Assembly (NCBI GenBank): GCA_963693285.1
Contig: OY848917.1
Location: 26,847,745-26,911,744, forward strand
Direction of reading: 5' to 3'
DNA from: Xestospongia muta
Taxonomy: Eukaryota > Porifera > Demospongiae > Haplosclerida > Petrosiidae
Length of the DNA: 64,000 bases
The notes under the pieces are model-generated. The model was not told where the DNA came from, did no database searches, and saw nothing but the letters and a program-made list of their open reading frames with translations. The translations under genes and the position numbers were made by a program. How positions within the stretch are numbered: the stretch's first letter is position 1; every line of letters begins with the position of its first letter. This document shows, in pieces, positions 1 to 64,000 of this stretch.

Positions 1-1
1 A

Positions 2-1192
2 TCATTAGTAGCTTTCATTATTGTTTTAAATCTAACTGTATCAGTGGGTACCATCAATGGACTTATATTCTATGCTAATGTTGTCAAAATATACGAACAC
101 ATCTTCTTTTCTAGTGGTCCCATTCCAATTCTTAGTCAGTTCATTTCCTGGATCAATCTTGATCTGGGTATTAAAACTTGTTTCTTTGATGGTATGGATT
201 CTTGTAGTAAGACGTGGCTTCAGTTTATCTTTCCAGCCTATGTTTGGTTTATTTTAATAGTTATCATAATATTGTTACGATATTCAAGCAAAATGGTTCG
301 ACTTGTGGGAAGACAAGTAATTCCAGTACTAGCCACTATGATCCTTCTCTCTTACACCAAACTGATACGCACTGTTTTTCATGTCATCTATCACACCAGT
401 ATTCATTGTAATGATGACAAATTTGTAAGGTGGTACATCGATGCAAATGTCCAATATGCAGGAGGTTGTCATCTACCATTGTTCCTGCTCTCACTGGCTG
501 TCCTCATTTTACTAATTGTTCCATATACCTTCTATCTTTTAACCATTCCATTATTTGAAGGACCTCTATCAAAATACATGTGCTGCCAAAAGCTGTCAAC
601 ATATATGAAGCCTTTCTTTGATGCATATGGAGGTCCATATAAGGACAAGTGTCGTTTTTGGACTGGATTATTACTACTAGTTCGTGTTGTCTTAGCACTG
701 GTTGTGTCTCTAGATACTGAGGCTACAACAAGTTTGATTGTGTTAACATCTCTATTAATTGCTATTAATTTCATGTATTTCTTTTTAAGAGGAGTGTATC
801 AACAGTTTCCTTTGGTTCTTCTTGAGGTGATTTTCAATCTCAACTTAATGTTGATGGCTCACATGAACCTACAAAACTTTAAAAAATCTAAACAACAAGA
901 ATCAAATATTGTTTTAGTATTGTTATCATTTGTCATATTCTGTGGTATTATACTCTATCATATTTGGGATCGTCTGTTAAAGTCTCATTCACAACAACTA
1001 ATTCCAAAAGTTAAGAAGATATTCGAGAAGCCTACTCCACCTTCTAATGATATCGAACTTCCTTCAATTATCCCTGCTAAAATGCATTCAGAATCCTCTG
1101 ATAATGAATCCAAAACGACTTCAACATTAGTGTCAAGGGATACATCAGAGTTAATGGGTATGAAACGAGAAACCCTTTTGTTTGTTGACTAG
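2..1192 (+). CDS. Beta-helix family membrane protein, 3' part only
   Basis: The frame is open from the left edge of the window to a TAG at 1190-1192, so only the last ~397 residues are present. They match, residue for residue over most of the length, the membrane half of the large protein encoded at 28467-33314 on the other strand. Seen: several hydrophobic spans (for example the segments around INGLIFYANVVKIYEHIFF and WLQFIFPAYVWFILIVIIILL), the family-typical stretch LDLGIKTCFFDGMDSCSKTW, the YGGPYKDKCRFWTGLLLL motif, and a Ser/Thr-rich tail ending LFVD. By analogy the missing upstream part should hold a signal peptide and beta-helix repeats. The frame shows no stops or indels, so this copy may be functional. 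The biochemical role is unknown; a surface receptor or adhesin is inference. Confidence 0.85.
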   Translation, partial: SLVAFIIVLNLTVSVGTINGLIFYANVVKIYEHIFFSSGPIPILSQFISWINLDLGIKTCFFDGMDSCSKTWLQFIFPAYVWFILIVIIILLRYSSKMVRLVGRQVIPVLATMILLSYTKLIRTVFHVIYHTSIHCNDDKFVRWYIDANVQYAGGCHLPLFLLSLAVLILLIVPYTFYLLTIPLFEGPLSKYMCCQKLSTYMKPFFDAYGGPYKDKCRFWTGLLLLVRVVLALVVSLDTEATTSLIVLTSLLIAINFMYFFLRGVYQQFPLVLLEVIFNLNLMLMAHMNLQNFKKSKQQESNIVLVLLSFVIFCGIILYHIWDRLLKSHSQQLIPKVKKIFEKPTPPSNDIELPSIIPAKMHSESSDNESKTTSTLVSRDTSELMGMKRETLLFVD

Positions 1193-1585
1193 TGTTGTTA
1201 ATTCTGACACCATTTGCTGATTATATATGTAATCTATATTTGTTATGTACTCTATACAGTGTATTAATAATATAGAAAATTGTACTGTCTTAACAAAATG
1301 TTTATTCAAATGCTAGAATGTCTTTTTGTGTTATTGCTGGCTAATGAAAAGTAACTTTTTTCTATTATAACAAACAGTTAATGTTTATGTACATCGTATG
1401 ATCTTTTGGCAATTATAAATAGCATAAATGTCACCTCTTACACTACTTAACTTATGACTACTTATTACAACAATCACATGACAACAAACTTTTAATGTAA
1501 TCATGGTCAATAACATGGTAGAACAATTATATGTTATACATGTATATAGTTCATATATTGACCAAACTAGACTAAACACAAAGTG
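1193..1585 (+). repeat. 3' flank conserved among beta-helix genes
   Basis: No gene is visible. The block around 1255-1510 is the recognisable reverse complement of the 3' flank of the minus-strand beta-helix gene (about 28200-28450), including the stretch reading CACATGACAACAAAC and the tail around AATGTTTATTCAAATG. The duplicated unit therefore includes several hundred bases beyond the stop codon. No clear AATAAA follows closely; AATAAT/AATATA variants are present. Confidence 0.6.
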
Positions 1586-1589
1586 TACC

Positions 1590-2845
1590 AATGTTACCTT
1601 GAAAGCAAACTCTTCATTGAACACAGACAAGTATATGCAAAACTTGAAAGTTCATTCAATGATCCTTTACTAGCTAAAGTCATTTAAGTTACAATTGAGT
1701 CCTGTCCAATTGGGTTATGTTGGGTAAAAACAGTTGTATTTGTAGGTCTGAATTACATTTGCCTTTGAGTCAATATCTTGTGATAGTAACACTCCAACTA
1801 TAACTAGAAATGATGATATGTAGATTGGTTACAAAAATTATTCAAACTGTCTTATTGTCTATCAATGCTGCCTTTTTGATTACTGGACTGATGGAACAAT
1901 TCAATTTAAAGTCACTTTTCCTGATCAACAATGTCTTCACAAAAGGTCTGGAATACTCTGTGGACAATGTAAAAAAGGACTCAGTCTCACATTAGGTTCC
2001 AATCAATGTGAAAAATGTACTAATGACCACATAACTCTTATCATTCCATTTGCTGTGGCTAATATAGCACTGGTAGTTTTCGTCATTGATTTAAATCTAG
2101 CAGTGTCTGTAGGTACCATCAATGGACTTATATTTTATGCTAATGTTGTCAAAATATATCAACACATCTTTTTTCTGGTTGTCCCATTCCAATTCTTACT
2201 CAGTTCATTTTCTGGATTAATCTTGATCTTGGTATTAAAATTTGTTTCTTTGATGATGTGGATTCTTGTAGTAAGACATGGTTTCAGTTTATCTTTCCAA
2301 CCTACATTTGGTTTATTCTAATAGCTATCATAATATTGTATGATGTTCAAGCAAAATGGTTCGTCTTGTAGGAAGACAAGTAATTCCAGCACTAGCAACT
2401 ATGATCCTTCTCTCTTACACCAAACTGATATATATGTACAGTCTTCTAGATCCTCCATTACACCAATATTTATTGTATTGATGACAAATTTTTAAAATAG
2501 TAATTGATGCAAATGTCCAATTTGCAGGAGGTTGTCATCTAACATTGTTCCTACTCTCACTGGTTGTCCTCATTTTCCATATACCTTCTTCCTTTTCACT
2601 ATACCATTATTTGAAGGTCTTTTATAAAAATACACATGCCGCTCCCAAACATTGTCAGCAAATATGAAACCTTTTTTGATGTATATAAGAGGCCATATAA
2701 AAACAAGTGTTGCTTTTGGACTAGATTATTAATACTAGTTTGTGTTGTCTTAGCACTAGTTGTGTCTCAAGATGTGAAGACTACAATAAGCTTAGCTGTG
2801 TTAACATCTCTATTAATTGCTATTACTTTTATGTATTTCTTTTAA
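1590..2845 (+). pseudogene. Decayed copy of beta-helix gene membrane region
   Basis: Translated pieces in changing frames follow the same order as the intact protein: a piece like QIYAKLESSFNDP near 1625, then SCPIGLC and the SELHLPL region, the GYKNC/CHIVYQCCL region near 1830, the Cys-rich SLTLGSNQCEKCTNDH segment near 1975-2030, and TINGLIFYANVVKIYQHIFF near 2115-2180. The last recognisable piece ends at CVLALVVSQDVKTT...LLIAITFMYFF (2735-2845). There are in-frame stops (for example GTCATTTAAG near 1680) and repeated frameshifts, so it cannot encode the full domain. It lies directly behind the live partial copy, a typical dead tandem duplicate. Confidence 0.75.
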
Positions 2846-3123
2846 GTCTGTGTTATTAATAGTATTATTGACACAGAAAAGTATAGTACAGTCTGTGTGT
2901 TATAGTTTATAATGAGAAGATGTCGAGCCAAATAATTAACATCAATATGACAGTGCCTGTAGGTATCATCAATGGACTTATATTCTATGCTAATGTTGTC
3001 AAAATATATGAACACATCTTCTTTCTGGAGGTCCCATTCCAATTCTTAGTCCGTTCATTTACAACAAGTTTAGCTGTGTTAACATGTCTATTAATTGCTA
3101 TTACTTTTATGTATTTCTTTTAA
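2846..3123 (+). pseudogene. Short internal-deletion copy of membrane region
   Basis: A second, much shorter relic. The INGLIFYANVVKIYEHIFF segment (2965-3025) is joined after about 12 residues directly to the TTSLAVLTCLLIAITFMYFF segment (3060-3120), omitting some 200 residues of the parental protein. Its surroundings (AGTACAGTCTGTGTGTTATAG at 2889 and again at 3168) are repeated on both sides, so it arose by a local tandem duplication of about 280 bp plus an internal deletion. No function is expected. Confidence 0.7.
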
Positions 3124-3790
3124 GTCTGTGTTATTAACTGTATTATTGACACAGTAAAAGTATATAGTACAGTCTGTGTGTTATAGTTTATAATGAGAAA
3201 ATGTAAACCCAAATAAATAACATCAATGTGACATCACCACAGTAAACAGTGATGTTAAGTGGGCAGATGTAGTAGTATATACTAAAGTAAATATTTACAG
3301 TAATCTCAACTTTTATGACTGTTACATAACGATTATTAGAATGGAGACTACCCAATTACTTTCACATACATATCACAGCTAGTTCAATCCCTACAGGTAG
3401 CAACGTTATCAGGAGCATAATGCTTTTTTGCCACAGTTATGAGTCAAACTGTCTCATAAGAAGACTAAAGTAAAAACTGTTCAGTCAAATAGAAAGTGAG
3501 GACTTTATTTAAGGAATGTACTCACAACACACTATATAAAATATGGCTTTTCAATATAAAATTGTTAATGGGTACTTCTGTGTGGTTACTAATAGGTATG
3601 TCCATACTGTCATTACTACTTTGGACTTGTATTACCGCTATCCCTACATTAATCATTTCTTTTTTAAAATTTTTATTTACTTGTTTGTATCATTTTTATT
3701 TGAATTATAAATAAGAAGGAATATTGATAGGCCTCACTAATATGGAAAATTGGGATGCCATTAAACTGAAATCTTCAGGGAAAGATATTA
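3124..3790 (+). repeat. Inverted copy of the 27.4-28.1 kb flank
   Basis: No gene. The stretch from the ACACAG/AGTACAGTCTGTG block through 3230-3460 (GTGACATCACCACAG, GTGGGCAGATGTAGTAG) to 3735-3770 (ATGGAAAATTGGGATGCC) is the reverse complement of about 27430-28070 in unit A. The copy after the beta-helix genes extends at least this far beyond their stop codons. Confidence 0.65.
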
Positions 3791-5048
3791 GGTATGGTAT
3801 TAAGCTCATCGTGCCACTGTATCATTTAAATTATAGCATGTGATAAGTAACATAATGTCATTTGTCCTGAAAGGAATCAAGCTATGCAATCAAAATCATT
3901 TTAGCACACCATGCACACCACCAAATATTGCAAATGCATAAAAATAGTTACTTACAGGTCACACCCACATACATCTCCACACTGTTATGTCTCCTGAGCA
4001 CAATGGCTGTCTAGTGCATTTGCATGAAATTGATGGTCCTAGCATCATCATAGAGATGTATCCAACCCATCTAATGGTATACTTAATCACATGACACATG
4101 AAGTTTGCAAGAAAAGAAATCAGTAATACAAAACTTTTATAATTTTTAAACAAAAACTAATGTTCAAGACAAAGCATTTCTTACAATTATAAAGTCGATG
4201 TTTGAAATAAGCTATGTCTTAATCAATTACATGTTATAACATAATTATAACTATCCTTTTATCACTAGTGTATGAGATATCATTTTCTTGAAAGAAAAAC
4301 ATTTAAAAGTTATCTACATTAGCCTTTTCTGACAGGCATCAAATTGTAGCAATCAAGCCATTTTGCTCAAGGTCATATGATTACTGAAATCACTTTGATG
4401 ATGCTAGAACCAACGATTTGAAACAAATGTAACAGACTGTCTTTTTGGTCTGGGGAGGTTGTAGTCTAGGGAGAAGATTACAGATCAAAACACTTACAGA
4501 ATGATTTCTTACTTTAAAAATTACCTAGCAATTTACATATGTTTTATATTTTAAGATGTGGGAATTTTGATGGACCATTTCACATTTTGTTTGGAGGTTT
4601 GGAGTTCTCCATTTAATTATTTAGTTAGGAAATTATTTTTTCTATCTTAGTGTGGTAACCAGCTAGATGCACAAGACAGAGATGGAAAATGTAGCCATAC
4701 ATCAAATAGCATTATATTTAAGGTTGGTATTGAGTAATATAACAAAAAGATACCTTATATAGTTTGATCTTTAGACCATAGACGCAAAAAACTGACCACT
4801 ATGTAGCGACAACAATTATTATACTGTCACAATATAGATACACCTACTCAATTAACGAAGGACGTATGCTACGCCCACACTTGCAATTAATAAAAGTAAC
4901 AAATTGACGAGTATATAATTGGCCTATGTCTACAATCCCCCCAGAGTCCTGAGAACCCACAAAACAGGAAGATAATTATTTAAGCAGGCTTTTGTTCACT
5001 GATGCTGATAATTATTTCATAGCTATCCTTAATAGCGATTCACAAAGG
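3791..5048. other. Intergenic, no gene recognised
   Basis: About 1.25 kb of A+T-rich sequence without a supportable gene. Two short exon-like, Cys-containing pieces exist (minus strand near 3960-4060; plus strand 4652-4724 between an AG and GTTGGT), but nothing links them. The last 70 bases (4977-5045, starting ATTTAAGCAGGCTTTTGTTC) are homologous to the sequences just upstream of the candidate ncRNAs at 13.3 and 17.6 kb. That similarity stops where the hAT element begins. Confidence 0.5.
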
Positions 5049-6061
5049 CAGTAGTGGAGTAGGAAGCTAATATATATTGGGGGTGGAGGAAATTTAAGTT
5101 ACATATATACATAACCCTACAGACTACATGAACTCAGATACAAATAGTGCAACGAAGAATATTAATGCATGTAATGTCATAACATGTATATATAAAGTTT
5201 ACATTATGAGTGATGAGTCAGGCTTGAAATGTCCAAAGAATCTTTTTCTTCTATCATTCCTTTCAATAAATTCCTGAGCAATTTCAGCAAGATCAAGGTT
5301 GTCAATTTTGTTACGATGAATATGCACAATCATACAATGATTCAAACCCTGTTGAGTCATTGAATTACTTAGGTATGTCTTTGTACGCTTCAAAGCTGAA
5401 AAGCTTCTCTCTGCTTTTGCTGTAATCACAGGTATTATCAACTGAGCTTGTGCACTTCAGACTTTCATACGTGAGATACACATGAGAATTGTAGGCATGT
5501 TTACAATAGTAGCAAAACACTTTAAATTTTGAGCAACATAAGTGAATCTTTTAAAATTGCATTCTACCTGACCCATATGACTTTTCAGCCTTCTTCAATA
5601 ACTTTGGATCCATTGGTTGAGTCGTTGAGATATTTCAAAATGAAAAGCACAGCATGCCTGATCAGATGTATTGCTATCACCTCTATAATCATGTTATTTT
5701 CGCTACCGACACTTGAAGAAATTGTGCTTGTTCCCATGTCTTCATCAGAGCTTGGATTGTCTTCATCATGTGCAGGTTCACCTATGTACATGTACATCTT
5801 ATCAAGGATATCGTTATATACTCAACATAACCTTCAAGTTCTGGTCTCTTTGAGAAAAAATCATTGTTGGACTACCCAGATATCTCTCTTTTGGCCATTT
5901 TTAATAGGCTTACTGACCATGTGTTTGCTTTATTAACATGAGTGGTTATCAGTACATTTAACACTTTCTTTGACAGTCAGACTGTCATCGTCAGCTATCC
6001 TATTGTAGGTCATTTTATTGGGGGCAAATGGTCCCCTGGCCCCCCACTTCCTACTCCACTG
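5049..6061 (-). mobile_element. Internally deleted hAT-type DNA transposon
   Basis: The ends carry inverted repeats sharing GTGGAGTAGGAAG: the left end reads CAGTAGTGGAGTAGGAAG (5049-5066), the right end is its near-complement CTTCCTACTCCACTG (6047-6061). At about 1.0 kb it is much shorter than an autonomous hAT element. On the minus strand it retains a C-terminal hATC dimerisation fragment (5199-5441) and an N-terminal piece (5585-5797) with an acidic/Ser-rich stretch. I could not find a convincing 8-bp target duplication (left CACAAAGG, right AGAGGTAT), so ends or flanks have decayed. Confidence 0.65.
5199..5441 (-). pseudogene. hAT transposase C-terminal dimerisation fragment
   Basis: The 80-residue reading frame contains AERSFSALKRTKTYLSNSM followed by T-Q-x-x-L-N, the signature of the hATC dimerisation domain in hAT transposases and domesticated ZMYM1-like proteins. 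It then has an IDNLDLAEIAQEFIE helix and a tail. The DDE catalytic core and the BED zinc finger are absent from the surrounding kilobase, so this is a remnant. A host-domesticated gene is unlikely because the fragment sits between transposon ends and lacks a matching upstream coding region. Confidence 0.8.
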
Positions 6062-7520
6062 AGAGGTATTTATATATAGTTGTATGTATGTATGTACTAT
6101 TGAAAGGTTTATGGACTAAAGAAATAAAGTCATTCTATCAATTACATTTGCATGACAATCATCATAATATTCTTTATTTGCGTTCAATACCTGGATGCAT
6201 TTTTAAAACAAGCATTACAATTACTGATAGCATGCAAACAAATTTGACACTTAAAAGCTTTAATCGAATTCATAGTTGTAAGTGACAAAGGCGGAAACGT
6301 TGAGGAAGTTTATTAATCAATTGTATTCGCCCACTTTGAAAGATCAGGTGTTTTGTTTGGTGGCTTGAAATTTATGAGTATATGTCTACATACTGAGGAC
6401 GTTTTTGATATATGCTTGTATACAGAGTTATACTGGATTGAAGATACAATCAAGTGATCAAATTCAAGGAGAGAAAAGAAATTAAGAGAGACTGTATAAA
6501 GTGTTGTAAAAGGTGAGCCTTGTCTTTATATAGTTTATAATAGATAATGTATATTAATTGAGTGTATACTACATAGCCATTATAGTGTCTGTGGATTATT
6601 TAGCATTTCTGAGTGATTTAAATATAGTAGTGTTGTGTGCATATCTTCTCTAATACATGTAGTCATATATATGTAGCTATAAGAGTAAATTAAGTGCTGG
6701 TATGTGTGTGCAAGCTTAGTTAATATAGTATTTCCTCAAATAGTGGCTATCTGGGCCTCTATTTTTTCTAAATGGTGAATGCCTCAAACATTAACCTAAC
6801 AACACTTGCACGAAATGCTCTTACAGTAACTTGCTGGGATATTTCTTTTTAGACGTTTAGCTTTAAAGAGGCAAAAAGACTTGTTGTTGGATATTTGTAG
6901 CATAAAGAATGGGGCAACAGGTGAACAGATAGCTAGATGTTGGAAGGGTGTGGTCAGTAGGCCTCTATTTGACTCAGATTACCTAGCCTCATTTTAATTC
7001 TGTATCACTATGTAAACTAAATATTATTATTATAACAGCCAATTTATAGCTTGCATGGGTTACTAGATGGAATCTAGAAGTCATGTGAATTACTGACTGT
7101 ATAATTTGTTGGTTTGTAATAGTATACCATTCCAACATAATTATGGTATAGTGAATAGTTTACATGAACTCTACATCCAATAGTAACGCACCCATGTAAT
7201 TTACAAATGATATTAAAAGAAAATTTTAATTTTTAGAGTGCAGCTGACATAGCTACTACATTGAAGACTTAGAAACTCTTTAAAGTTTTCAATTTCCATT
7301 TAAATTTTTTACAGTATCCATCACATATGTTTGTTCTAAAAAACATAAGCTATCATTAATAATATAATGCACGACAACATGTGACTGTTGTATGGGAGCA
7401 TATGGTTTTTATATGTATGTATCCATGCAGCTTTACCAAATTATTCTTTTTATTGATTAGTGTCTCTCTATATATCCTTTTTATGTATAGAAACTGAATG
7501 AATGCTGACAGCCAATTAAT
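6062..7520. other. Intergenic / 5' region, no gene recognised
   Basis: No coding potential, RNA gene or repeat could be supported. The 3' part is the presumed 5' region of the gene starting at 7521. A 5' non-coding exon could hide here: AAAAGGTGAGCC near 6510 resembles a splice donor. Confidence 0.4.
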
Positions 7521-9044
7521 ATGCAAGATTTATGTTCCAAACATACAACAGTGTTAATTGTGACATTAATAGCATTAGTAGTACTCTCTCATTGTGAATA
7601 TAGTGGGCAACAAGATGAATTAAATATAACTCTTATTGGTAAGTTTTCAATTACTTGAACCAAAAGAGGAAAAATTATAATAAATAATTAGAGAGTTTTG
7701 CGACACTTATTTCATAAATTTTTGCTTTAATCTAAGATCTTTATGCAAAACTAATGTATGCCCATACCAATACTACTATTATGTATGGTATCATATATAA
7801 TCTTTGTTTGGTTAACAATGCATCTTTGTTAAGCTAGGATGTAGTTTAGCTTTTTAGGTAATGATGTTATGCTTCTCTCTCAAATATACTCATAGTGATT
7901 GTTAGATATGGAGCATTTTAGACTGAATTTATATATTCTATAGGCCTTTCATCAACTTCATTGACTAAATCATCATACACCTTAACTACTACACCACTTT
8001 CAACAGAAATATCACCTCAGTCATTGTTCACTACTATTGCTTCCTCCATTACTATTGTTACCAGTACTTCTTCCTTAAATATGCCCAACATGTTAACAGA
8101 ACCATCAGGTATTTAATTATATATATATATATATATACATGTATAATACATGTATATATGAATGTATATGCAATAAGCTTACATTAGTCACCCTACATGA
8201 CCAATGTATTAACTTATGTATTTACTTTGATAAGTTCATAAATTTGGTATTGTGTTATAATCAAACAGAGCCCCCAAATTGCCTTTTGATATTAAAACAT
8301 ATCAAGTTATCCTTTGAACAGAAAACTCAATACCAGCCTAGCATGCATAGATACTAGTCACTGAGATATAACAAGTTTATGATTGATCAAACCATAATGT
8401 ACTGAACATTGATGTCCTGAAAAATATAAAAAATGATTTTATATATCTCCTATATAATTCTTTCAGAGTTATTCAAAATGTTTAAGACATATAAGTGTTA
8501 CTACTTCATTTGTTCTATAAAATTGTTAAATAGTCAACTAAAACTAATTTAGTTGATTAATTATATATGCCATGATGTATATTTAAAAGCTGTATAGCTG
8601 TTTCTTAACAGCATTATATTTTCTGCCACCAACTATTTAGTTTATATAGTCACAGTAAAATTCAGCCAAAGTGTTTAAAACTTATACCTGCACCATTGAA
8701 GTAATTTAATATTATTATGTGTTCCTTTTATGTTTTTGTACTTTTATTTAGTGAGTCCCTCAAGTGATAATATTAGTAACAGAGCATGGATAGAGAATGA
8801 CTATGCAATTGTTATTATTTCGTTATTAAGTTTTGTTGTCTTAATAGCTATTGTTTGTATTTGTGTTTGTTGTCTTTTTTTGACGACTAATAAAAGGAAT
8901 GACAAAGAGAATAATAAATCTGTTCCACTGACAAGCTATACCCACAACAAATTTGGAGGTAGCAAAACAGAAACAACCTCCCAACCCAGAAGTCCAACCT
9001 TGACTTTATCCTCAAACAGAAATTCAAAATATATTGCAGTGTAA
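7521..9044 (+). CDS. Small mucin-like type I membrane protein (3 exons)
   Basis: Model: exons 7521-7638, 7944-8108 and 8752-9044, all phase-1 junctions with GT/AG borders (GGTAAG, AGGTATTT; acceptors ATAG, TTTAG), giving 191 residues. Exon 1 encodes a signal peptide (MQDLCSKHTTVLIVTLIALV then VLSHC). Exon 2 is almost pure Ser/Thr-rich spacer (many TTT/SSxT runs, likely O-glycosylated). Exon 3 encodes WIENDY, a strong membrane helix of about 26 residues (about 113-138, ending in a Cys cluster CICVCCLFL) and a basic, Ser/Thr-rich cytoplasmic tail with several Tyr, ending YIAV. An AATAAA lies at 9169-9174. No homolog is recognised. Ectodomain exons could be missing from the 640-bp second intron, but phases fit without them. 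The model is well supported; the function is unknown. Confidence 0.7.
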
Positions 9045-9785
9045 AGATTGTCAGTACCATTTATTATACCATTTTGTTAATAGTTTTTACATTCTACCAT
9101 TTTTCATTGCATTCTACTTTTCTTGTTAATATTTGTCATCACTTCTTCCACTTCATCCGCTTAAGTTTAATAAATGGAGACTACAGTCTATTACAATATG
9201 CTTGTATTCACTCCAAGAACATATATTTTACTGATATTAGTTTAATTATACATTTGTTGCTTTATTTTTGCATTATCATGTTATTTTATTAAATTTCTAC
9301 AATACACATTTATAATTTTCTTTAGTAAGAATATCATATTTTGTGGTGATTGAATTCAATAAGTGGCTTAAAATCTACAAAAGATAATTAGTATGATTAC
9401 TGATTTACTTTGTACAGTGCAGAATGCTATTATGGCAACACAGTTTTCTATGCACACACATGATCTTAGGATAGACTTGTATGCCTATGCTACTCATTAC
9501 ACCCATGTAGTTTAAAAGCTCTGAAGTTTAATGTATAGATAAATAAAAACTTCTGTGATTTGTAATGATTTTAAATGTTTAAATAGTTGCTGTTTTATCT
9601 TCAAACTGATGATGAACCAAGATGTTTCGTAGTACTATTATTATGAATGCTATCAACAATTCCAAATTGATGATGCTATATGTTAAGTATTATTAATAAA
9701 AGGTTGTGTGACATCCCTCGAAAATCTCGCTATAATATTATATAAATGAACCAAAAATACAACCAATAACACTATTCTGATTGCT
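9045..9785 (+). other. 3' UTR and intergenic spacer
   Basis: The 3' UTR of the mucin-like gene with AATAAA at 9169-9174, then A+T-rich sequence with no gene. Homology to the upstream regions of the next two 7TM genes begins only at about 9786 (TTTTGCACCACACCCATTAA), which marks the left edge of the tandem array. Confidence 0.5.
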
Positions 9786-9814
9786 TTTGCACCACACCCA
9801 TTAATGTTGTCAGA

Positions 9815-9822
9815 TGACGTCA
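9815..9822. promoter_or_regulatory. CRE (ATF/CREB-type site), 7TM gene 1
   Basis: A perfect TGACGTCA palindrome 100 bp upstream of the ATG, about 20 bp downstream of a conserved CACCACACCC box. The same pair occurs at the same place before the two paralogs. Factor identity is inferred from the known consensus. Confidence 0.6.
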
Positions 9823-9922
9823 GTATCCAGGAAGACTGTTACCATGGATACCAACTGCATAACAAATCTGATCAACTTCAAGACCAACTGCGTAATAAGT
9901 TCTTTGAATTTCGTCGAAAACA

Positions 9923-11188
9923 ATGGAAGATCCAACTACAAAAACAGTAAGTGTACATAATATATAGCACAATATAGCATAATAAAATATGGTAGAGTAC
10001 ATAATTATAGTAGATAATCTTAATATTCATGTATTTAATTTTGACATGTTTCAGTTTAAGGTCTTACTACCTAAGCTGGGCAAGCACTACAAAGTTGTTG
10101 TCTTTTTTATAACAGCACTAAACACAATGCTTAGTCATTTAATATCCTTACTTCCTATTCCAACACGCAATGCAGCTATTGGATCAGTTACAGTGCTGGT
10201 ATGGTGTTTAAGTATGTACATGTTAGTGTCTCTTATTATGACAATTGTGGAACTTTACGTTACTAGAAAAAAAATCAAACAAGTCAGTAAAATGGTAATA
10301 GCATTAAAAGGTGTAAAAGCTATGTCTTCATTCTCTGGAGGTCTGTTTTACTATTTTGCAGACAATGTTCCTATATTTGTATACAAGTACAGCAAAACAT
10401 TTGGATGTGACAGACGCTGTGAAAATAAATTTGCAACAGTAGGTATTGTCTTTGGTATTACTGCATTGCTTTTTTATACAGCCATTCCTATACTAACGAA
10501 GAGATGGATGAAAATTTATATGCATATGTTAAAAATCACCGATAATAACATTTCAAAAAACAAGACGAAAATGCAAGTAGAAAATTTTCAAGCAGTTTGC
10601 AAAATGACTACTGAAACTTTAGTCCAAATAGTTACTCTTGATACATGGCTAACTCCAATTGCTAATCTCTCACTACAAAGTCCAGAATTTTGTCCTGAAA
10701 GAGAAATTCTAGCAGCCTGGGTGGCATATGTAATATACTTAGTACTTTGGACGGTAATATTTTTTTCTGATGCTTTTAAAGCCATTTTGTTGATAAATAA
10801 GAGGAAGAATGTTGCATTAGTTATAATTTTCATGCTTCTTTTGTGGCTTTCATCAACACTTTTTCCACTTGTCAACAATCAACAACCACTGGGATGTGCT
10901 ACTCATTGTGATTTTTCAGTAAAGAACACAACTATCAATGACATCAACTGCAAAGAAGCAAGCAATCACGGTATACAATTTAGTTTTCTAGTTTTGATAG
11001 AAAGCATTACAGTATTTATGCTAACAATTCTAATTATTAATTTTTTTGTTAAACACAAAGCTTCCTCTAAAGCACAACCGAAAATACCCAGAACTGTAGA
11101 TAATGAGATGGAAGACAAAGAAAGTGCCACTAAATACAAACAATCGGACAAGGATCAACTCAATAATGAGGATGTGGCAATATTATAG
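9923..11188 (+). CDS. Seven-TM membrane protein, tandem copy 1 (2 exons)
   Basis: Exons 9923-9946 (MEDPTTKT, donor GTAAGT) and 10055-11188, phase 0, 385 residues. The start is chosen because ATG-plus-eight-codons, donor and acceptor are kept in all three paralogs, whereas the longer frame through the intron is not. Hydrophobic spans: about 22-42, 49-75, 98-120 (with FADNVP), 133-157, 227-252, 260-281, 313-343. Between TM3 and TM4 is a GC-x4-C loop (FGCDRRCEN). Between TM6 and TM7 is a Cys-rich loop (GCATHC, NTT glycosylation sequon, NDINC), probably disulphide-bonded. The tail is charged (DKDQLNNED). Seven spans are suggestive, but I see no rhodopsin-like DRY or NPxxY motif and do not recognise the family. 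Role unknown; surface receptor is inference. Confidence 0.8.
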
Positions 11189-11510
11189 CTGCAGTTTGAC
11201 TAACATAAGTCTTCCTATGTGTTGTTTGCTTTCTTATTTATTTGTAATAACATTTATAGGTTAATTTTTATTGTAACATGCTCTTTTTACACAATTTTCT
11301 AAGCAATGAGTAATTTAAAGCAACTGTATACAATATGCTATTGTCTCTCTTCCAAAATTAATATCATAAACTCTATAATGATGCATAATATCTAAAGTAT
11401 TGATTTACATATGTAATAATATATGTATCTAATGATTTGTCATATAACAAAGTGTATAGAATTAATACTGTTGTCAAATAAGAAATGTGATTTACTTAAT
11501 TAATATTATA

Positions 11511-11512
<2 letters not shown>

Positions 11513-11557
<45 letters not shown>
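11513..11557. repeat. (TA)n microsatellite
   Basis: About 22 TA dinucleotides in the spacer after copy 1. The homologous position in copy 2 (about 15953-15961) has only about four, so the repeat expanded or contracted after duplication. Confidence 0.95.
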
Positions 11558-11560
<3 letters not shown>

Positions 11561-12986
11561 AACTGCTAACTTTATTATAATGATGGAAAATCTCCTTTTT
11601 TGAGTATACTCAGTCTAAGAAGTCACTAAGAGCTGATTACTTAAATAAACTAAAAAAAGTAATGTTTTCTTTAAGTGAATGTCAAACACACTTGCAATAA
11701 TCCATTATTGTATTATTCTATAACCATCTGTTCATGTATGATTATGTTCCTACTTTTATATTCTCAACTAAGTTTATTTTCTTTATGAGTTTATTAAGTA
11801 AACTATGCAATTATTATTATTCAATTTCTTACTAGGAAATATGTTTGTAATTATGTCATAAATAACAAAGCATCTTTTTAATTGTCTGTTTGTTTAGCAT
11901 ATGTCTTAAATATGCTCAATTACAAAGGTATTATAACATCAAAAATAACAATGACATTCATTTTGTACTAATGAACACTGTGACAGTTACAAAGCTTTTA
12001 ACGTTGTTCACTATTAAAGTAAAAGGTAAATGCCATTCTTCGTTTTAAGTTCAAGACCTATTGAATTCAGGTGCTATGTAGCTTATTCCTATAGGCTGAG
12101 ATATAATGCTGTAAGTGTCAATTTAAATTGAACAGAGTATAAGAGTAAGAACAAGCCAATCCGTGACACGCCTATGTAAAGAAGACAGCTAAGTAATTAA
12201 TTAAGTACATTCATAACTGAGGCACTTAGGTCAGCAAGGGAATTTGGGATTTCCTCCAGTGACATCTGAGAAGACAATCTTCAGGTAGGTATAAAAATGA
12301 ATCTAAGTAGAACAACTGACTATGCATATACCAATAGAAATCAACAAGAAAGATAGGAAAAACAATGTATATATAATTTGTAGGAAAAACAATATATATA
12401 TAATTACATTGATGGTACATCATTTTGTCATTATTATTACAATCATTGGATTAGTGTAAGTTAATAACCAACATAAAAACCCAAAAAAAACAATTGTCTG
12501 TAAAACAAGTTATTTTCTATATTGATTCTAATAAAGAGTGGTAAAATACCATCAAAGAAACAACAATACTACATTAATTGGTAATTTTTAACTATTGTAA
12601 ACCATCCATTTTCCAAACGTTAAAAAGTGAAAATTTTTACTGTGATATTCAGTGCAAAAATTAACAATAGTGTAATATAAATAATTATTTATAATTATTT
12701 TCCTTTCAGATGCATGGATAAGAGAAAAGTCAGACTGTACTATAGAAAGCACAGGTCAATATATTAGATCTAGCTGATGGTCATTGTGACAATTTTATAG
12801 GAACTAGTACTAGTGACTTGGATAATTATTCCATTAAATATTTGATCAGAAATGTACTGATGCACAATGGGATTGCTTGAGCAACCAATCAATGCTTGAA
12901 TAAAACTATATACACCATATACGTCCTGATGTTATGGTATTTCCTCCATGTCCTCTCCCTTCTTGTTGTCATATTCTTACAATTAT

Positions 12987-13027
12987 CTTGTTCAAGAGCA
13001 GATGACAGTCATCTGCTCTTGAACAAG
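12987..13027. repeat. 41-bp perfect palindrome (20-1-20)
   Basis: Two 20-base arms starting CTTGTTCAAGAGCAG, exactly inverted around a single A at 13007. It could extrude a cruciform or fold as an RNA hairpin. It is conserved at 17259-17300 with one arm mismatch and a 2-base spacer, so it predates the tandem duplication. Confidence 0.9.
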
Positions 13028-13403
13028 TTGTATTGGCTCATTGGTGTGTGCATTGGTTCATTTACTATCTTTCTTGTTAATTTATACAACAGACTTGTGT
13101 TTAAAAGGTTCTAGAGTGAAATGAAGGAGTGGTATAGGTATGGAGGATGGTACAGGCCTTCCTCCATTGGAACTTTAAGATATTAACTTGACTTCTATTA
13201 TTTATGTATTTACTAATTTATTTATTAATTTCTCTAAAGTAGTAAAATAAATATATATATAATTAGTAATGTTGTTCTAGTTTGCTCAAATGGGACCAGT
13301 TTTATTCTTGGCCCTTAGTTCTAGTTATTTAAACAGGCTTTTGTTCACCAATGTCGGTAATTAGTACACAACAGTCATTAATGAGATTCATAGTACTTCA
13401 CTG

Positions 13404-13473
13404 CCGTGCCCCACAAGACCCTAAAGACAAAATCGTATGTAGATATAAAAGAAAACCAAGACAACCTCGGATA
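13404..13473 (+). promoter_or_regulatory. Candidate Pol III type 3 promoter, copy 1
   Basis: A TATAAAA at 13444-13450 lies 31 bases before the first base of the terminal stem of the candidate ncRNA, the TATA spacing of U6-type promoters. The preceding block (CCACAAGACCCTAAAGAC and neighbours) is conserved in copy 2 and sits where a proximal sequence element would be expected. TATA and spacing are seen; Pol III use is inference. Confidence 0.4.
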
Positions 13474-13833
13474 GGTTGTGTTGTGGGGCAGCGTCTCCGA
13501 TGCATTTAAATTGACCTCTGAGATGGTTACCAGCATACTATTCGAAAGGCGAACTAGGATACGGCTGGTAGTCTCCCTTTAAACGTGACGAGGTCCGGAG
13601 CATTGTGGTCCCGGTTTAGTAATGACAATGATTTCCTCGAAGCTCGAAACCCAGTACGGCTGGTTGGAAGTTAGGGCGAAGTTCCAGCCAGGATTACCTC
13701 GTCTTCGGACGATGGTTACCAAGCCACGGTGGCGGTCCTAGCTAGCAATAGCAGGGAATCCTGGAGCCTAAGTGGAAGAAGCCTCTGTGGATGTGAGTCA
13801 GAGAACGATCGTTTGGGCAACACAACATTTTTT
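13474..13833 (+). ncRNA. Candidate structured Pol III ncRNA, copy 1
   Basis: A ~355-nt block clearly richer in G+C than its surroundings. Its ends form a 9-bp stem: GTTGTGTTG (13475-13483) with CAACACAAC (13818-13826), followed after one base by T6 (13828-13833), a Pol III-type terminator. Internal hairpins: TCGTC-TTCG-GACGA (13699-13712), a classic cUUCGg tetraloop, with flanking ACC/GGT able to extend it, and GCTA-GCAA-TAGC (13741-13752), a GNRA loop. No long ORF is present. Compared with copy 2 it lacks about ten bases that there form a third hairpin, so this copy may be degenerating. It is not recognisable as tRNA, 5S, U6, SRP, 7SK, RNase P or MRP RNA. An alternative is a SINE: weak A- and B-box-like motifs lie at 13598 and 13641. 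Confidence 0.45.
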
Positions 13834-13894
13834 CTATAATTTTATTCAATAAAACACATAACACTACAATTGTAATAAATCCATCATATATACA

Positions 13895-14113
13895 TTACCT
13901 ATAAAATACATGGTACGAAATGAGTGGAATATTTATTATTGTATTTATAATATGAACCATTTCATTTACATCATGAAAACAATGAATGTATTCAATAGAT
14001 TTTTGCTGTGTATGTACACGTGTTTTGTATCTTGCATAACTATGATAGGAGATTGCCAAAGCAAACAATAACAAGCTAAACCAACACAGCAATCTTGCAT
14101 CTTTAGATGACAA
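13895..14113 (-). CDS. Small ORF with N-terminal membrane helix, divergent from 7TM copy 2
   Basis: A 72-codon frame on the minus strand, starting 220 bp upstream of and divergent from 7TM copy 2. It begins MSSKDARLLCWFSLLLFALA, a likely signal anchor or signal peptide, followed by a His/Tyr-containing tail. A TATATA element lies about 25 bases upstream of the ATG, and an AATAAA follows the stop on the minus strand (near 13845). The frame is intact in the second copy at 18176-18394, with the few differences mostly amino-acid-changing. Copy 1 of the array lacks it because the array boundary falls between. No homolog is recognised; it may be non-coding sequence with a chance frame. Confidence 0.4.
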   Translation of the reverse strand: MSSKDARLLCWFSLLLFALAISYHSYARYKTRVHTQQKSIEYIHCFHDVNEMVHIINTIINIPLISYHVFYR

Positions 14114-14214
14114 GTCGTAATTAATCTATATATAACTTAAAACAACACGTAGTCTATATCTATGGCTACTCTTAATACTTTTGCACCACACCCATTAATG
14201 ATGTAGTTATCAGA

Positions 14215-14222
14215 TGACGTCA
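14215..14222. promoter_or_regulatory. CRE (ATF/CREB-type site), 7TM gene 2
   Basis: TGACGTCA 110 bp upstream of the 7TM ATG and about 100 bp from the divergent small ORF, so it could serve both. The CACCACACCC box is about 25 bp away. Confidence 0.6.
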
Positions 14223-14332
14223 AAGTATCCAGGAAGACTGTTACTTTGGATGTCAACTGCGTAACAAATCTGGTCAACTTCAAAAATAACTGTGTAACAA
14301 GTTCTTTGAAGTCTGGTACTTCGTCGCAAACA

Positions 14333-15624
14333 ATGGAAGATCCAACTATAAAAACAGTAAGTATACGTAATGTATAACATAATATAGCTTAGTACAGTAT
14401 GGTAGAGTATATATACTATATATATAATCTTAATATTCAATATGACATTTGTACTAAACATATATTTAATTTTGATATGCTCTTTTAATGTTTCAGTTTA
14501 AGGTCCATCTACCTAAGCTGGACAAGCACTACAAAATTGTTATCTTTTTTATGACAGCGCTAAACACAATGCTTAGTCATTTAATATCCTTACTTCCTAT
14601 TCCAACACGCAATGCAGCTATTGGATCAGTTACAGTGCTGGTATGGTGTTTAAGTATGTACATGTTAGTGTCTCTTATTATGACAATTGTGGAACTTTAC
14701 GTTACTAGAAAAAAAATCAAACAAGTCAGTAAAATGGTAATAGCATTAAAAGGTGTAAAAGCTATGTCTTCATTCTCTGGAGGTCTGTTTTACTATTTTG
14801 CAGACAATGTTCCTATATTTGTATACAAGTACAGCGAAACATTTGGATGTGACAGACGCTGTGAAAATAAATTTGCAACAGTAGGCATTGTCTTTGGTAT
14901 TACTGCATTGCTTTTTTATACAGCCATTCCTATACTAACAAAGAGATGGATGAAAATTTATATGTTAAAAATCACCGGTAATAACATTTCAAACATCAAG
15001 ACGAAAAAGAAAGTAGAAAATTTTCAAGCAGTTTGCAAAATGACTACAGAAACTTTAGTCCAAATAGTTACTCTTGATACATGGCTAACTCCAATTGCTA
15101 ATCTCTCACTACAAAGTCCAGAATTTTGTCCTGAAAGAGAAATTTTAGCAGCCTGGATGGCATATGTAATATACTTAGTACTTTGGACAGTAATTTTTGT
15201 TTCTGATGCTTTTAAAGCCATTTTGTTGATAAATAAGAGGAAGAATGTTGCACTAGTTATAATTTTCATGCTTCTTTTGTGGTTTTCATCAGCACTTTTC
15301 CCGCTTGTCAACAATCAACAACCACTGGGATGTGCTACTCATTGCGATTTTTCGGTAAAGAACACAACTATCAATGATATCAACTGCAAAGAAACAAGCA
15401 ATCACGGTATACAATTTAGTTTTCTAGTTTTAATAGAAAGCATTACAGTATTTATGCTAACAGTTCTAATTATTAATTTTTTTATCAAACACAAAGCTTC
15501 CTCTAAGGCACAACCAAACATAACCAGAACTGTTCATAATGAGATGGAAGACAAAGCCAGTGCCATTAAATACGAACTATCGGACAAGGATCAACTCAAT
15601 AATGACGATGTGGCAAAATTATAG
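14333..15624 (+). CDS. Seven-TM membrane protein, tandem copy 2 (2 exons)
   Basis: Exons 14333-14356 (MEDPTIKT, GTAAGT) and 14497-15624, phase 0, 383 residues, intron 140 bp. It is very close to copy 1. Differences cluster in the N-terminal PKLDKHYKIVIFFMTAL stretch, the TM4-TM5 loop (two residues shorter: MLKITGNNISNIKTKKK) and the tail (ASAIKYELSDKDQLNNDD). All loop cysteines, the FADNVP segment and the NTT sequon are kept. The frame is intact and looks functional. The promoter region has CRE and CACCC boxes and is shared with a divergent small ORF. Confidence 0.8.
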
Positions 15625-17674
15625 CTGCAGTTTGACTAACATAAGTCTTCCTATGTGTTGTTTGCTTTCTTATTTATTTGTAATAACATTTATTGATTAA
15701 TTTTTATTGTAACATGCTCTTTTTACACAATTTTCTAAGCAATGAGTAATTTCAAGCCACTATATCAAATATGCTATTGTCTCTCTTCCAATGTCAATAT
15801 CATAAACTCTATAAGGATGCATAATATCTAAAGTATTGATTTATAATTAGATATGTAATATATATGTATCTAATGATGTGTCATATAACAAAGTATATAG
15901 AATTAATATTGTTGTCAAATAAGAAATGTGATTTACTTAATTAATATTATAGCATATATATACCTAACTGCTAACTTTATTATAATGATGGAAAATCTCC
16001 TTTTTTGAGTATACTCAGTCTAAGAAGTCACTAAGAGCTGATTACTTAAATAAATAAAGTAATGTTTCCTTTAAGCGAATGTCAATTATTATTATCAAAC
16101 TTCTTACTAGGAAATATGTTTATAATTATGTCATAAATAACAAAGCATCTTTTTAATTGTCTGTTTGTTTAGCATATGTCTTAAATATGCTCAAAGGTAT
16201 TATAACATCAAAAATTAACAATGACAATCATTTTGTATTAATGAACACTGGGACAGTTACAAAGCTTTTAACATTATTCACTATTATATTAAGAAGTAAA
16301 TGTCATTCTTCGCTTTAAGTTCAAGACCTATTGAATTCAGGTGCTATGTAGCTTATTCCTATAGGCTGAGATATAATGCTGTAAGTGTCAATTTAAATTG
16401 AACAGAGTATAAGAGTAAGAACAAGCCAATCCGTGACACGCCTATGTAAAGAAGACAGCTAAGTAATTAATTAAGTACATTCATAACTGAGGCACTTAGG
16501 TCAGCAAGGGAATTTGGGATTTCCTCCAGTGACATCTGAGAAGACAATCTTCAGGTAGGTATAAAAATGAATCTAAGTAGAACAACTGACTATGCATATA
16601 CCAATAGAAATCAACAAGAAAGATAGCCTAGCTCTTGTAGGAAAAACAATGTATATATAATATACATTGATGGTACATCATTTTGTCATTATTATTACAA
16701 TCATTGGATTAGTGTAAGTTAGCCGACATAAAAACCCAAAAAACAATTGTCTGTAAAACAAGTTATTTTCTACATTGATTCTAATAAAGAGTGGTAAAAT
16801 ACCATCAAAGAAACATCAATACTACATTAATTGATAATTTTTAACTAATGGAAATACTGCAACTAATGTAAACCATCCATTTCCAAACGTTAAAAAGTGA
16901 AATGTTTTCCTGTGATATTCTGTGCAAAAATTAACAATAGTGTAATATAAATAATTATTTATAATTATTTTCCTTTCAGATGCTTGGATAAGAGAAAAGT
17001 CAGACTGTACTATAGAAAGCACAGGTCAATATATTAGATTTAGCTGATGGTCATTGTGACAATTTTATAGGAACTAGTACTAGTGACTTGGATAATTATT
17101 CCACTAAATATTTGATCAGAAATGTAATGATATGCACAATAGGATTGCTTGAGCAAGCAATCAATGCTTGAATAAAACTATATACACCATATACGTCCTG
17201 ATGTCATGGTATCTCCCCTATATTTTCTCCCTTCTTGTTGTCATATTCTTACAATTATCTTGTTCAAGACCAGATGACAGGTCATCTGCTCTTGAACAAG
17301 TTGTATTAGTTCATTGGTATATACATTGGTTCAGTTACTATCTTTCTTGTTAATTTATACAACAGACTTGTGTTTAAAGGTTCTAGAGTGAAATGGAGGA
17401 GTGGTATAAGTATGGAGGATGGTGCAGGCCTTCTTCTCTTGGAACTTTAAGATATTAACTTGACTTCTATTATTTATTATTTACTAATTTATTTATTAAT
17501 TGCTCTAAAGTAGTAAAATAAATATATATATTATAATTAGTACTGTTGTTCTAGTTAGCTTAAATGGGACCAGTTTTATTCTTGGCCCTTAGTTTTAGTT
17601 ATTTAAACAGGCTTTGTTCACCGATGTCGGTAATCAGTACATAATAGTCGTTAATGAGATTCATAGTGCTTCTG
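15625..17674. other. Spacer of tandem unit 2
   Basis: Homologous to 11189-13403 with small deletions (for example the TA run and the 11690-11815 stretch). No gene is supported. The frame that is open at 12896-13114 in unit 1 is frameshifted here (17168-17353), which argues against coding. Confidence 0.6.
17259..17300. repeat. 42-bp imperfect palindrome, copy 2
   Basis: Homolog of the 12987-13027 palindrome: 20-base arms with one mismatch (AAGACC against the complement of AAGAGC) around a 2-base spacer at 17279-17280. Confidence 0.85.
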
Positions 17675-17744
17675 CCGCGCCCACCAAGACCCTGAAGACA
17701 AAATCGTACGTAGATATAAAAGAAAACCAAGACAACTTTGGATA
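17675..17744 (+). promoter_or_regulatory. Candidate Pol III type 3 promoter, copy 2
   Basis: TATAAAA at 17715-17721, again exactly 31 bases before the terminal stem (17746), preceded by the conserved CCACCAAGACCCTGAAGAC block. Retention of spacing between copies that differ elsewhere supports a promoter. Confidence 0.4.
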
Positions 17745-18114
17745 GGTTGTGTTGTGGGCCAGCATCTGCGATGCATCTAAATTGACCTCTGAGATGGTTA
17801 CCAGCATACTCGTAAGAGTATCCGAAAGGCAGACTAGGATACGGCTTGTAGTCTCCCTTTAAACGTGAAGAGGTTCAGAGCATTGTGGTCCCGGTTTAGT
17901 AATGACGATGATTTCCCCGAAGCTCGAAACCCAGTACGGCTGGTTTTGAAGTTAGGGCGAAGTTCCAACTAGGATTACCTCGTCTTCGGACGATGGTTAC
18001 CAAGCCATGTTGGCGGTCCTAGCTAGGAATAGCAGGGAATTCTGGAGCCTAAGTGGAAGAAGCCTCAGTGGATGTGAGTCAGAGAACAATCGTTTGGGCA
18101 ACACAACATTTTTT
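17745..18114 (+). ncRNA. Candidate structured Pol III ncRNA, copy 2
   Basis: Same organisation as copy 1: terminal stem GTTGTGTTG (17746-17754) with CAACACAAC (18099-18107), then T6 at 18109-18114. Hairpins: ATACTC-GTAA-GAGTAT (17806-17821), perfect 6-bp stem with GNRA loop; AGACTA/TAGTCT (17831-17836 with 17849-17854); TCGTC-TTCG-GACGA (17980-17993); GCTA-GGAA-TAGC (18022-18033). In the last one the loop differs from copy 1 (GCAA there) but stays GNRA with the stem intact. This copy looks more complete than copy 1. Identity is unknown; SINE origin is the main alternative. Confidence 0.5.
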
Positions 18115-18175
18115 AAATAAATCTATTCAATAAAACACATAACACTACAATTGTAATAAATCCATCATATATACA

Positions 18176-18394
18176 TTACCTATAAAATTCATGGTACAAA
18201 ATGAGTGGAATATTTATTATTGTATTTATAATATGAACCATTTCATTCACATCATGAAAACAATGAATGTATTCAATAGATTTTTGCTGTGTATGTACAC
18301 GTGTTTTGTATCTTGTATAACTATGATAGGAGATTGCCAAAGCAAACAATAACAAGCTAAACCAACACAGCAATCTTGCATCTTTAGATGACAA
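18176..18394 (-). CDS. Small ORF with N-terminal membrane helix, divergent from 7TM copy 3
   Basis: A 72-codon paralog of the frame at 13895-14113, with the same start, length and stop and three amino-acid changes (Ala to Thr before RYKT, Ser to Leu and Val to Glu near the C-terminus). Same TATATA upstream and AATAAA downstream. An intact frame in both copies is weak evidence of coding, given how recent the duplication appears. Confidence 0.4.
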   Translation of the reverse strand: MSSKDARLLCWFSLLLFALAISYHSYTRYKTRVHTQQKSIEYIHCFHDVNEMVHIINTIINIPLILYHEFYR

Positions 18395-18495
18395 GTCGTA
18401 ATTAATCTATATATAACTTAAAACAACACGTAGTCTATATCTATGGCTACTCTTAATGCTTTTGCACCACACCCATTAATGTTGGAGTTATCAGA

Positions 18496-18503
18496 TGACG
18501 TCA
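18496..18503. promoter_or_regulatory. CRE (ATF/CREB-type site), 7TM gene 3
   Basis: TGACGTCA 109 bp upstream of the ATG, third occurrence at the same relative position, with the CACCACACCC box upstream. Confidence 0.6.
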
Positions 18504-18612
18504 AAGTATCCAGGAAGACTGTTACCTTGGATGTCAACTGCGTAACAAATCTGGTCAACTTAAAAACAACTGTGTAACAAGTTCTTTGAAGTCTGGTACT
18601 TCGTCGCAAACA

Positions 18613-19846
18613 ATGGAAGATCCAACTATAAGAACAGTAAGTATACATAATGTATAACATAATATAGCTTAGTACAGTATGGTAGAGTACATATACTATA
18701 TAATCTTAATATTCAATATGACATTTGTACTAAACATATATTTAATTTTGATATGCTCTTTTAATGTTTCAGTTTAAGGTCCACCTACCTAAGCTGGACA
18801 AGCACTACAAAATTGTTATCTTTTTTATGACAGCGCTAAACACAATGCTTAGTCATTTAATATCCTTACTTCCTATTCCAACACGCAATGCAGCTATTGG
18901 ATCAGTTACAGTGCTGGTATGGTGTTTAAGTATGTACATGTTAGTGTCTCTTATTATGACAATTGTGGAACTTTACGTTACTAGAAAAAAAATCAAACAA
19001 GTCAGTAAAATGGTAATAGCATTAAAAGGTGTAAAAGCTCTGTCTTCATTCTCTGGAGGTCTGTTTTACTATTTTGCAGACAATGTTCCTATATTTGTAT
19101 ACAAGTACAGCAAAACATTTGGATGTGACAGAGATTGTGAAAATAAATTTGCAACAGTAGGCATTGTCTTTGGTATTACTGCATTGCTTTTTTATACAGC
19201 CATTCCTATACTAACAAAAAGATGGATGAAAGTTTATATGTTAAAAATCACCGGTAATAACATTTCAAACATCAAGACGAAAAAGAAAGTAGAAAATTTT
19301 CAAGCAGTTTGCAAAATGACTACTGAAACTTTAGTCCAAATAGTTACTCTTGATACATGGCTAACTCCAATTGCTAATCTCTCACTACAAACTCCAGAAT
19401 TTTGTCCTGAAAGAGAAATCCTAGCAGCCTGGATGGCATATGTAATATATTTAGTACTTTGGACAGTAATTTTTGTTTCTGATTCTTTTAAAGCCATTTT
19501 GTTGATAAATAAGAGGAAGAATGTTGCTTTAGTTATAATTTTCATGCTTCTTTTGTGGCTTTCATCAGCACTTTTCCCGCTTGTCAACAATCAACAACCA
19601 CTGGGATGTGCCAGTCATTGTGATTTTTCAGTGAAGAACACAACTATCAATGACATCAACTGCAAAGAAACAAGCAATCACAGTATACAATTTAGTTTTC
19701 TAGTTTTAATAGAAAGCATAACAGTAATGATGTTAACAGTTTTAATTATTAATTTTTTTGTTAAACACAAAGCTACCTATAAAGCACAGCAACAAACAAA
19801 CAGTACTGTAGAAATTGCAATGAAAGACGAACTCAGTGCCATATAA
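18613..19846 (+). CDS. Seven-TM membrane protein, tandem copy 3 (2 exons)
   Basis: Exons 18613-18636 (MEDPTIRT, GTAAGT) and 18773-19846, phase 0, 365 residues. The membrane part is nearly identical to copies 1 and 2 (TM3-TM4 loop FGCDRDCEN, TM6-TM7 loop GCASHC). The C-terminal tail is different: after KHKATYKAQQQTNS it stops at GCCATATAA, where the paralogs continue with AIKYELSDKDQLNND. The lost ~18 codons are still recognisable downstream (19848-19908), so the tail was shortened by a premature stop. The gene otherwise looks functional. Confidence 0.8.
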
Positions 19847-20961
19847 ATTCAAACCCAAGGAAACAGATCAACCCAATAAGAGTGATAATCTGGATATGAC
19901 AATATTATAGCTGTAGTTTGACTAATACAAGTCTTCTTATATGTTGTTTGCTTTCTTATTTGTTTATAATAACATTATTAAAACATTTATTCGTTAATTA
20001 TTATTGTAACATGTTCTTTTTACACAATTTTCTAAGCAATCAGTAATTTACACCCACTATATCAAATATGTTATTGATAAACAGTCACATGGTATATAGG
20101 CTAAGAGGTGACCTTGTAATTGTAAAGTGATCTATTAGTACATAAAAAGAGAATAACAGCACTGGATCTTAATCATTAACAATTAGTTACATAAACAGTC
20201 AATTCTATATTACATTATATAATTATAACTATATAATTTATTGCTGATTTGATAATTATGAAATCAGTATTACGTTTACTTTTTTGCGTCTAATGATTTT
20301 GCTAAATGTTCATAAATGTAAAACTACATATTGATTATATCTAGCTATTAATATACCATTTACATTGTATGTCTGTTGTGATCAGTAGCTATCTGTAAAT
20401 AGGATATAAGATGACCTTGTAGTTGTCAAGTGATATTTTAGTAGGTATACATAATAAGATAGTAACAGCACTGAACCGTGATCTTTATTAGTTCTAGTAC
20501 ATAAGCAATCAAAACAATAACATGTTTACTCTTTCGCATCAAATAACTTTGCTAAATGCATCTGTGTATAAACATATATTAATTAAATCAACCTATTTAA
20601 CTTATACAGTGATATTGTCTTTACATCCACTACTACTAATACATGGTTTATGTATTGGCTGTGATCACTTTAAAATAATGTTCTCATCACATGTCTGTTG
20701 TTACAAGCAGTCACATAGTAAGTTGTGTAAGAGATGACCTGTACACTTTTTGTAATTGTCATGTGATCTGTCATTATATATACATAAACGTTAACAGTTT
20801 GTATAATAGAAAGATAAATTTATAGTTAATATACTCATTCACCAACAATAACACTGTAAATAGAACATTGTAGTACAAATAATTGAGAAGACATATTACA
20901 CTACTATTACTTATAAGATAAGACATATAAATGATGTGATCAGCAAACATTGTCAAAATGA
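19847..20961. repeat. Spacer with dispersed GGTGACCTTGTAATTG-type repeats; start of unit A
   Basis: No gene. The 3' flank of 7TM copy 3 is followed from about 20100 by three imperfect repeats (about 20100, 20405, 20690) built around GAGGTGACCTTGTAATTGT, TGATCTATTAGTACATAAAA and ATAGTAACAGCACTGAACC. The same blocks start unit B (33650) and unit C (44893), and a diverged form lies in the beta-helix 3' flank (about 28200-28350). The left edge of the segmental duplication falls here. Confidence 0.6.
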
Positions 20962-21721
20962 AAGGCACTAAAGTGCCGAACCTCGCTGTAGTTTCTAAGT
21001 TATTTATAAATTCTATGCCAGCTTAGGACCAGCTATGATGTTGTTATTGCAAGAAAATTTATTAACATTCCAGAAGGTGTGGTTATAAAATGTAAGCTTT
21101 GTCATTCTGTATATGCTCATTAATTGTGGCTTGATTTCTAGCTTTGCCATGTTTGTGAAGCAGTAACTGAGGAAGTGATAGTATCATTCAATTCCCAAGG
21201 AAGATTAAGTGCTAATTTCGTGATGAAAAGTTTCTCTGAGTCTTTACATGACCCTTTTCATATACAAAATTTATTGTAACTTGAAGATGAAACGTTCTTT
21301 GGAAACGTCCCGTAGTACAAATATAAATCGATATATTATCTATTAGTAGCAGTCTTTTCAGTGCTTGGAGACATTTCCTGAATGCGTTACTTCGGTCCAA
21401 GTCCACAAAACATTTTTCAGAACTTTTCTAACGATTACTTCGACCAACGGCCTTCTGTCTTGCTGATCCGTATTCCTCTGAAATTGTTTACAACATACTA
21501 AAAAATCTTCACGTTAAGTTTTTTACTTTTCGAGAAACGGCACTTGACCTCTGCAGCCTGAAAATTCTTTTGCGAGTTTTAAGCTTCTGTTTTCCTTGAC
21601 GATGTTCTTGATACTACTGTTGTAAAGTTCACATGATTTTCTATTCGTTGCTAAACGTTGGTAGCTGCTAATGCTTCGGTTGCCAAGTTATAGCAGTTCA
21701 AAAAAAATAACCCTGGTAACA

Positions 21722-21766
<45 letters not shown>

Positions 21767-21806
21767 ACTACAGTACCCTCGCTATGCGCCCACGCACAGC
21801 GAGGTT
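20962..21806 (-). mobile_element. 845-bp non-autonomous element with hairpin ends, copy 1
   Basis: Flanked by 5-bp target duplications AATGA (20957-20961 and 21807-21811); unit B has the uninterrupted empty site with one AATGA (about 34503). The ends share AACCTCGCTG / CAGCGAGGTT. The left end adds a GGCACT-AA-AGTGCC hairpin and the right end folds as CCTCGCT...AGCGAGG. It contains an (AC)n run (21723-21761). A 64-codon frame (21212-21406, minus: MDLDRSNAFRKCLQALKRLL...) is shared with the other copy, but no known transposase domain is visible. Class uncertain; probably a MITE-like DNA element. Confidence 0.75.
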
Positions 21807-21811
21807 AATGA

Positions 21812-23254
21812 GCACTAGACTGTTTGATGTATCAAACAGAATAATGTAAGCTAACAATGTGCACTGAAATATACACAGGAGCACTCCTATATATATCATA
21901 AAGAAAACTTCTACATATATTCTACAAAGATAAAAGTTGTTTATGATATTTATAATCATTGTTAGTTGTTTTAACTGATTCATTGATGTTCTGGTTGGAT
22001 GAATCCTTATACATTGAAGTGTATGGATGTTTTCTATAGTAACAGTCCTGAACCAAAATCTTAAATCATTGTTAGTTCTATGAGCTACATAAACAATTGA
22101 TTCATTAAATTAGTACATTACTGATCAAGACAGTTGTTTGAGATGTTTTTTTTTTGATCAACTGATTTTGCTAAATGAACCTTTACATTGTTAATATAAA
22201 TTGTTTGTTTTAACAAATTCATGTATATTTCAATCTTAAAAACAAACATAAAATGTGATAAGTGTATAAATATATTACTTATCACATGATCAAATGATAA
22301 AAATGAATAAAGGAATAATAATATCAGTTTTGCATCATTACTAAAAGCTCCACTTGAGAGTATTTGATTGAAATTGGTGCAAATGTTGATTGAACTGGAT
22401 AATGAGAGTTACCAAAACATAAATTATCAACAAATGTAACTTATTATTGGTATCAACAGGTTTGGATTCTATGACATAATCTCTAATAATTTTGAGATTT
22501 AAAAGCATATGATCACTAACAGCATTAACATCACTAGGATATGTGTCACTATCCTTCTTGGGAATACTTTTATCAGCATAGTCAAAAAGCTTGTTATCTA
22601 TCTATTTTGGATGACAACCTCTCCAGACCATAACATCTGGCTTGGTAGTTGTCTATGTGTAGACACTGAGTCAATCAACGTTAATTTGCTGCACTTGTTT
22701 ACTTCCATCTTGAAGATAATAGACATTTACCACTGTTACATCTGACTCTAAAAAGTGTCTACTATAAAAGTGTCCATTGTAACATGCTCTTTTCTACACA
22801 ATTTTCTAAGCAATGAGTAATTTAAAGCCAGTATATACAATATGTTATTGTCTCTCTTCCAATGTCATAAACTCTATAATGATGCATAATATCTAAAGTA
22901 TTGATTACATATGTAATATATGTGTATCTAATGATATGTCATATGACAAAGTATATAGAATTAATACTGATTTATTTAATTAATTTTATAGCATATATAT
23001 GCCTACCTGCTAACTTTATTATAATGATGGTAAATCTCCTTTTTTGAGCACTCAGTCTAAGAACTCATTAAGAGCTGATTGCTTAAGTAAACAAAGTAAT
23101 ATTTTCTTTAAGGCATGTCAAACACTAAATATTAGCAATATAAATTATTGTTAAAATTGAGGATATTAATATTTATTGTATTAGGATCAGGATATGTTAT
23201 TATAATATGATTCATATCTGACATGATAAACAAATAATTTCATTGAAGACTATA
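21812..23254. repeat. Unit A spacer, includes 7TM 3'-flank block
   Basis: No gene. 21812-22760 matches 34508-35450 of unit B and part of unit C (45885-46420). 22765-23110 matches the 3' flank of the 7TM genes (about 11270-11690). The segmental duplication therefore carries a piece originally next to a 7TM gene. Confidence 0.55.
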
Positions 23255-23258
23255 TTTT

Positions 23259-24590
23259 GATTTATCTGTCTCACCAACTTGAAAGGTTGCAGTGTCTATT
23301 AAAGACAACAAGTTATTTTAAAAGTCTTGCAACCAGTGTGCTACAGGAGTATAATGATATTGAGTTACTATTAGTTGCCCACACAGGACAGACCAGAGCA
23401 AACCAACTATATACAACAAGAGTTCTCTGAGACCTCTCTTGAAGTATGTGAGTCACCGTTTATATCAATAGATATTAATACAGATGAACTAACTGCAAAA
23501 ATAACAAATGTTGACATTAGGTTTAATGAGGTATCTCCAAATAGGACAGCAGCAGCGGTACCTCTAATTGCTTGTATGGAAAAAGAATTAAAAGTTATAG
23601 TAATTTCAAGAGATGGTAGAGAGAAACAGTTATCTAAAGGAGGTGCAATAGTGAGTGGTAGGCTTGTACCAGTTGAAGAGAAAAGAAAACCAATTGAAGC
23701 TAAGACCACAGATTGTGATGATGGTACTTACCTTGTTGTCTTGAGATCACAGCAGTTAGGCAAACATAAGATCTATCTCACTATCAAAGGACAGTCTATC
23801 CAAGGTAGCCCCTTCGATGTTACTGTAGTTGATTCTCGAGATTACACTACCCTCAAGAGGCCAGTACAGACTATAACAAACATAAGTAAACTTCTCTCAG
23901 TGACCGTTTCTGATAATGTTGAAATGTTTGTCACTAGTCGTGGCAATAACTGTATATAAGTTTATGACAGTGACAGAAAACAGAAGACTACCATAGGCTC
24001 ATATGGAAGTGGACATTTGCAATTTAATGACCCTAGTGGAATCGTAATTAATGGAAATGTGATGTATTTGGTAGAGTTTGGAGGACAAAGGATTCACAAG
24101 TTATCTTTAGAAGGAAAGTTTTGTGTACTTTGGGTAGTGTAGGGTCTGATAAAGGATAATTTAAGCATCTCTGAGGTATATGCCTTGGTCATGATGGCAA
24201 AATATATGCTGCTGTTCATGGTAATAATCGTACCGTGTATTCAATTAAGATGAAACTTTCTCTTATCTTATTGATGGTAAAGTGTCAGGCAATAATGAAT
24301 TAGGATCTCCTGCTGGCCTTACATTTGACCTTTCTGGTAAACTTTATGTTGGTAGTAGTACCTGTAACACAGTCTTTGTCTTTAGTCTAGAGGGACAATA
24401 TATTTGTCAGTATGGTCATTCATATCTCAATAGCCCACATAGTATAGCTATAGATTTGTCTGTTAATTCACTTGTAGCAAATTGTGGAGGATCTCTTGCA
24501 ATATTTGATGAACATGGCCATTTTATTTACTCATTGAGAGGGCTTCATTCAATATTAGATGTTGCAGTGGGTTTTGATGCTTCAGTGTAG
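23259..24590 (+). pseudogene. Decayed TRIM-like filamin/NHL gene, unit A
   Basis: Pieces in order: coiled-coil remnant (QCLLKTTSYFKSLATSVLQE, 23290-23350), then after a frame change a long frame 23375-23959. That frame contains a filamin/ABP280 repeat whose end QQLGKHKIYLTIKGQ + SIQGSPFDVTVV is diagnostic. NHL repeats follow (SGIVINGNVMYLVEFGGQRIHKLS; SGKLYVGSSTCNTVFVF; YLNSPHSIAID). Stops and shifts: TAA at 23957-23959 inside an NHL repeat, TAG near 24140, further shift before 24282. The family (B-box, coiled coil, filamin, NHL, like TRIM71/LIN-41) comprises RNA-binding or ubiquitin-ligase proteins. RING and B-boxes are not present. A dead copy. Confidence 0.8.
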
Positions 24591-24599
24591 ATTACTGAT

Positions 24600-26069
24600 G
24601 AGAGGAGAAATTGTCTTTTCATGTACTGATATCATAAATCAATTTTGTGTCAAATGAATCTATTTTTGCTTCTTTTATTGAACTCTATATGAATTTATAT
24701 TTGTTCATCCCTCCTTGGTAGAAAGTTAAGTACGATTTTTATTGCTGTGTACTCATATATTTGAAAGTTCAATTGCAGCTATCATTAAAATTATCAGTTA
24801 AAACTTATATTTATATGCACATTCAGGCTGACGTTATTGCTTAATTGATAATAAATGCATTGGAGCATCAGATGTCTTTTTATGCTAAAATAAACACCAA
24901 GAACATTAAATATTGTCTTCAAAAGTATATACAGCATGTGTTCATTTATCAAGATCAGTAGAGGTGTAGTAATATCAATGTGGACTCACTTTGAGCTGAG
25001 TTATGTTACACTGGATATATTTGGTAAATAAATATCATCAGTTATTAAGTATGTGGTGTTGAAGAATTAACTGTATTAAAGGTTTTGTACTTTAGTGCTT
25101 TTAATTCATCCTCTTACTAGTATTATTATTTTTATTTTATTGTTGTAATAATCATGATTTCTAAAAGTCAATACTATATAGTAGTAACTATTACCACTTT
25201 TTGTGTGTGTGCTACTATTGTCCAGTACTATACTGAGTAGGGATGAGAATATTCCAGTGATAAAAGAGTTCTTAGCTGTCATACAATAGTGTTTAGTTGC
25301 ACAGAAAAAATTAAGCAAAGTACTAGATGCATGTAGAAGTTCCATAAGCAATAGGAACATATATAAAAGTATTCTGTAAACCAGGATAATGGTTTATAAT
25401 TTAGTGTGCAATTTTATTTATTTAGTGTGCAATCATATCTGACATCATAACATCATATCTGACACAATGAACGAATTGGACCAAATTTCTTCAAAAATAA
25501 AGAAATATGAACTTGTGTTGTGGTAGCCCCACACCTACTAGCTACTAGTTTAGTATGTAGTAGAATAGAAACATAAATGTATTTGCAAACAAAAACCTTA
25601 TTATTTGTTTCTGTTGGTGAAGACCATATGAATTAATACTTGCATGACAATTATGCAATGCAATATTTATTAAAGTAATGTGCTTTAAACTCAATTTGGT
25701 TGAATTATAAGAATATATAAAAAGCATTTGTATATATTTACTAATAATTGTAGTGTATTGGGTTATGTTGGCATATTTGTGACAAGTGATAAATAAACTA
25801 TTGCTGTAACTATATATGATTACTGATCATGATCTATGCATTTGTTGACCAAATAATGATTTGTATTTCATCTTACAATTTATTATGTTTCAATATGATA
25901 GTTAAACAAACATTATGTTTTCATTTCAATCTCATATGAACTAGAATAATCTTGTTATAGTTGTAGTTGTATTTTTGTTAATCAAACAATATGATATGGT
26001 TTTTGTTCATTATGGAGTATTACTGTTATCATTTCAATTATAAAATTATATAACAAAACATTTAAACAT
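24600..26069. other. Intergenic, nothing recognised
   Basis: A+T-rich sequence without a supportable gene, RNA or repeat. The corresponding segment is missing from unit B, where the NHL pseudogene joins directly (about 37985) to the equivalent of 26395. Confidence 0.5.
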
Positions 26070-26640
26070 AATAAGACATTAATATATTAATGCAAAGATA
26101 TTTGGTCACATGTTATTCTAATATAAATAAAACTGAACTAAATAAAATTATATAAATAGAAATAATATATAAATTGCGGACACACATTATTATAAAAACT
26201 GTATGATAAATTAATTATTTGTAAGTTACACTGAATGCTATGATTGATAAGCTTTTTAAGTTAGTCTGCTTTTTGATTGCAGTTTTTATATTAATATTTA
26301 TTTTAAAAAATAAATATGAAATTAGCATCTTTAAAACAAGTGATCAATGACAATTATTGTTTGTTTCCATGACTTAATAACCTCTTATAATAATCTCTTT
26401 TTGTTGTTGTTCAAAAGTATTAATGGCGAAGGATATCATCGATTCATTCATCTCATTCTTATTGTCTACTAATATTGTACGAAGTTAGTAATGGGATGGT
26501 ATTTTAGTAAAATATTGATGTTATTATTGTATCAGTTAATTGTACCTGAAATTTGACTGAAAGCTATCAACTAAACAACTAAAATGACTAACGGTTTCCT
26601 ATATACACAATACATATGGTCAATATTGCTGTAATTATAA
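26070..26640 (+). repeat. Relic of SRCR gene intron and 3' flank
   Basis: 26075-26560 is similar to intron 2 of the SRCR genes (47560-47970; 58520-58640): shared ATTTGTAAGTTACACT, AAATTAGCATCTTT, AAAGTATTAATGGC and TTGTCTACTAATATTGTA blocks. 26550-26640 resembles SRCR 3' flank (52450-52560). The SRCR exons themselves are gone. Its unit B equivalent starts at 37990. Confidence 0.5.
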
Positions 26641-28466
26641 TTTCTCTTGCTGTAACTTTAATTGTCTAACGAACTTTCAGCTTCCTCTTTCTCCCCATAA
26701 TTACATGATGAAAATTTAAATCCATCTGTCTCATATCTTATGCCTGACAAACTTTGTATTCATCCTGGTGCTTTAAAATCACCATTTAAAATATAGGGAA
26801 ATAGATGCTAACAAGGACATTGTTATTCAAGACAGTTAGCTAGACATACACAGTGCTTTAATATTTTGTCTTTTTGAGATGACCAAATGACCAAATGACC
26901 AAAATTATCCAAAAAACTTTTAATGATCAATCTAGCTTAGAACTTTGACTGTCCAGCATGGCTTCCAACAAAGTTTTAAGCCTGTCAATGGTTCAACAAC
27001 TATTAACATATTATATTTACAAACAACACATATGAAGGTAATAAACATACTTCTTTTCATTAATTTGAAGATCAAATGGTTAGAGATATCACATATAAGC
27101 AACTGCTGTTTAATTTATTACACAGGTAACATAATATTGTAGCATCTGTAGTAGAAAAGCTATTTCTAAGCTATTTCTAATATTAACTACATGGCTTGTC
27201 AATTGTCTGATGATTGTAGCAACATTAACATTATCGATGTCTGTTATCACCACTAAACCACCCACAGCATTTTGATAAGGGTGTGACAATTTGTAATCAC
27301 TTATGCATTTGCAATATTTGGAGGTGTGGCTTGATGTTGCTAAAATAAATTGTGTAGCTTTCTTCCTTTCAAGAGAAAACTTCATTATTTTACTTATCAC
27401 CAAGTTTTCCAGAAGATTTCAGCTTAATGTCACCCCAATTTTCCATCTTATTAAGGTCTGTCAATATTGTCACTTGTTTATAGTTCAATTAAAAATAATA
27501 CAAACAAGTAGATAAAAATTTCTAAAAAGAAATGATTAATATAGGAATGGTATTAAAAACATCTCAAACAAGTCTATAGTAGTAATGACCATATGGACAT
27601 CCCCTACATAGTAGCCACACTGAAGTACTCATTAACAGTTTTTATATTGAAAAGTAATGTTTTATATACTGTGTTGTTAGTACATTCCCTAAATAAAATG
27701 CTCACTTTCATTCTAACTTAACAGTTTTTATTTACTATAGAGTTCTTATGGTACTGTTTGCCTCATAACATTATGCTCCTGTTGCTACTCTGTAGGGATT
27801 GAACTAGTTGTGATATGTATGTGAATTTTATTGGGTAGTCTCCATTTTAATAATCATTATGTTACAGTCATAAAGGTTAAGAGTACTGTAAATATTTACT
27901 TTAGTCTATACTACTACATCTGCCCACTTAACATCACTGTTTTTTGTGGTGATGTCACATTGATGTTATTTAGGTTTATAACTTCCCATTATAAACTATG
28001 ATACACAGACTGTACTATAATTTTACTGAGTCAATAATACTGTTAATAACACTGACTTAAGTCATTACTGTATTTGCATTTCTAAACCAAATGAAAAACA
28101 TACATCTATGCACTACTAATTATACATGTTCTTGTATCACAATAATATTCAACATGATCATATTAAAGGCTTGTTTTGTCATGTCTTTGTTATAATAAGC
28201 AGTCACATGTTAAGTAGGGTAAAAGGTAACCTTTATGATGTTTGTAATTGTCAAAAGATCATTAGATATATATTAACACTAACTGTTTTTTTAATAGAAA
28301 AAATAACTTTTCATTAGCCAGCAATAACACAAAAAGGTATTGTAGCACTTGAATAAAATATTTGTTAAGACAATACAATTTCCTTATATTATTTTTAATA
28401 CATTACATAAAGTACATAACAGTATGAATTACACATACAATCAGCAATATCTTAGAATTAGCAAAA
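26641..28466. repeat. 3' flank of unit A beta-helix gene, no gene
   Basis: Duplicated in unit B (38180-39843), the 26940-27700 part nearly identical. The 27430-28450 part also occurs inverted at 1255-3790. The 97-codon minus-strand frame at 27110-27403 is broken in unit B, so I do not call a gene. Confidence 0.55.
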
Positions 28467-31400
28467 CTAGTCATCAAATAAAAGGGATTCTCGTTTCATA
28501 TCCATTAATTTTGACACTGATGTATCTATTGACACTGGTGTATCCATTGTCACTGATGTATCCAATGACACTAATGTCGAAGTTGGAGTAGGCTTACATT
28601 CAACACCAGGGGATCCTGGATGTTTTATAGCATAGGTGGATAAGGCAAGTTCAATGTTATTAGAAGTTGGCGGAGATTTCTTGAATATATTTTTGACTTT
28701 TGGAATTAGTTGTTGTGAATGAGACTTTAACAGACGATCCCAAACATGATAGAATATAATACCACAGAATATGACAAATGATATTGATACTAAAACAATA
28801 CTTGATGCTTGTCTTTTGGATTTCTCAAAGTCTTGTAGGTTCAAGTGAGCCATCAATATTAGGTTGAGAATGAAAATCAACTCAAGACAAACTAAAGAAA
28901 ATTGTCGATACACTCCTTTTAGAAAGAAATACATAAAAGTAATAGCAATTAATAGAGATGTTAACACAGCTAAGCTTGTTGTAGCCTTTACATCTTGAGA
29001 CACAACTAGTGCTAAGACAACACGAACTAGTAGTAATAATCCAGTCCAAAAACGACACTTGTCCTTATATGGACCTCCATATGCATCAAAAAAAGGTTTC
29101 ATATATGTTGACAACTTTTGGGAGCAACACATGTATTTTGATAGAGGTCCTTCAAATAATGGTATAGTGAAAAGGAAGAAGGTGTATGGAACAATTAGTA
29201 AAATGAGGACAGCCAGTGAGAACAGGAACAATGGTAGATGACAACCTCCTGCATATTGGACATTTGCATCAATGTACCACTTTAGTAATTTGTCATCATT
29301 ACAATGAATATTGGTGTAATGGAGGATTTGGAAGACTGTGCGTATCAGTTTTGTATATGAGAGAAGGATCATAGTCGCTAGTGCTGGGATTACTTGTCTT
29401 CCCACAAGTCGAACCATTTTGCTTGAATATCGTAACAATATTATGATAAGTATTAGAATAAACCAAATGTAGGCTGGAAAGATAAACTGAAGCCATGTCT
29501 TACTACAAGAATCCATACCATCAAAGAAACAAGTTTTAATACCCAGATCAAGATTGATCCAGGAAATGAACTGACTAAGAATTGGAATGGAACTACCAGA
29601 AAAGAAGATGTGTTCATATATTTTGACAACATTAGCATAGAATATAAGTCCATTGATGGTACCCACTGATACAGTTAGATTTAAAAGAATGACGAAAGCT
29701 ACCAGTGCTATACCAGCCACAGCAAATGGAATGATAAGAGCTATGTTGTCATTAGTACATTCTTCACATTGATTGGAACCTAATGTGAGACTGAGCTCTT
29801 TTTTACATTGTCCACAAAGTATTCCAGACCTTTTGTGAAGACATTGTGGATCAGAAGAATTAACTTTAAATTGAATTGTTCCATCATTGCAGTAATCAAA
29901 GGGGCAACTTGGATACACAATAAGACAACCATTTTTATATCCAATCCACATATCGCCATTTCTAGTTATATTTTGAGTGTTGATATTACAAGTTATTGAA
30001 GATAAATTTAATTCAGATCTGCAAACACAAGCGTCTTTTCCCAACATAAACCCAATTGGACAGGACTGAGTTGTAACTTCAATGACTTTAGATAATGAAT
30101 GATCAGTGAATGAATTTTCAAGTTTTGCATATATCTGTGCTGTTTTCAACAAAACATTTGTTTTAAAGGTAATATTGGTACACTTTGCGTTTAGTCTCCT
30201 TTGCTCAGTATATGAACCATCTGATGATGTCAATTTAACCACACCCTCTGTTAAGCCATCTTTTAAACCAACAATAGCTAGTGTTACATTGACAGCAATC
30301 CCTGGTATTGTAGTCATAGTAATATTTGTAATAGAACAGTTTTGTATGTCTGATTCACAAAAACACACTTGAATAGGATCTGATGACACTACTGAATTGC
30401 CTTCCTGTTGAGGGTAGTAAAAAAGGGTTTCAAAATCTGTCTCATTAAAACAATTATCAATATTACCACCATATAGAACGTCACCTGAAATGTCAGCTTT
30501 ATTGTTAGTAAAATATAACATAGCATTAGAATGGTGACGAAAAAAGGAACAAATGTCTGCATCAAGAACTTGTGATACAAAGATTCCACCACCTGACTTA
30601 CTGGCATGATTATTGATAAATGAGATATTTGCTTGAAGATTTAGTAACAACTGGGAAGATTCATATAAAGCAATGCCTCCACCATAAATACCTGAATTGT
30701 TTGTGAATGTACTATGTCCATCAAATGTTAACCAACTATTGAAACATATTAAACCAGTTGTGTTATGATTACTAACTTCATTTTGGTCAAATGTAACATT
30801 AATAATATTGAATAATACCACAGCAGATTGATATACTTTTCCATATACAGACGGTTTATTACTTGCTTTGTTGTATTGAAACGAAACATTTTTAAAATAA
30901 AAGCTAGTTTTTGAAGTAATTTGAAGAGCACGGAGAAACAATCCTGATCCAAGGTATGCAGTATTGTTGTATATATTGCAGTTACCAAACTCAATACTAC
31001 CACCTTCTTCATACAAGTCTATGTACATTCCTCCTCCATCATAATGAGCAGTATTATTGTAAATAGTGCAGTTGCTAAACTCGATAGTACCAACTCCTTC
31101 ATACAAATCAATGTCCACTCCTCCTCCAACACGATGAGCAATATTGTTACATATAGTGCAGATATTGAACTCAATACTAATATTTCCTGCTAACCTAATA
31201 TCCACTCCTCCTCCTTCTCCATTTAACAGTGCAGTATTATTGCATAAAGTACAGCTAAAAAACTCAATACTACCATTTCCTTCATGTGAATCAATATACA
31301 CTCCTCCTCCACTTCCAAAATATAGAACAATATTGTTGTTTATAGTGCAGTTATGAAAGTCAACACTACTCCCATGTGAGTAAATGTACACTCCTCCTCC

Positions 31401-33314
31401 ATATTTCTGTGCAGTATTGCTGTTTATAGTGCAGTTATAAAAGTCAATACTACTCTCATGTGAGTCAATGTACACTCCTCCTCCTCTATACTGAGCAGTA
31501 TTGTTGTATACAGAGCAGTTACAAAACTCAATTCTACAATCCCCTCCATACAAACTAATGGACACTCCTCCTCCATCTCCATATTGCAGAGCAGTGTTGT
31601 TATATATAATGCAGTTACAAAACTCAATTCTACCATTCCCTCTATATGACCGAATGTACACTCCTCCTCCATATGCAAATTTTTGAGCATTATTTTTATA
31701 TATAGTGCAGTTACGAAACTTGATACTACCATTCCCATTCAAATAAACATACACTCCTCCTCCTCCATCATAATAAGCAGTATTGTTGTATATAGTGCAG
31801 TTACGAAACTCAGTTATACTATTCCCTCCATACAAACTAATGAACACTCCTCCTCCACTTCCATATCCCTGAACAATGTTGTTGTATATAGTGCAGTTAT
31901 CAAACTCAATTCGACCATTTCCTCCATATGATCTAATTTGCACACCTCCTCCATATTGTTCACCAGTGTTGTTGTATATAGTACAGTTACGAAACTCAGT
32001 TATACTATTCCCTCCATATGAACTAATGAACACTCCTCCTCCACTTCCATATCGCTGAACAATGTTGTTGTATATAGTGCAGTTATCAAACTCAATTCGA
32101 CCATTTCCTCCATACGATCTAATTTGCACACCTCCTCCATATTGTTCACCAGTGTTGTTGTATATAGTACAGTTACGAAACTTGATACTACCGTTTCCAT
32201 TCAAATAAACATAAACTCCTCCCCCATCATAATAAGCAGTATTGTTGTATACAGTGCAGTTATAAAACTCAATTCTATTATTCCCTCCATATGAACTAAT
32301 GAACACTCCTCCTCCCCTTCCATATTGCTGAACAGTGTTGTTGTATATAGTGCAGTTATCAAACTCAATTCTATTATTCCCTCCATGTGAACTAATGAAC
32401 ACTCCTCCTCCACTTTCATATTGTTCACCAGTGTTGTTGTATATAGTACAGTTACGAAACTCAATACTACCATTTCCACTATACAAATGAATGTACACAC
32501 CTCCTCCATGATACTGAACTGCATTATATAAAAAATTACTATTGTCAATGATTACATTTGTTTTGCTGTCATTTAGATACCATAAGGCCATGCCATATCC
32601 TAAGCCAAGTGTAAAATTTGATTTCACAACATTAACTCTGGTGAGTGTTTTAAATTTTTCATCATACAATATTAATACATTGCCTCCATTGAGAGTCTCA
32701 GGAGCTCCATTGTTAGCAAATGAGGAGTAAGCAATTAGCACACCAAAAGCATTAATGAGACAGAGTCCATAATCTGAACCATTCTGGACTGATACCCATT
32801 CTAATGTGACATTAATGATGTCAACAAAGAGAAAGCTAACATTGGTTTGGAGAGAATATAGTTGGCCAGAATATAGTCGTTGGTCACTGATATTAGTAGC
32901 TAGCCCACAATTTGCTACTGTTAACGATTTTATTACAATATCTACACAGTTCGTAAATTCTATGCCAGCCCTTCTGTTATCACTACACATTATTACTGAT
33001 GTGGATTGCATAATTGTCTCATGGAAGCCTTGTTCTATGTCACCCAGTCCCTGTAGAGTCATATTATTAACACCACTGATCTCCAATGTACCTTGTAGAG
33101 TATGAGTTCCCTCAAGAAAGTAGAAAATTGTATTATCAGTGAAGTAAGATGCATAATCAACAATATAGAAGGAGAGGTTGTGACAAGATAGGTCAGTAAG
33201 AGGACTATTCACTACGTTATTAGTTGCAGAGACACAATACTCAGAAGCAGTAACACATCCACTGTATATATACAGTATAACTGATGTTATATAATAGATA
33301 TGACACCAACTCAT
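28467..33314 (-). CDS. Giant beta-helix (PMP-like) / polytopic membrane protein, unit A
   Basis: A single uninterrupted exon of 1615 codons. Residues 1-25 form a signal peptide (MSWCHIYYITSVILYIYSGC). About 60-140 forms an N-cap region with pectate-lyase-like strands (GVNNMTLQGLGDIEQ, FTNCVDIVIKSLTVANC). About 270-790 is an array of roughly 32-residue coils of the type IEFxNCTIYNNTxxxYGGGVYIxSYGGNG, which resembles the GGxV/FxxN repeats of chlamydial polymorphic membrane proteins and implies a parallel beta-helix. Each coil carries an N-glycosylation sequon. A second spacer ends in a Cys-rich module (CLHKRSGILCGQCKKELSLT, about 1160-1185). About 1188-1525 holds multiple membrane helices, then a Ser/Thr/Asp-rich cytoplasmic tail. 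Probably a surface adhesin or receptor (inference). Intact frame; TATA-like element about 70 bp upstream. Confidence 0.9.
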   Translation of the reverse strand: MSWCHIYYITSVILYIYSGCVTASEYCVSATNNVVNSPLTDLSCHNLSFYIVDYASYFTDNTIFYFLEGTHTLQGTLEISGVNNMTLQGLGDIEQGFHETIMQSTSVIMCSDNRRAGIEFTNCVDIVIKSLTVANCGLATNISDQRLYSGQLYSLQTNVSFLFVDIINVTLEWVSVQNGSDYGLCLINAFGVLIAYSSFANNGAPETLNGGNVLILYDEKFKTLTRVNVVKSNFTLGLGYGMALWYLNDSKTNVIIDNSNFLYNAVQYHGGGVYIHLYSGNGSIEFRNCTIYNNTGEQYESGGGVFISSHGGNNRIEFDNCTIYNNTVQQYGRGGGVFISSYGGNNRIEFYNCTVYNNTAYYDGGGVYVYLNGNGSIKFRNCTIYNNTGEQYGGGVQIRSYGGNGRIEFDNCTIYNNIVQRYGSGGGVFISSYGGNSITEFRNCTIYNNTGEQYGGGVQIRSYGGNGRIEFDNCTIYNNIVQGYGSGGGVFISLYGGNSITEFRNCTIYNNTAYYDGGGGVYVYLNGNGSIKFRNCTIYKNNAQKFAYGGGVYIRSYRGNGRIEFCNCIIYNNTALQYGDGGGVSISLYGGDCRIEFCNCSVYNNTAQYRGGGVYIDSHESSIDFYNCTINSNTAQKYGGGVYIYSHGSSVDFHNCTINNNIVLYFGSGGGVYIDSHEGNGSIEFFSCTLCNNTALLNGEGGGVDIRLAGNISIEFNICTICNNIAHRVGGGVDIDLYEGVGTIEFSNCTIYNNTAHYDGGGMYIDLYEEGGSIEFGNCNIYNNTAYLGSGLFLRALQITSKTSFYFKNVSFQYNKASNKPSVYGKVYQSAVVLFNIINVTFDQNEVSNHNTTGLICFNSWLTFDGHSTFTNNSGIYGGGIALYESSQLLLNLQANISFINNHASKSGGGIFVSQVLDADICSFFRHHSNAMLYFTNNKADISGDVLYGGNIDNCFNETDFETLFYYPQQEGNSVVSSDPIQVCFCESDIQNCSITNITMTTIPGIAVNVTLAIVGLKDGLTEGVVKLTSSDGSYTEQRRLNAKCTNITFKTNVLLKTAQIYAKLENSFTDHSLSKVIEVTTQSCPIGFMLGKDACVCRSELNLSSITCNINTQNITRNGDMWIGYKNGCLIVYPSCPFDYCNDGTIQFKVNSSDPQCLHKRSGILCGQCKKELSLTLGSNQCEECTNDNIALIIPFAVAGIALVAFVILLNLTVSVGTINGLIFYANVVKIYEHIFFSGSSIPILSQFISWINLDLGIKTCFFDGMDSCSKTWLQFIFPAYIWFILILIIILLRYSSKMVRLVGRQVIPALATMILLSYTKLIRTVFQILHYTNIHCNDDKLLKWYIDANVQYAGGCHLPLFLFSLAVLILLIVPYTFFLFTIPLFEGPLSKYMCCSQKLSTYMKPFFDAYGGPYKDKCRFWTGLLLLVRVVLALVVSQDVKATTSLAVLTSLLIAITFMYFFLKGVYRQFSLVCLELIFILNLILMAHLNLQDFEKSKRQASSIVLVSISFVIFCGIIFYHVWDRLLKSHSQQLIPKVKNIFKKSPPTSNNIELALSTYAIKHPGSPGVECKPTPTSTLVSLDTSVTMDTPVSIDTSVSKLMDMKRESLLFDD

Positions 33315-33640
33315 GATGGTAGTGCGTTCAATATTACAGCATTAAATTAATGACAAAATATGCTGTCCTGTTTGCGTCAAATATATATTCGACTTCTAGG
33401 AGATCTTGTTACTTCTATAAATCTTTACGAGAAACCAAGAACAAGCTTAGCTAGTAAAAGCGGATGATGTTCGATATGGATCGCTATTAAATAGTCTACC
33501 ATTTTGTAAAAAAAACACAAGACGTCGATTAAAATACTGCACGTGAGGTTAACATCCCTGCTTGTTTTACAGTCACTGAATGTCATCCAACAAACAACGT
33601 GAATATTTCTATTATTAAATTATGTTGACCCAACCTTTGA
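33315..33640 (-). promoter_or_regulatory. Conserved upstream region of beta-helix gene, unit A
   Basis: Almost identical to 44565-44880 before the unit B gene. On the minus strand it has an ATATATATT box about 70 bases before the ATG (33381-33389) and an E-box CACGTG at 33540-33545. No 5' intron signal is needed because the ATG begins the signal peptide directly. Promoter function is inferred. Confidence 0.4.
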
Positions 33641-33644
33641 AATC

Positions 33645-36620
33645 TAAGAGGTGACCTTGTAATTCTTAAGTGATCTATTAGTACATAAAAGATAGTAACA
33701 GCACTGAACCATCATGTTAATCATTAACAATTAGTTACATAAACAATCAATTTTATAATACATTATATAATTATAATTTATTGCTGATTTGATAATTATG
33801 AAATCAGTATTATGTTTACTTTTTGCATCTAATGATTTTGCTAAATGCTCATACATGTAAAACCACATATTGATTACATCTAGCTATTAATATAGTATTT
33901 ACATTGTGTATCTATTGTGATCAGCAGCTATATGTAAATAGGATGTGAGATGACCTTGTGGTTGTTGAGTGATCTTTCAGTATGTATAAATAAAAAGATA
34001 GTAACAGCACTGAACCGTCATCTTAATTTATTATTACGTCTAATATATAAGTAATCAAAACAGAAATGTGTTTACTTTTTGTATCAAATAACTTTGCTAA
34101 ATGCATCTGTATATAAACATATATTGATTAAATCAACCTATTTAACTTATACAGTGATATTGTCTTTACATCCACTACTACTAATACATGGTTTATGTAT
34201 TGGCTGTGATCATTTTAAAATAATGTTCTCATCACAGGTCTGTTGTTATAAGCAATCACATGGTAAGTTGTGTAAGAGATGACCTGTACACTTTTTGTAA
34301 TTGTCATGTGATCTGTCATTAGATATACATAAGCATTAACTGTTTGTATAATAGAAAGATAACTTTATAGTTAATATACTCATTCACCAACAACAATACA
34401 GTAAATAGAACATTGTAGTACAAATAATTGAGAAGACACATTACACTACTATTACTTATAAGATAAGACATATAAATGATGTGATCAGCAAATGTTGTCA
34501 AAATGAGCACTAGACTGTTTGATGTATCAAACAGAATAATGTAAGCTAACAATGTGCACTGAAATATTCACAGGAGCACTCCTATATATATCATGAAGAA
34601 AACTTCTACATATATTCTACAAAGATAAAAGTTGTTTATGATATTTATAATCATTGTTAGTTGTTTTAACTGATTCATGGATGTTCTGGTTGGAGGAATC
34701 CTTATACATTGAAGTGTATGGATGTTTTCTATAGTAACAGTCCTGAACCAATATCTTAAATCATTGTTAGTTCTATGAGCTACATAAACAATTGATCCAT
34801 TACATTAGTACATTACTGATCAAGACAGTTGTTTGAGATGTTTTCTTTTTTTTGATCAACTGATTTTGCTAAATGTGCCTGTACATTGCTAATATAAATT
34901 GTTTGTTTTAACAAATTCATGTATATTTAAATCTTAAAAACAAACATAAAATATATTACTTATCACATGATCAAATGATAAAAATGAATAAATAAATAAT
35001 AATATCAGTTTTGCATTATTACTAAAAGCTCCACCTGAGAGTATTTGATTGAAATTGGTGCAAATTTCAATTGAAGTGGATAATGAGAGCTATCGAAACA
35101 TAAATTATCAACAAATGTAAATTATTATTGGTACTGATGGGCTTGGATTCTATGACATAATCTGTAATAATTCTGAGATTTGAAACCATATGATCACTAA
35201 CAGCATTAACATCACTAGGATATGTGTCACTATCTTTCTCGAGAATACTTTTATCAGCATAGTCAAAAAGCTTGTTATCTATCTATTTTGGATGGTAACC
35301 CTCTCCAGACCATAATATCTGGCTTAGTAGTTGTCTATGGGTAGACACTGAGTCAGTCAATTTTAATTTGCTGGACTTGTATATCTCCATCTTGAAAATA
35401 ATAGACATTTACAACTGTGACATCTGACTCTAAAAAGTATCTACTATAAAAGTGTCTATTGTAACATGCTCTTTCTACACAATTTTCTAAGCAATGAGTA
35501 ATTTAGGCCACTATATCAAATATGTTATTGTCTCTCTTCCAATGTCAATATCATAAACTCTATAATATCTAAAGTATCGATTACATATGTAATATATATG
35601 TATCTAATGATATCTCATATGACAAAGTATATAGAATTAATACTGTTGTCAAATAAGAAATGTGATTTACTTAATTAATATTTTGGCATATATATATACC
35701 TACCTGCTAACTTTATTATAATGATGGTAAATCTCCTTTTTGAGCACTCAGTCTAAGAACTCATTAAGAGCTCATTGCTTAAGTAAACAAAGTAATATTT
35801 TCTTTAAGGCATGTCAAATACTAAATATTAGCAATATAAATTATTTTCAAAATTGAGGGTATTAATATTTATTGTATTAGGATCAGGATATGTTATTATA
35901 ATATGGTTCATATCTGACATGATAAACAAATAATTTCAGTAAAGACTATATTTTATATATAATAATTTGATGATGATTATTTTTTTTATAATTTTATATT
36001 GTGATTAATATATTATTATTTGTAGAATATGTGAAAAGTCTGTTTCTTCATTATAAAATGTTAATTATCTTATCTATCATATCAATGTTATTAAATAAAG
36101 TTATAATTAAATGTCAGGATTGATCATGCCCAACCTTCATGACTCAATTTGTTACCTCATATAAAAGTGCATACACTTTCAAAATCAAAATAGCTCATTC
36201 CAACATCAGCAAAGTACCATATACTCTACATAATGATAAAATAAATGTTTTATTAGCAATAAGTAAATCTAAATAATTCATAAAACCATATATTATAGAA
36301 TATTACATAATTATGATCACACAATTGCCAATAATCCATTATGCTATTATCATATAATCATAATGTTCCCATTTTTATATTCTCAAATAATAAGCTATTT
36401 TGTTTATGAGTTGATTAAGTAAACCATACATATTATTACTATCCAACTTCTTACTATGAAATATTTTTGTAATTAATTAAGTGCATTCATAACAGAGCCA
36501 CATAGCTTAGCAAGGGAATTTGGGATTTCTTCCAATGACATGTGAGAAGACAATTTTCAGGTAGGCATAAAAACCAATCTAAGTAGAATAGTCGGATTGT
36601 AACATCTTAAATAATTAAAT
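33645..36620. repeat. Unit B spacer (copy of unit A 20.1-23.25 kb, plus extra)
   Basis: No gene. 33645-35955 parallels 20100-23250 without the 845-bp element. 35955-36620 has no counterpart in unit A but includes a block (36470-36595, GCAAGGGAATTTGGGATTTC) homologous to the 7TM spacers at 12200-12310 and 16490-16575. Unit B therefore preserves more of the ancestral segment than unit A. Confidence 0.6.
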
Positions 36621-36739
36621 AACCATTACTATCTACCACCCTATCTACCAATCAAGACCATCTCTCTAACTACCACAACCTAGTGTCCAATCTTCTAGCT
36701 CTTCTGGCATCACTTACACTACTACTTCCATTTCCTATG

Positions 36740-37985
36740 CCAAAACAAATCATTCATTAAGCTTACAAGAGATCAAGGAAGCTCAGGAACAACTTGAAAG
36801 GTCCTTATATTAGGGGAAGAAATGAGATGTAAAATTCAAGCTCAAAAGAATGATGTTAATAAGCTCATTCATCAAGTATTTGCCACTATTCATCAACTCC
36901 TACATCAACATGAACAGGTTTTGTTAGCTGAAAGTTGTGAGGTAGCCAATGCCTAGGAGATTTGTCTGTTTCACCAACTTGAAAAGTTACAGTGTCTATT
37001 AGAGACAACAAGTTACTGTAAAAGTCTTGCAACCAATGTGCTACAGGAGTATAATGATATTGAGTTACTATTAGTTGCCCACACACTACAGACCAGAGCA
37101 AACCAACTATATACAACAAGAGTTCTCTGAGACCTCTCTTGAAGTATGTGAGTCACCATTTATATCAGTAGATATTAATACAGATGAACTAACTGCAAAG
37201 ATAGCAAATGTTGACATTAGATTTAATGAGGTATCTCCAAATAGGACAGCAGCAGTGGTACCTCTAAGTGCTTGTATGGAAAAAGAATTAAAAGTTATAG
37301 TAATTTTATAAGATGGTAGAGTGAAACAATTATCTAAAGGAGATGCAATAGTGAGTGGTAGGTAGGCTTGTACCAGTTGACGAAAAAAGGAAACCAATTG
37401 AAGCTAAGAACACAGATTGTGATGATGGTACTTACCGTTTTTCCTTGAAGTCACAGCAGTTAGACAAACATAACCTCTCTCTCACTATCAAAGGACAATC
37501 TATCCAAGGTAGCCCTTTCAATATTTCTGTTGTTGCTTCTCGAGATTACACTACCCTCAAGAGACCAGTACAGACTATAACAAACATAAGTAAACCTCTC
37601 ACTGTGGCCTTTTCTGATAATGATGACATGTTTGTTACTAGTCATGGTAGTAACTGTATATATGTATATGACAGTGACAGAAAACAGAAGACTACCATAG
37701 GCTCATACAGAAGTGGACAATTGCAATTTGATAACCTTAGTGGAATAGTAATCAATGGAAATGTGATGTATGTAGTAGAGTTAGGAGGACAAAGGGTTCA
37801 CAAGTTATCTTTAGAATGAAAGTTTTTGTGTACTTTGGGTAGTGTAGGGCCTGATAAAGGATAATTTAAGCATCCCTGGCATATATGCAATGGTCATGAT
37901 GGTAAACTATATGTTGCTGATCATAGTAATAATCGTATCTATGAATTTAATCAAGATGAAACTTTCTTTTATCTGATTAATGGTT
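36740..37985 (+). pseudogene. Decayed TRIM-like filamin/NHL gene, unit B
   Basis: It retains more 5' sequence than unit A: a BBC-type coiled coil (KIQAQKNDVNKLIHQVFATI then HQLLHQHEQVLLAE, 36836-36935) with in-frame stops (TAG near 36814, TAG at 36954). The coiled coil continues through LEKLQCLLETTSYCKSLATN, then the same frame change as unit A before the filamin part (37075 on). The filamin end SIQGSPFNISVV and NHL strands (SGIVINGNVMYVVELGGQRV; GKLYVADHSNNRIYEF) follow. Additional lesions: TAA at 37309-37311, a small insertion near 37360, TGA at 37817-37819. It breaks off at 37985. Not functional. Confidence 0.8.
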
Positions 37986-39843
37986 TACCTCTTTTTTGTT
38001 GTTGTTCAAAAGTATTAATGGCAAAAGATATCATTGATTCATTCATCTTATTTATATTGTCTACTAATATTGTACGAAGTTAGTATTGGGATGGTATTTT
38101 AGTAAATTATTGATGTCATTATTGTATCAGTTAATTGTACCTGAAATTTGACTGAAAGCTATCTCAACTAAACAACTAAGATGACTAAAGGTTTCCTATA
38201 TACACAGTACATATGGTCAATATTGCTGTAATTATAATTTCTCTTGCTTTAGCTTTAATTGTCTAACAAACTTCCAGCTTCCTCTTTCTCTCCATAATTA
38301 CATGATGAAAACTTAAAATCTATCTGTCTCACTTCTTATGCCTGACAAACTTTGTATTCATCCTGGTGCTTTAAAATCACCCTATAAAATATAAGGAAAT
38401 AGATGCTAACAAAGCCATTGTTATTCAAAACAGTTGGCTACACATACACAGTACTTTAATATTTGTCTTTTTGCCTCCTCAAATTGAAATGACAAAAATT
38501 ATCCAAAATACTTTTAATGATCCATCTATTTTAGAATTTTGACTGTCCAGCATGGCTTCCAACAAAGTTTTAAGCCTGTCAATGGTTCAACAACTATTAA
38601 CATATTATATTTACAAACAACACATATGAAGGTAATAAACATACTTCTTTTCATTAATTTGAAGATCAAATGGTTAGAGATATCACATATAAGCAACTGC
38701 TGTTTAATTTATTACACAGGTAACATAATATTGTAGCATCTGTAGTAGAAAAGCTATTTCTAAGCTATTTCTAATATTAACTACATGGCATGTCAATTGT
38801 CTGATGATTGTAGCAACAATTAACATTATCGATGTCTGTTATCACCACTAAACCACCCACAGCATTTTGATAAGGGTGTGACAATTTGTAATCACTTATG
38901 CATTTGCAATATTTGGAGGTGTGGCTTGATGTTGCTAAAATAAATTGTGTAGCTTTCTTCCTTTCAAGAGAAAACTTCATTATTTTACTTATCACCAAGT
39001 TTTCCAGAAGATTTCAGCTTAATGTCACCCCAATTTTCCATCTTATTAAGGTCTGTCAATATTGTCACTTGTTTATAGTTCAATTAAAAATAATACAAAC
39101 AAGTAGATAAAAATTTCTAAAAAGAAATGATTAATATAGGAATGGTATTAAAAACATCTCAAACAAGTCTATAGTAGTAATGACCATATGGACATCCCCT
39201 ACATAGTAGCCACACTGAAGTACTCATTAACAGTTTTTATATTGAAAAGTAATGTTTTATATACTGTGTTGTTAGTACATTCCCTAAATAAAATGCTCAC
39301 TTTCATTCTAACTTAACAGTTTTTATTTACTATAGAGTTCTTATGGTACTGTTTGCCTCATAACATTATGGTCCTGTTGCTACTCTGTAGGGATTGAACT
39401 AGTTGTGATATGTATGTGAATTTTATTGGGTAGTCTCCGTTCTAATAATCATTATGTAACAGTCATAAAGATTGAGATTACTGTAAATATTTACTTTAGT
39501 ATATACTACTACTACATCTATCTATAGTACATGATCATATCAAAAGCCTGTTTTGTGATGTCATTGTTATGATAAGCAGTTACATGTTAAGTAGGGTAAG
39601 GCGTAACCTTTATGATATTTGAAGTTGTCAATAGATCATTAGATATACATAAACACTAACTATTTTTTAATAGAAAAGATAAGTTTTCATTAGTCAGCAA
39701 TAACACAAAAAGGTATTGTAGCATTTAAAATAAAATATTTGTTAAGACAATACAATTTCCTTATATTATTCTTACTACTTTACATAAAGTACATGACAAT
39801 ATAAATTACACATACAATAAGCAATGTCTTAGAATTAGCAAAA
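37986..39843. repeat. Unit B copy of 26.4-28.46 kb spacer
   Basis: No gene. Very similar to 26395-28466 (38530-39480 almost identical to 26935-27890). A deletion near 39520 removes the part corresponding to about 27920-28150. Confidence 0.65.
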
Positions 39844-42800
39844 CTAGTCATCAAACAAAAGGGATTCTCGTTTCATATCCATTAATTTTGATACTGATGT
39901 ATCTATTGACACTGGTGTATCCATTGTCACTGAAGTATCCAATGACACTAATGTATCCATTGTCACTGAAGTATCCAATGACACTAATGTATCCATTGTC
40001 ACTGATGTATCCATTGATACTAATGTCGAAGTTGTAGTATGCTTACATTCAACACCAGGGGATCCTGGATGTTTTATAGCATAGGTGGATAAAGGAAGTT
40101 CGATGTCATTAGAAGATGGCGGAGATTTTTTGAATATATTTTCGACCTTTAGAATTACTTGTTGTGAATGAGACTTTAACAGACGATCCCAAACATGATA
40201 GAATATAATACCACAGAATATGACAAATGATATTGATACTAAAACAATACTTGATGCTTGTCTTTTGGATTTTTCATAGTCTTGTTGTAGGTTCATGTGA
40301 GCCATCAATATTAGGTTGAGAATGAAAATCAACTCAAGACAAACCAAAGAAAACTGTCGATACACTCCTTTTAAAAAGAAATACATAAAATTAATAGCAA
40401 TTAATAGACATGTTAACACAGCTAAGCTTGTTGTAGCCTTCACATCTTGAGACACAACTAGTGATAAGACAACACGAACTAGTAGTAATAATCCAGTCCA
40501 AAAACGACACTTGTCTTTATATGGACCTCCATATGCATCAAAAAAAGGTTTCATATATGTTGACAACTTTTTGGAGCAACACATGTATTTTGATAGAGGT
40601 CCTTCAAATAATGGTATAGTAAAAAGGAAGAAGGTGTATGGAACAATTAGTAAAATGAGGACAGCCAGTGAGAGCAGAAACAATGGTAGATGACAACCTC
40701 CTGCATATTGGACATTTGCATCAATGTACCACTTTACTAATTTGTCATCATTACAATGAATATTGGTGTAATGGAGGATCTGGAAGACTGTGCGTATCAG
40801 TTTTGTATATGAGAGAAGGATCATAGTCGCTAGTGCTGGGATTACTTGTCTTCCCACAAGTCGAACCATTTTGCTTGAATATCGTAACAATATTATGATA
40901 AGTATTAGAATAAACCAAATGTAGGCTGGAAAGATAAACTGAAGCCATGTCTTACTACAAGAATCCATACCATCAAAGAAACAAGTTTTAATACCCAGAT
41001 CAAGATTGATCCAGGAAATGAACTGACTAAGAATTGGAATGGAACTACCAGAAAAGAAGATGTGTTCATATATTTTGACAACATTAGCATAGAATATAAG
41101 TCCATTGATGGTACCCACTGATACAGTTAGATTTAAAAGAATGACGAAAGCTACCAGTGCTATACCAGCCACAGCAAATGGAATGATAAGAGCTATGTTG
41201 TCATTAGTACATTCTTCACATTGATTGGAACCTAATGTGAGACTGAGTCCTTTTTTACATTGTCCACAGAGTATTCCAGACCTTTTGTGAAGACATTGTG
41301 GATCAGGAGAGGTGATTTTAAATTGAATTGTTCCATCATTGCAGTAATCAAAGGGGCAACTTGGATACACAATAAGACAACCATTTTTATATCCAATCCA
41401 CATATCGCCATTTCTAGTTATATTTTGAGTGTTGATATCACAAGTTATTGAAGATAAATTTAATTCAGACCTGCAAACACAAGCGTCTTTTCCCAACATA
41501 AACCCAATTGGACAGGACTGAGTTGTAACTTCAATGACTTTAGATAATGAATGATCAGTGAATGATTTTTCAAGTTTTGCATATATCTGTGTTGTTTTCA
41601 ACAAAACATTTGTTTTAAAGGTAATATTGGTACACTTTGCGTTTAGTCTCCTTTGCTCAGTATATGAACCATCTGATGATGTCAATTTAACCACACCCTC
41701 TGTTAAGCCATCTTTTAAACCAACAATAGCTAGTGTTACATTGACAGCAATCCCTGGTATTGTAGTCATAGTAATATTTGTAATAGAACAGTTTTGTATG
41801 TCTGATTCACAAAAACACACTTGAATAGGATCTGATGACACTACTGAATTGCCTTCCTGTTGAGGGTAGTAAAAAAGGGTTTCAAAATCTGTCTCATTAA
41901 AACAATTATCAATATTACCACCATATAGAACGTCACCTGAAATGTCAGCTTTATTGTTAGTAAAATAAAACATAGCATTAGAATAGTGACGAAAAAAGGA
42001 ACAAATGTCTGCATCAAGAACTTGTGATACAAAGATTCCACCACCTGACTTACTGGCATGATTATTGATAAATGAGATATTTGCTTGAAGATTTAGTAAC
42101 AACTGGGAAGATTCATATAAAGCAATGCCTCCACCATAAATACCTGAATTGTTTGTGAATGTACTATGTCCATCAAATGTTAACCAACTATTGAAACATA
42201 TTAAACCAGTTGTGTTATGATTACTAACTTCATTTTGGTCAAATGTAACATTAATAATATTGAATAATACCACAGCAGATTGATATACTTTTCCATATAC
42301 AGACGGTTTATTACTTGCCTTGTTGTATTGAAACGAAACATTTTTAAAATAAAAGCTAGTTTTTGAAGTAATTTGAAGAGCACGGAGAAACAGTCCTGAT
42401 CCAAGGTATGCAGTATTGTTGTATATATTGCAGTTACCAAACTCAATACTACCACCTTCTTCATACAAGTCTATGTACACTCCTCCTCCATCATAATGAG
42501 CAGTATTATTGTAAATAGTGCAGTTGCTAAACTCGATAGTACCAACTCCTTCATACAAATCAATGTCCACTCCTCCTCCAACACGATGAGCAATATTGTT
42601 ACATATAGTGCAGATATTGAACTCAATACTAATATTTCCTGCTAACCTAATATCCACTCCTCCTCCTTCTCCATTTAACAGTGCAGTATTATTGCATAAA
42701 GTACAGCTAAAAAACTCAATACTACCATTTCCTACATATGAATCAATGTACACTCCTCCTCCACTTCCAAAATATAGAACAATATTGTTGTTTATAGTGC

Positions 42801-44564
42801 AGTTATGAAAGTCAACACTACTCCCATGTGAGTAAATGTACACTCCTCCTCCATATTTCTGTGCAGTATTGCTGTTTATAGTGCAGTTATAAAAGTCAAT
42901 ACTACTCTCATGTGAGTCAATGTACACTCCTCCTCCTCTATACTGAGCAGTATTGTTGTATACAGAGCAGTTACAAAACTCAATTCTACAATCCCCTCCA
43001 TACAAACTAATGGACACTCCTCCTCCATCTCCATATTGCAGAGCAGTGTTGTTGTATATAGTACAGTTACAAAACTTGATACTACCATTCCCATTCAAAT
43101 AAATATACACTCCTCCTCCATCATAATAAGCAGTATTGTTTATATAGTGCAGTTACGAAACTCAGTTCTACTATTCCCTCCATACGAACTAATGGACACT
43201 CCTCCTCCACTTCCATATCGCTGAACAATGTTGTTGTATATAGTGCAGTTATCAAACTCAATTCGACCATTTCCTCCATACGATCTAATTTGCACACCTC
43301 CTCCATATTGTTTACCAGTGTTGTTGTATATAGTACAGTTACGAAACTTGATACTACCGTTTCCATTCAAATAAACACAAACTCCTCCCCCATCATAATA
43401 AGCAGTATTGTTGTATACAGTGCAGTTATAAAACTCAATTCTATTATTCCCTCCATATGAACTAATGAACACTCCTCCTCCTCTTCCATATCGCCGAATA
43501 ATGTTGTTGTATATAGTGCAGTTGTCAAACTCAATTCTATTATTCCCTCCATATGAACTAATGAACACTCCTCCTCCTCTTCCATATCGCCGAATAATGT
43601 TGTTGTATATAGTGCAGTTGTCAAACTCAATTCTATTATTCCCTCCATATGAACTAATGAACACTCCTCCTCCACTTTCATATTGTTCACCAGTGTTGTT
43701 GTATATAGTACAGTTACGAAACTCAATACTACCATTTCCACTATACAAACGAATGTACACTCCTCCTCCATGATACAGAACTGCATTATATAAAAAATTA
43801 CTATTGTCAATGATCATATATGCTTTGCTGTCATTTAGATACCATAAAGCCATGCCATATCCTAAGCCAAGTGTAAAATTTGATTTCACAACATTAACTT
43901 TGGTGAGTGTTTCAAATTTTTCATCATACAATATTAATACATTGCCTCCATTGAGAGTCTCAGGAGCTCCATTGTTAGCAAATGAGGAGTAAGCAATTAG
44001 TACACCAAAAGCATTAATGAGACAGAGTCCATAATCTGAACCATTCTGGACTGATACCCATTCTAATGTGATATTAATGATGTCAACAAAGAGAAAGCTA
44101 ACATTGATTTGGACAGAATATAGTTGTCGTTGGTCACTGATATTAGCATCTAGCCCACAATTTGCTACTGTTAATGATTTTATTACAATATCTACACAGT
44201 TCGTAAATTCTATGCCAGCCCTTCTGTTATCACTACACATTATTACTGATGTGGATTGCATAATTGTCTCATGGAAGCCTTGTTCTATGTCACCCAGTCC
44301 CTGTAGAGTTATATTGTTAACACCACTGATTACCAATGTATCTTGTAGAGTATGAGTTCCCTCAAGAAAGTAGAAAATTGTATTATCAGTGAAGTAAGAT
44401 GCATAATCAACAATATAAAAGGAGAGGTTGTGACAAGGTAGGTCAGTAGGAGGACTATTCACTACGTTATTAGTTGCAGAGACACAATACTCAGAAGCAG
44501 TAACACATCCACTGTATATATTCAGTATAACTGATGTTATATAATAGATATGACACCAACTCAT
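39844..44564 (-). pseudogene. Beta-helix membrane gene, unit B, split by one-base deletion
   Basis: Paralog of 28467-33314 with the same signal peptide and flanks. The frame is open from the ATG (44562-44564) to about 43140, then from 43110 to the stop at 39844 in another frame. At the break, GCAGTATTGTTTATATAG stands where unit A has GTATTGTTGTATATAG, i.e. one G is missing inside an IYNNTA codon run. Everything else is intact over about 1,570 codons, so the lesion is recent, polymorphic, or an assembly error in a repetitive region. The coil number differs from unit A: one 96-bp coil is exactly duplicated (about 43521-43712) and several unit A coils are absent. The tail carries an expanded 12-residue SLDTSVTMDTLV repeat. 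Confidence 0.75.
39894..40020 (-). repeat. 36-bp minisatellite in tail coding region
   Basis: A 36-bp unit encoding 12 residues alternating S/T-M/L-D-T-S/L-V. It occurs about three times here, against about one and a half at the homologous site in unit A (28515-28575). It stays in frame and alters the cytoplasmic tail length. Confidence 0.8.
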
Positions 44565-44890
44565 GATGGTAGTGCGTTCAATATTACAGCATTAAATTAA
44601 TGACAAAATATGCTGTCCTGTTTGCGTCAAATATATATTCGACTTGTAGGAGATCTTGTTACTTCTATAAATCTTTACGAGAAACCAAAAAATGCTTAGT
44701 AAAAGTGTATCATGTTCGATATGGATCGCTATTAAATAGGCTACCATTTCGTAAAAAAACACAAGACGTCGATTAAAATACTGCACGTGAGGTTAACATC
44801 CCTGCTTGTTTTACAGTCACTGAATGTCATCCAACAAACAACGTGAATATTTCTTTTATTAAATTATGTTGACCCAACCTTTGAAATCTA
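44565..44890 (-). promoter_or_regulatory. Conserved upstream region of beta-helix gene, unit B
   Basis: Near-identical to 33315-33640, including the ATATATATT box and the E-box CACGTG (44784-44789). Confidence 0.4.
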
Positions 44891-44892
44891 AG

Positions 44893-46470
44893 AGGTGACC
44901 TTGTAATTGTCAAGTGATCTATTAGTACATAAAAAGATAGTAACAGCACTGAACCATCATGTTAATCATTAACAATTAGGTACATAAGCAATCAATTTTA
45001 TAATACAATAAATAGTTATAATTTATTGCTGATTTGATAATTATGAAATCAGTATTATGTTATATTATGTAACAGCACTGGATTGTCATCTTAATTTATT
45101 ATTACTTCTAATATAAATAATCAAAACAGTAATGTGTTTACTTTTTTATCAAATAACTTTCCTAAATGCACCTGTGTATAACCATGTATTGATTAAATCA
45201 ACCAATTTAACTATAGTCTTTAGTTTGTACATTGTTAACATAAATTGTTTGTTTTACTAAATTCATGTACATTTAAAACTGAAAATAAACATAAGATGTG
45301 ATAAACAATGTATAAATATATTACTTACACAGTACATATAGTCAATATTGCTGTAATTATAATTTCTCTAGTTTTAATTGTCTAACAAACTTTCAGCTTC
45401 CTCTTCCTCCCATAATTACATGATGAAAACTTAAATCTATCTGTCCCGCTTCCTATGCCTGACAAGCTTTTTATTCATCCTGGTGCTTTAAAATCACCAT
45501 TAAAAATATAGGGAAATAGATGCTAACAAAGACATTGTTATTCAGGATAGTTGGCTAGACATACACAGTGCTTTAATATTTGTCCTTTCTCCTCCTCAAA
45601 TAGAAATGACAGAAATTATTCAAAAAAATCTTTAATGATTCATCTATTTGAGAAATTTGACTGTCTTGCATGGCTTCCAACAAAAGTTTTAAGCTCATAT
45701 AAACAACACATATCATATCATAGACAGCATAGTATTTGCTGTTGCTAGTTGGTTGTTCGTTTTTATGTTTATGGTTTAAAAGTTGGCCTATATAAAGTGT
45801 GTTATTGTTATCTTATTTAATAACAATCTTAATTATAATGTTATTTGATGTATATTTGCTATATTTGCTCTGTCCAAAAATTAATTTGTACATTGTTAAC
45901 ATAAATTGTTTGTTTCACCAAATTCATGTACATTTAAAACTGAAAATAAACATAAGATGTGATAAACAATGTATAAATATATTACTTATTTCATGATCAT
46001 AAAGATAAATTTGAATAAATAAATAATAATATCAGTATTATATCATTTCATAAAGCTCCACCTGAGAGTGTTTGATTGATATCGGCACACGTTGTGATTA
46101 AAGTGGATAACGAGAGGTACTAAAACATAAATTATCAACAAATGTAACTTATTATTGGTACTGACAGGCTTGGATTCTATGACATAATCTGTAATAATTC
46201 TGGGCTTTGAAAGCATATGATCACTAACACAGCATTAACATTGTTAGGATGTGTGTCACTGTCCTCCTCTGGAATATTTTTATCAGCATAGTCAAAATGC
46301 TTGTTATCTATCCATTTTGGATGGCAACCTCCTCCAGACCTTAAAGTCTTGCTTGGTAGTTGTCTATGGGTGGAAACCGAGTCATTCAAATTTCCTGCAC
46401 TTGTACTTCCATATTAAAGGTAATAGAGATTTACCACAGTGACATATGAATCTGAAAAAGTGTCTACTAT
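44893..46470. repeat. Scrambled third unit (C) of the segmental duplication
   Basis: No gene. Mosaic of blocks found in units A and B in altered order: 44893-45215 (like 20100-20600), 45225-45325 (like 22180-22280), 45330-45690 (like 26610-26975), 45885-46450 (like 22185-22750). The NHL and beta-helix coding parts are missing. Confidence 0.6.
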
Positions 46471-46718
46471 AAGGGGTCATGTCTAGATAATTACGATTCT
46501 TGACAGAGTCTTCATGGAGAAATTTCATGAGTTGCCAATCATCAACTCTCATGGTAAGCAGATAAAGCTTAAATAGAGTAGAAATGGAGTCGAAAGGTAA
46601 TATAAGTTAGGTATCTTCAACAATGATATTATCATTTATTGATAACAAGTAATATGCTCAAAGTAGTTACTGTTCGTTGTATGCATAATGAATAATCATA
46701 TTAATTAACTATTAATAA

Positions 46719-46752
46719 ACCAGACAAGGAGGAGGAGCTTGTCTCAGGCAGG
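46719..46752 (+). promoter_or_regulatory. Conserved purine-rich promoter block, SRCR gene 1
   Basis: CCAGACAAGGAGGAGGAGCT, 30-60 bases upstream of the ATG, is conserved as CCGGACGAAGAGGAGGGGCT at 57065-57084 before SRCR gene 2 while surrounding sequence differs. Probably a core-promoter or transcription-factor site; factor unknown. Confidence 0.4.
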
Positions 46753-46778
46753 GTGTTGCTGACTAATAGCAGAATAAG

Positions 46779-49406
46779 ATGGAGCCGACTTTCTTTCCAT
46801 TCTACTTGTCCCTCATAATTCTAGGATTAGTTACAACGATATCAGGTCAGCATCACATAGTATATTACCGTTATCATTGCTAGAATAAGAATATCGAGGC
46901 TTGTAAAGATAATAAGACATTATCATTGCTGCTAAATAGATTCTGTAACAAGTCGTTTAAACATAAGAAGACATTAATATAGCAATGCAAAGATACTTTA
47001 TTTGGTAATCTAAATGTTGCTAGTGGTAGTATTATCTTTATTATAGGTCAATCTAATGGAGAACTACGTTTATCACGTGATGGTGTGGTCAGCAGAACCT
47101 ATACATCAGGTCGACTTCAAATCTACTTCAATGGACAGTGGGGCAATATATGTGATAATGAATTTGATATGGTAGCTGCTGATGTATCTTGTCATCAGTT
47201 AGGTTATGATAGAGCATTGGGCTTCTCTACTGGAGCTAATGACAGGTGTGAATTCTTTCAAGTACTTATATCATACTAATTTCCTGTTGTGGTGCAATTA
47301 TTACACATTCAAAGTTGTGTTGATGTAATGCTGTATAGTAGCTCTAGAGTACGGTTATGCAAATGATAGTTTAGACAAAGAACATTTAGATTGATTGTAT
47401 AATGTGTAATGTTGTATACTATTCTAGTCAAACATGCTGTCCACTGTGTGTAAGGTGTTATAATATATTGACAATTTAATTGATTTTTCTTTTTACTGTC
47501 AGATTCACCGAGCATGGTGTTTTAGCCATATGGTCTATATGTATAATATACAGTTGTGTTTACTCACATCTTTTTTTAATAATAAAATTGAACAACAATA
47601 TAATTGGATACACATAGCAAATTGATTATTTGTTAGTTACACTAAGTGCTATGATAATATGTGTGATTGATAATGGTTCGAAGCTCTTTATAGGATAGTC
47701 TGCATTATGATTGTGTCTTTCTATTAATATTTTTCGAAACATGATGTGAATTAGCATCTTTGAAATAAGTAGATAAGTAGAACAATTGTTGTTTGTGTCC
47801 TTTGTTAAAGAGATCTAAAATAGCCTCTTTTCTTGTCCAAAGTATTGATGACAAAGTTCATTGACTCATTCAATAAATCTAATTGTCTACTAATATTGTA
47901 TCTAATTAACACTGACATTCTATTTTATATTGAATATTATATTAAATATTGATGTTCTAATTGTATATGTTGTTTTATTCTTTATAGCTTTGGATTTGAT
48001 GATCGTCCTCCATTATTAACTGATATTACTTGTAATAACAACAATTTTTTACACATTTTACAATGTGAATATAGCACTACTGCTAACTGTCAATCTGATG
48101 ATGAAGTCTCCATTACATGTAGTAAGTGAATTATAATGATTATATTTGAATTATTCACAAATAATATGTTAACAATAATAATATTTTAAGCTTATCCTTT
48201 GTACTATAGGTACTACTCCAGTATGGACTAATCCATTTCAAGGAGCTTTACGATTACAAGCAGGGACTTACCCATCACGAGGTAGACTAGAAATTTACAT
48301 TACTGGTGACTGGGATACACTATGTGATAATGGTTTTGGTTCAAATGAAGCTCACACTGCTTGTAGACAACTCGGATATACACATGCTTCACAATGGAAC
48401 CACATCAGTGGAATGTGAGTATAAAATAATATTGATAATTAGTAAACTACTTGGAATTTTAATTTCTTTATCTTAACCAATATTTACAATTTCACATTAA
48501 GATAGATGATATAATGTTACCTAAAATTAGGTTAAGACAGAATCTTTTAGCCAATTTTTGTATAATAAAAATGTAATTTTTGTGCTATATCAATTTAGTG
48601 ACTTTTGTGTTTTACTTGTATAGACAAGGCAGCCATGGTATTACAACTGAATATACTTGTTGTTATAGAAGTAATAACTGCCTAAATGATTGTTATTGCA
48701 ATGATGACGACAAAAAAAGAAGAAAGAGGATTGACTTGTTTTGTAATCACAATGATGATGTTACTCTGCAATGCGGTAAGTTATTGTAAAAGTCAGTGTA
48801 ATCGTTAGTATAGTATTTTCAAGCACTAACAACAAAATAGGTCAGGTTTTGTCAACCTAATGCTAGGATACTAGTAGTTATTCTGCTGCAACCCTCAGAA
48901 CCTTTTATTTTATATATATTTCTTTGACCCAAAATGATCAACTTCTTATAGTATATTTAATACACATGCCATATCTATGTTGATTGTACTAAAGATTATT
49001 AAAATATTTTGGCAACAATTATAAGAGACTAGAGTATTAAACACTTGCTTAAGTGCTGGAACATTCATATTTCTAAGCTTTGCTACTATAGATATATACT
49101 TGAGCAAGAAAATATATTTAAACTAAAAATCTCTTTGTGTATAGGTTCTACCTTCAAGACTTGTAACACATGTTTTTCAAAAGCATATAACAGACTTTTA
49201 GTCAATGACATTTACATGTAACATCTTGTAGAGACAACAGAACTAAGTGAAATGTCCCTAACACAGCTATATAATAATATAATATTAACATTGTGCAATA
49301 TTCTTGGTAAAGTTTGCTCATGACTGTACACTGATATGACTACTGTTGAGCTACCATTTACTTATTAACCTCGCTGTGCGTGGGCGCATAGCGAGGGTAC
49401 TGTAGT

Positions 49407-49457
<51 letters not shown>

Positions 49458-52192
49458 TGTTACCAGAGTTGTTTTTTTTGAACTGCTATAACTTGGCAAC
49501 CGAAGCATTAGCAGCTACCAACGTTTAGCAACGAATAGAAAAGTATGTGGACTTTACAACAGTAGTGTCAAGAACATCGTCAAGGAAAACAGAAGCTTAA
49601 AACTCGCAAAAGAATTTTCAGGCTGCAGAGGTCAAGTGCCGTTTCTCGAAAAGTAAAAAACTTAACGTGGAGATTTTTTAGTATGTTGTAAACAATCTCA
49701 GAGGAATACGGATCAGCAAGACAGAAGGCCGTTGGTCGAAGTAATCGTTAGAAAAGTTCTGAAAAATGTTTTGTGGACTTGGAGCGAAGTAACGCATTCA
49801 GGAAACGTCTCCAAGCACTGAAAAGACTGCTACTAATAGATAATATATCGATTTATATTTGTACCACGGGACGTTTCCAAAGAAGGTTTCATCTTCAAGT
49901 TACAATAAATTTTGTATATGAAATATTGATAGATTTTTTCAGGCTGCAGAGGTCAAGTGCCGTTTCTCGAAAAGTAAAAAACTTAACGTGGAGATTTTTT
50001 AGTATGTTGTAAACAATCTCAGAGGAATACGGATCAGCAAGACAGAAGGCTGTTGGTCGAAGTAATCGTTAGAAAAGTTCTGAAAAATGTTTTGTGGACT
50101 TGGAGCGAAGTAACGCATTCAGGAAACGTCTCCAAGCACTGAAAAGACTGCTACTAATAGATAATATATCGATTTATATTTGTACCACGGGACGTTTCCA
50201 AAGAAGGTTTCATCTTCAAGTTACAATAAATTTTGTATATGAAATATTGATAGATTTTAAAGGGTCATGTAAAGACTCAGAGAAACTTTTCATCACGAAA
50301 GTAGCACTTAATCTTGCTTGGGAATTGAATGATACTATCACTTATTCAGTTACTGCTTCACAAACATGGCAAAGCTAGAAATCAAGCAACAATTAATGAG
50401 CATATACAGAATGACAAAGCTTGCCATTTTATAACCACACCTTCTGGAATGTTAATAAATTTTCTTGCAATAACAACATCATAGCTGGGCCTAAGCTGGC
50501 ATAGAATTTATAAATAACTTAGAAACTACAGCGAGGTTCGGCACTCTAGTGCCTTTCATTAATAATGCATTACAAGGGACCCGTATAGAGGAAAAAGGAA
50601 GGACTATGCAACCTTATAGAACAGCAAGAATGTTTCTTGAGAATGACCATATAAGGATATTTTAATTATGTTCATAGTATAGTTAACCATATTCATATTG
50701 TGGAGTACTTAAAGGAATAAAATATAGTCATGAGCTGACAACTTTGAGACTATACCAACTTTCACGTTTTACACTCCTTCCTTTTTAATAAGTCTATGGA
50801 CTCTGATATATATCTCTTAACAAAGAAAAAATATTAAAACAATGAAATATTCTGGTATTGTATTTTAACCCTCAGAAATAATGTCATATAAAATCATCAG
50901 ATACTGGCATCTTAATGTTTTAGACATAAGACAGTCTGGAAATAATAAATTATTGTTACATAAATTACTTCTAATAATAGATTGTGTGTAGGATATGTAA
51001 AGAAAAGACTACTTTTGTCTTTTATTTCTAAATGTTTACATCTGTAAGCTGATTTTAAAATATGTCTAGACTATCATATCAATTGGGCTTATGAACTTTT
51101 GTTTCTGCTAGAGTAATAAAGGGTTTAGAAGCAAACAAGACTAACTACTTTATTTAAAACTTTGTAATTAGAATGTTGGCCACTACAACAATGCTTGTTT
51201 AGTGAACCAAAATTGGCATTATAAGAGCTACAAGGTGTTCTATAAACAAAACTATTTATTAACAACACAGTTTTATAGTTACCTTGTTATTGCTTGTGTG
51301 AAAAATATTACTTAAGAATACTTTAAAATAAAATGTTGTAAGAAGTAAATTTGTCAGTAAAAGAATTTTGTCATGGGAGTCTATAGCTTGACTAATATAC
51401 TCTTGCTATTGCCAATTCTTTTTAATTTTTAATTTTTTAACATTGTAATATATACACTTCAACTTCACAACAAGGCAGTAAGTTTATTTCACTTCTAAAG
51501 CCTTCTTTCCTTAAAAGTCAGAATTAAAAACTAAAATTTATTTATAAAAGCGTACAAAATTATGAAATGTCATTAGAGATCTGTATATTTTTGAATGATT
51601 CAATTCATATTTTCTGTCAGATGTTATAGCTGTTCTTTTTTGTGTCTACAGATTTTTCAGTCTCTTCAAAGAATGATGCTGGTACAAGATATGAATGCGA
51701 TTGTGAGTTAGTTATAACAAATGTAATAATAATAATAAATTAATAATGTGTGCTTCATCAATAATTATTTATTTTATTGATAGTTTAATAAATTGTTTTA
51801 TGTGATTTACATGGTCTTTTAATTTAATCATTATTAAACTATGCACACTTATATTTTATAACTTGTATATACCAGTATATATAAAACAACATGCAAGCTA
51901 ATGTTACAGTACTTAAAAGAGAAATGGAAATAATTGTAGATATTTATTAATAAATTTAATATTTAAAAATGTGTTCCTTAGTTTTCAGTGTAATCAACTT
52001 TAGATCTAATTTATTTATTACATGTAATTGATGCTATATGTATTCATTGTTCTCATTTTTCCAATAGTTTCTCATCTTAATAAAATTGTTGGTATTGTTC
52101 TGGGATCTGTATTTGGAAGTATCTGTTGTATTATCACTATTGTTATTACTGGTTGTGTTGGTTTTGCAGCATTCAAACGTTGGCGAAAGTAA
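46779..52192 (+). CDS. SRCR receptor 1: two SRCR domains plus TM (7 exons)
   Basis: Exons 46779-46845, 47047-47245, 47988-48121, 48210-48414, 48624-48775, 51652-51702, 52068-52192; phases fit throughout, 310 residues. Exon 1: signal peptide MEPTFFPFYLSLIILGLVTT-ISG. Exons 2-3: SRCR domain 1 (GRLQIYFNGQWGNICDNEF, DVSCHQLGY, ITC, LQC, NC, ITC), six cysteines and split over two exons, as in group A SRCR domains. Exons 4-5: SRCR domain 2 (GRLEIYITGDWDTLCDNGF, CRQLGY) with an unusual Cys-rich second half (TCCYRSNNCLNDCYC) and a basic KKRRKR insert. Exon 6: short linker. Exon 7: TM helix (about 276-303) and tail AFKRWRK. A surface or innate-immune receptor is the family expectation; the ligand is unknown. 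Intron 5 holds an 1189-bp transposable element. Confidence 0.85.
49367..50555 (+). mobile_element. 845-bp-type element, copy 2, in SRCR gene 1 intron 5
   Basis: The same element as 20962-21806, in the opposite orientation, starting AACCTCGCTG and ending GTGCCTT. Putative target duplications TTATT (49362-49366) and TCATT (50556-50560) differ by one base. The paralogous intron in SRCR gene 2 (near 59990) lacks it. A 321-bp internal segment is tandemly duplicated, which explains the greater length. Starts with a hairpin (AACCTCGCTGTGCG...CGCATAGCGAGG) followed by (GT)n at 49412-49457. Confidence 0.75.
49618..50259. repeat. 321-bp tandem duplication inside the element
   Basis: The sequence from GGCTGCAGAGGTCAAGTGCC at 49621 recurs at 49942 and the two copies run almost identically (I see one C/T difference, GGCCGTTGG versus GGCTGTTGG). 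Each copy encodes the MDLERSNAFRKRLQALKRLL frame. The other element copy (20962-21806) has one unit. Confidence 0.9.
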
Positions 52193-53509
52193 TAACTATT
52201 TTATTTAATAATTGTGACCATTAATATTTTCAAAGTATAAGAATTGTTGTTTTTATATATGTTGATATTTCAATGCTTTTCTAGTTATTTGAAGATTGTA
52301 ATATACATGTTGCTGTTTTGAAACATTTCAATGTAAAACTGTAAAATTTTTAAAAAATTGTTTTATGCGTTAATCAAGTTGGACAAGCATCAATAAAGAC
52401 GTGACTGCATGTGAAATAACATATTTGCAATATAAAAATTGAATAAGCAAAGAAATTTGACTGGAAGCTATTTGATGAACATAGGTTTCTTACATACACA
52501 GAATGGAAGGTCATGCACAGTGACATTGCTGTAGTAATTGTATAGTTAGACTTGATAGTTTTAACATTAATTACTTTAAAAATCACATCAAAATAAGAAG
52601 TACAGACTTTAAAAGGAATGTCATAACTTTGTCTATTAAGTGTCACTTGTTCAATGTTAGCATGAGCTTTATATTAAATATCATAGGATCTTACTTGTGA
52701 GCAGAATTGCTCTAACCCTTAAACATGTATGTATACCTGGTGCCTTACATCAAACTAATGGATTATAGGATTACGCAAATCTTATATTGAGGGTTTATCA
52801 ACTGCTTGACTCTTCTTTACATTGTTTTTTTTAAAAGTAGCAGACAACATCTTGTTATATCAATATACATGGCAACATTTGATGTCGAGCCTGTTCACTA
52901 TAATTATAACACCAACCCAAATACCTTCTGAATTAAACCTTATAGAACTGGATAATGTTGTCTGCTATATTTTGTTTCCAATGGTCCTCAAACTGGATGT
53001 ATTACCATGTCAGTGGTACATTATCTAAACAACAGTATAAGATATATATGAAGTATAGTAATATAAAAATTGATTAGCAATATCATTTATTAATTATATT
53101 ATTTTCATTAATTAATAGTACGATATAATGGTATCGCTTAATTTGTAATTAGTCAAAACAATACATCAGGTTGATTTCAAATCTACTTCATTGGACAGTG
53201 TGACAGTATATGTGACATTTGATTTGATAGAGTACACAGTAAAAAGTGATGGGTAGAAAGTATCCAAACTTTTGTGTCAAAACACCTGCAACTCAGGTTA
53301 CCCATGTCTTGGGTTAAAGTAACCCAATGAAAATAATAGTTAAAACAACTATCATGTCTTATCAATTAGCAGCAGGTGCACTTTTACATACTCCTCTTCT
53401 ATGTGGTTCAGCTAAAAGTGGAAAAGGTTTAAATCTAATAAAAGATGAGCCAAAAATATTTACAACTGTTTAATTAATTTAATACTAATATTAATAGCCC
53501 TTTCCTTTC
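52193..53509 (+). other. SRCR 3' flank with decayed SRCR exon
   Basis: No gene. 52820-53060 is homologous to 62100-62330 downstream of SRCR gene 2, so the tandem unit extends well past the stop codon. At 53159-53235 a broken SRCR exon-2 relic is visible (TSG, FQIYFIGQCDSICD with a stop in between); a parallel relic lies at 62430-62560. Confidence 0.55.
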
Positions 53510-53517
53510 ATTTAGCT

Positions 53518-54130
53518 GGAGTAAAGATGGAGGGTTATCTATATCATCAGGTGGAAGATTTAAACCTGATATATTGAGTCGGCTTATGTATGATTACATC
53601 TGTATTGTTAAGTGATGCTGTTCATTTTACTAAATGCATTAGAGAATGGAGCAGTTAAGACTACTTTGTCTATTAGTGATTATCATTGAAATAGTAGTTC
53701 CTGGTAAATGTAGAGTCTTCTTCTATATCTTGTTACACTCTCTATTATAGATCCTTCCTCAAAACTACGAAAAGTTAGTATTGAAGGTGATCTAAGGTCT
53801 ACTATATACAGTTAATCTAATGTGGTGTAATTATACTGTACTGGGTACACTATGTATTATATCTCTCTTTATTTACAGTAGATTAATATTAGATCATTAA
53901 ATAATGGTTTATCAACTATGTAATGATAAACCATATACTGCTACTAATAGTATAGATCCTACCTTTATTAGCAGTGTAATCGTAACTTGTCATTATTATC
54001 CTATTACACAATGTTCTATAATAGCGACAATGTATTGCACTAGATAACATCAGTATATCTTGTAAAAGTCAAGACCTAGAAGACAGATGTAATTCTAGTC
54101 AACTTACCAACACTTTTTAATGTACTTTTA
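53518..54130 (+). pseudogene. Decayed receptor gene fragments (Ig-like, signal peptide, SRCR)
   Basis: Three exon-like pieces without a workable connection. 53518-53573 reads WSKDGGLSISSGGRFKPD, like an Ig-domain strand C-E stretch, after a TTTAG acceptor. 53646-53703 reads MEQLRLLCLLVIIIEIVVPG, a signal peptide ending at a GTAAAT donor. 54045-54120 reads ALDNISISCKSQDLEDRC, resembling the end of an SRCR domain. Stops separate the parts. I read this as one or two dead receptor genes; assignment is tentative. Confidence 0.35.
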
Positions 54131-54365
54131 AGTCATTGTAACTCAATTAGCACATGTAATTAGTCTTTGCTGCTCACTGAGTAGTCGATGGTAACAGTAC
54201 TTGGTTTTTGTGTGTGTATCTGTCTCTCTGTCTTTTACCTGACAATGCACTTTAAACTGCTCTAACTTATCAACAATGATAGTGTCTACAGTTGCAACAC
54301 TCGATGGAGAAACGGCCAAAGTTCATCAACAATGATATTTCCATTTAATGATAACAAGTAATGTA

Positions 54366-56470
54366 TAGTCTGTTCGCGTTCACCTTGCCGGTAGAAAAAT
54401 TATCATAACTTTCTAATAACTCGACCAAATTAAAAATTTCAAAGTCAGGTGGTCTCCGGTTCTTTTGATGTCGTTTTTATATGAATACGACCCACAAGAA
54501 CAAGATTTGTTGTACTTTCCATAAGCAAAGTATAGAAGATGCCATTGACCACGAGGAATGTGATCTCGTGAATTTCGTTAATCAATAAAATGGCTGCCGT
54601 TTGAAATAAATTGTAACTGTAAACGTTCCATCATATAGGTGGGTAAAATAAATTGAACATAACTATTGTGTATGAGAATGAATAACAAAAAATTATAGAA
54701 GTTATGATAGTGGTAACACGTTATCTAAAAAATCTTGATCAAAGTCTTTAAGTTACACCTAGGATCAGTACATATTGTTTGTGTAGGTTCTGTTATTTTT
54801 TGTAGTGCTTCATCTATTAACTGTCTGTCGTCTTTGTTCATCATGTCTTCGTCAGTGTCATTGTTATCATCATCGTCACTATCATCTTCTCCAAGTTAAA
54901 TTATAAATTCTTCTATCATATCCTCAATAAGTCCGTCTTTTTCAAAGTAATCATGTTCTATGTCCACTACATGTCTACAAAAATTCCTCCACATGTCAGT
55001 CATTGTGTGTGTAAACCCATCAGGTGTAAGCCATTCAATTTCTGCTAAGTTGTATGTCTTGTTATATTTAGCCACGTACCCTTTAACAGAAGCCCATGCT
55101 AACTCTATGGGATTAAGTTCACAATGGGCTACTGGTAACTGTAAAACTGTATGTCCTTGTGTATGTGCTGCTTCATCAGTAAGGTACAAAGGTGCTGGTC
55201 TGTGTTGTTTTACTTTCTCTAGTAATGTCTTTTTAATGTCCTTGTCATCATATTCTATGTTGTGTTCGTCTAACCATCTTTTAATATCATGTTTTCTGTT
55301 TACAGTTGTTGGAGGTTTGTCCTTTTGTTTGTTATGGTACGAAGCATTGTCTAAAACTATCACAGATGTAGGTGGAATGTTTGGAAGTAGCTGTTGTGTA
55401 AACCATTCTATAAAGTGTTCTGAGTTCATTTCGTCATGATAGTCTGCTGAGTTTGTCTTAGATCAAGTCTGCACCAGGAACCCAACCTTCCACTCCACCA
55501 GCATGAACCACAATCAATCATTGACCTTTCCCACTTGGTACCTTCCATCTTCCTTTACCATCGACGTCTACCCAAATATGTTCTTTACAGTGATGTGTGT
55601 TTACCCATGTTTCGTCAGTATAGATTATTGTCCTGTTCTCATTTCTTAGTTTACGTATCTTTTGCAAGTATGTATGTCTTTGTTCCAGTATATTACGTTG
55701 TTCATATATGTATTGTTTATTGTCTCTTTTCTTGTATGAAAACCCTAACTCTCACAGAACTTTCCATAGACAAAACCTACCACCTCCGAAAACTCCATCC
55801 TCTTTTAATTTAGCTAAATTAGTAGTCAATGTAGGATATTGTCATTGTGTATAAAAAAGCTATGAACAGTACGTCGTATTACTTCTTTATTGAAAGAGTC
55901 TGGATTCAGGCGTACCCTAGATGTCGTGTATCGTTTGATAGGAGTCAATAATTTACCTTCTCGAGAAATATATTCATTATGAATATTACGCACACTTCTC
56001 ATTGATACACCTGTAGCCTCTGCTGTACGTTCAATGATTCTCTTTTTCTTAATTGAGCTTCCTTTTCTTTTCTCTTTCTCAAAGAACTGCCTTACTTTTT
56101 CAATAACATATTTGGTTTGTGATGTCAATCTAACTCCCTTCCCAGGTTTCTTAGCTATCTTATGTATGGGCTGTGGCTCTTGATTAATGGAGGGAGATGA
56201 GCTGCTTCCTTGATCCATTGCTAGATAAACTATTGCAAATTTTATTAATATTTTTTACAACTTAAAACTTACAGATTTGCCAAGAAATTTTTTTACTAGC
56301 AAAACAAGATACTCTACGCACACGCACACACGTGGTCTTTTATTTACGTGTGTAACTTCAAAGAATATCACTCACCACAAACATTTCATTTGTGATGGTG
56401 TGGTATGTGTTATGTATACTACTTACACCCACTCTTAATTTCCGGAGGCAAGGTGAACGCGAACAGACTA
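54366..56470 (-). mobile_element. Tc1/mariner-superfamily DNA transposon, inactive
   Basis: Perfect 23-bp terminal inverted repeats (54367-54389 with 56447-56469; AGTCTGTTCGCGTTCACCTT) flanked by TA duplications (54364-54365, 56471-56472) bound a 2.1-kb element. Inside, on the minus strand, is a transposase with N-terminal helix-turn-helix and DDE parts. The left flank (54325-54362) is homologous to the 5' region of SRCR gene 1 (46618-46656), so it inserted into SRCR-derived sequence. The intact ends suggest fairly recent activity. Confidence 0.85.
54896..56218 (-). pseudogene. DDE transposase of the Tc1/mariner element, broken
   Basis: The N-terminal part (56218-55826) has a basic region and a helix-turn-helix (RIIERTAEATGVSMRSVRNI). 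The middle part carries the first catalytic Asp in YTDETWVNTHH (about 55620). The C-terminal part (55429-54896) carries the second Asp in VIVLDNASYHN and the final acidic residue in HCELNPIELAWASVKGYVA. Lesions: an in-frame TGA in the middle part (near 55528, where CGA to TGA decay would explain it), a frame change just before the C-terminal part (about 55445-55470), and disruption between the N-terminal and middle parts. It resembles the DDE_3/IS630-like branch found in many animal genomes. Not functional. Confidence 0.85.
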
Positions 56471-56499
56471 TAGACCAATATATATCATACAATATTACA

Positions 56500-56990
56500 T
56501 CAACACAACTTTGAACTCTTATATGTAATAATTGCACTACAACAGGAAATGACTAAGGTATATGTACTTGAAAGGATTCACATCTATCATTAGCTGTAGT
56601 AGAGTATCCCAATGCTCTATCATAGCCTAATTGATAACAAGATACATCAGCAGCTACCATATCAAATTCATTATCACATATATTGCCCAACTGTCCATTG
56701 AAGTAGATTTGAACTCGACCTGATGTATAGGTTCTGCTGACCACACCATCACGTGATAAATGTAGTTCTCCATTAGTTTGACCTATAATAAAGATGATGC
56801 TACCACTAGCAACATTTAACTTAGCAAATAAAGTATCTCTGCATTGCAATATATTAATTTCTTCTTATGTTTAAATAATACGGTCTATGTGACACTCATT
56901 AATTTCCAGAAAGTCAACTCTCAAAATGCCAGAATGACAACCTCCCAGGATGTCAACATTCATTGCTGTATTAGTATTAGCTATTAGATG
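56500..56990 (-). repeat. Inverted copy of SRCR exon 2 region
   Basis: Reverse complement of about 57930-58420, including intron 1 end, exon 2 and the start of intron 2. The exon (about 56560-56790) remains open and reads GQTNGELHLSRDGVVSRTYTS...GQLGNICDNEFDMV, with acceptor and donor still present in inverted orientation. No other exons accompany it. The pair forms a large inverted repeat with a spacer of about 0.9 kb containing exon 1 of SRCR gene 2. Confidence 0.75.
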
Positions 56991-57064
56991 ATAGTTACTG
57001 TACATTTGCTCTGTTGATTATACACGTTTTGGGAATTGCAAAAACATGGTATGTATATTATTGA

Positions 57065-57090
57065 ACCGGACGAAGAGGAGGGGCTTATCT
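57065..57090 (+). promoter_or_regulatory. Conserved purine-rich promoter block, SRCR gene 2
   Basis: CCGGACGAAGAGGAGGGGCT followed by TATCTCGGG, matching the block before SRCR gene 1. Here it lies about 220 bases from the ATG rather than about 45, as if sequence was inserted between or a 5' exon is used. Confidence 0.35.
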
Positions 57091-57303
57091 CGGGTGCTAT
57101 TGCAGGCGTGGTTTTGGTGTAACTTGACTACATAACATCATAATGAATGACACATAGTGATGTCTCATGTAAACCAAACCTATAACATTATTAACTCTAT
57201 GACACATGTGATGTCATCATATGACTAATCACAAGTATTATATCATCATCAGTCAAGTTACGCTTAGAAGCAGTCTGTTACAGAGTAAGTTAGCTGTAAA
57301 ACG

Positions 57304-60300
57304 ATGGAGTACACTTTCTTTCGCTTCTACTTCTCCTTCATACTGCTAGGATTAGTTTCAATGATATCAGGTCAGCGTCCCGGTTTGGTCACAGAATGTC
57401 AACTCTCAAAATGTCTACTCCCATTATGTCTGGTATCATGAAAATTAGTTATACTATAAAAAGATGTAATTTGTTACATCGCAATTTAATATTTATAATA
57501 ATTTAAAATCCAACAACATGTGCTACAAATTGCTGTAGTCAGTTAGAGAAATTTCACTCGCTTCCATTCTCTCTTTGAGATGTTATAATGTTTTGTCTAC
57601 TTCTGTAATATATCTTCTTTTCCTTGGTGGTGGTTGAGCTGCTGTCTCCAGTTGCTGGATGATCACCTCTGTGAATACTTGTTCCTTCTTGAAAATCTAT
57701 ATATAAATTCTTAGATGTTTGGATGTGGTTTCTTTACAACATCCTTCTAGCCTGTCATTTGTGTGAGGTCCATCACTCCCATCATATGTGAAGTAATTCT
57801 AGAGTGAAATTAGAAACTGTCCTCACATCCATATTTGTGAAAAGTACTTTGCAAGTCATAAAGCTATATTGTGAAAGTGAAATTTACTTAGGCTGCTATT
57901 CGGTCAATTACTAAATGTACAACCAAACTATTATCTAATAGCTAATACTAATACAGCAATGAATGTTGACATCCTGAGAAGTTGTTATTCTGGCATTTTG
58001 AAAGTTGACTTTCTGGAAATTAACAAGTGTCACATAGACCGTATTATTTAAACATAAGAAGACATTAATAAAGCAATGCAAAGATACTTTATTTACTAAG
58101 TTAAATGTTGCTATTGGTAACATCATCTTTATTATAGGTCAATCTAATGGAGAACTACGTTTATCACGTGATGGTGTGGTCAGCAGAACCTATACATCAG
58201 GTCGACTTCAAATCTACTTCAATGGACAGTGGGGCAATATATGTGATAATGAGTTTAATATGGTAGCTGTTGATGTATCTTGTCATCAATTAGGCTATGA
58301 TAGAGCATTGGGATACTCTACTGCAGCTAATGATAGGTGTGAATCCTTTCAAGTACATATACCTTAGTCATTTCCTGTTGTAGTGCAATTATTACATATA
58401 AGAGTTCAAAGTTGTGTTGATGTAATATTGTATGATAGGTCTAGTGTAAAGTGTATATATGATAGTTTAGTAATTTCCAGTGATAGTGAACACTTAAAGA
58501 CATCTTTAATAGTGTCTTTTCTAGTTCAAAGTATTAATGGCAAAAGATATCTCATTGACTGGTTCAACTCATTTTTTGTCTACTAATATTATATCTAATT
58601 AATACTGACATTCTATTTTAATTAAATGTTGATGTTCTAATTGTATATGTGGTTTTATTCTTTATAGCTTTGGATTTGATGGTCGTCCTCCATTATTAAC
58701 TGACATTACTTGTAATAACAACAATTTTTTACACATTTTACAATGTGACTATAGCACTACTGCTAACTGTCAATCTGATGATGAAGTCTCCATTACTTGT
58801 AGTAAGTGAATTATACAGATTATATTTGAATTATGCACAAATTATATACTTAAAAGAAAACAGTATTTTAAGCTTATCCTTTGTACTATAGGTACTACTC
58901 CAGTATGGACTAATCCATTCCAAGGAGCTTTACGATTACAAGCAGGGACTTACCCATCACGAGGTAGACTTGAAATTTACATTCCTGATGACTGGGATAC
59001 AGTATGTAATAGGGGTTTTGGTTCAAATGAAGCTCACACTGCTTGTAGACAACTCGGATATACACATGCTTCACAATGGAACCACATCAGTGAATTGTGA
59101 GTATAAAATAATATTGAAAATTAGTAAACTACTTGGAATTTTAGTTTGTTTCTCTGAACTATATATTTACATTAAGGTATATAAACATAGCATTAACTGT
59201 GATTAAATTTCTGTTACGATAGAACCACTTAATCAATTTTTGTATATAAATGTAATTTTTATGCTACATCAATTTCATGACCTTTATCTTTTACTTGTAT
59301 AGACAAGGTAGTCATGGTCGTACAACTAAATTTAATTGTTGCTATAAAAGTAATAGCTGCCTAGATGATTGCAGCTGTAACAATGATAACGATAGAACAA
59401 TTGATACGACTTGTTATCAGTATGATGCTACTCTGCAATGCGGTACGTTATTGTTGATATAATCTTTAATACAGCATTTTCACATATTACCAACAACATG
59501 ATTCAGGATTTTGTCAACCTAAAGCTAGGATACTAGCAGTTATTCTACTTTAGCCTCTTCATCCCTCAGAGTATTTTATCTTAGATATATCTCTCTGACC
59601 CAAGTAATTAAATGCCTACAGTGTATTTAACACAAGTCATATCAATGTTGATTGTACTACAACTTACATATATATTAACAATAATTTTAAGAGAGTGGAG
59701 CATTAAACACTTACTTAAATGCCTACATACATTTTCCAAGAAATAATACTACAGATGCACACTTGAGCAAATTTTGACTTTGAGACTTAAAACAAATAAG
59801 TTTCATAAGCATATAACAGACTTTTAGTTAATGGTATATACATGTAGCATTTTGTAGAGACAACAGAACATAGTGAAATGTCCCTTACTTATTATATTAA
59901 CATTAAGCAATATTCTTGGTTAGGTTTGTTGATGACTGTACCTTGGTATAAAAGTAATATGACTACAGTTGAATTCCCATTTATTCACTAATAGTATAGT
60001 ACCAGGAGCTCATGTAGAGAAAGGAATATGCAATCATATAGAACGTCAAGAATGCTTCTTGAGAATAACCATATAGATATTTTTAATTATATTCATAGCA
60101 AAATAAACATTTTCATAATTGTCAAGTACTTAAAGGAGTCTTTTGTATGAACAAAAAGAATATAGTAGCATAAGAAGTATATGGCATTATCCACCAGTTA
60201 ATCCAATGTTGCTATTAAGCTTTTTTAGCAATTATGTAGTTTCACTATTAAAGTTTTTTCATGGTATAATTTCATTAAGCTTCTGAATATGGTCATGAGC

Positions 60301-61640
60301 TGATAGTTGTGATGCTGTACCAACCTTCAAGTTTCACACTCTTTTCTCTTTAATGAGGTTATTGACTCATGTATATACCTCTTAATGAAGAATATTAAAA
60401 CAATGAAATGTACTGGTATTGTATTTTAACCCTCAGAAATAAAGTCATATGAAACTATCAGATATTGACACCTTTGTTTTCTAAACTAAAGACAGTTTAG
60501 ACATAATTATTAATTAATTTACTTCTAGTAATAGATTGTGTGTAGGATATATAAAGAAATGAATTTTTTATCATTTATTACTAAACATTTACATGAATAA
60601 ACTGATTTTAAAAAATGTCTAGGCTATCATATTAATTAGGCTTGTGAACTTTTGTTTTTCCTAAGGTAACAAAGAGTTTAGAAACAAATAAGATATTATT
60701 ATATTTAAAATCTTATAACTAGAATGTTGGCCCTACCACAATGTTTGTATTATCACTTAACCGAAAACTGTGTCACAGGGTGTTCTACAAACAAAACTTA
60801 GGAATGCAATTTTATATTTAGCTTGTGATGGCTAGTGCCCAGAATATTACTTGAGAATACTTCTAAAGTAATGTGTTACAAGGAGTAAATTTTCCAGTAC
60901 AAGAATCTTGTAAGTGTATAGCTTGACTAATATACATCTGCTATTGCAAATCTTTTAGTAAACATTGTAGTATGTACAGTCCAACTTCACAATGAAGCAT
61001 TTCACTTCAATAGCCTTCTTTACCTAAATATGAGAAATATATATATATAATAAGTTCTGTATATTTTTTTGTATGATTCATTTTATGTCAAACATTATAG
61101 CTGTTCTTTTTGTGTCTTCAGATTTTTCAGTCTCTTCAAAGAACGATGCTGGTACAAGATATGAATGTTTTTGTGAGTAAATTATAACAAATGCAATAAA
61201 AATAATAATGTGTGCTTCATCAATAATTATTTTTTGTTAATAGTTTGATGCCAATGTTTTATGTGATTTACATGGTCTTTTAAGCCAGTCATTATTAAAT
61301 TGTGCATAAATATATTTTACAACTTGTATATACCAGTATATATAAAACAAAATTCAAACTAAAGTACTGAAAAGAGAAACAAAAATGGCAGTTGATATGT
61401 GAAAATTTTAATATTTAAAAAAGTTGTTCCTTACTTTCCAGTGTAATTAACTTTATATCTAATTTATTTGTAATTGATGCTATATGTATTCATTGTTCTC
61501 ATTTTCCAATAGTTCCTCATACTAGAAAAATGATTGCTATTGCTCTGGGATCTATATTTGGAGGTATCTGTTGTATTATCACAATTATTTGTATTAGTTT
61601 TGCTTGTTTCTCGAAAATAAAAGAGTGGCGATATCACTAA
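57304..61640 (+). CDS. SRCR receptor 2: two SRCR domains plus TM (7 exons)
   Basis: Exons 57304-57370, 58138-58336, 58668-58801, 58892-59096, 59303-59442, 61122-61172, 61513-61640; identical phases to SRCR gene 1, 307 residues. Signal peptide MEYTFFRFYFSFILLGLVSM-ISG. SRCR domain 1 is nearly identical to gene 1. Domain 2 differs: the IPDDWDTVCNRGF stretch has CNR for CDN, and the second half lacks the basic KKRRKR insert (CCYKSNSCLDDCSCNNDND). The TM exon has diverged more (MIAIALGSIFGGICCIITII) with a longer tail KIKEWRYH. The intact frame suggests a functional paralog with changed ligand surface and tail. Confidence 0.85.
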
Positions 61641-63847
61641 CTTTTATGGAATAATTATGGCCATTAATATTTTTAAAGTATACACATTGTTGTTTTTATA
61701 ATCATTGAACCATCTCTCATTTTTATAAACATTATTGTAATATCCATATTGCTACTTTTTCCATATTTTCTAGCTTATTTAAATATTACATTGTCTAATA
61801 TGTTTCACTTGTGCATTGTTAAAATGAGCCTTATATAAATAAATTGATCATGATTGTTGAGCAAAAATGCTATTAATGTGAAAAAATACATAAACTACTG
61901 AAATATAGGATTGGGCAGAAGATTAAATTAAATTGAAGGATTTAATTTGTATGTCTTCTCTGGTATCATCTATAATTCTGCTACAAGCTTATCTTAATTT
62001 ACAATGCAGGTAACTTTAATTTTTTTTCTGTAACATTTACTAATGTTTGCAATCACTAAAATTTTTGTTGAGGGTTTATCAACCACTTGTTTTTTTTTAA
62101 ATTGGCCTTTTTAAAAATAGGAGGCAGCATCTTGTTATCTCAATATGCATGGAACAATTGATGTGGAGCCTGTTCACTGTAATATAACACCAAGCCAATA
62201 ACTTCTGAAAGAAAAAGAACTGGATAATGTTATCTGCTCAATTTTGTTTCTATTGCTCCTCAATGTTACTGGATGTATTACCATGTCAGTGGTACATTAT
62301 CTAAACAACAGAATAAGATATATATGAAGTATTATAGTAATAAAAAATTGATTACCAATATCATTTATTAATTGTTATTTTCATTAATTAATAGTACCAT
62401 ATAATGGTATTTTTTTGCAATTAGTCAAAACAATACATCAGGTTGATTTCAAGTTTACTTCAATGGACTTTGCGACAGTATATGTGACATTAGATTTGAT
62501 ATTGTAGCTACTGATGTATATCATGTCATCAATTAGGCTATGATGATGTATTGGTCTACTCTACAATTCATCAGACAACTCATATACCAAGGTCCTGCTA
62601 TGTCTGTCTTTCTAGTACCATGGCAAGCTCCTGCTGCTATTGTACTAGTGCAGGGTATTATATCAAATAAAATAATAGTGTAATTTATAGTGATATTATA
62701 TCTCAAAGATGTCAAACATTTTAAAGTAATAAAGAAATAGCAAAAAATGATGTAGGGATGACAATGCCAAAAGGAAAGAAACAAAATAAGGATGAACACA
62801 CAAACCATAATATAATCTCTACATAAATAGTCAGTCAGTCTGACTCGTTAAGCTTTGTAATTAATTAAGTAATCTGTATATGTGTTTATAGTTATAAGTA
62901 TAATGGCATACAGGAATGTTTTTACGTAGTTTTAAAAATGTTAAAATTCGTTGAATTTAAAAATTCTCAGTAAAGAATTATTTGATCAGTGGAAGATTAA
63001 GATTCAAGACTTAAAACGCATACTCAAAGAGAGAGTTTTTAAAAATAACTTCATTATCCCAGACCCTAATATCTAGATGGGAAGTTGGATATGGATAGAC
63101 ACTGAGTCACTCAGCACTTGCATACTTTCATGTTGAGGGTAATAGACCTTTACCACGCATCTGGCTGCCAGGTTTTGCAACATTTTCTCTTTACATGGAT
63201 TTTAGGGTTCTGCTGAATTGTTTGATTATCCCATCACATTGTTGTTTGTTAAAAACCTTGGAAAACGACTATATGTTTGTTTCCTTACAACGTTAATGGG
63301 AGATCCATTACATCAACAAACAACTTTTGAAAAGACTGGCTAATGGTATAGGATATATTATATAAGGATGGACTATGAACTCTTACTTCTCTTGACACAA
63401 TCGTATATTCTGGACAAAGTTATATCACTCTCTTTTATATTCCTTGACACCACCAAATTTTGATTGAGTGTTTAGCACCCAAAACGTGACCTGCCATAAT
63501 GCTACTGTGATCCTGTCCATTGGGGTTCTTTAAAGACAATGAAGAACCACCACCATTTTGTCTAAGTTGTTTTTGGATAACTTGAACTAGGATATGGATG
63601 TTAGCCTCCTTTAAACTATGCATACTTATAATTTGCAACTTGTATATACCAGTATACAAAAAACAAGATAAAAACTAAAGTAATGAAGAGAGAAATGGAA
63701 ATGCTTGTTGATGCTTAATGCTTGATGCTCAAATTCAATAATTTTTATAAAAAATGTTTCCCTTAGTTTTTGTTGTAAGCAATGTTATATCTTTTTAATA
63801 CATGTAATAAATATTATATATACACATTGTTCTCTTATTGTCAATAG
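61641..63847. other. SRCR gene 2 3' flank and decayed SRCR sequence
   Basis: 62100-62400 parallels 52820-53110. 62435-62560 contains a frameshifted SRCR exon-2 relic (CAATGGACTT..GCGACAGTATATGTG.., TGTCATCAATTAGGCTATGA). 63600-63690 parallels SRCR intron 6 (51835-51900). No intact gene is seen. Confidence 0.5.
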
Positions 63848-63960
63848 TGTCTCATCATGATAAAATAATTGGTATTGTTTTGAGATCTGTATTTGAAGGT
63901 TTCTGTTGTATCATCATTGTTATTTTTCTCAGTTGTGTTAATTTTATTAAAATTCAATGA
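63848..63960 (+). pseudogene. Solitary SRCR-type transmembrane exon (third copy)
   Basis: After a TCAATAG acceptor, the frame reads SHHDKIIGIVLRSVFEGFCC and continues IIIVIFLSCVNFIKIQ to a TGA at 63958-63960, clearly homologous to exon 7 of both SRCR genes. A charged Arg and Glu now sit in the helix and the tail is truncated. Only the exon 7 region and parts of intron 6 are found; other exons are absent or decayed upstream, so this is a gene remnant. Confidence 0.65.
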
Positions 63961-64000
63961 TTGGTGAAATCGCTGTGTTATAAAAATTAATTTTGACTAT

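Follow-up and report, generated by a model that had tools for sequence, protein, structure and literature searches.

To our knowledge, few structured RNAs with promoters of the U6 type have been described in animals. 7SK RNA belongs to the Pol III type 3 class, ends in a U-run, needs a GAUC-GAUC helix, and is similar in length to the RNA family reported below. Multi-copy snRNA genes are kept constant either by selection or by gene conversion limited to the unit of the gene. A further point of comparison is RUF6, a family of Pol III ncRNAs with internal A and B boxes, to which a study on Plasmodium ascribes the regulation of var genes (PMC9670795).

Here, we describe a family of RNA genes in the genome of a sponge, Xestospongia muta (158-Mb assembly, 28 contigs). 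Two copies occur in the window, by which we mean the whole stretch of DNA analysed (C1:26847745-26911744, G000; 64 kb). Judging from sequence comparison, we regard it as quite likely that these are structured RNA genes of the Pol III type 3 class matching no Rfam family, and that their products act in trans.

Two RNA copies in the window

The original prediction had pointed to a TATA box, a terminal stem, a T6 run, cUUCGg and GNRA hairpins and a G+C-richer island, and all of these are present. In copy 1, TATAAAA (13444-13450) is followed 31 bases further on by GTTGTGTTG (13475-13483), while CAACACAAC (13818-13826) precedes one A and the T6 run (13828-13833). The cUUCGg hairpin (13698-13712) and a GCAA hairpin of the GNRA type (13741-13752) lie between them, and the GC fraction is 0.42-0.51 in 300-base windows starting at 13300-13600 and 0.20-0.36 in those starting at 11000-13200 and 13700-16200. 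Copy 2 lies ~4.27-4.28 kb downstream, with its TATA box at 17715 and a T-run reaching 18114. The features, in order of position, are the following:

12404..12644, minus strand: left part of the group-1 transposon, inverted at the window locus; left terminus at 12618-12644, minus strand
13064..14010, plus strand: main part of the group-1 transposon, carrying copy 1; right end TTTTTGCTGTG at 14000-14010 (copy 2: 18281-18291)
13378..13391 (copy 2: 17651-17664), plus strand: DSE-like element TTAATGAGATTCAT, part of the upstream stretch conserved in group 2
13409..13434 (copy 2: 17680-17705), plus strand: PSE, aligning with the PSE of U6 genes of the same genome
13444..13450 (copy 2: from 17715), plus strand: TATA box TATAAAA, spaced to +1 as in U6
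13474..13833, plus strand: putative RNA copy 1 with T6 terminator; +1 at ~13473-13474 from the U6 alignment
14476..15624 (others 9986-11188 and 18752-19846), plus strand: receptor-like ORFs of the duplicated unit, outside the RNA gene
17745..18114, plus strand: putative RNA copy 2 with T6 terminator; keeps the GUAA-loop hairpin lost in copy 1

That hairpin (13533-13549) is shortened or lost in copy 1 and retained in copy 2 at 17806-17821; copy 1 is probably a decayed copy. An 18-mer of the RNA, allowing up to 2 mismatches, occurs only twice in the 64-kb window, so the first receptor-like ORF unit is without an RNA copy. The RNA gene had been proposed to belong to an array of 7TM receptor genes. 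Both copies were indeed duplicated together with receptor-like ORFs, each with seven hydrophobic windows, two of which overlap; a tie of the RNA to receptors as such is not supported, and, a Pfam search of these ORFs having given no match, the 7TM assignment is not established. The second ORF has seven unnamed protein relatives. In a second duplicated block of the window, two further long ORFs on the minus strand (28467-33341 and 39844-43152) consist of tandem units of ~90-96 bases that make up right-handed beta-helix repeats (Pfam PF13229).

Promoter and terminator

The U6-type Pol III layout suggested for the window is borne out by the U6 genes of the same genome, whose promoters have the PSE, the TATA box and the spacing to the start in common with the RNA family. 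Compared with the promoter of group 2 (defined below), the U6 promoters score 28, 35 and 46, whereas 17782 background stretches taken from the window reach at most 20. The best match, the U6 promoter of L051, agrees at 55 of 64 positions from the PSE to +1, with equal spacing to +1. The RNase P and MRP promoters, with scores of 13 and 8 (556 and 14426 of the 17782 background stretches as high, respectively), are not distinguished from the background, though the RNase P gene, despite its weak overall score, has a PSE core like that of the RNA family. Two details were noted by eye: within CCCCACAAGAGCATGAAG, the PSE of copy 1 departs from the group-2 version in three places, and a motif similar to TTAATGAGATTCAT, which we take to be a POU/Oct site, stands in reverse upstream of U6 in L049.

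This L049 is the full U6 copy of the genome; L050 and L051 are truncated after position 68, and two fragments fall below the cut-off. Both truncated copies (L050 at C2:4440861, L051 at C15:4991177) have full-looking promoters, and ~5.5 kb beyond them lie weak matches to the 3′ part of U6 (L052 and L053), as if one segment had been duplicated.

A PSE pattern that was derived from U6, RNase P and group 2, with the main group-2 form excluded, occurs at 15 genome sites (reversed control, 0); because U6 and RNase P went into its design, finding them again adds no independent support. The 12 loci fetched comprise nine whole, partial or decayed RNA copies, one U6, one RNase P and L109, and an Rfam search of seven PSE loci gave no match. 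At L109:1500-1720 (C14:948553), a U6-like PSE and TATA box are followed neither by this RNA nor by an Rfam match, and they may belong to another Pol III gene or to a decayed one.

T-runs of 8-12 and a length of 351-366 nt from +1 to the T-run were measured in 21 of 54 copies; both window copies end in T6. A search of 76 copies for exact A boxes, and for B boxes with up to 1 mismatch, found neither, which by those patterns leaves no internal Pol III promoter. The RNA family thus has the promoter and terminator that would place it in the Pol III type 3 (U6) class.

Copies in the genome and their carrier transposon

An exact internal 18-mer of the RNA has at least 138 copies in the genome (at least 100 of these sites given individually by position) and none for the reversed control. 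From 332 candidates, 40 copies were scored, namely the window copy and 39 long matches that are 87-93% identical; they fall into 25 copies of group 1, 14 of group 2 and the intermediate L031. The promoter has been copied along with the RNA in nearly all cases, being deleted or diverged in, for example, L054, L055, L060 and L078.

Eight short matches (C8:7902411, C9:6343260, C11:5614795, C11:5769716, C13:194120, C13:428650, C13:429125 and C14:5431747) are pieces of the 3′ part of the RNA, each within ~0.7 kb downstream of a full copy and in the same orientation. At L098:1500-1610, an internal deletion has left an intact-looking promoter directly in front of the terminal portion of the RNA with its T-run, and a very short Pol III transcript would be expected. 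In L107, a PSE and a TATA box precede a brief sequence resembling U6, beyond which lie decayed fragments of the RNA; the locus may be a hybrid of U6 and this RNA.

The group-1 copies, both of those in the window among them, are carried by a dispersed DNA transposon of ~1.2 kb with sharp CACAG ends. Its termini, CACAGGGAAAA and TTTTTGCTGTG, form a short, imperfect terminal repeat, and 3-bp target duplications flank 9 of the 16 copies in which both ends are readable (shuffled mean 0.8, maximum 4 in 2000), none of the 16 having duplications of 4 bp or more. Constant inverted termini and fixed-length target duplications identify the carrier as a DNA transposon, presumably a non-autonomous one of the CACTA-like (CMC) superfamily. 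Divergence from the consensus in 22 group-1 copies is 3.3% for the RNA, 5.5% for the promoter and 4.0-5.3% for the flanks. These values differ only mildly, so that group-1 copies look like passengers; the RNA is slightly more conserved than the flanks, so their passenger status is not certain. The window copy, put forward as the gene of interest, thus turns out to be carried by a dispersed transposon, and the window copies are probably passengers and a poor basis for judging the RNA family.

Dispersed copies with target duplications had been named beforehand as the mark of a SINE. Group 1 has both, in a DNA transposon and not a SINE; group 2 shows no fixed ends. That the family spread by reverse transcription in the manner of a SINE would fit the many dispersed copies and the target duplications of group 1, but an external promoter was copied with the RNA, the copies do not start at the 5′ end of the transcript, the ends of group 1 belong to a DNA transposon and lie outside the RNA, and internal A/B boxes are found in 0 of 76 copies by the patterns used. 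We therefore hold a SINE to be extremely improbable.

A conserved unit between diverging flanks

The 14 long group-2 loci have promoters and RNAs that can be aligned, and flanks that are mostly unlike or diverged. What they have in common is a unit made of the upstream promoter, the RNA and the T-run. Across the 91 pairs of these loci, similarity commonly ends at about -111 to -130 and at +363 to +383, numbered from GGCCAGCG near the 5′ end of the RNA. This span reaches from the DSE-like element to just beyond the T-run, and some pairs extend further on one side.

Fourteen pairs were compared by region. Nine of them have RNAs that are 96-98% identical and 3′ flanks that are 64-79% identical; in two more (L037 with L036 and with L041), the RNAs are 99.7-100% identical and the flank, only partly homologous, 63%; the remaining three are close pairs with flanks at least 93% identical. 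Such a constant RNA suggests purifying selection, or else gene conversion confined to the unit. Given the three pairs with similar flanks, some of this apparent conservation might instead come from gene conversion or from recent amplification.

Alternatively, group 2 might be a repeat that moves in its own right, either a second transposon or a selfish element driven by Pol III, whose constancy would reflect recent spread and not function. The 138 or more exact copies of the 18-mer agree with it, as do the proof from group 1 that a transposon can carry the unit and the failure to find a homolog outside the genome, in bacterial, archaeal and viral contigs. Against this, the RNA varies much less than the flank that can still be aligned in the same pairs, where a single insertion should have led to even divergence; the points where similarity ends differ from pair to pair; and the promoter stands upstream of the transcript, so that copying through RNA would have lost it. 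We consider a mobile group 2 unlikely and prefer a constrained, unit-sized RNA gene.

Predicted structure

The folding energies are weak: copy 1 has a z of -1.48, with 8 of 100 shuffles equally good (the opposite strand, at -1.33, being of similar stability for its composition), the group-2 consensus -2.4 (its reverse complement, -1.9), and L044 -1.7. The case therefore rests on comparison and not on the fold. The consensus is predicted to fold into a terminal stem, an extended arm on the 5′ side and, towards the 3′ end, a cluster of UUCG- and GCAA-capped hairpins closed by a GGAUU/AAUCC helix. On one retained stem the tetraloop is exchanged, with UUCG in 51, GUAA in 24 and UUCC in one of 76 matched hairpins, a count that misses altered stems (window copy 1, L018, L023, L026 and L033 among them) and double-counts two or more loci (window copy 2/L011 and L081/L108). 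This exchange of UUCG and GUAA supports the predicted fold.

Covariation, proposed as a check in the original prediction, appeared at one terminal pair (G-C/U-A) when the copies of this same genome were aligned; the alignment holds 76 of 80 copies (L038, L054, L055 and L060 dropped), 69 of them distinct, and also supplied the structure against which it was tested. Covariation is scarce because the copies are too alike. The ratio of pair-keeping to pair-breaking changes gives p 0.026 for group 2 and p 0.14 for group 1, with L031 left out and with the divergent L078 and L092 among the 51 non-group-1 sequences, and is no more than suggestive.

Candidate identities

At gathering scores, no Rfam family (RF00026, RF00009, RF00030, RF00017 and RF00100 included) matches the window, and a group-2 copy gave only three weak, chance-like matches (E 2.4-7.5). 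Together with the strong constraint on the RNA in group 2, this agrees with the proposal of a structured RNA outside the known families. U6 snRNA was rejected, with no match to RF00026 and with U6 at other loci of the genome, as were RNase P, RNase MRP and SRP RNAs, which have no match to RF00009, RF00030 or RF00017 here and are each found once elsewhere in the genome. Exact 19-22-mers had no match in collections of bacterial, archaeal and viral contigs, which, given their content, says little about homologs. A literature search, limited to the texts available, found no such RNA family in sponges, which is no proof of absence.

Sponge telomerase RNAs have an H/ACA domain, according to one study (PMC8480181), and another describes telomerase RNAs of the Pol III type 3 class in Hymenoptera (PMC9841428), so that the promoter alone would not exclude a telomerase RNA. 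This candidate was rejected on its template: neither CCCTAA nor CTAACCC occurs in 76 copies, a TTAGGG repeat being assumed.

A divergent 7SK RNA, binding HEXIM and controlling P-TEFb, would be compatible with the Pol III type 3 promoter, the length and the U-run. HEXIM is encoded in the genome (C15:2092706, 114 bits), and the Rfam 7SK model finds no match there, with no positive control in the lineage. However, Rfam recognises 7SK neither in the window nor in the group-2 copy, and the paired GAUC motifs are missing: GATC/GAUC occurs once in 51 of 52 non-group-1 copies and is absent from one, and, among 24 group-1 copies, occurs once in 17, twice in two and not at all in five. So high a copy number would also be unusual for 7SK. 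A 7SK identity is quite improbable; a HEXIM without a recognised 7SK in the same genome nonetheless gives one version of the question a concrete form.

Location near contig ends

The exact PSE of group 2 occurs at 85 genome sites (reversed control, 0), not all of them in group 2, since C1:1304349 is the group-1 copy L023. On contigs C3-C15, 56 of 70 sites are no more than 500 kb from a contig end, against an expectation of 13%; the statistic assumes that the sites are independent of one another, and tandem neighbours violate this. At least one site is present at 21 of the 26 ends of these contigs. The figure for C1-C2 is 2 of 15. C6 has no exact PSE site, and 18-mer copies near its ends are among the matches listed. 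Sites point towards the contig end in 32 cases and away from it in 24. All these counts equate contig ends with chromosome ends.

Such a location raises the idea of a trans regulator of gene families at chromosome ends, with the logic of RUF6, a Pol III ncRNA family for which control of var genes is reported (PMC9670795). The 56 of 70 promoter sites near contig ends and the 21 of 26 ends occupied speak for it. Yet, among 14 group-2 loci compared with ~2 kb of flank, a recurring ORF family next to the RNA is confined to one C12 group; Pfam domains occur in only 2 of 8 neighbours; and C1-C2 depart from the pattern. Moreover, subtelomeres gather duplicates of many kinds. In the Rfam search of the group-2 copy, RUF6 had a sole match at E 7.5. 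We judge this role improbable. Only slightly less doubtful is a broader view: a new animal class of Pol III RNA, located near almost every chromosome end, kept nearly constant by selection, controlling the expression of subtelomeric families in trans and spread into chromosome interiors by a transposon.

A proposed history and comparison with known systems

Under our preferred reading of a trans-acting Pol III type 3 RNA, the genes would produce transcripts of ~351-366 nt before the U-run, with a stem joining the 5′ and 3′ ends, several hairpins and a U end. Most copies would sit near chromosome ends, where selection or unit-limited gene conversion may hold the RNA nearly constant as the flanks diverge. 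A non-autonomous DNA transposon (group 1) would have captured one such gene and then spread it, and one insertion in the window would have been rearranged at its left end and duplicated with a receptor-like gene. Like U6, 7SK or RNase P RNA, the transcript could form the core of a stable RNP that works in trans. Matching no Rfam family, and conserved in tens of copies that cluster towards contig ends, it offers a testable RNP candidate in an early-branching animal, as well as a case in which a whole predicted Pol III RNA gene, promoter included, has been moved by a DNA transposon.

Among known systems, U6 snRNA genes have the upstream PSE and TATA box, the spacing to +1 and the T-run terminator in common with the RNA family, but differ in sequence, length and fold, U6 being a separate gene here. 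RNase P RNA is likewise a separate gene, with a like PSE core and a weak overall promoter score. The family resembles 7SK in promoter class, length and U-run, and differs in having a single GAUC and no Rfam match. Like RUF6, it would be a multi-copy Pol III ncRNA, GC-rich within an AT-rich genome; RUF6 has internal A and B boxes, in contrast to the upstream promoter found here and the absence of such boxes by pattern. Finally, group 1 resembles CACTA-like (CMC) transposons in its CAC...GTG termini and in the 3-bp duplication of its target sites (9 of 16), and differs from them in bearing an RNA gene of the U6 type.
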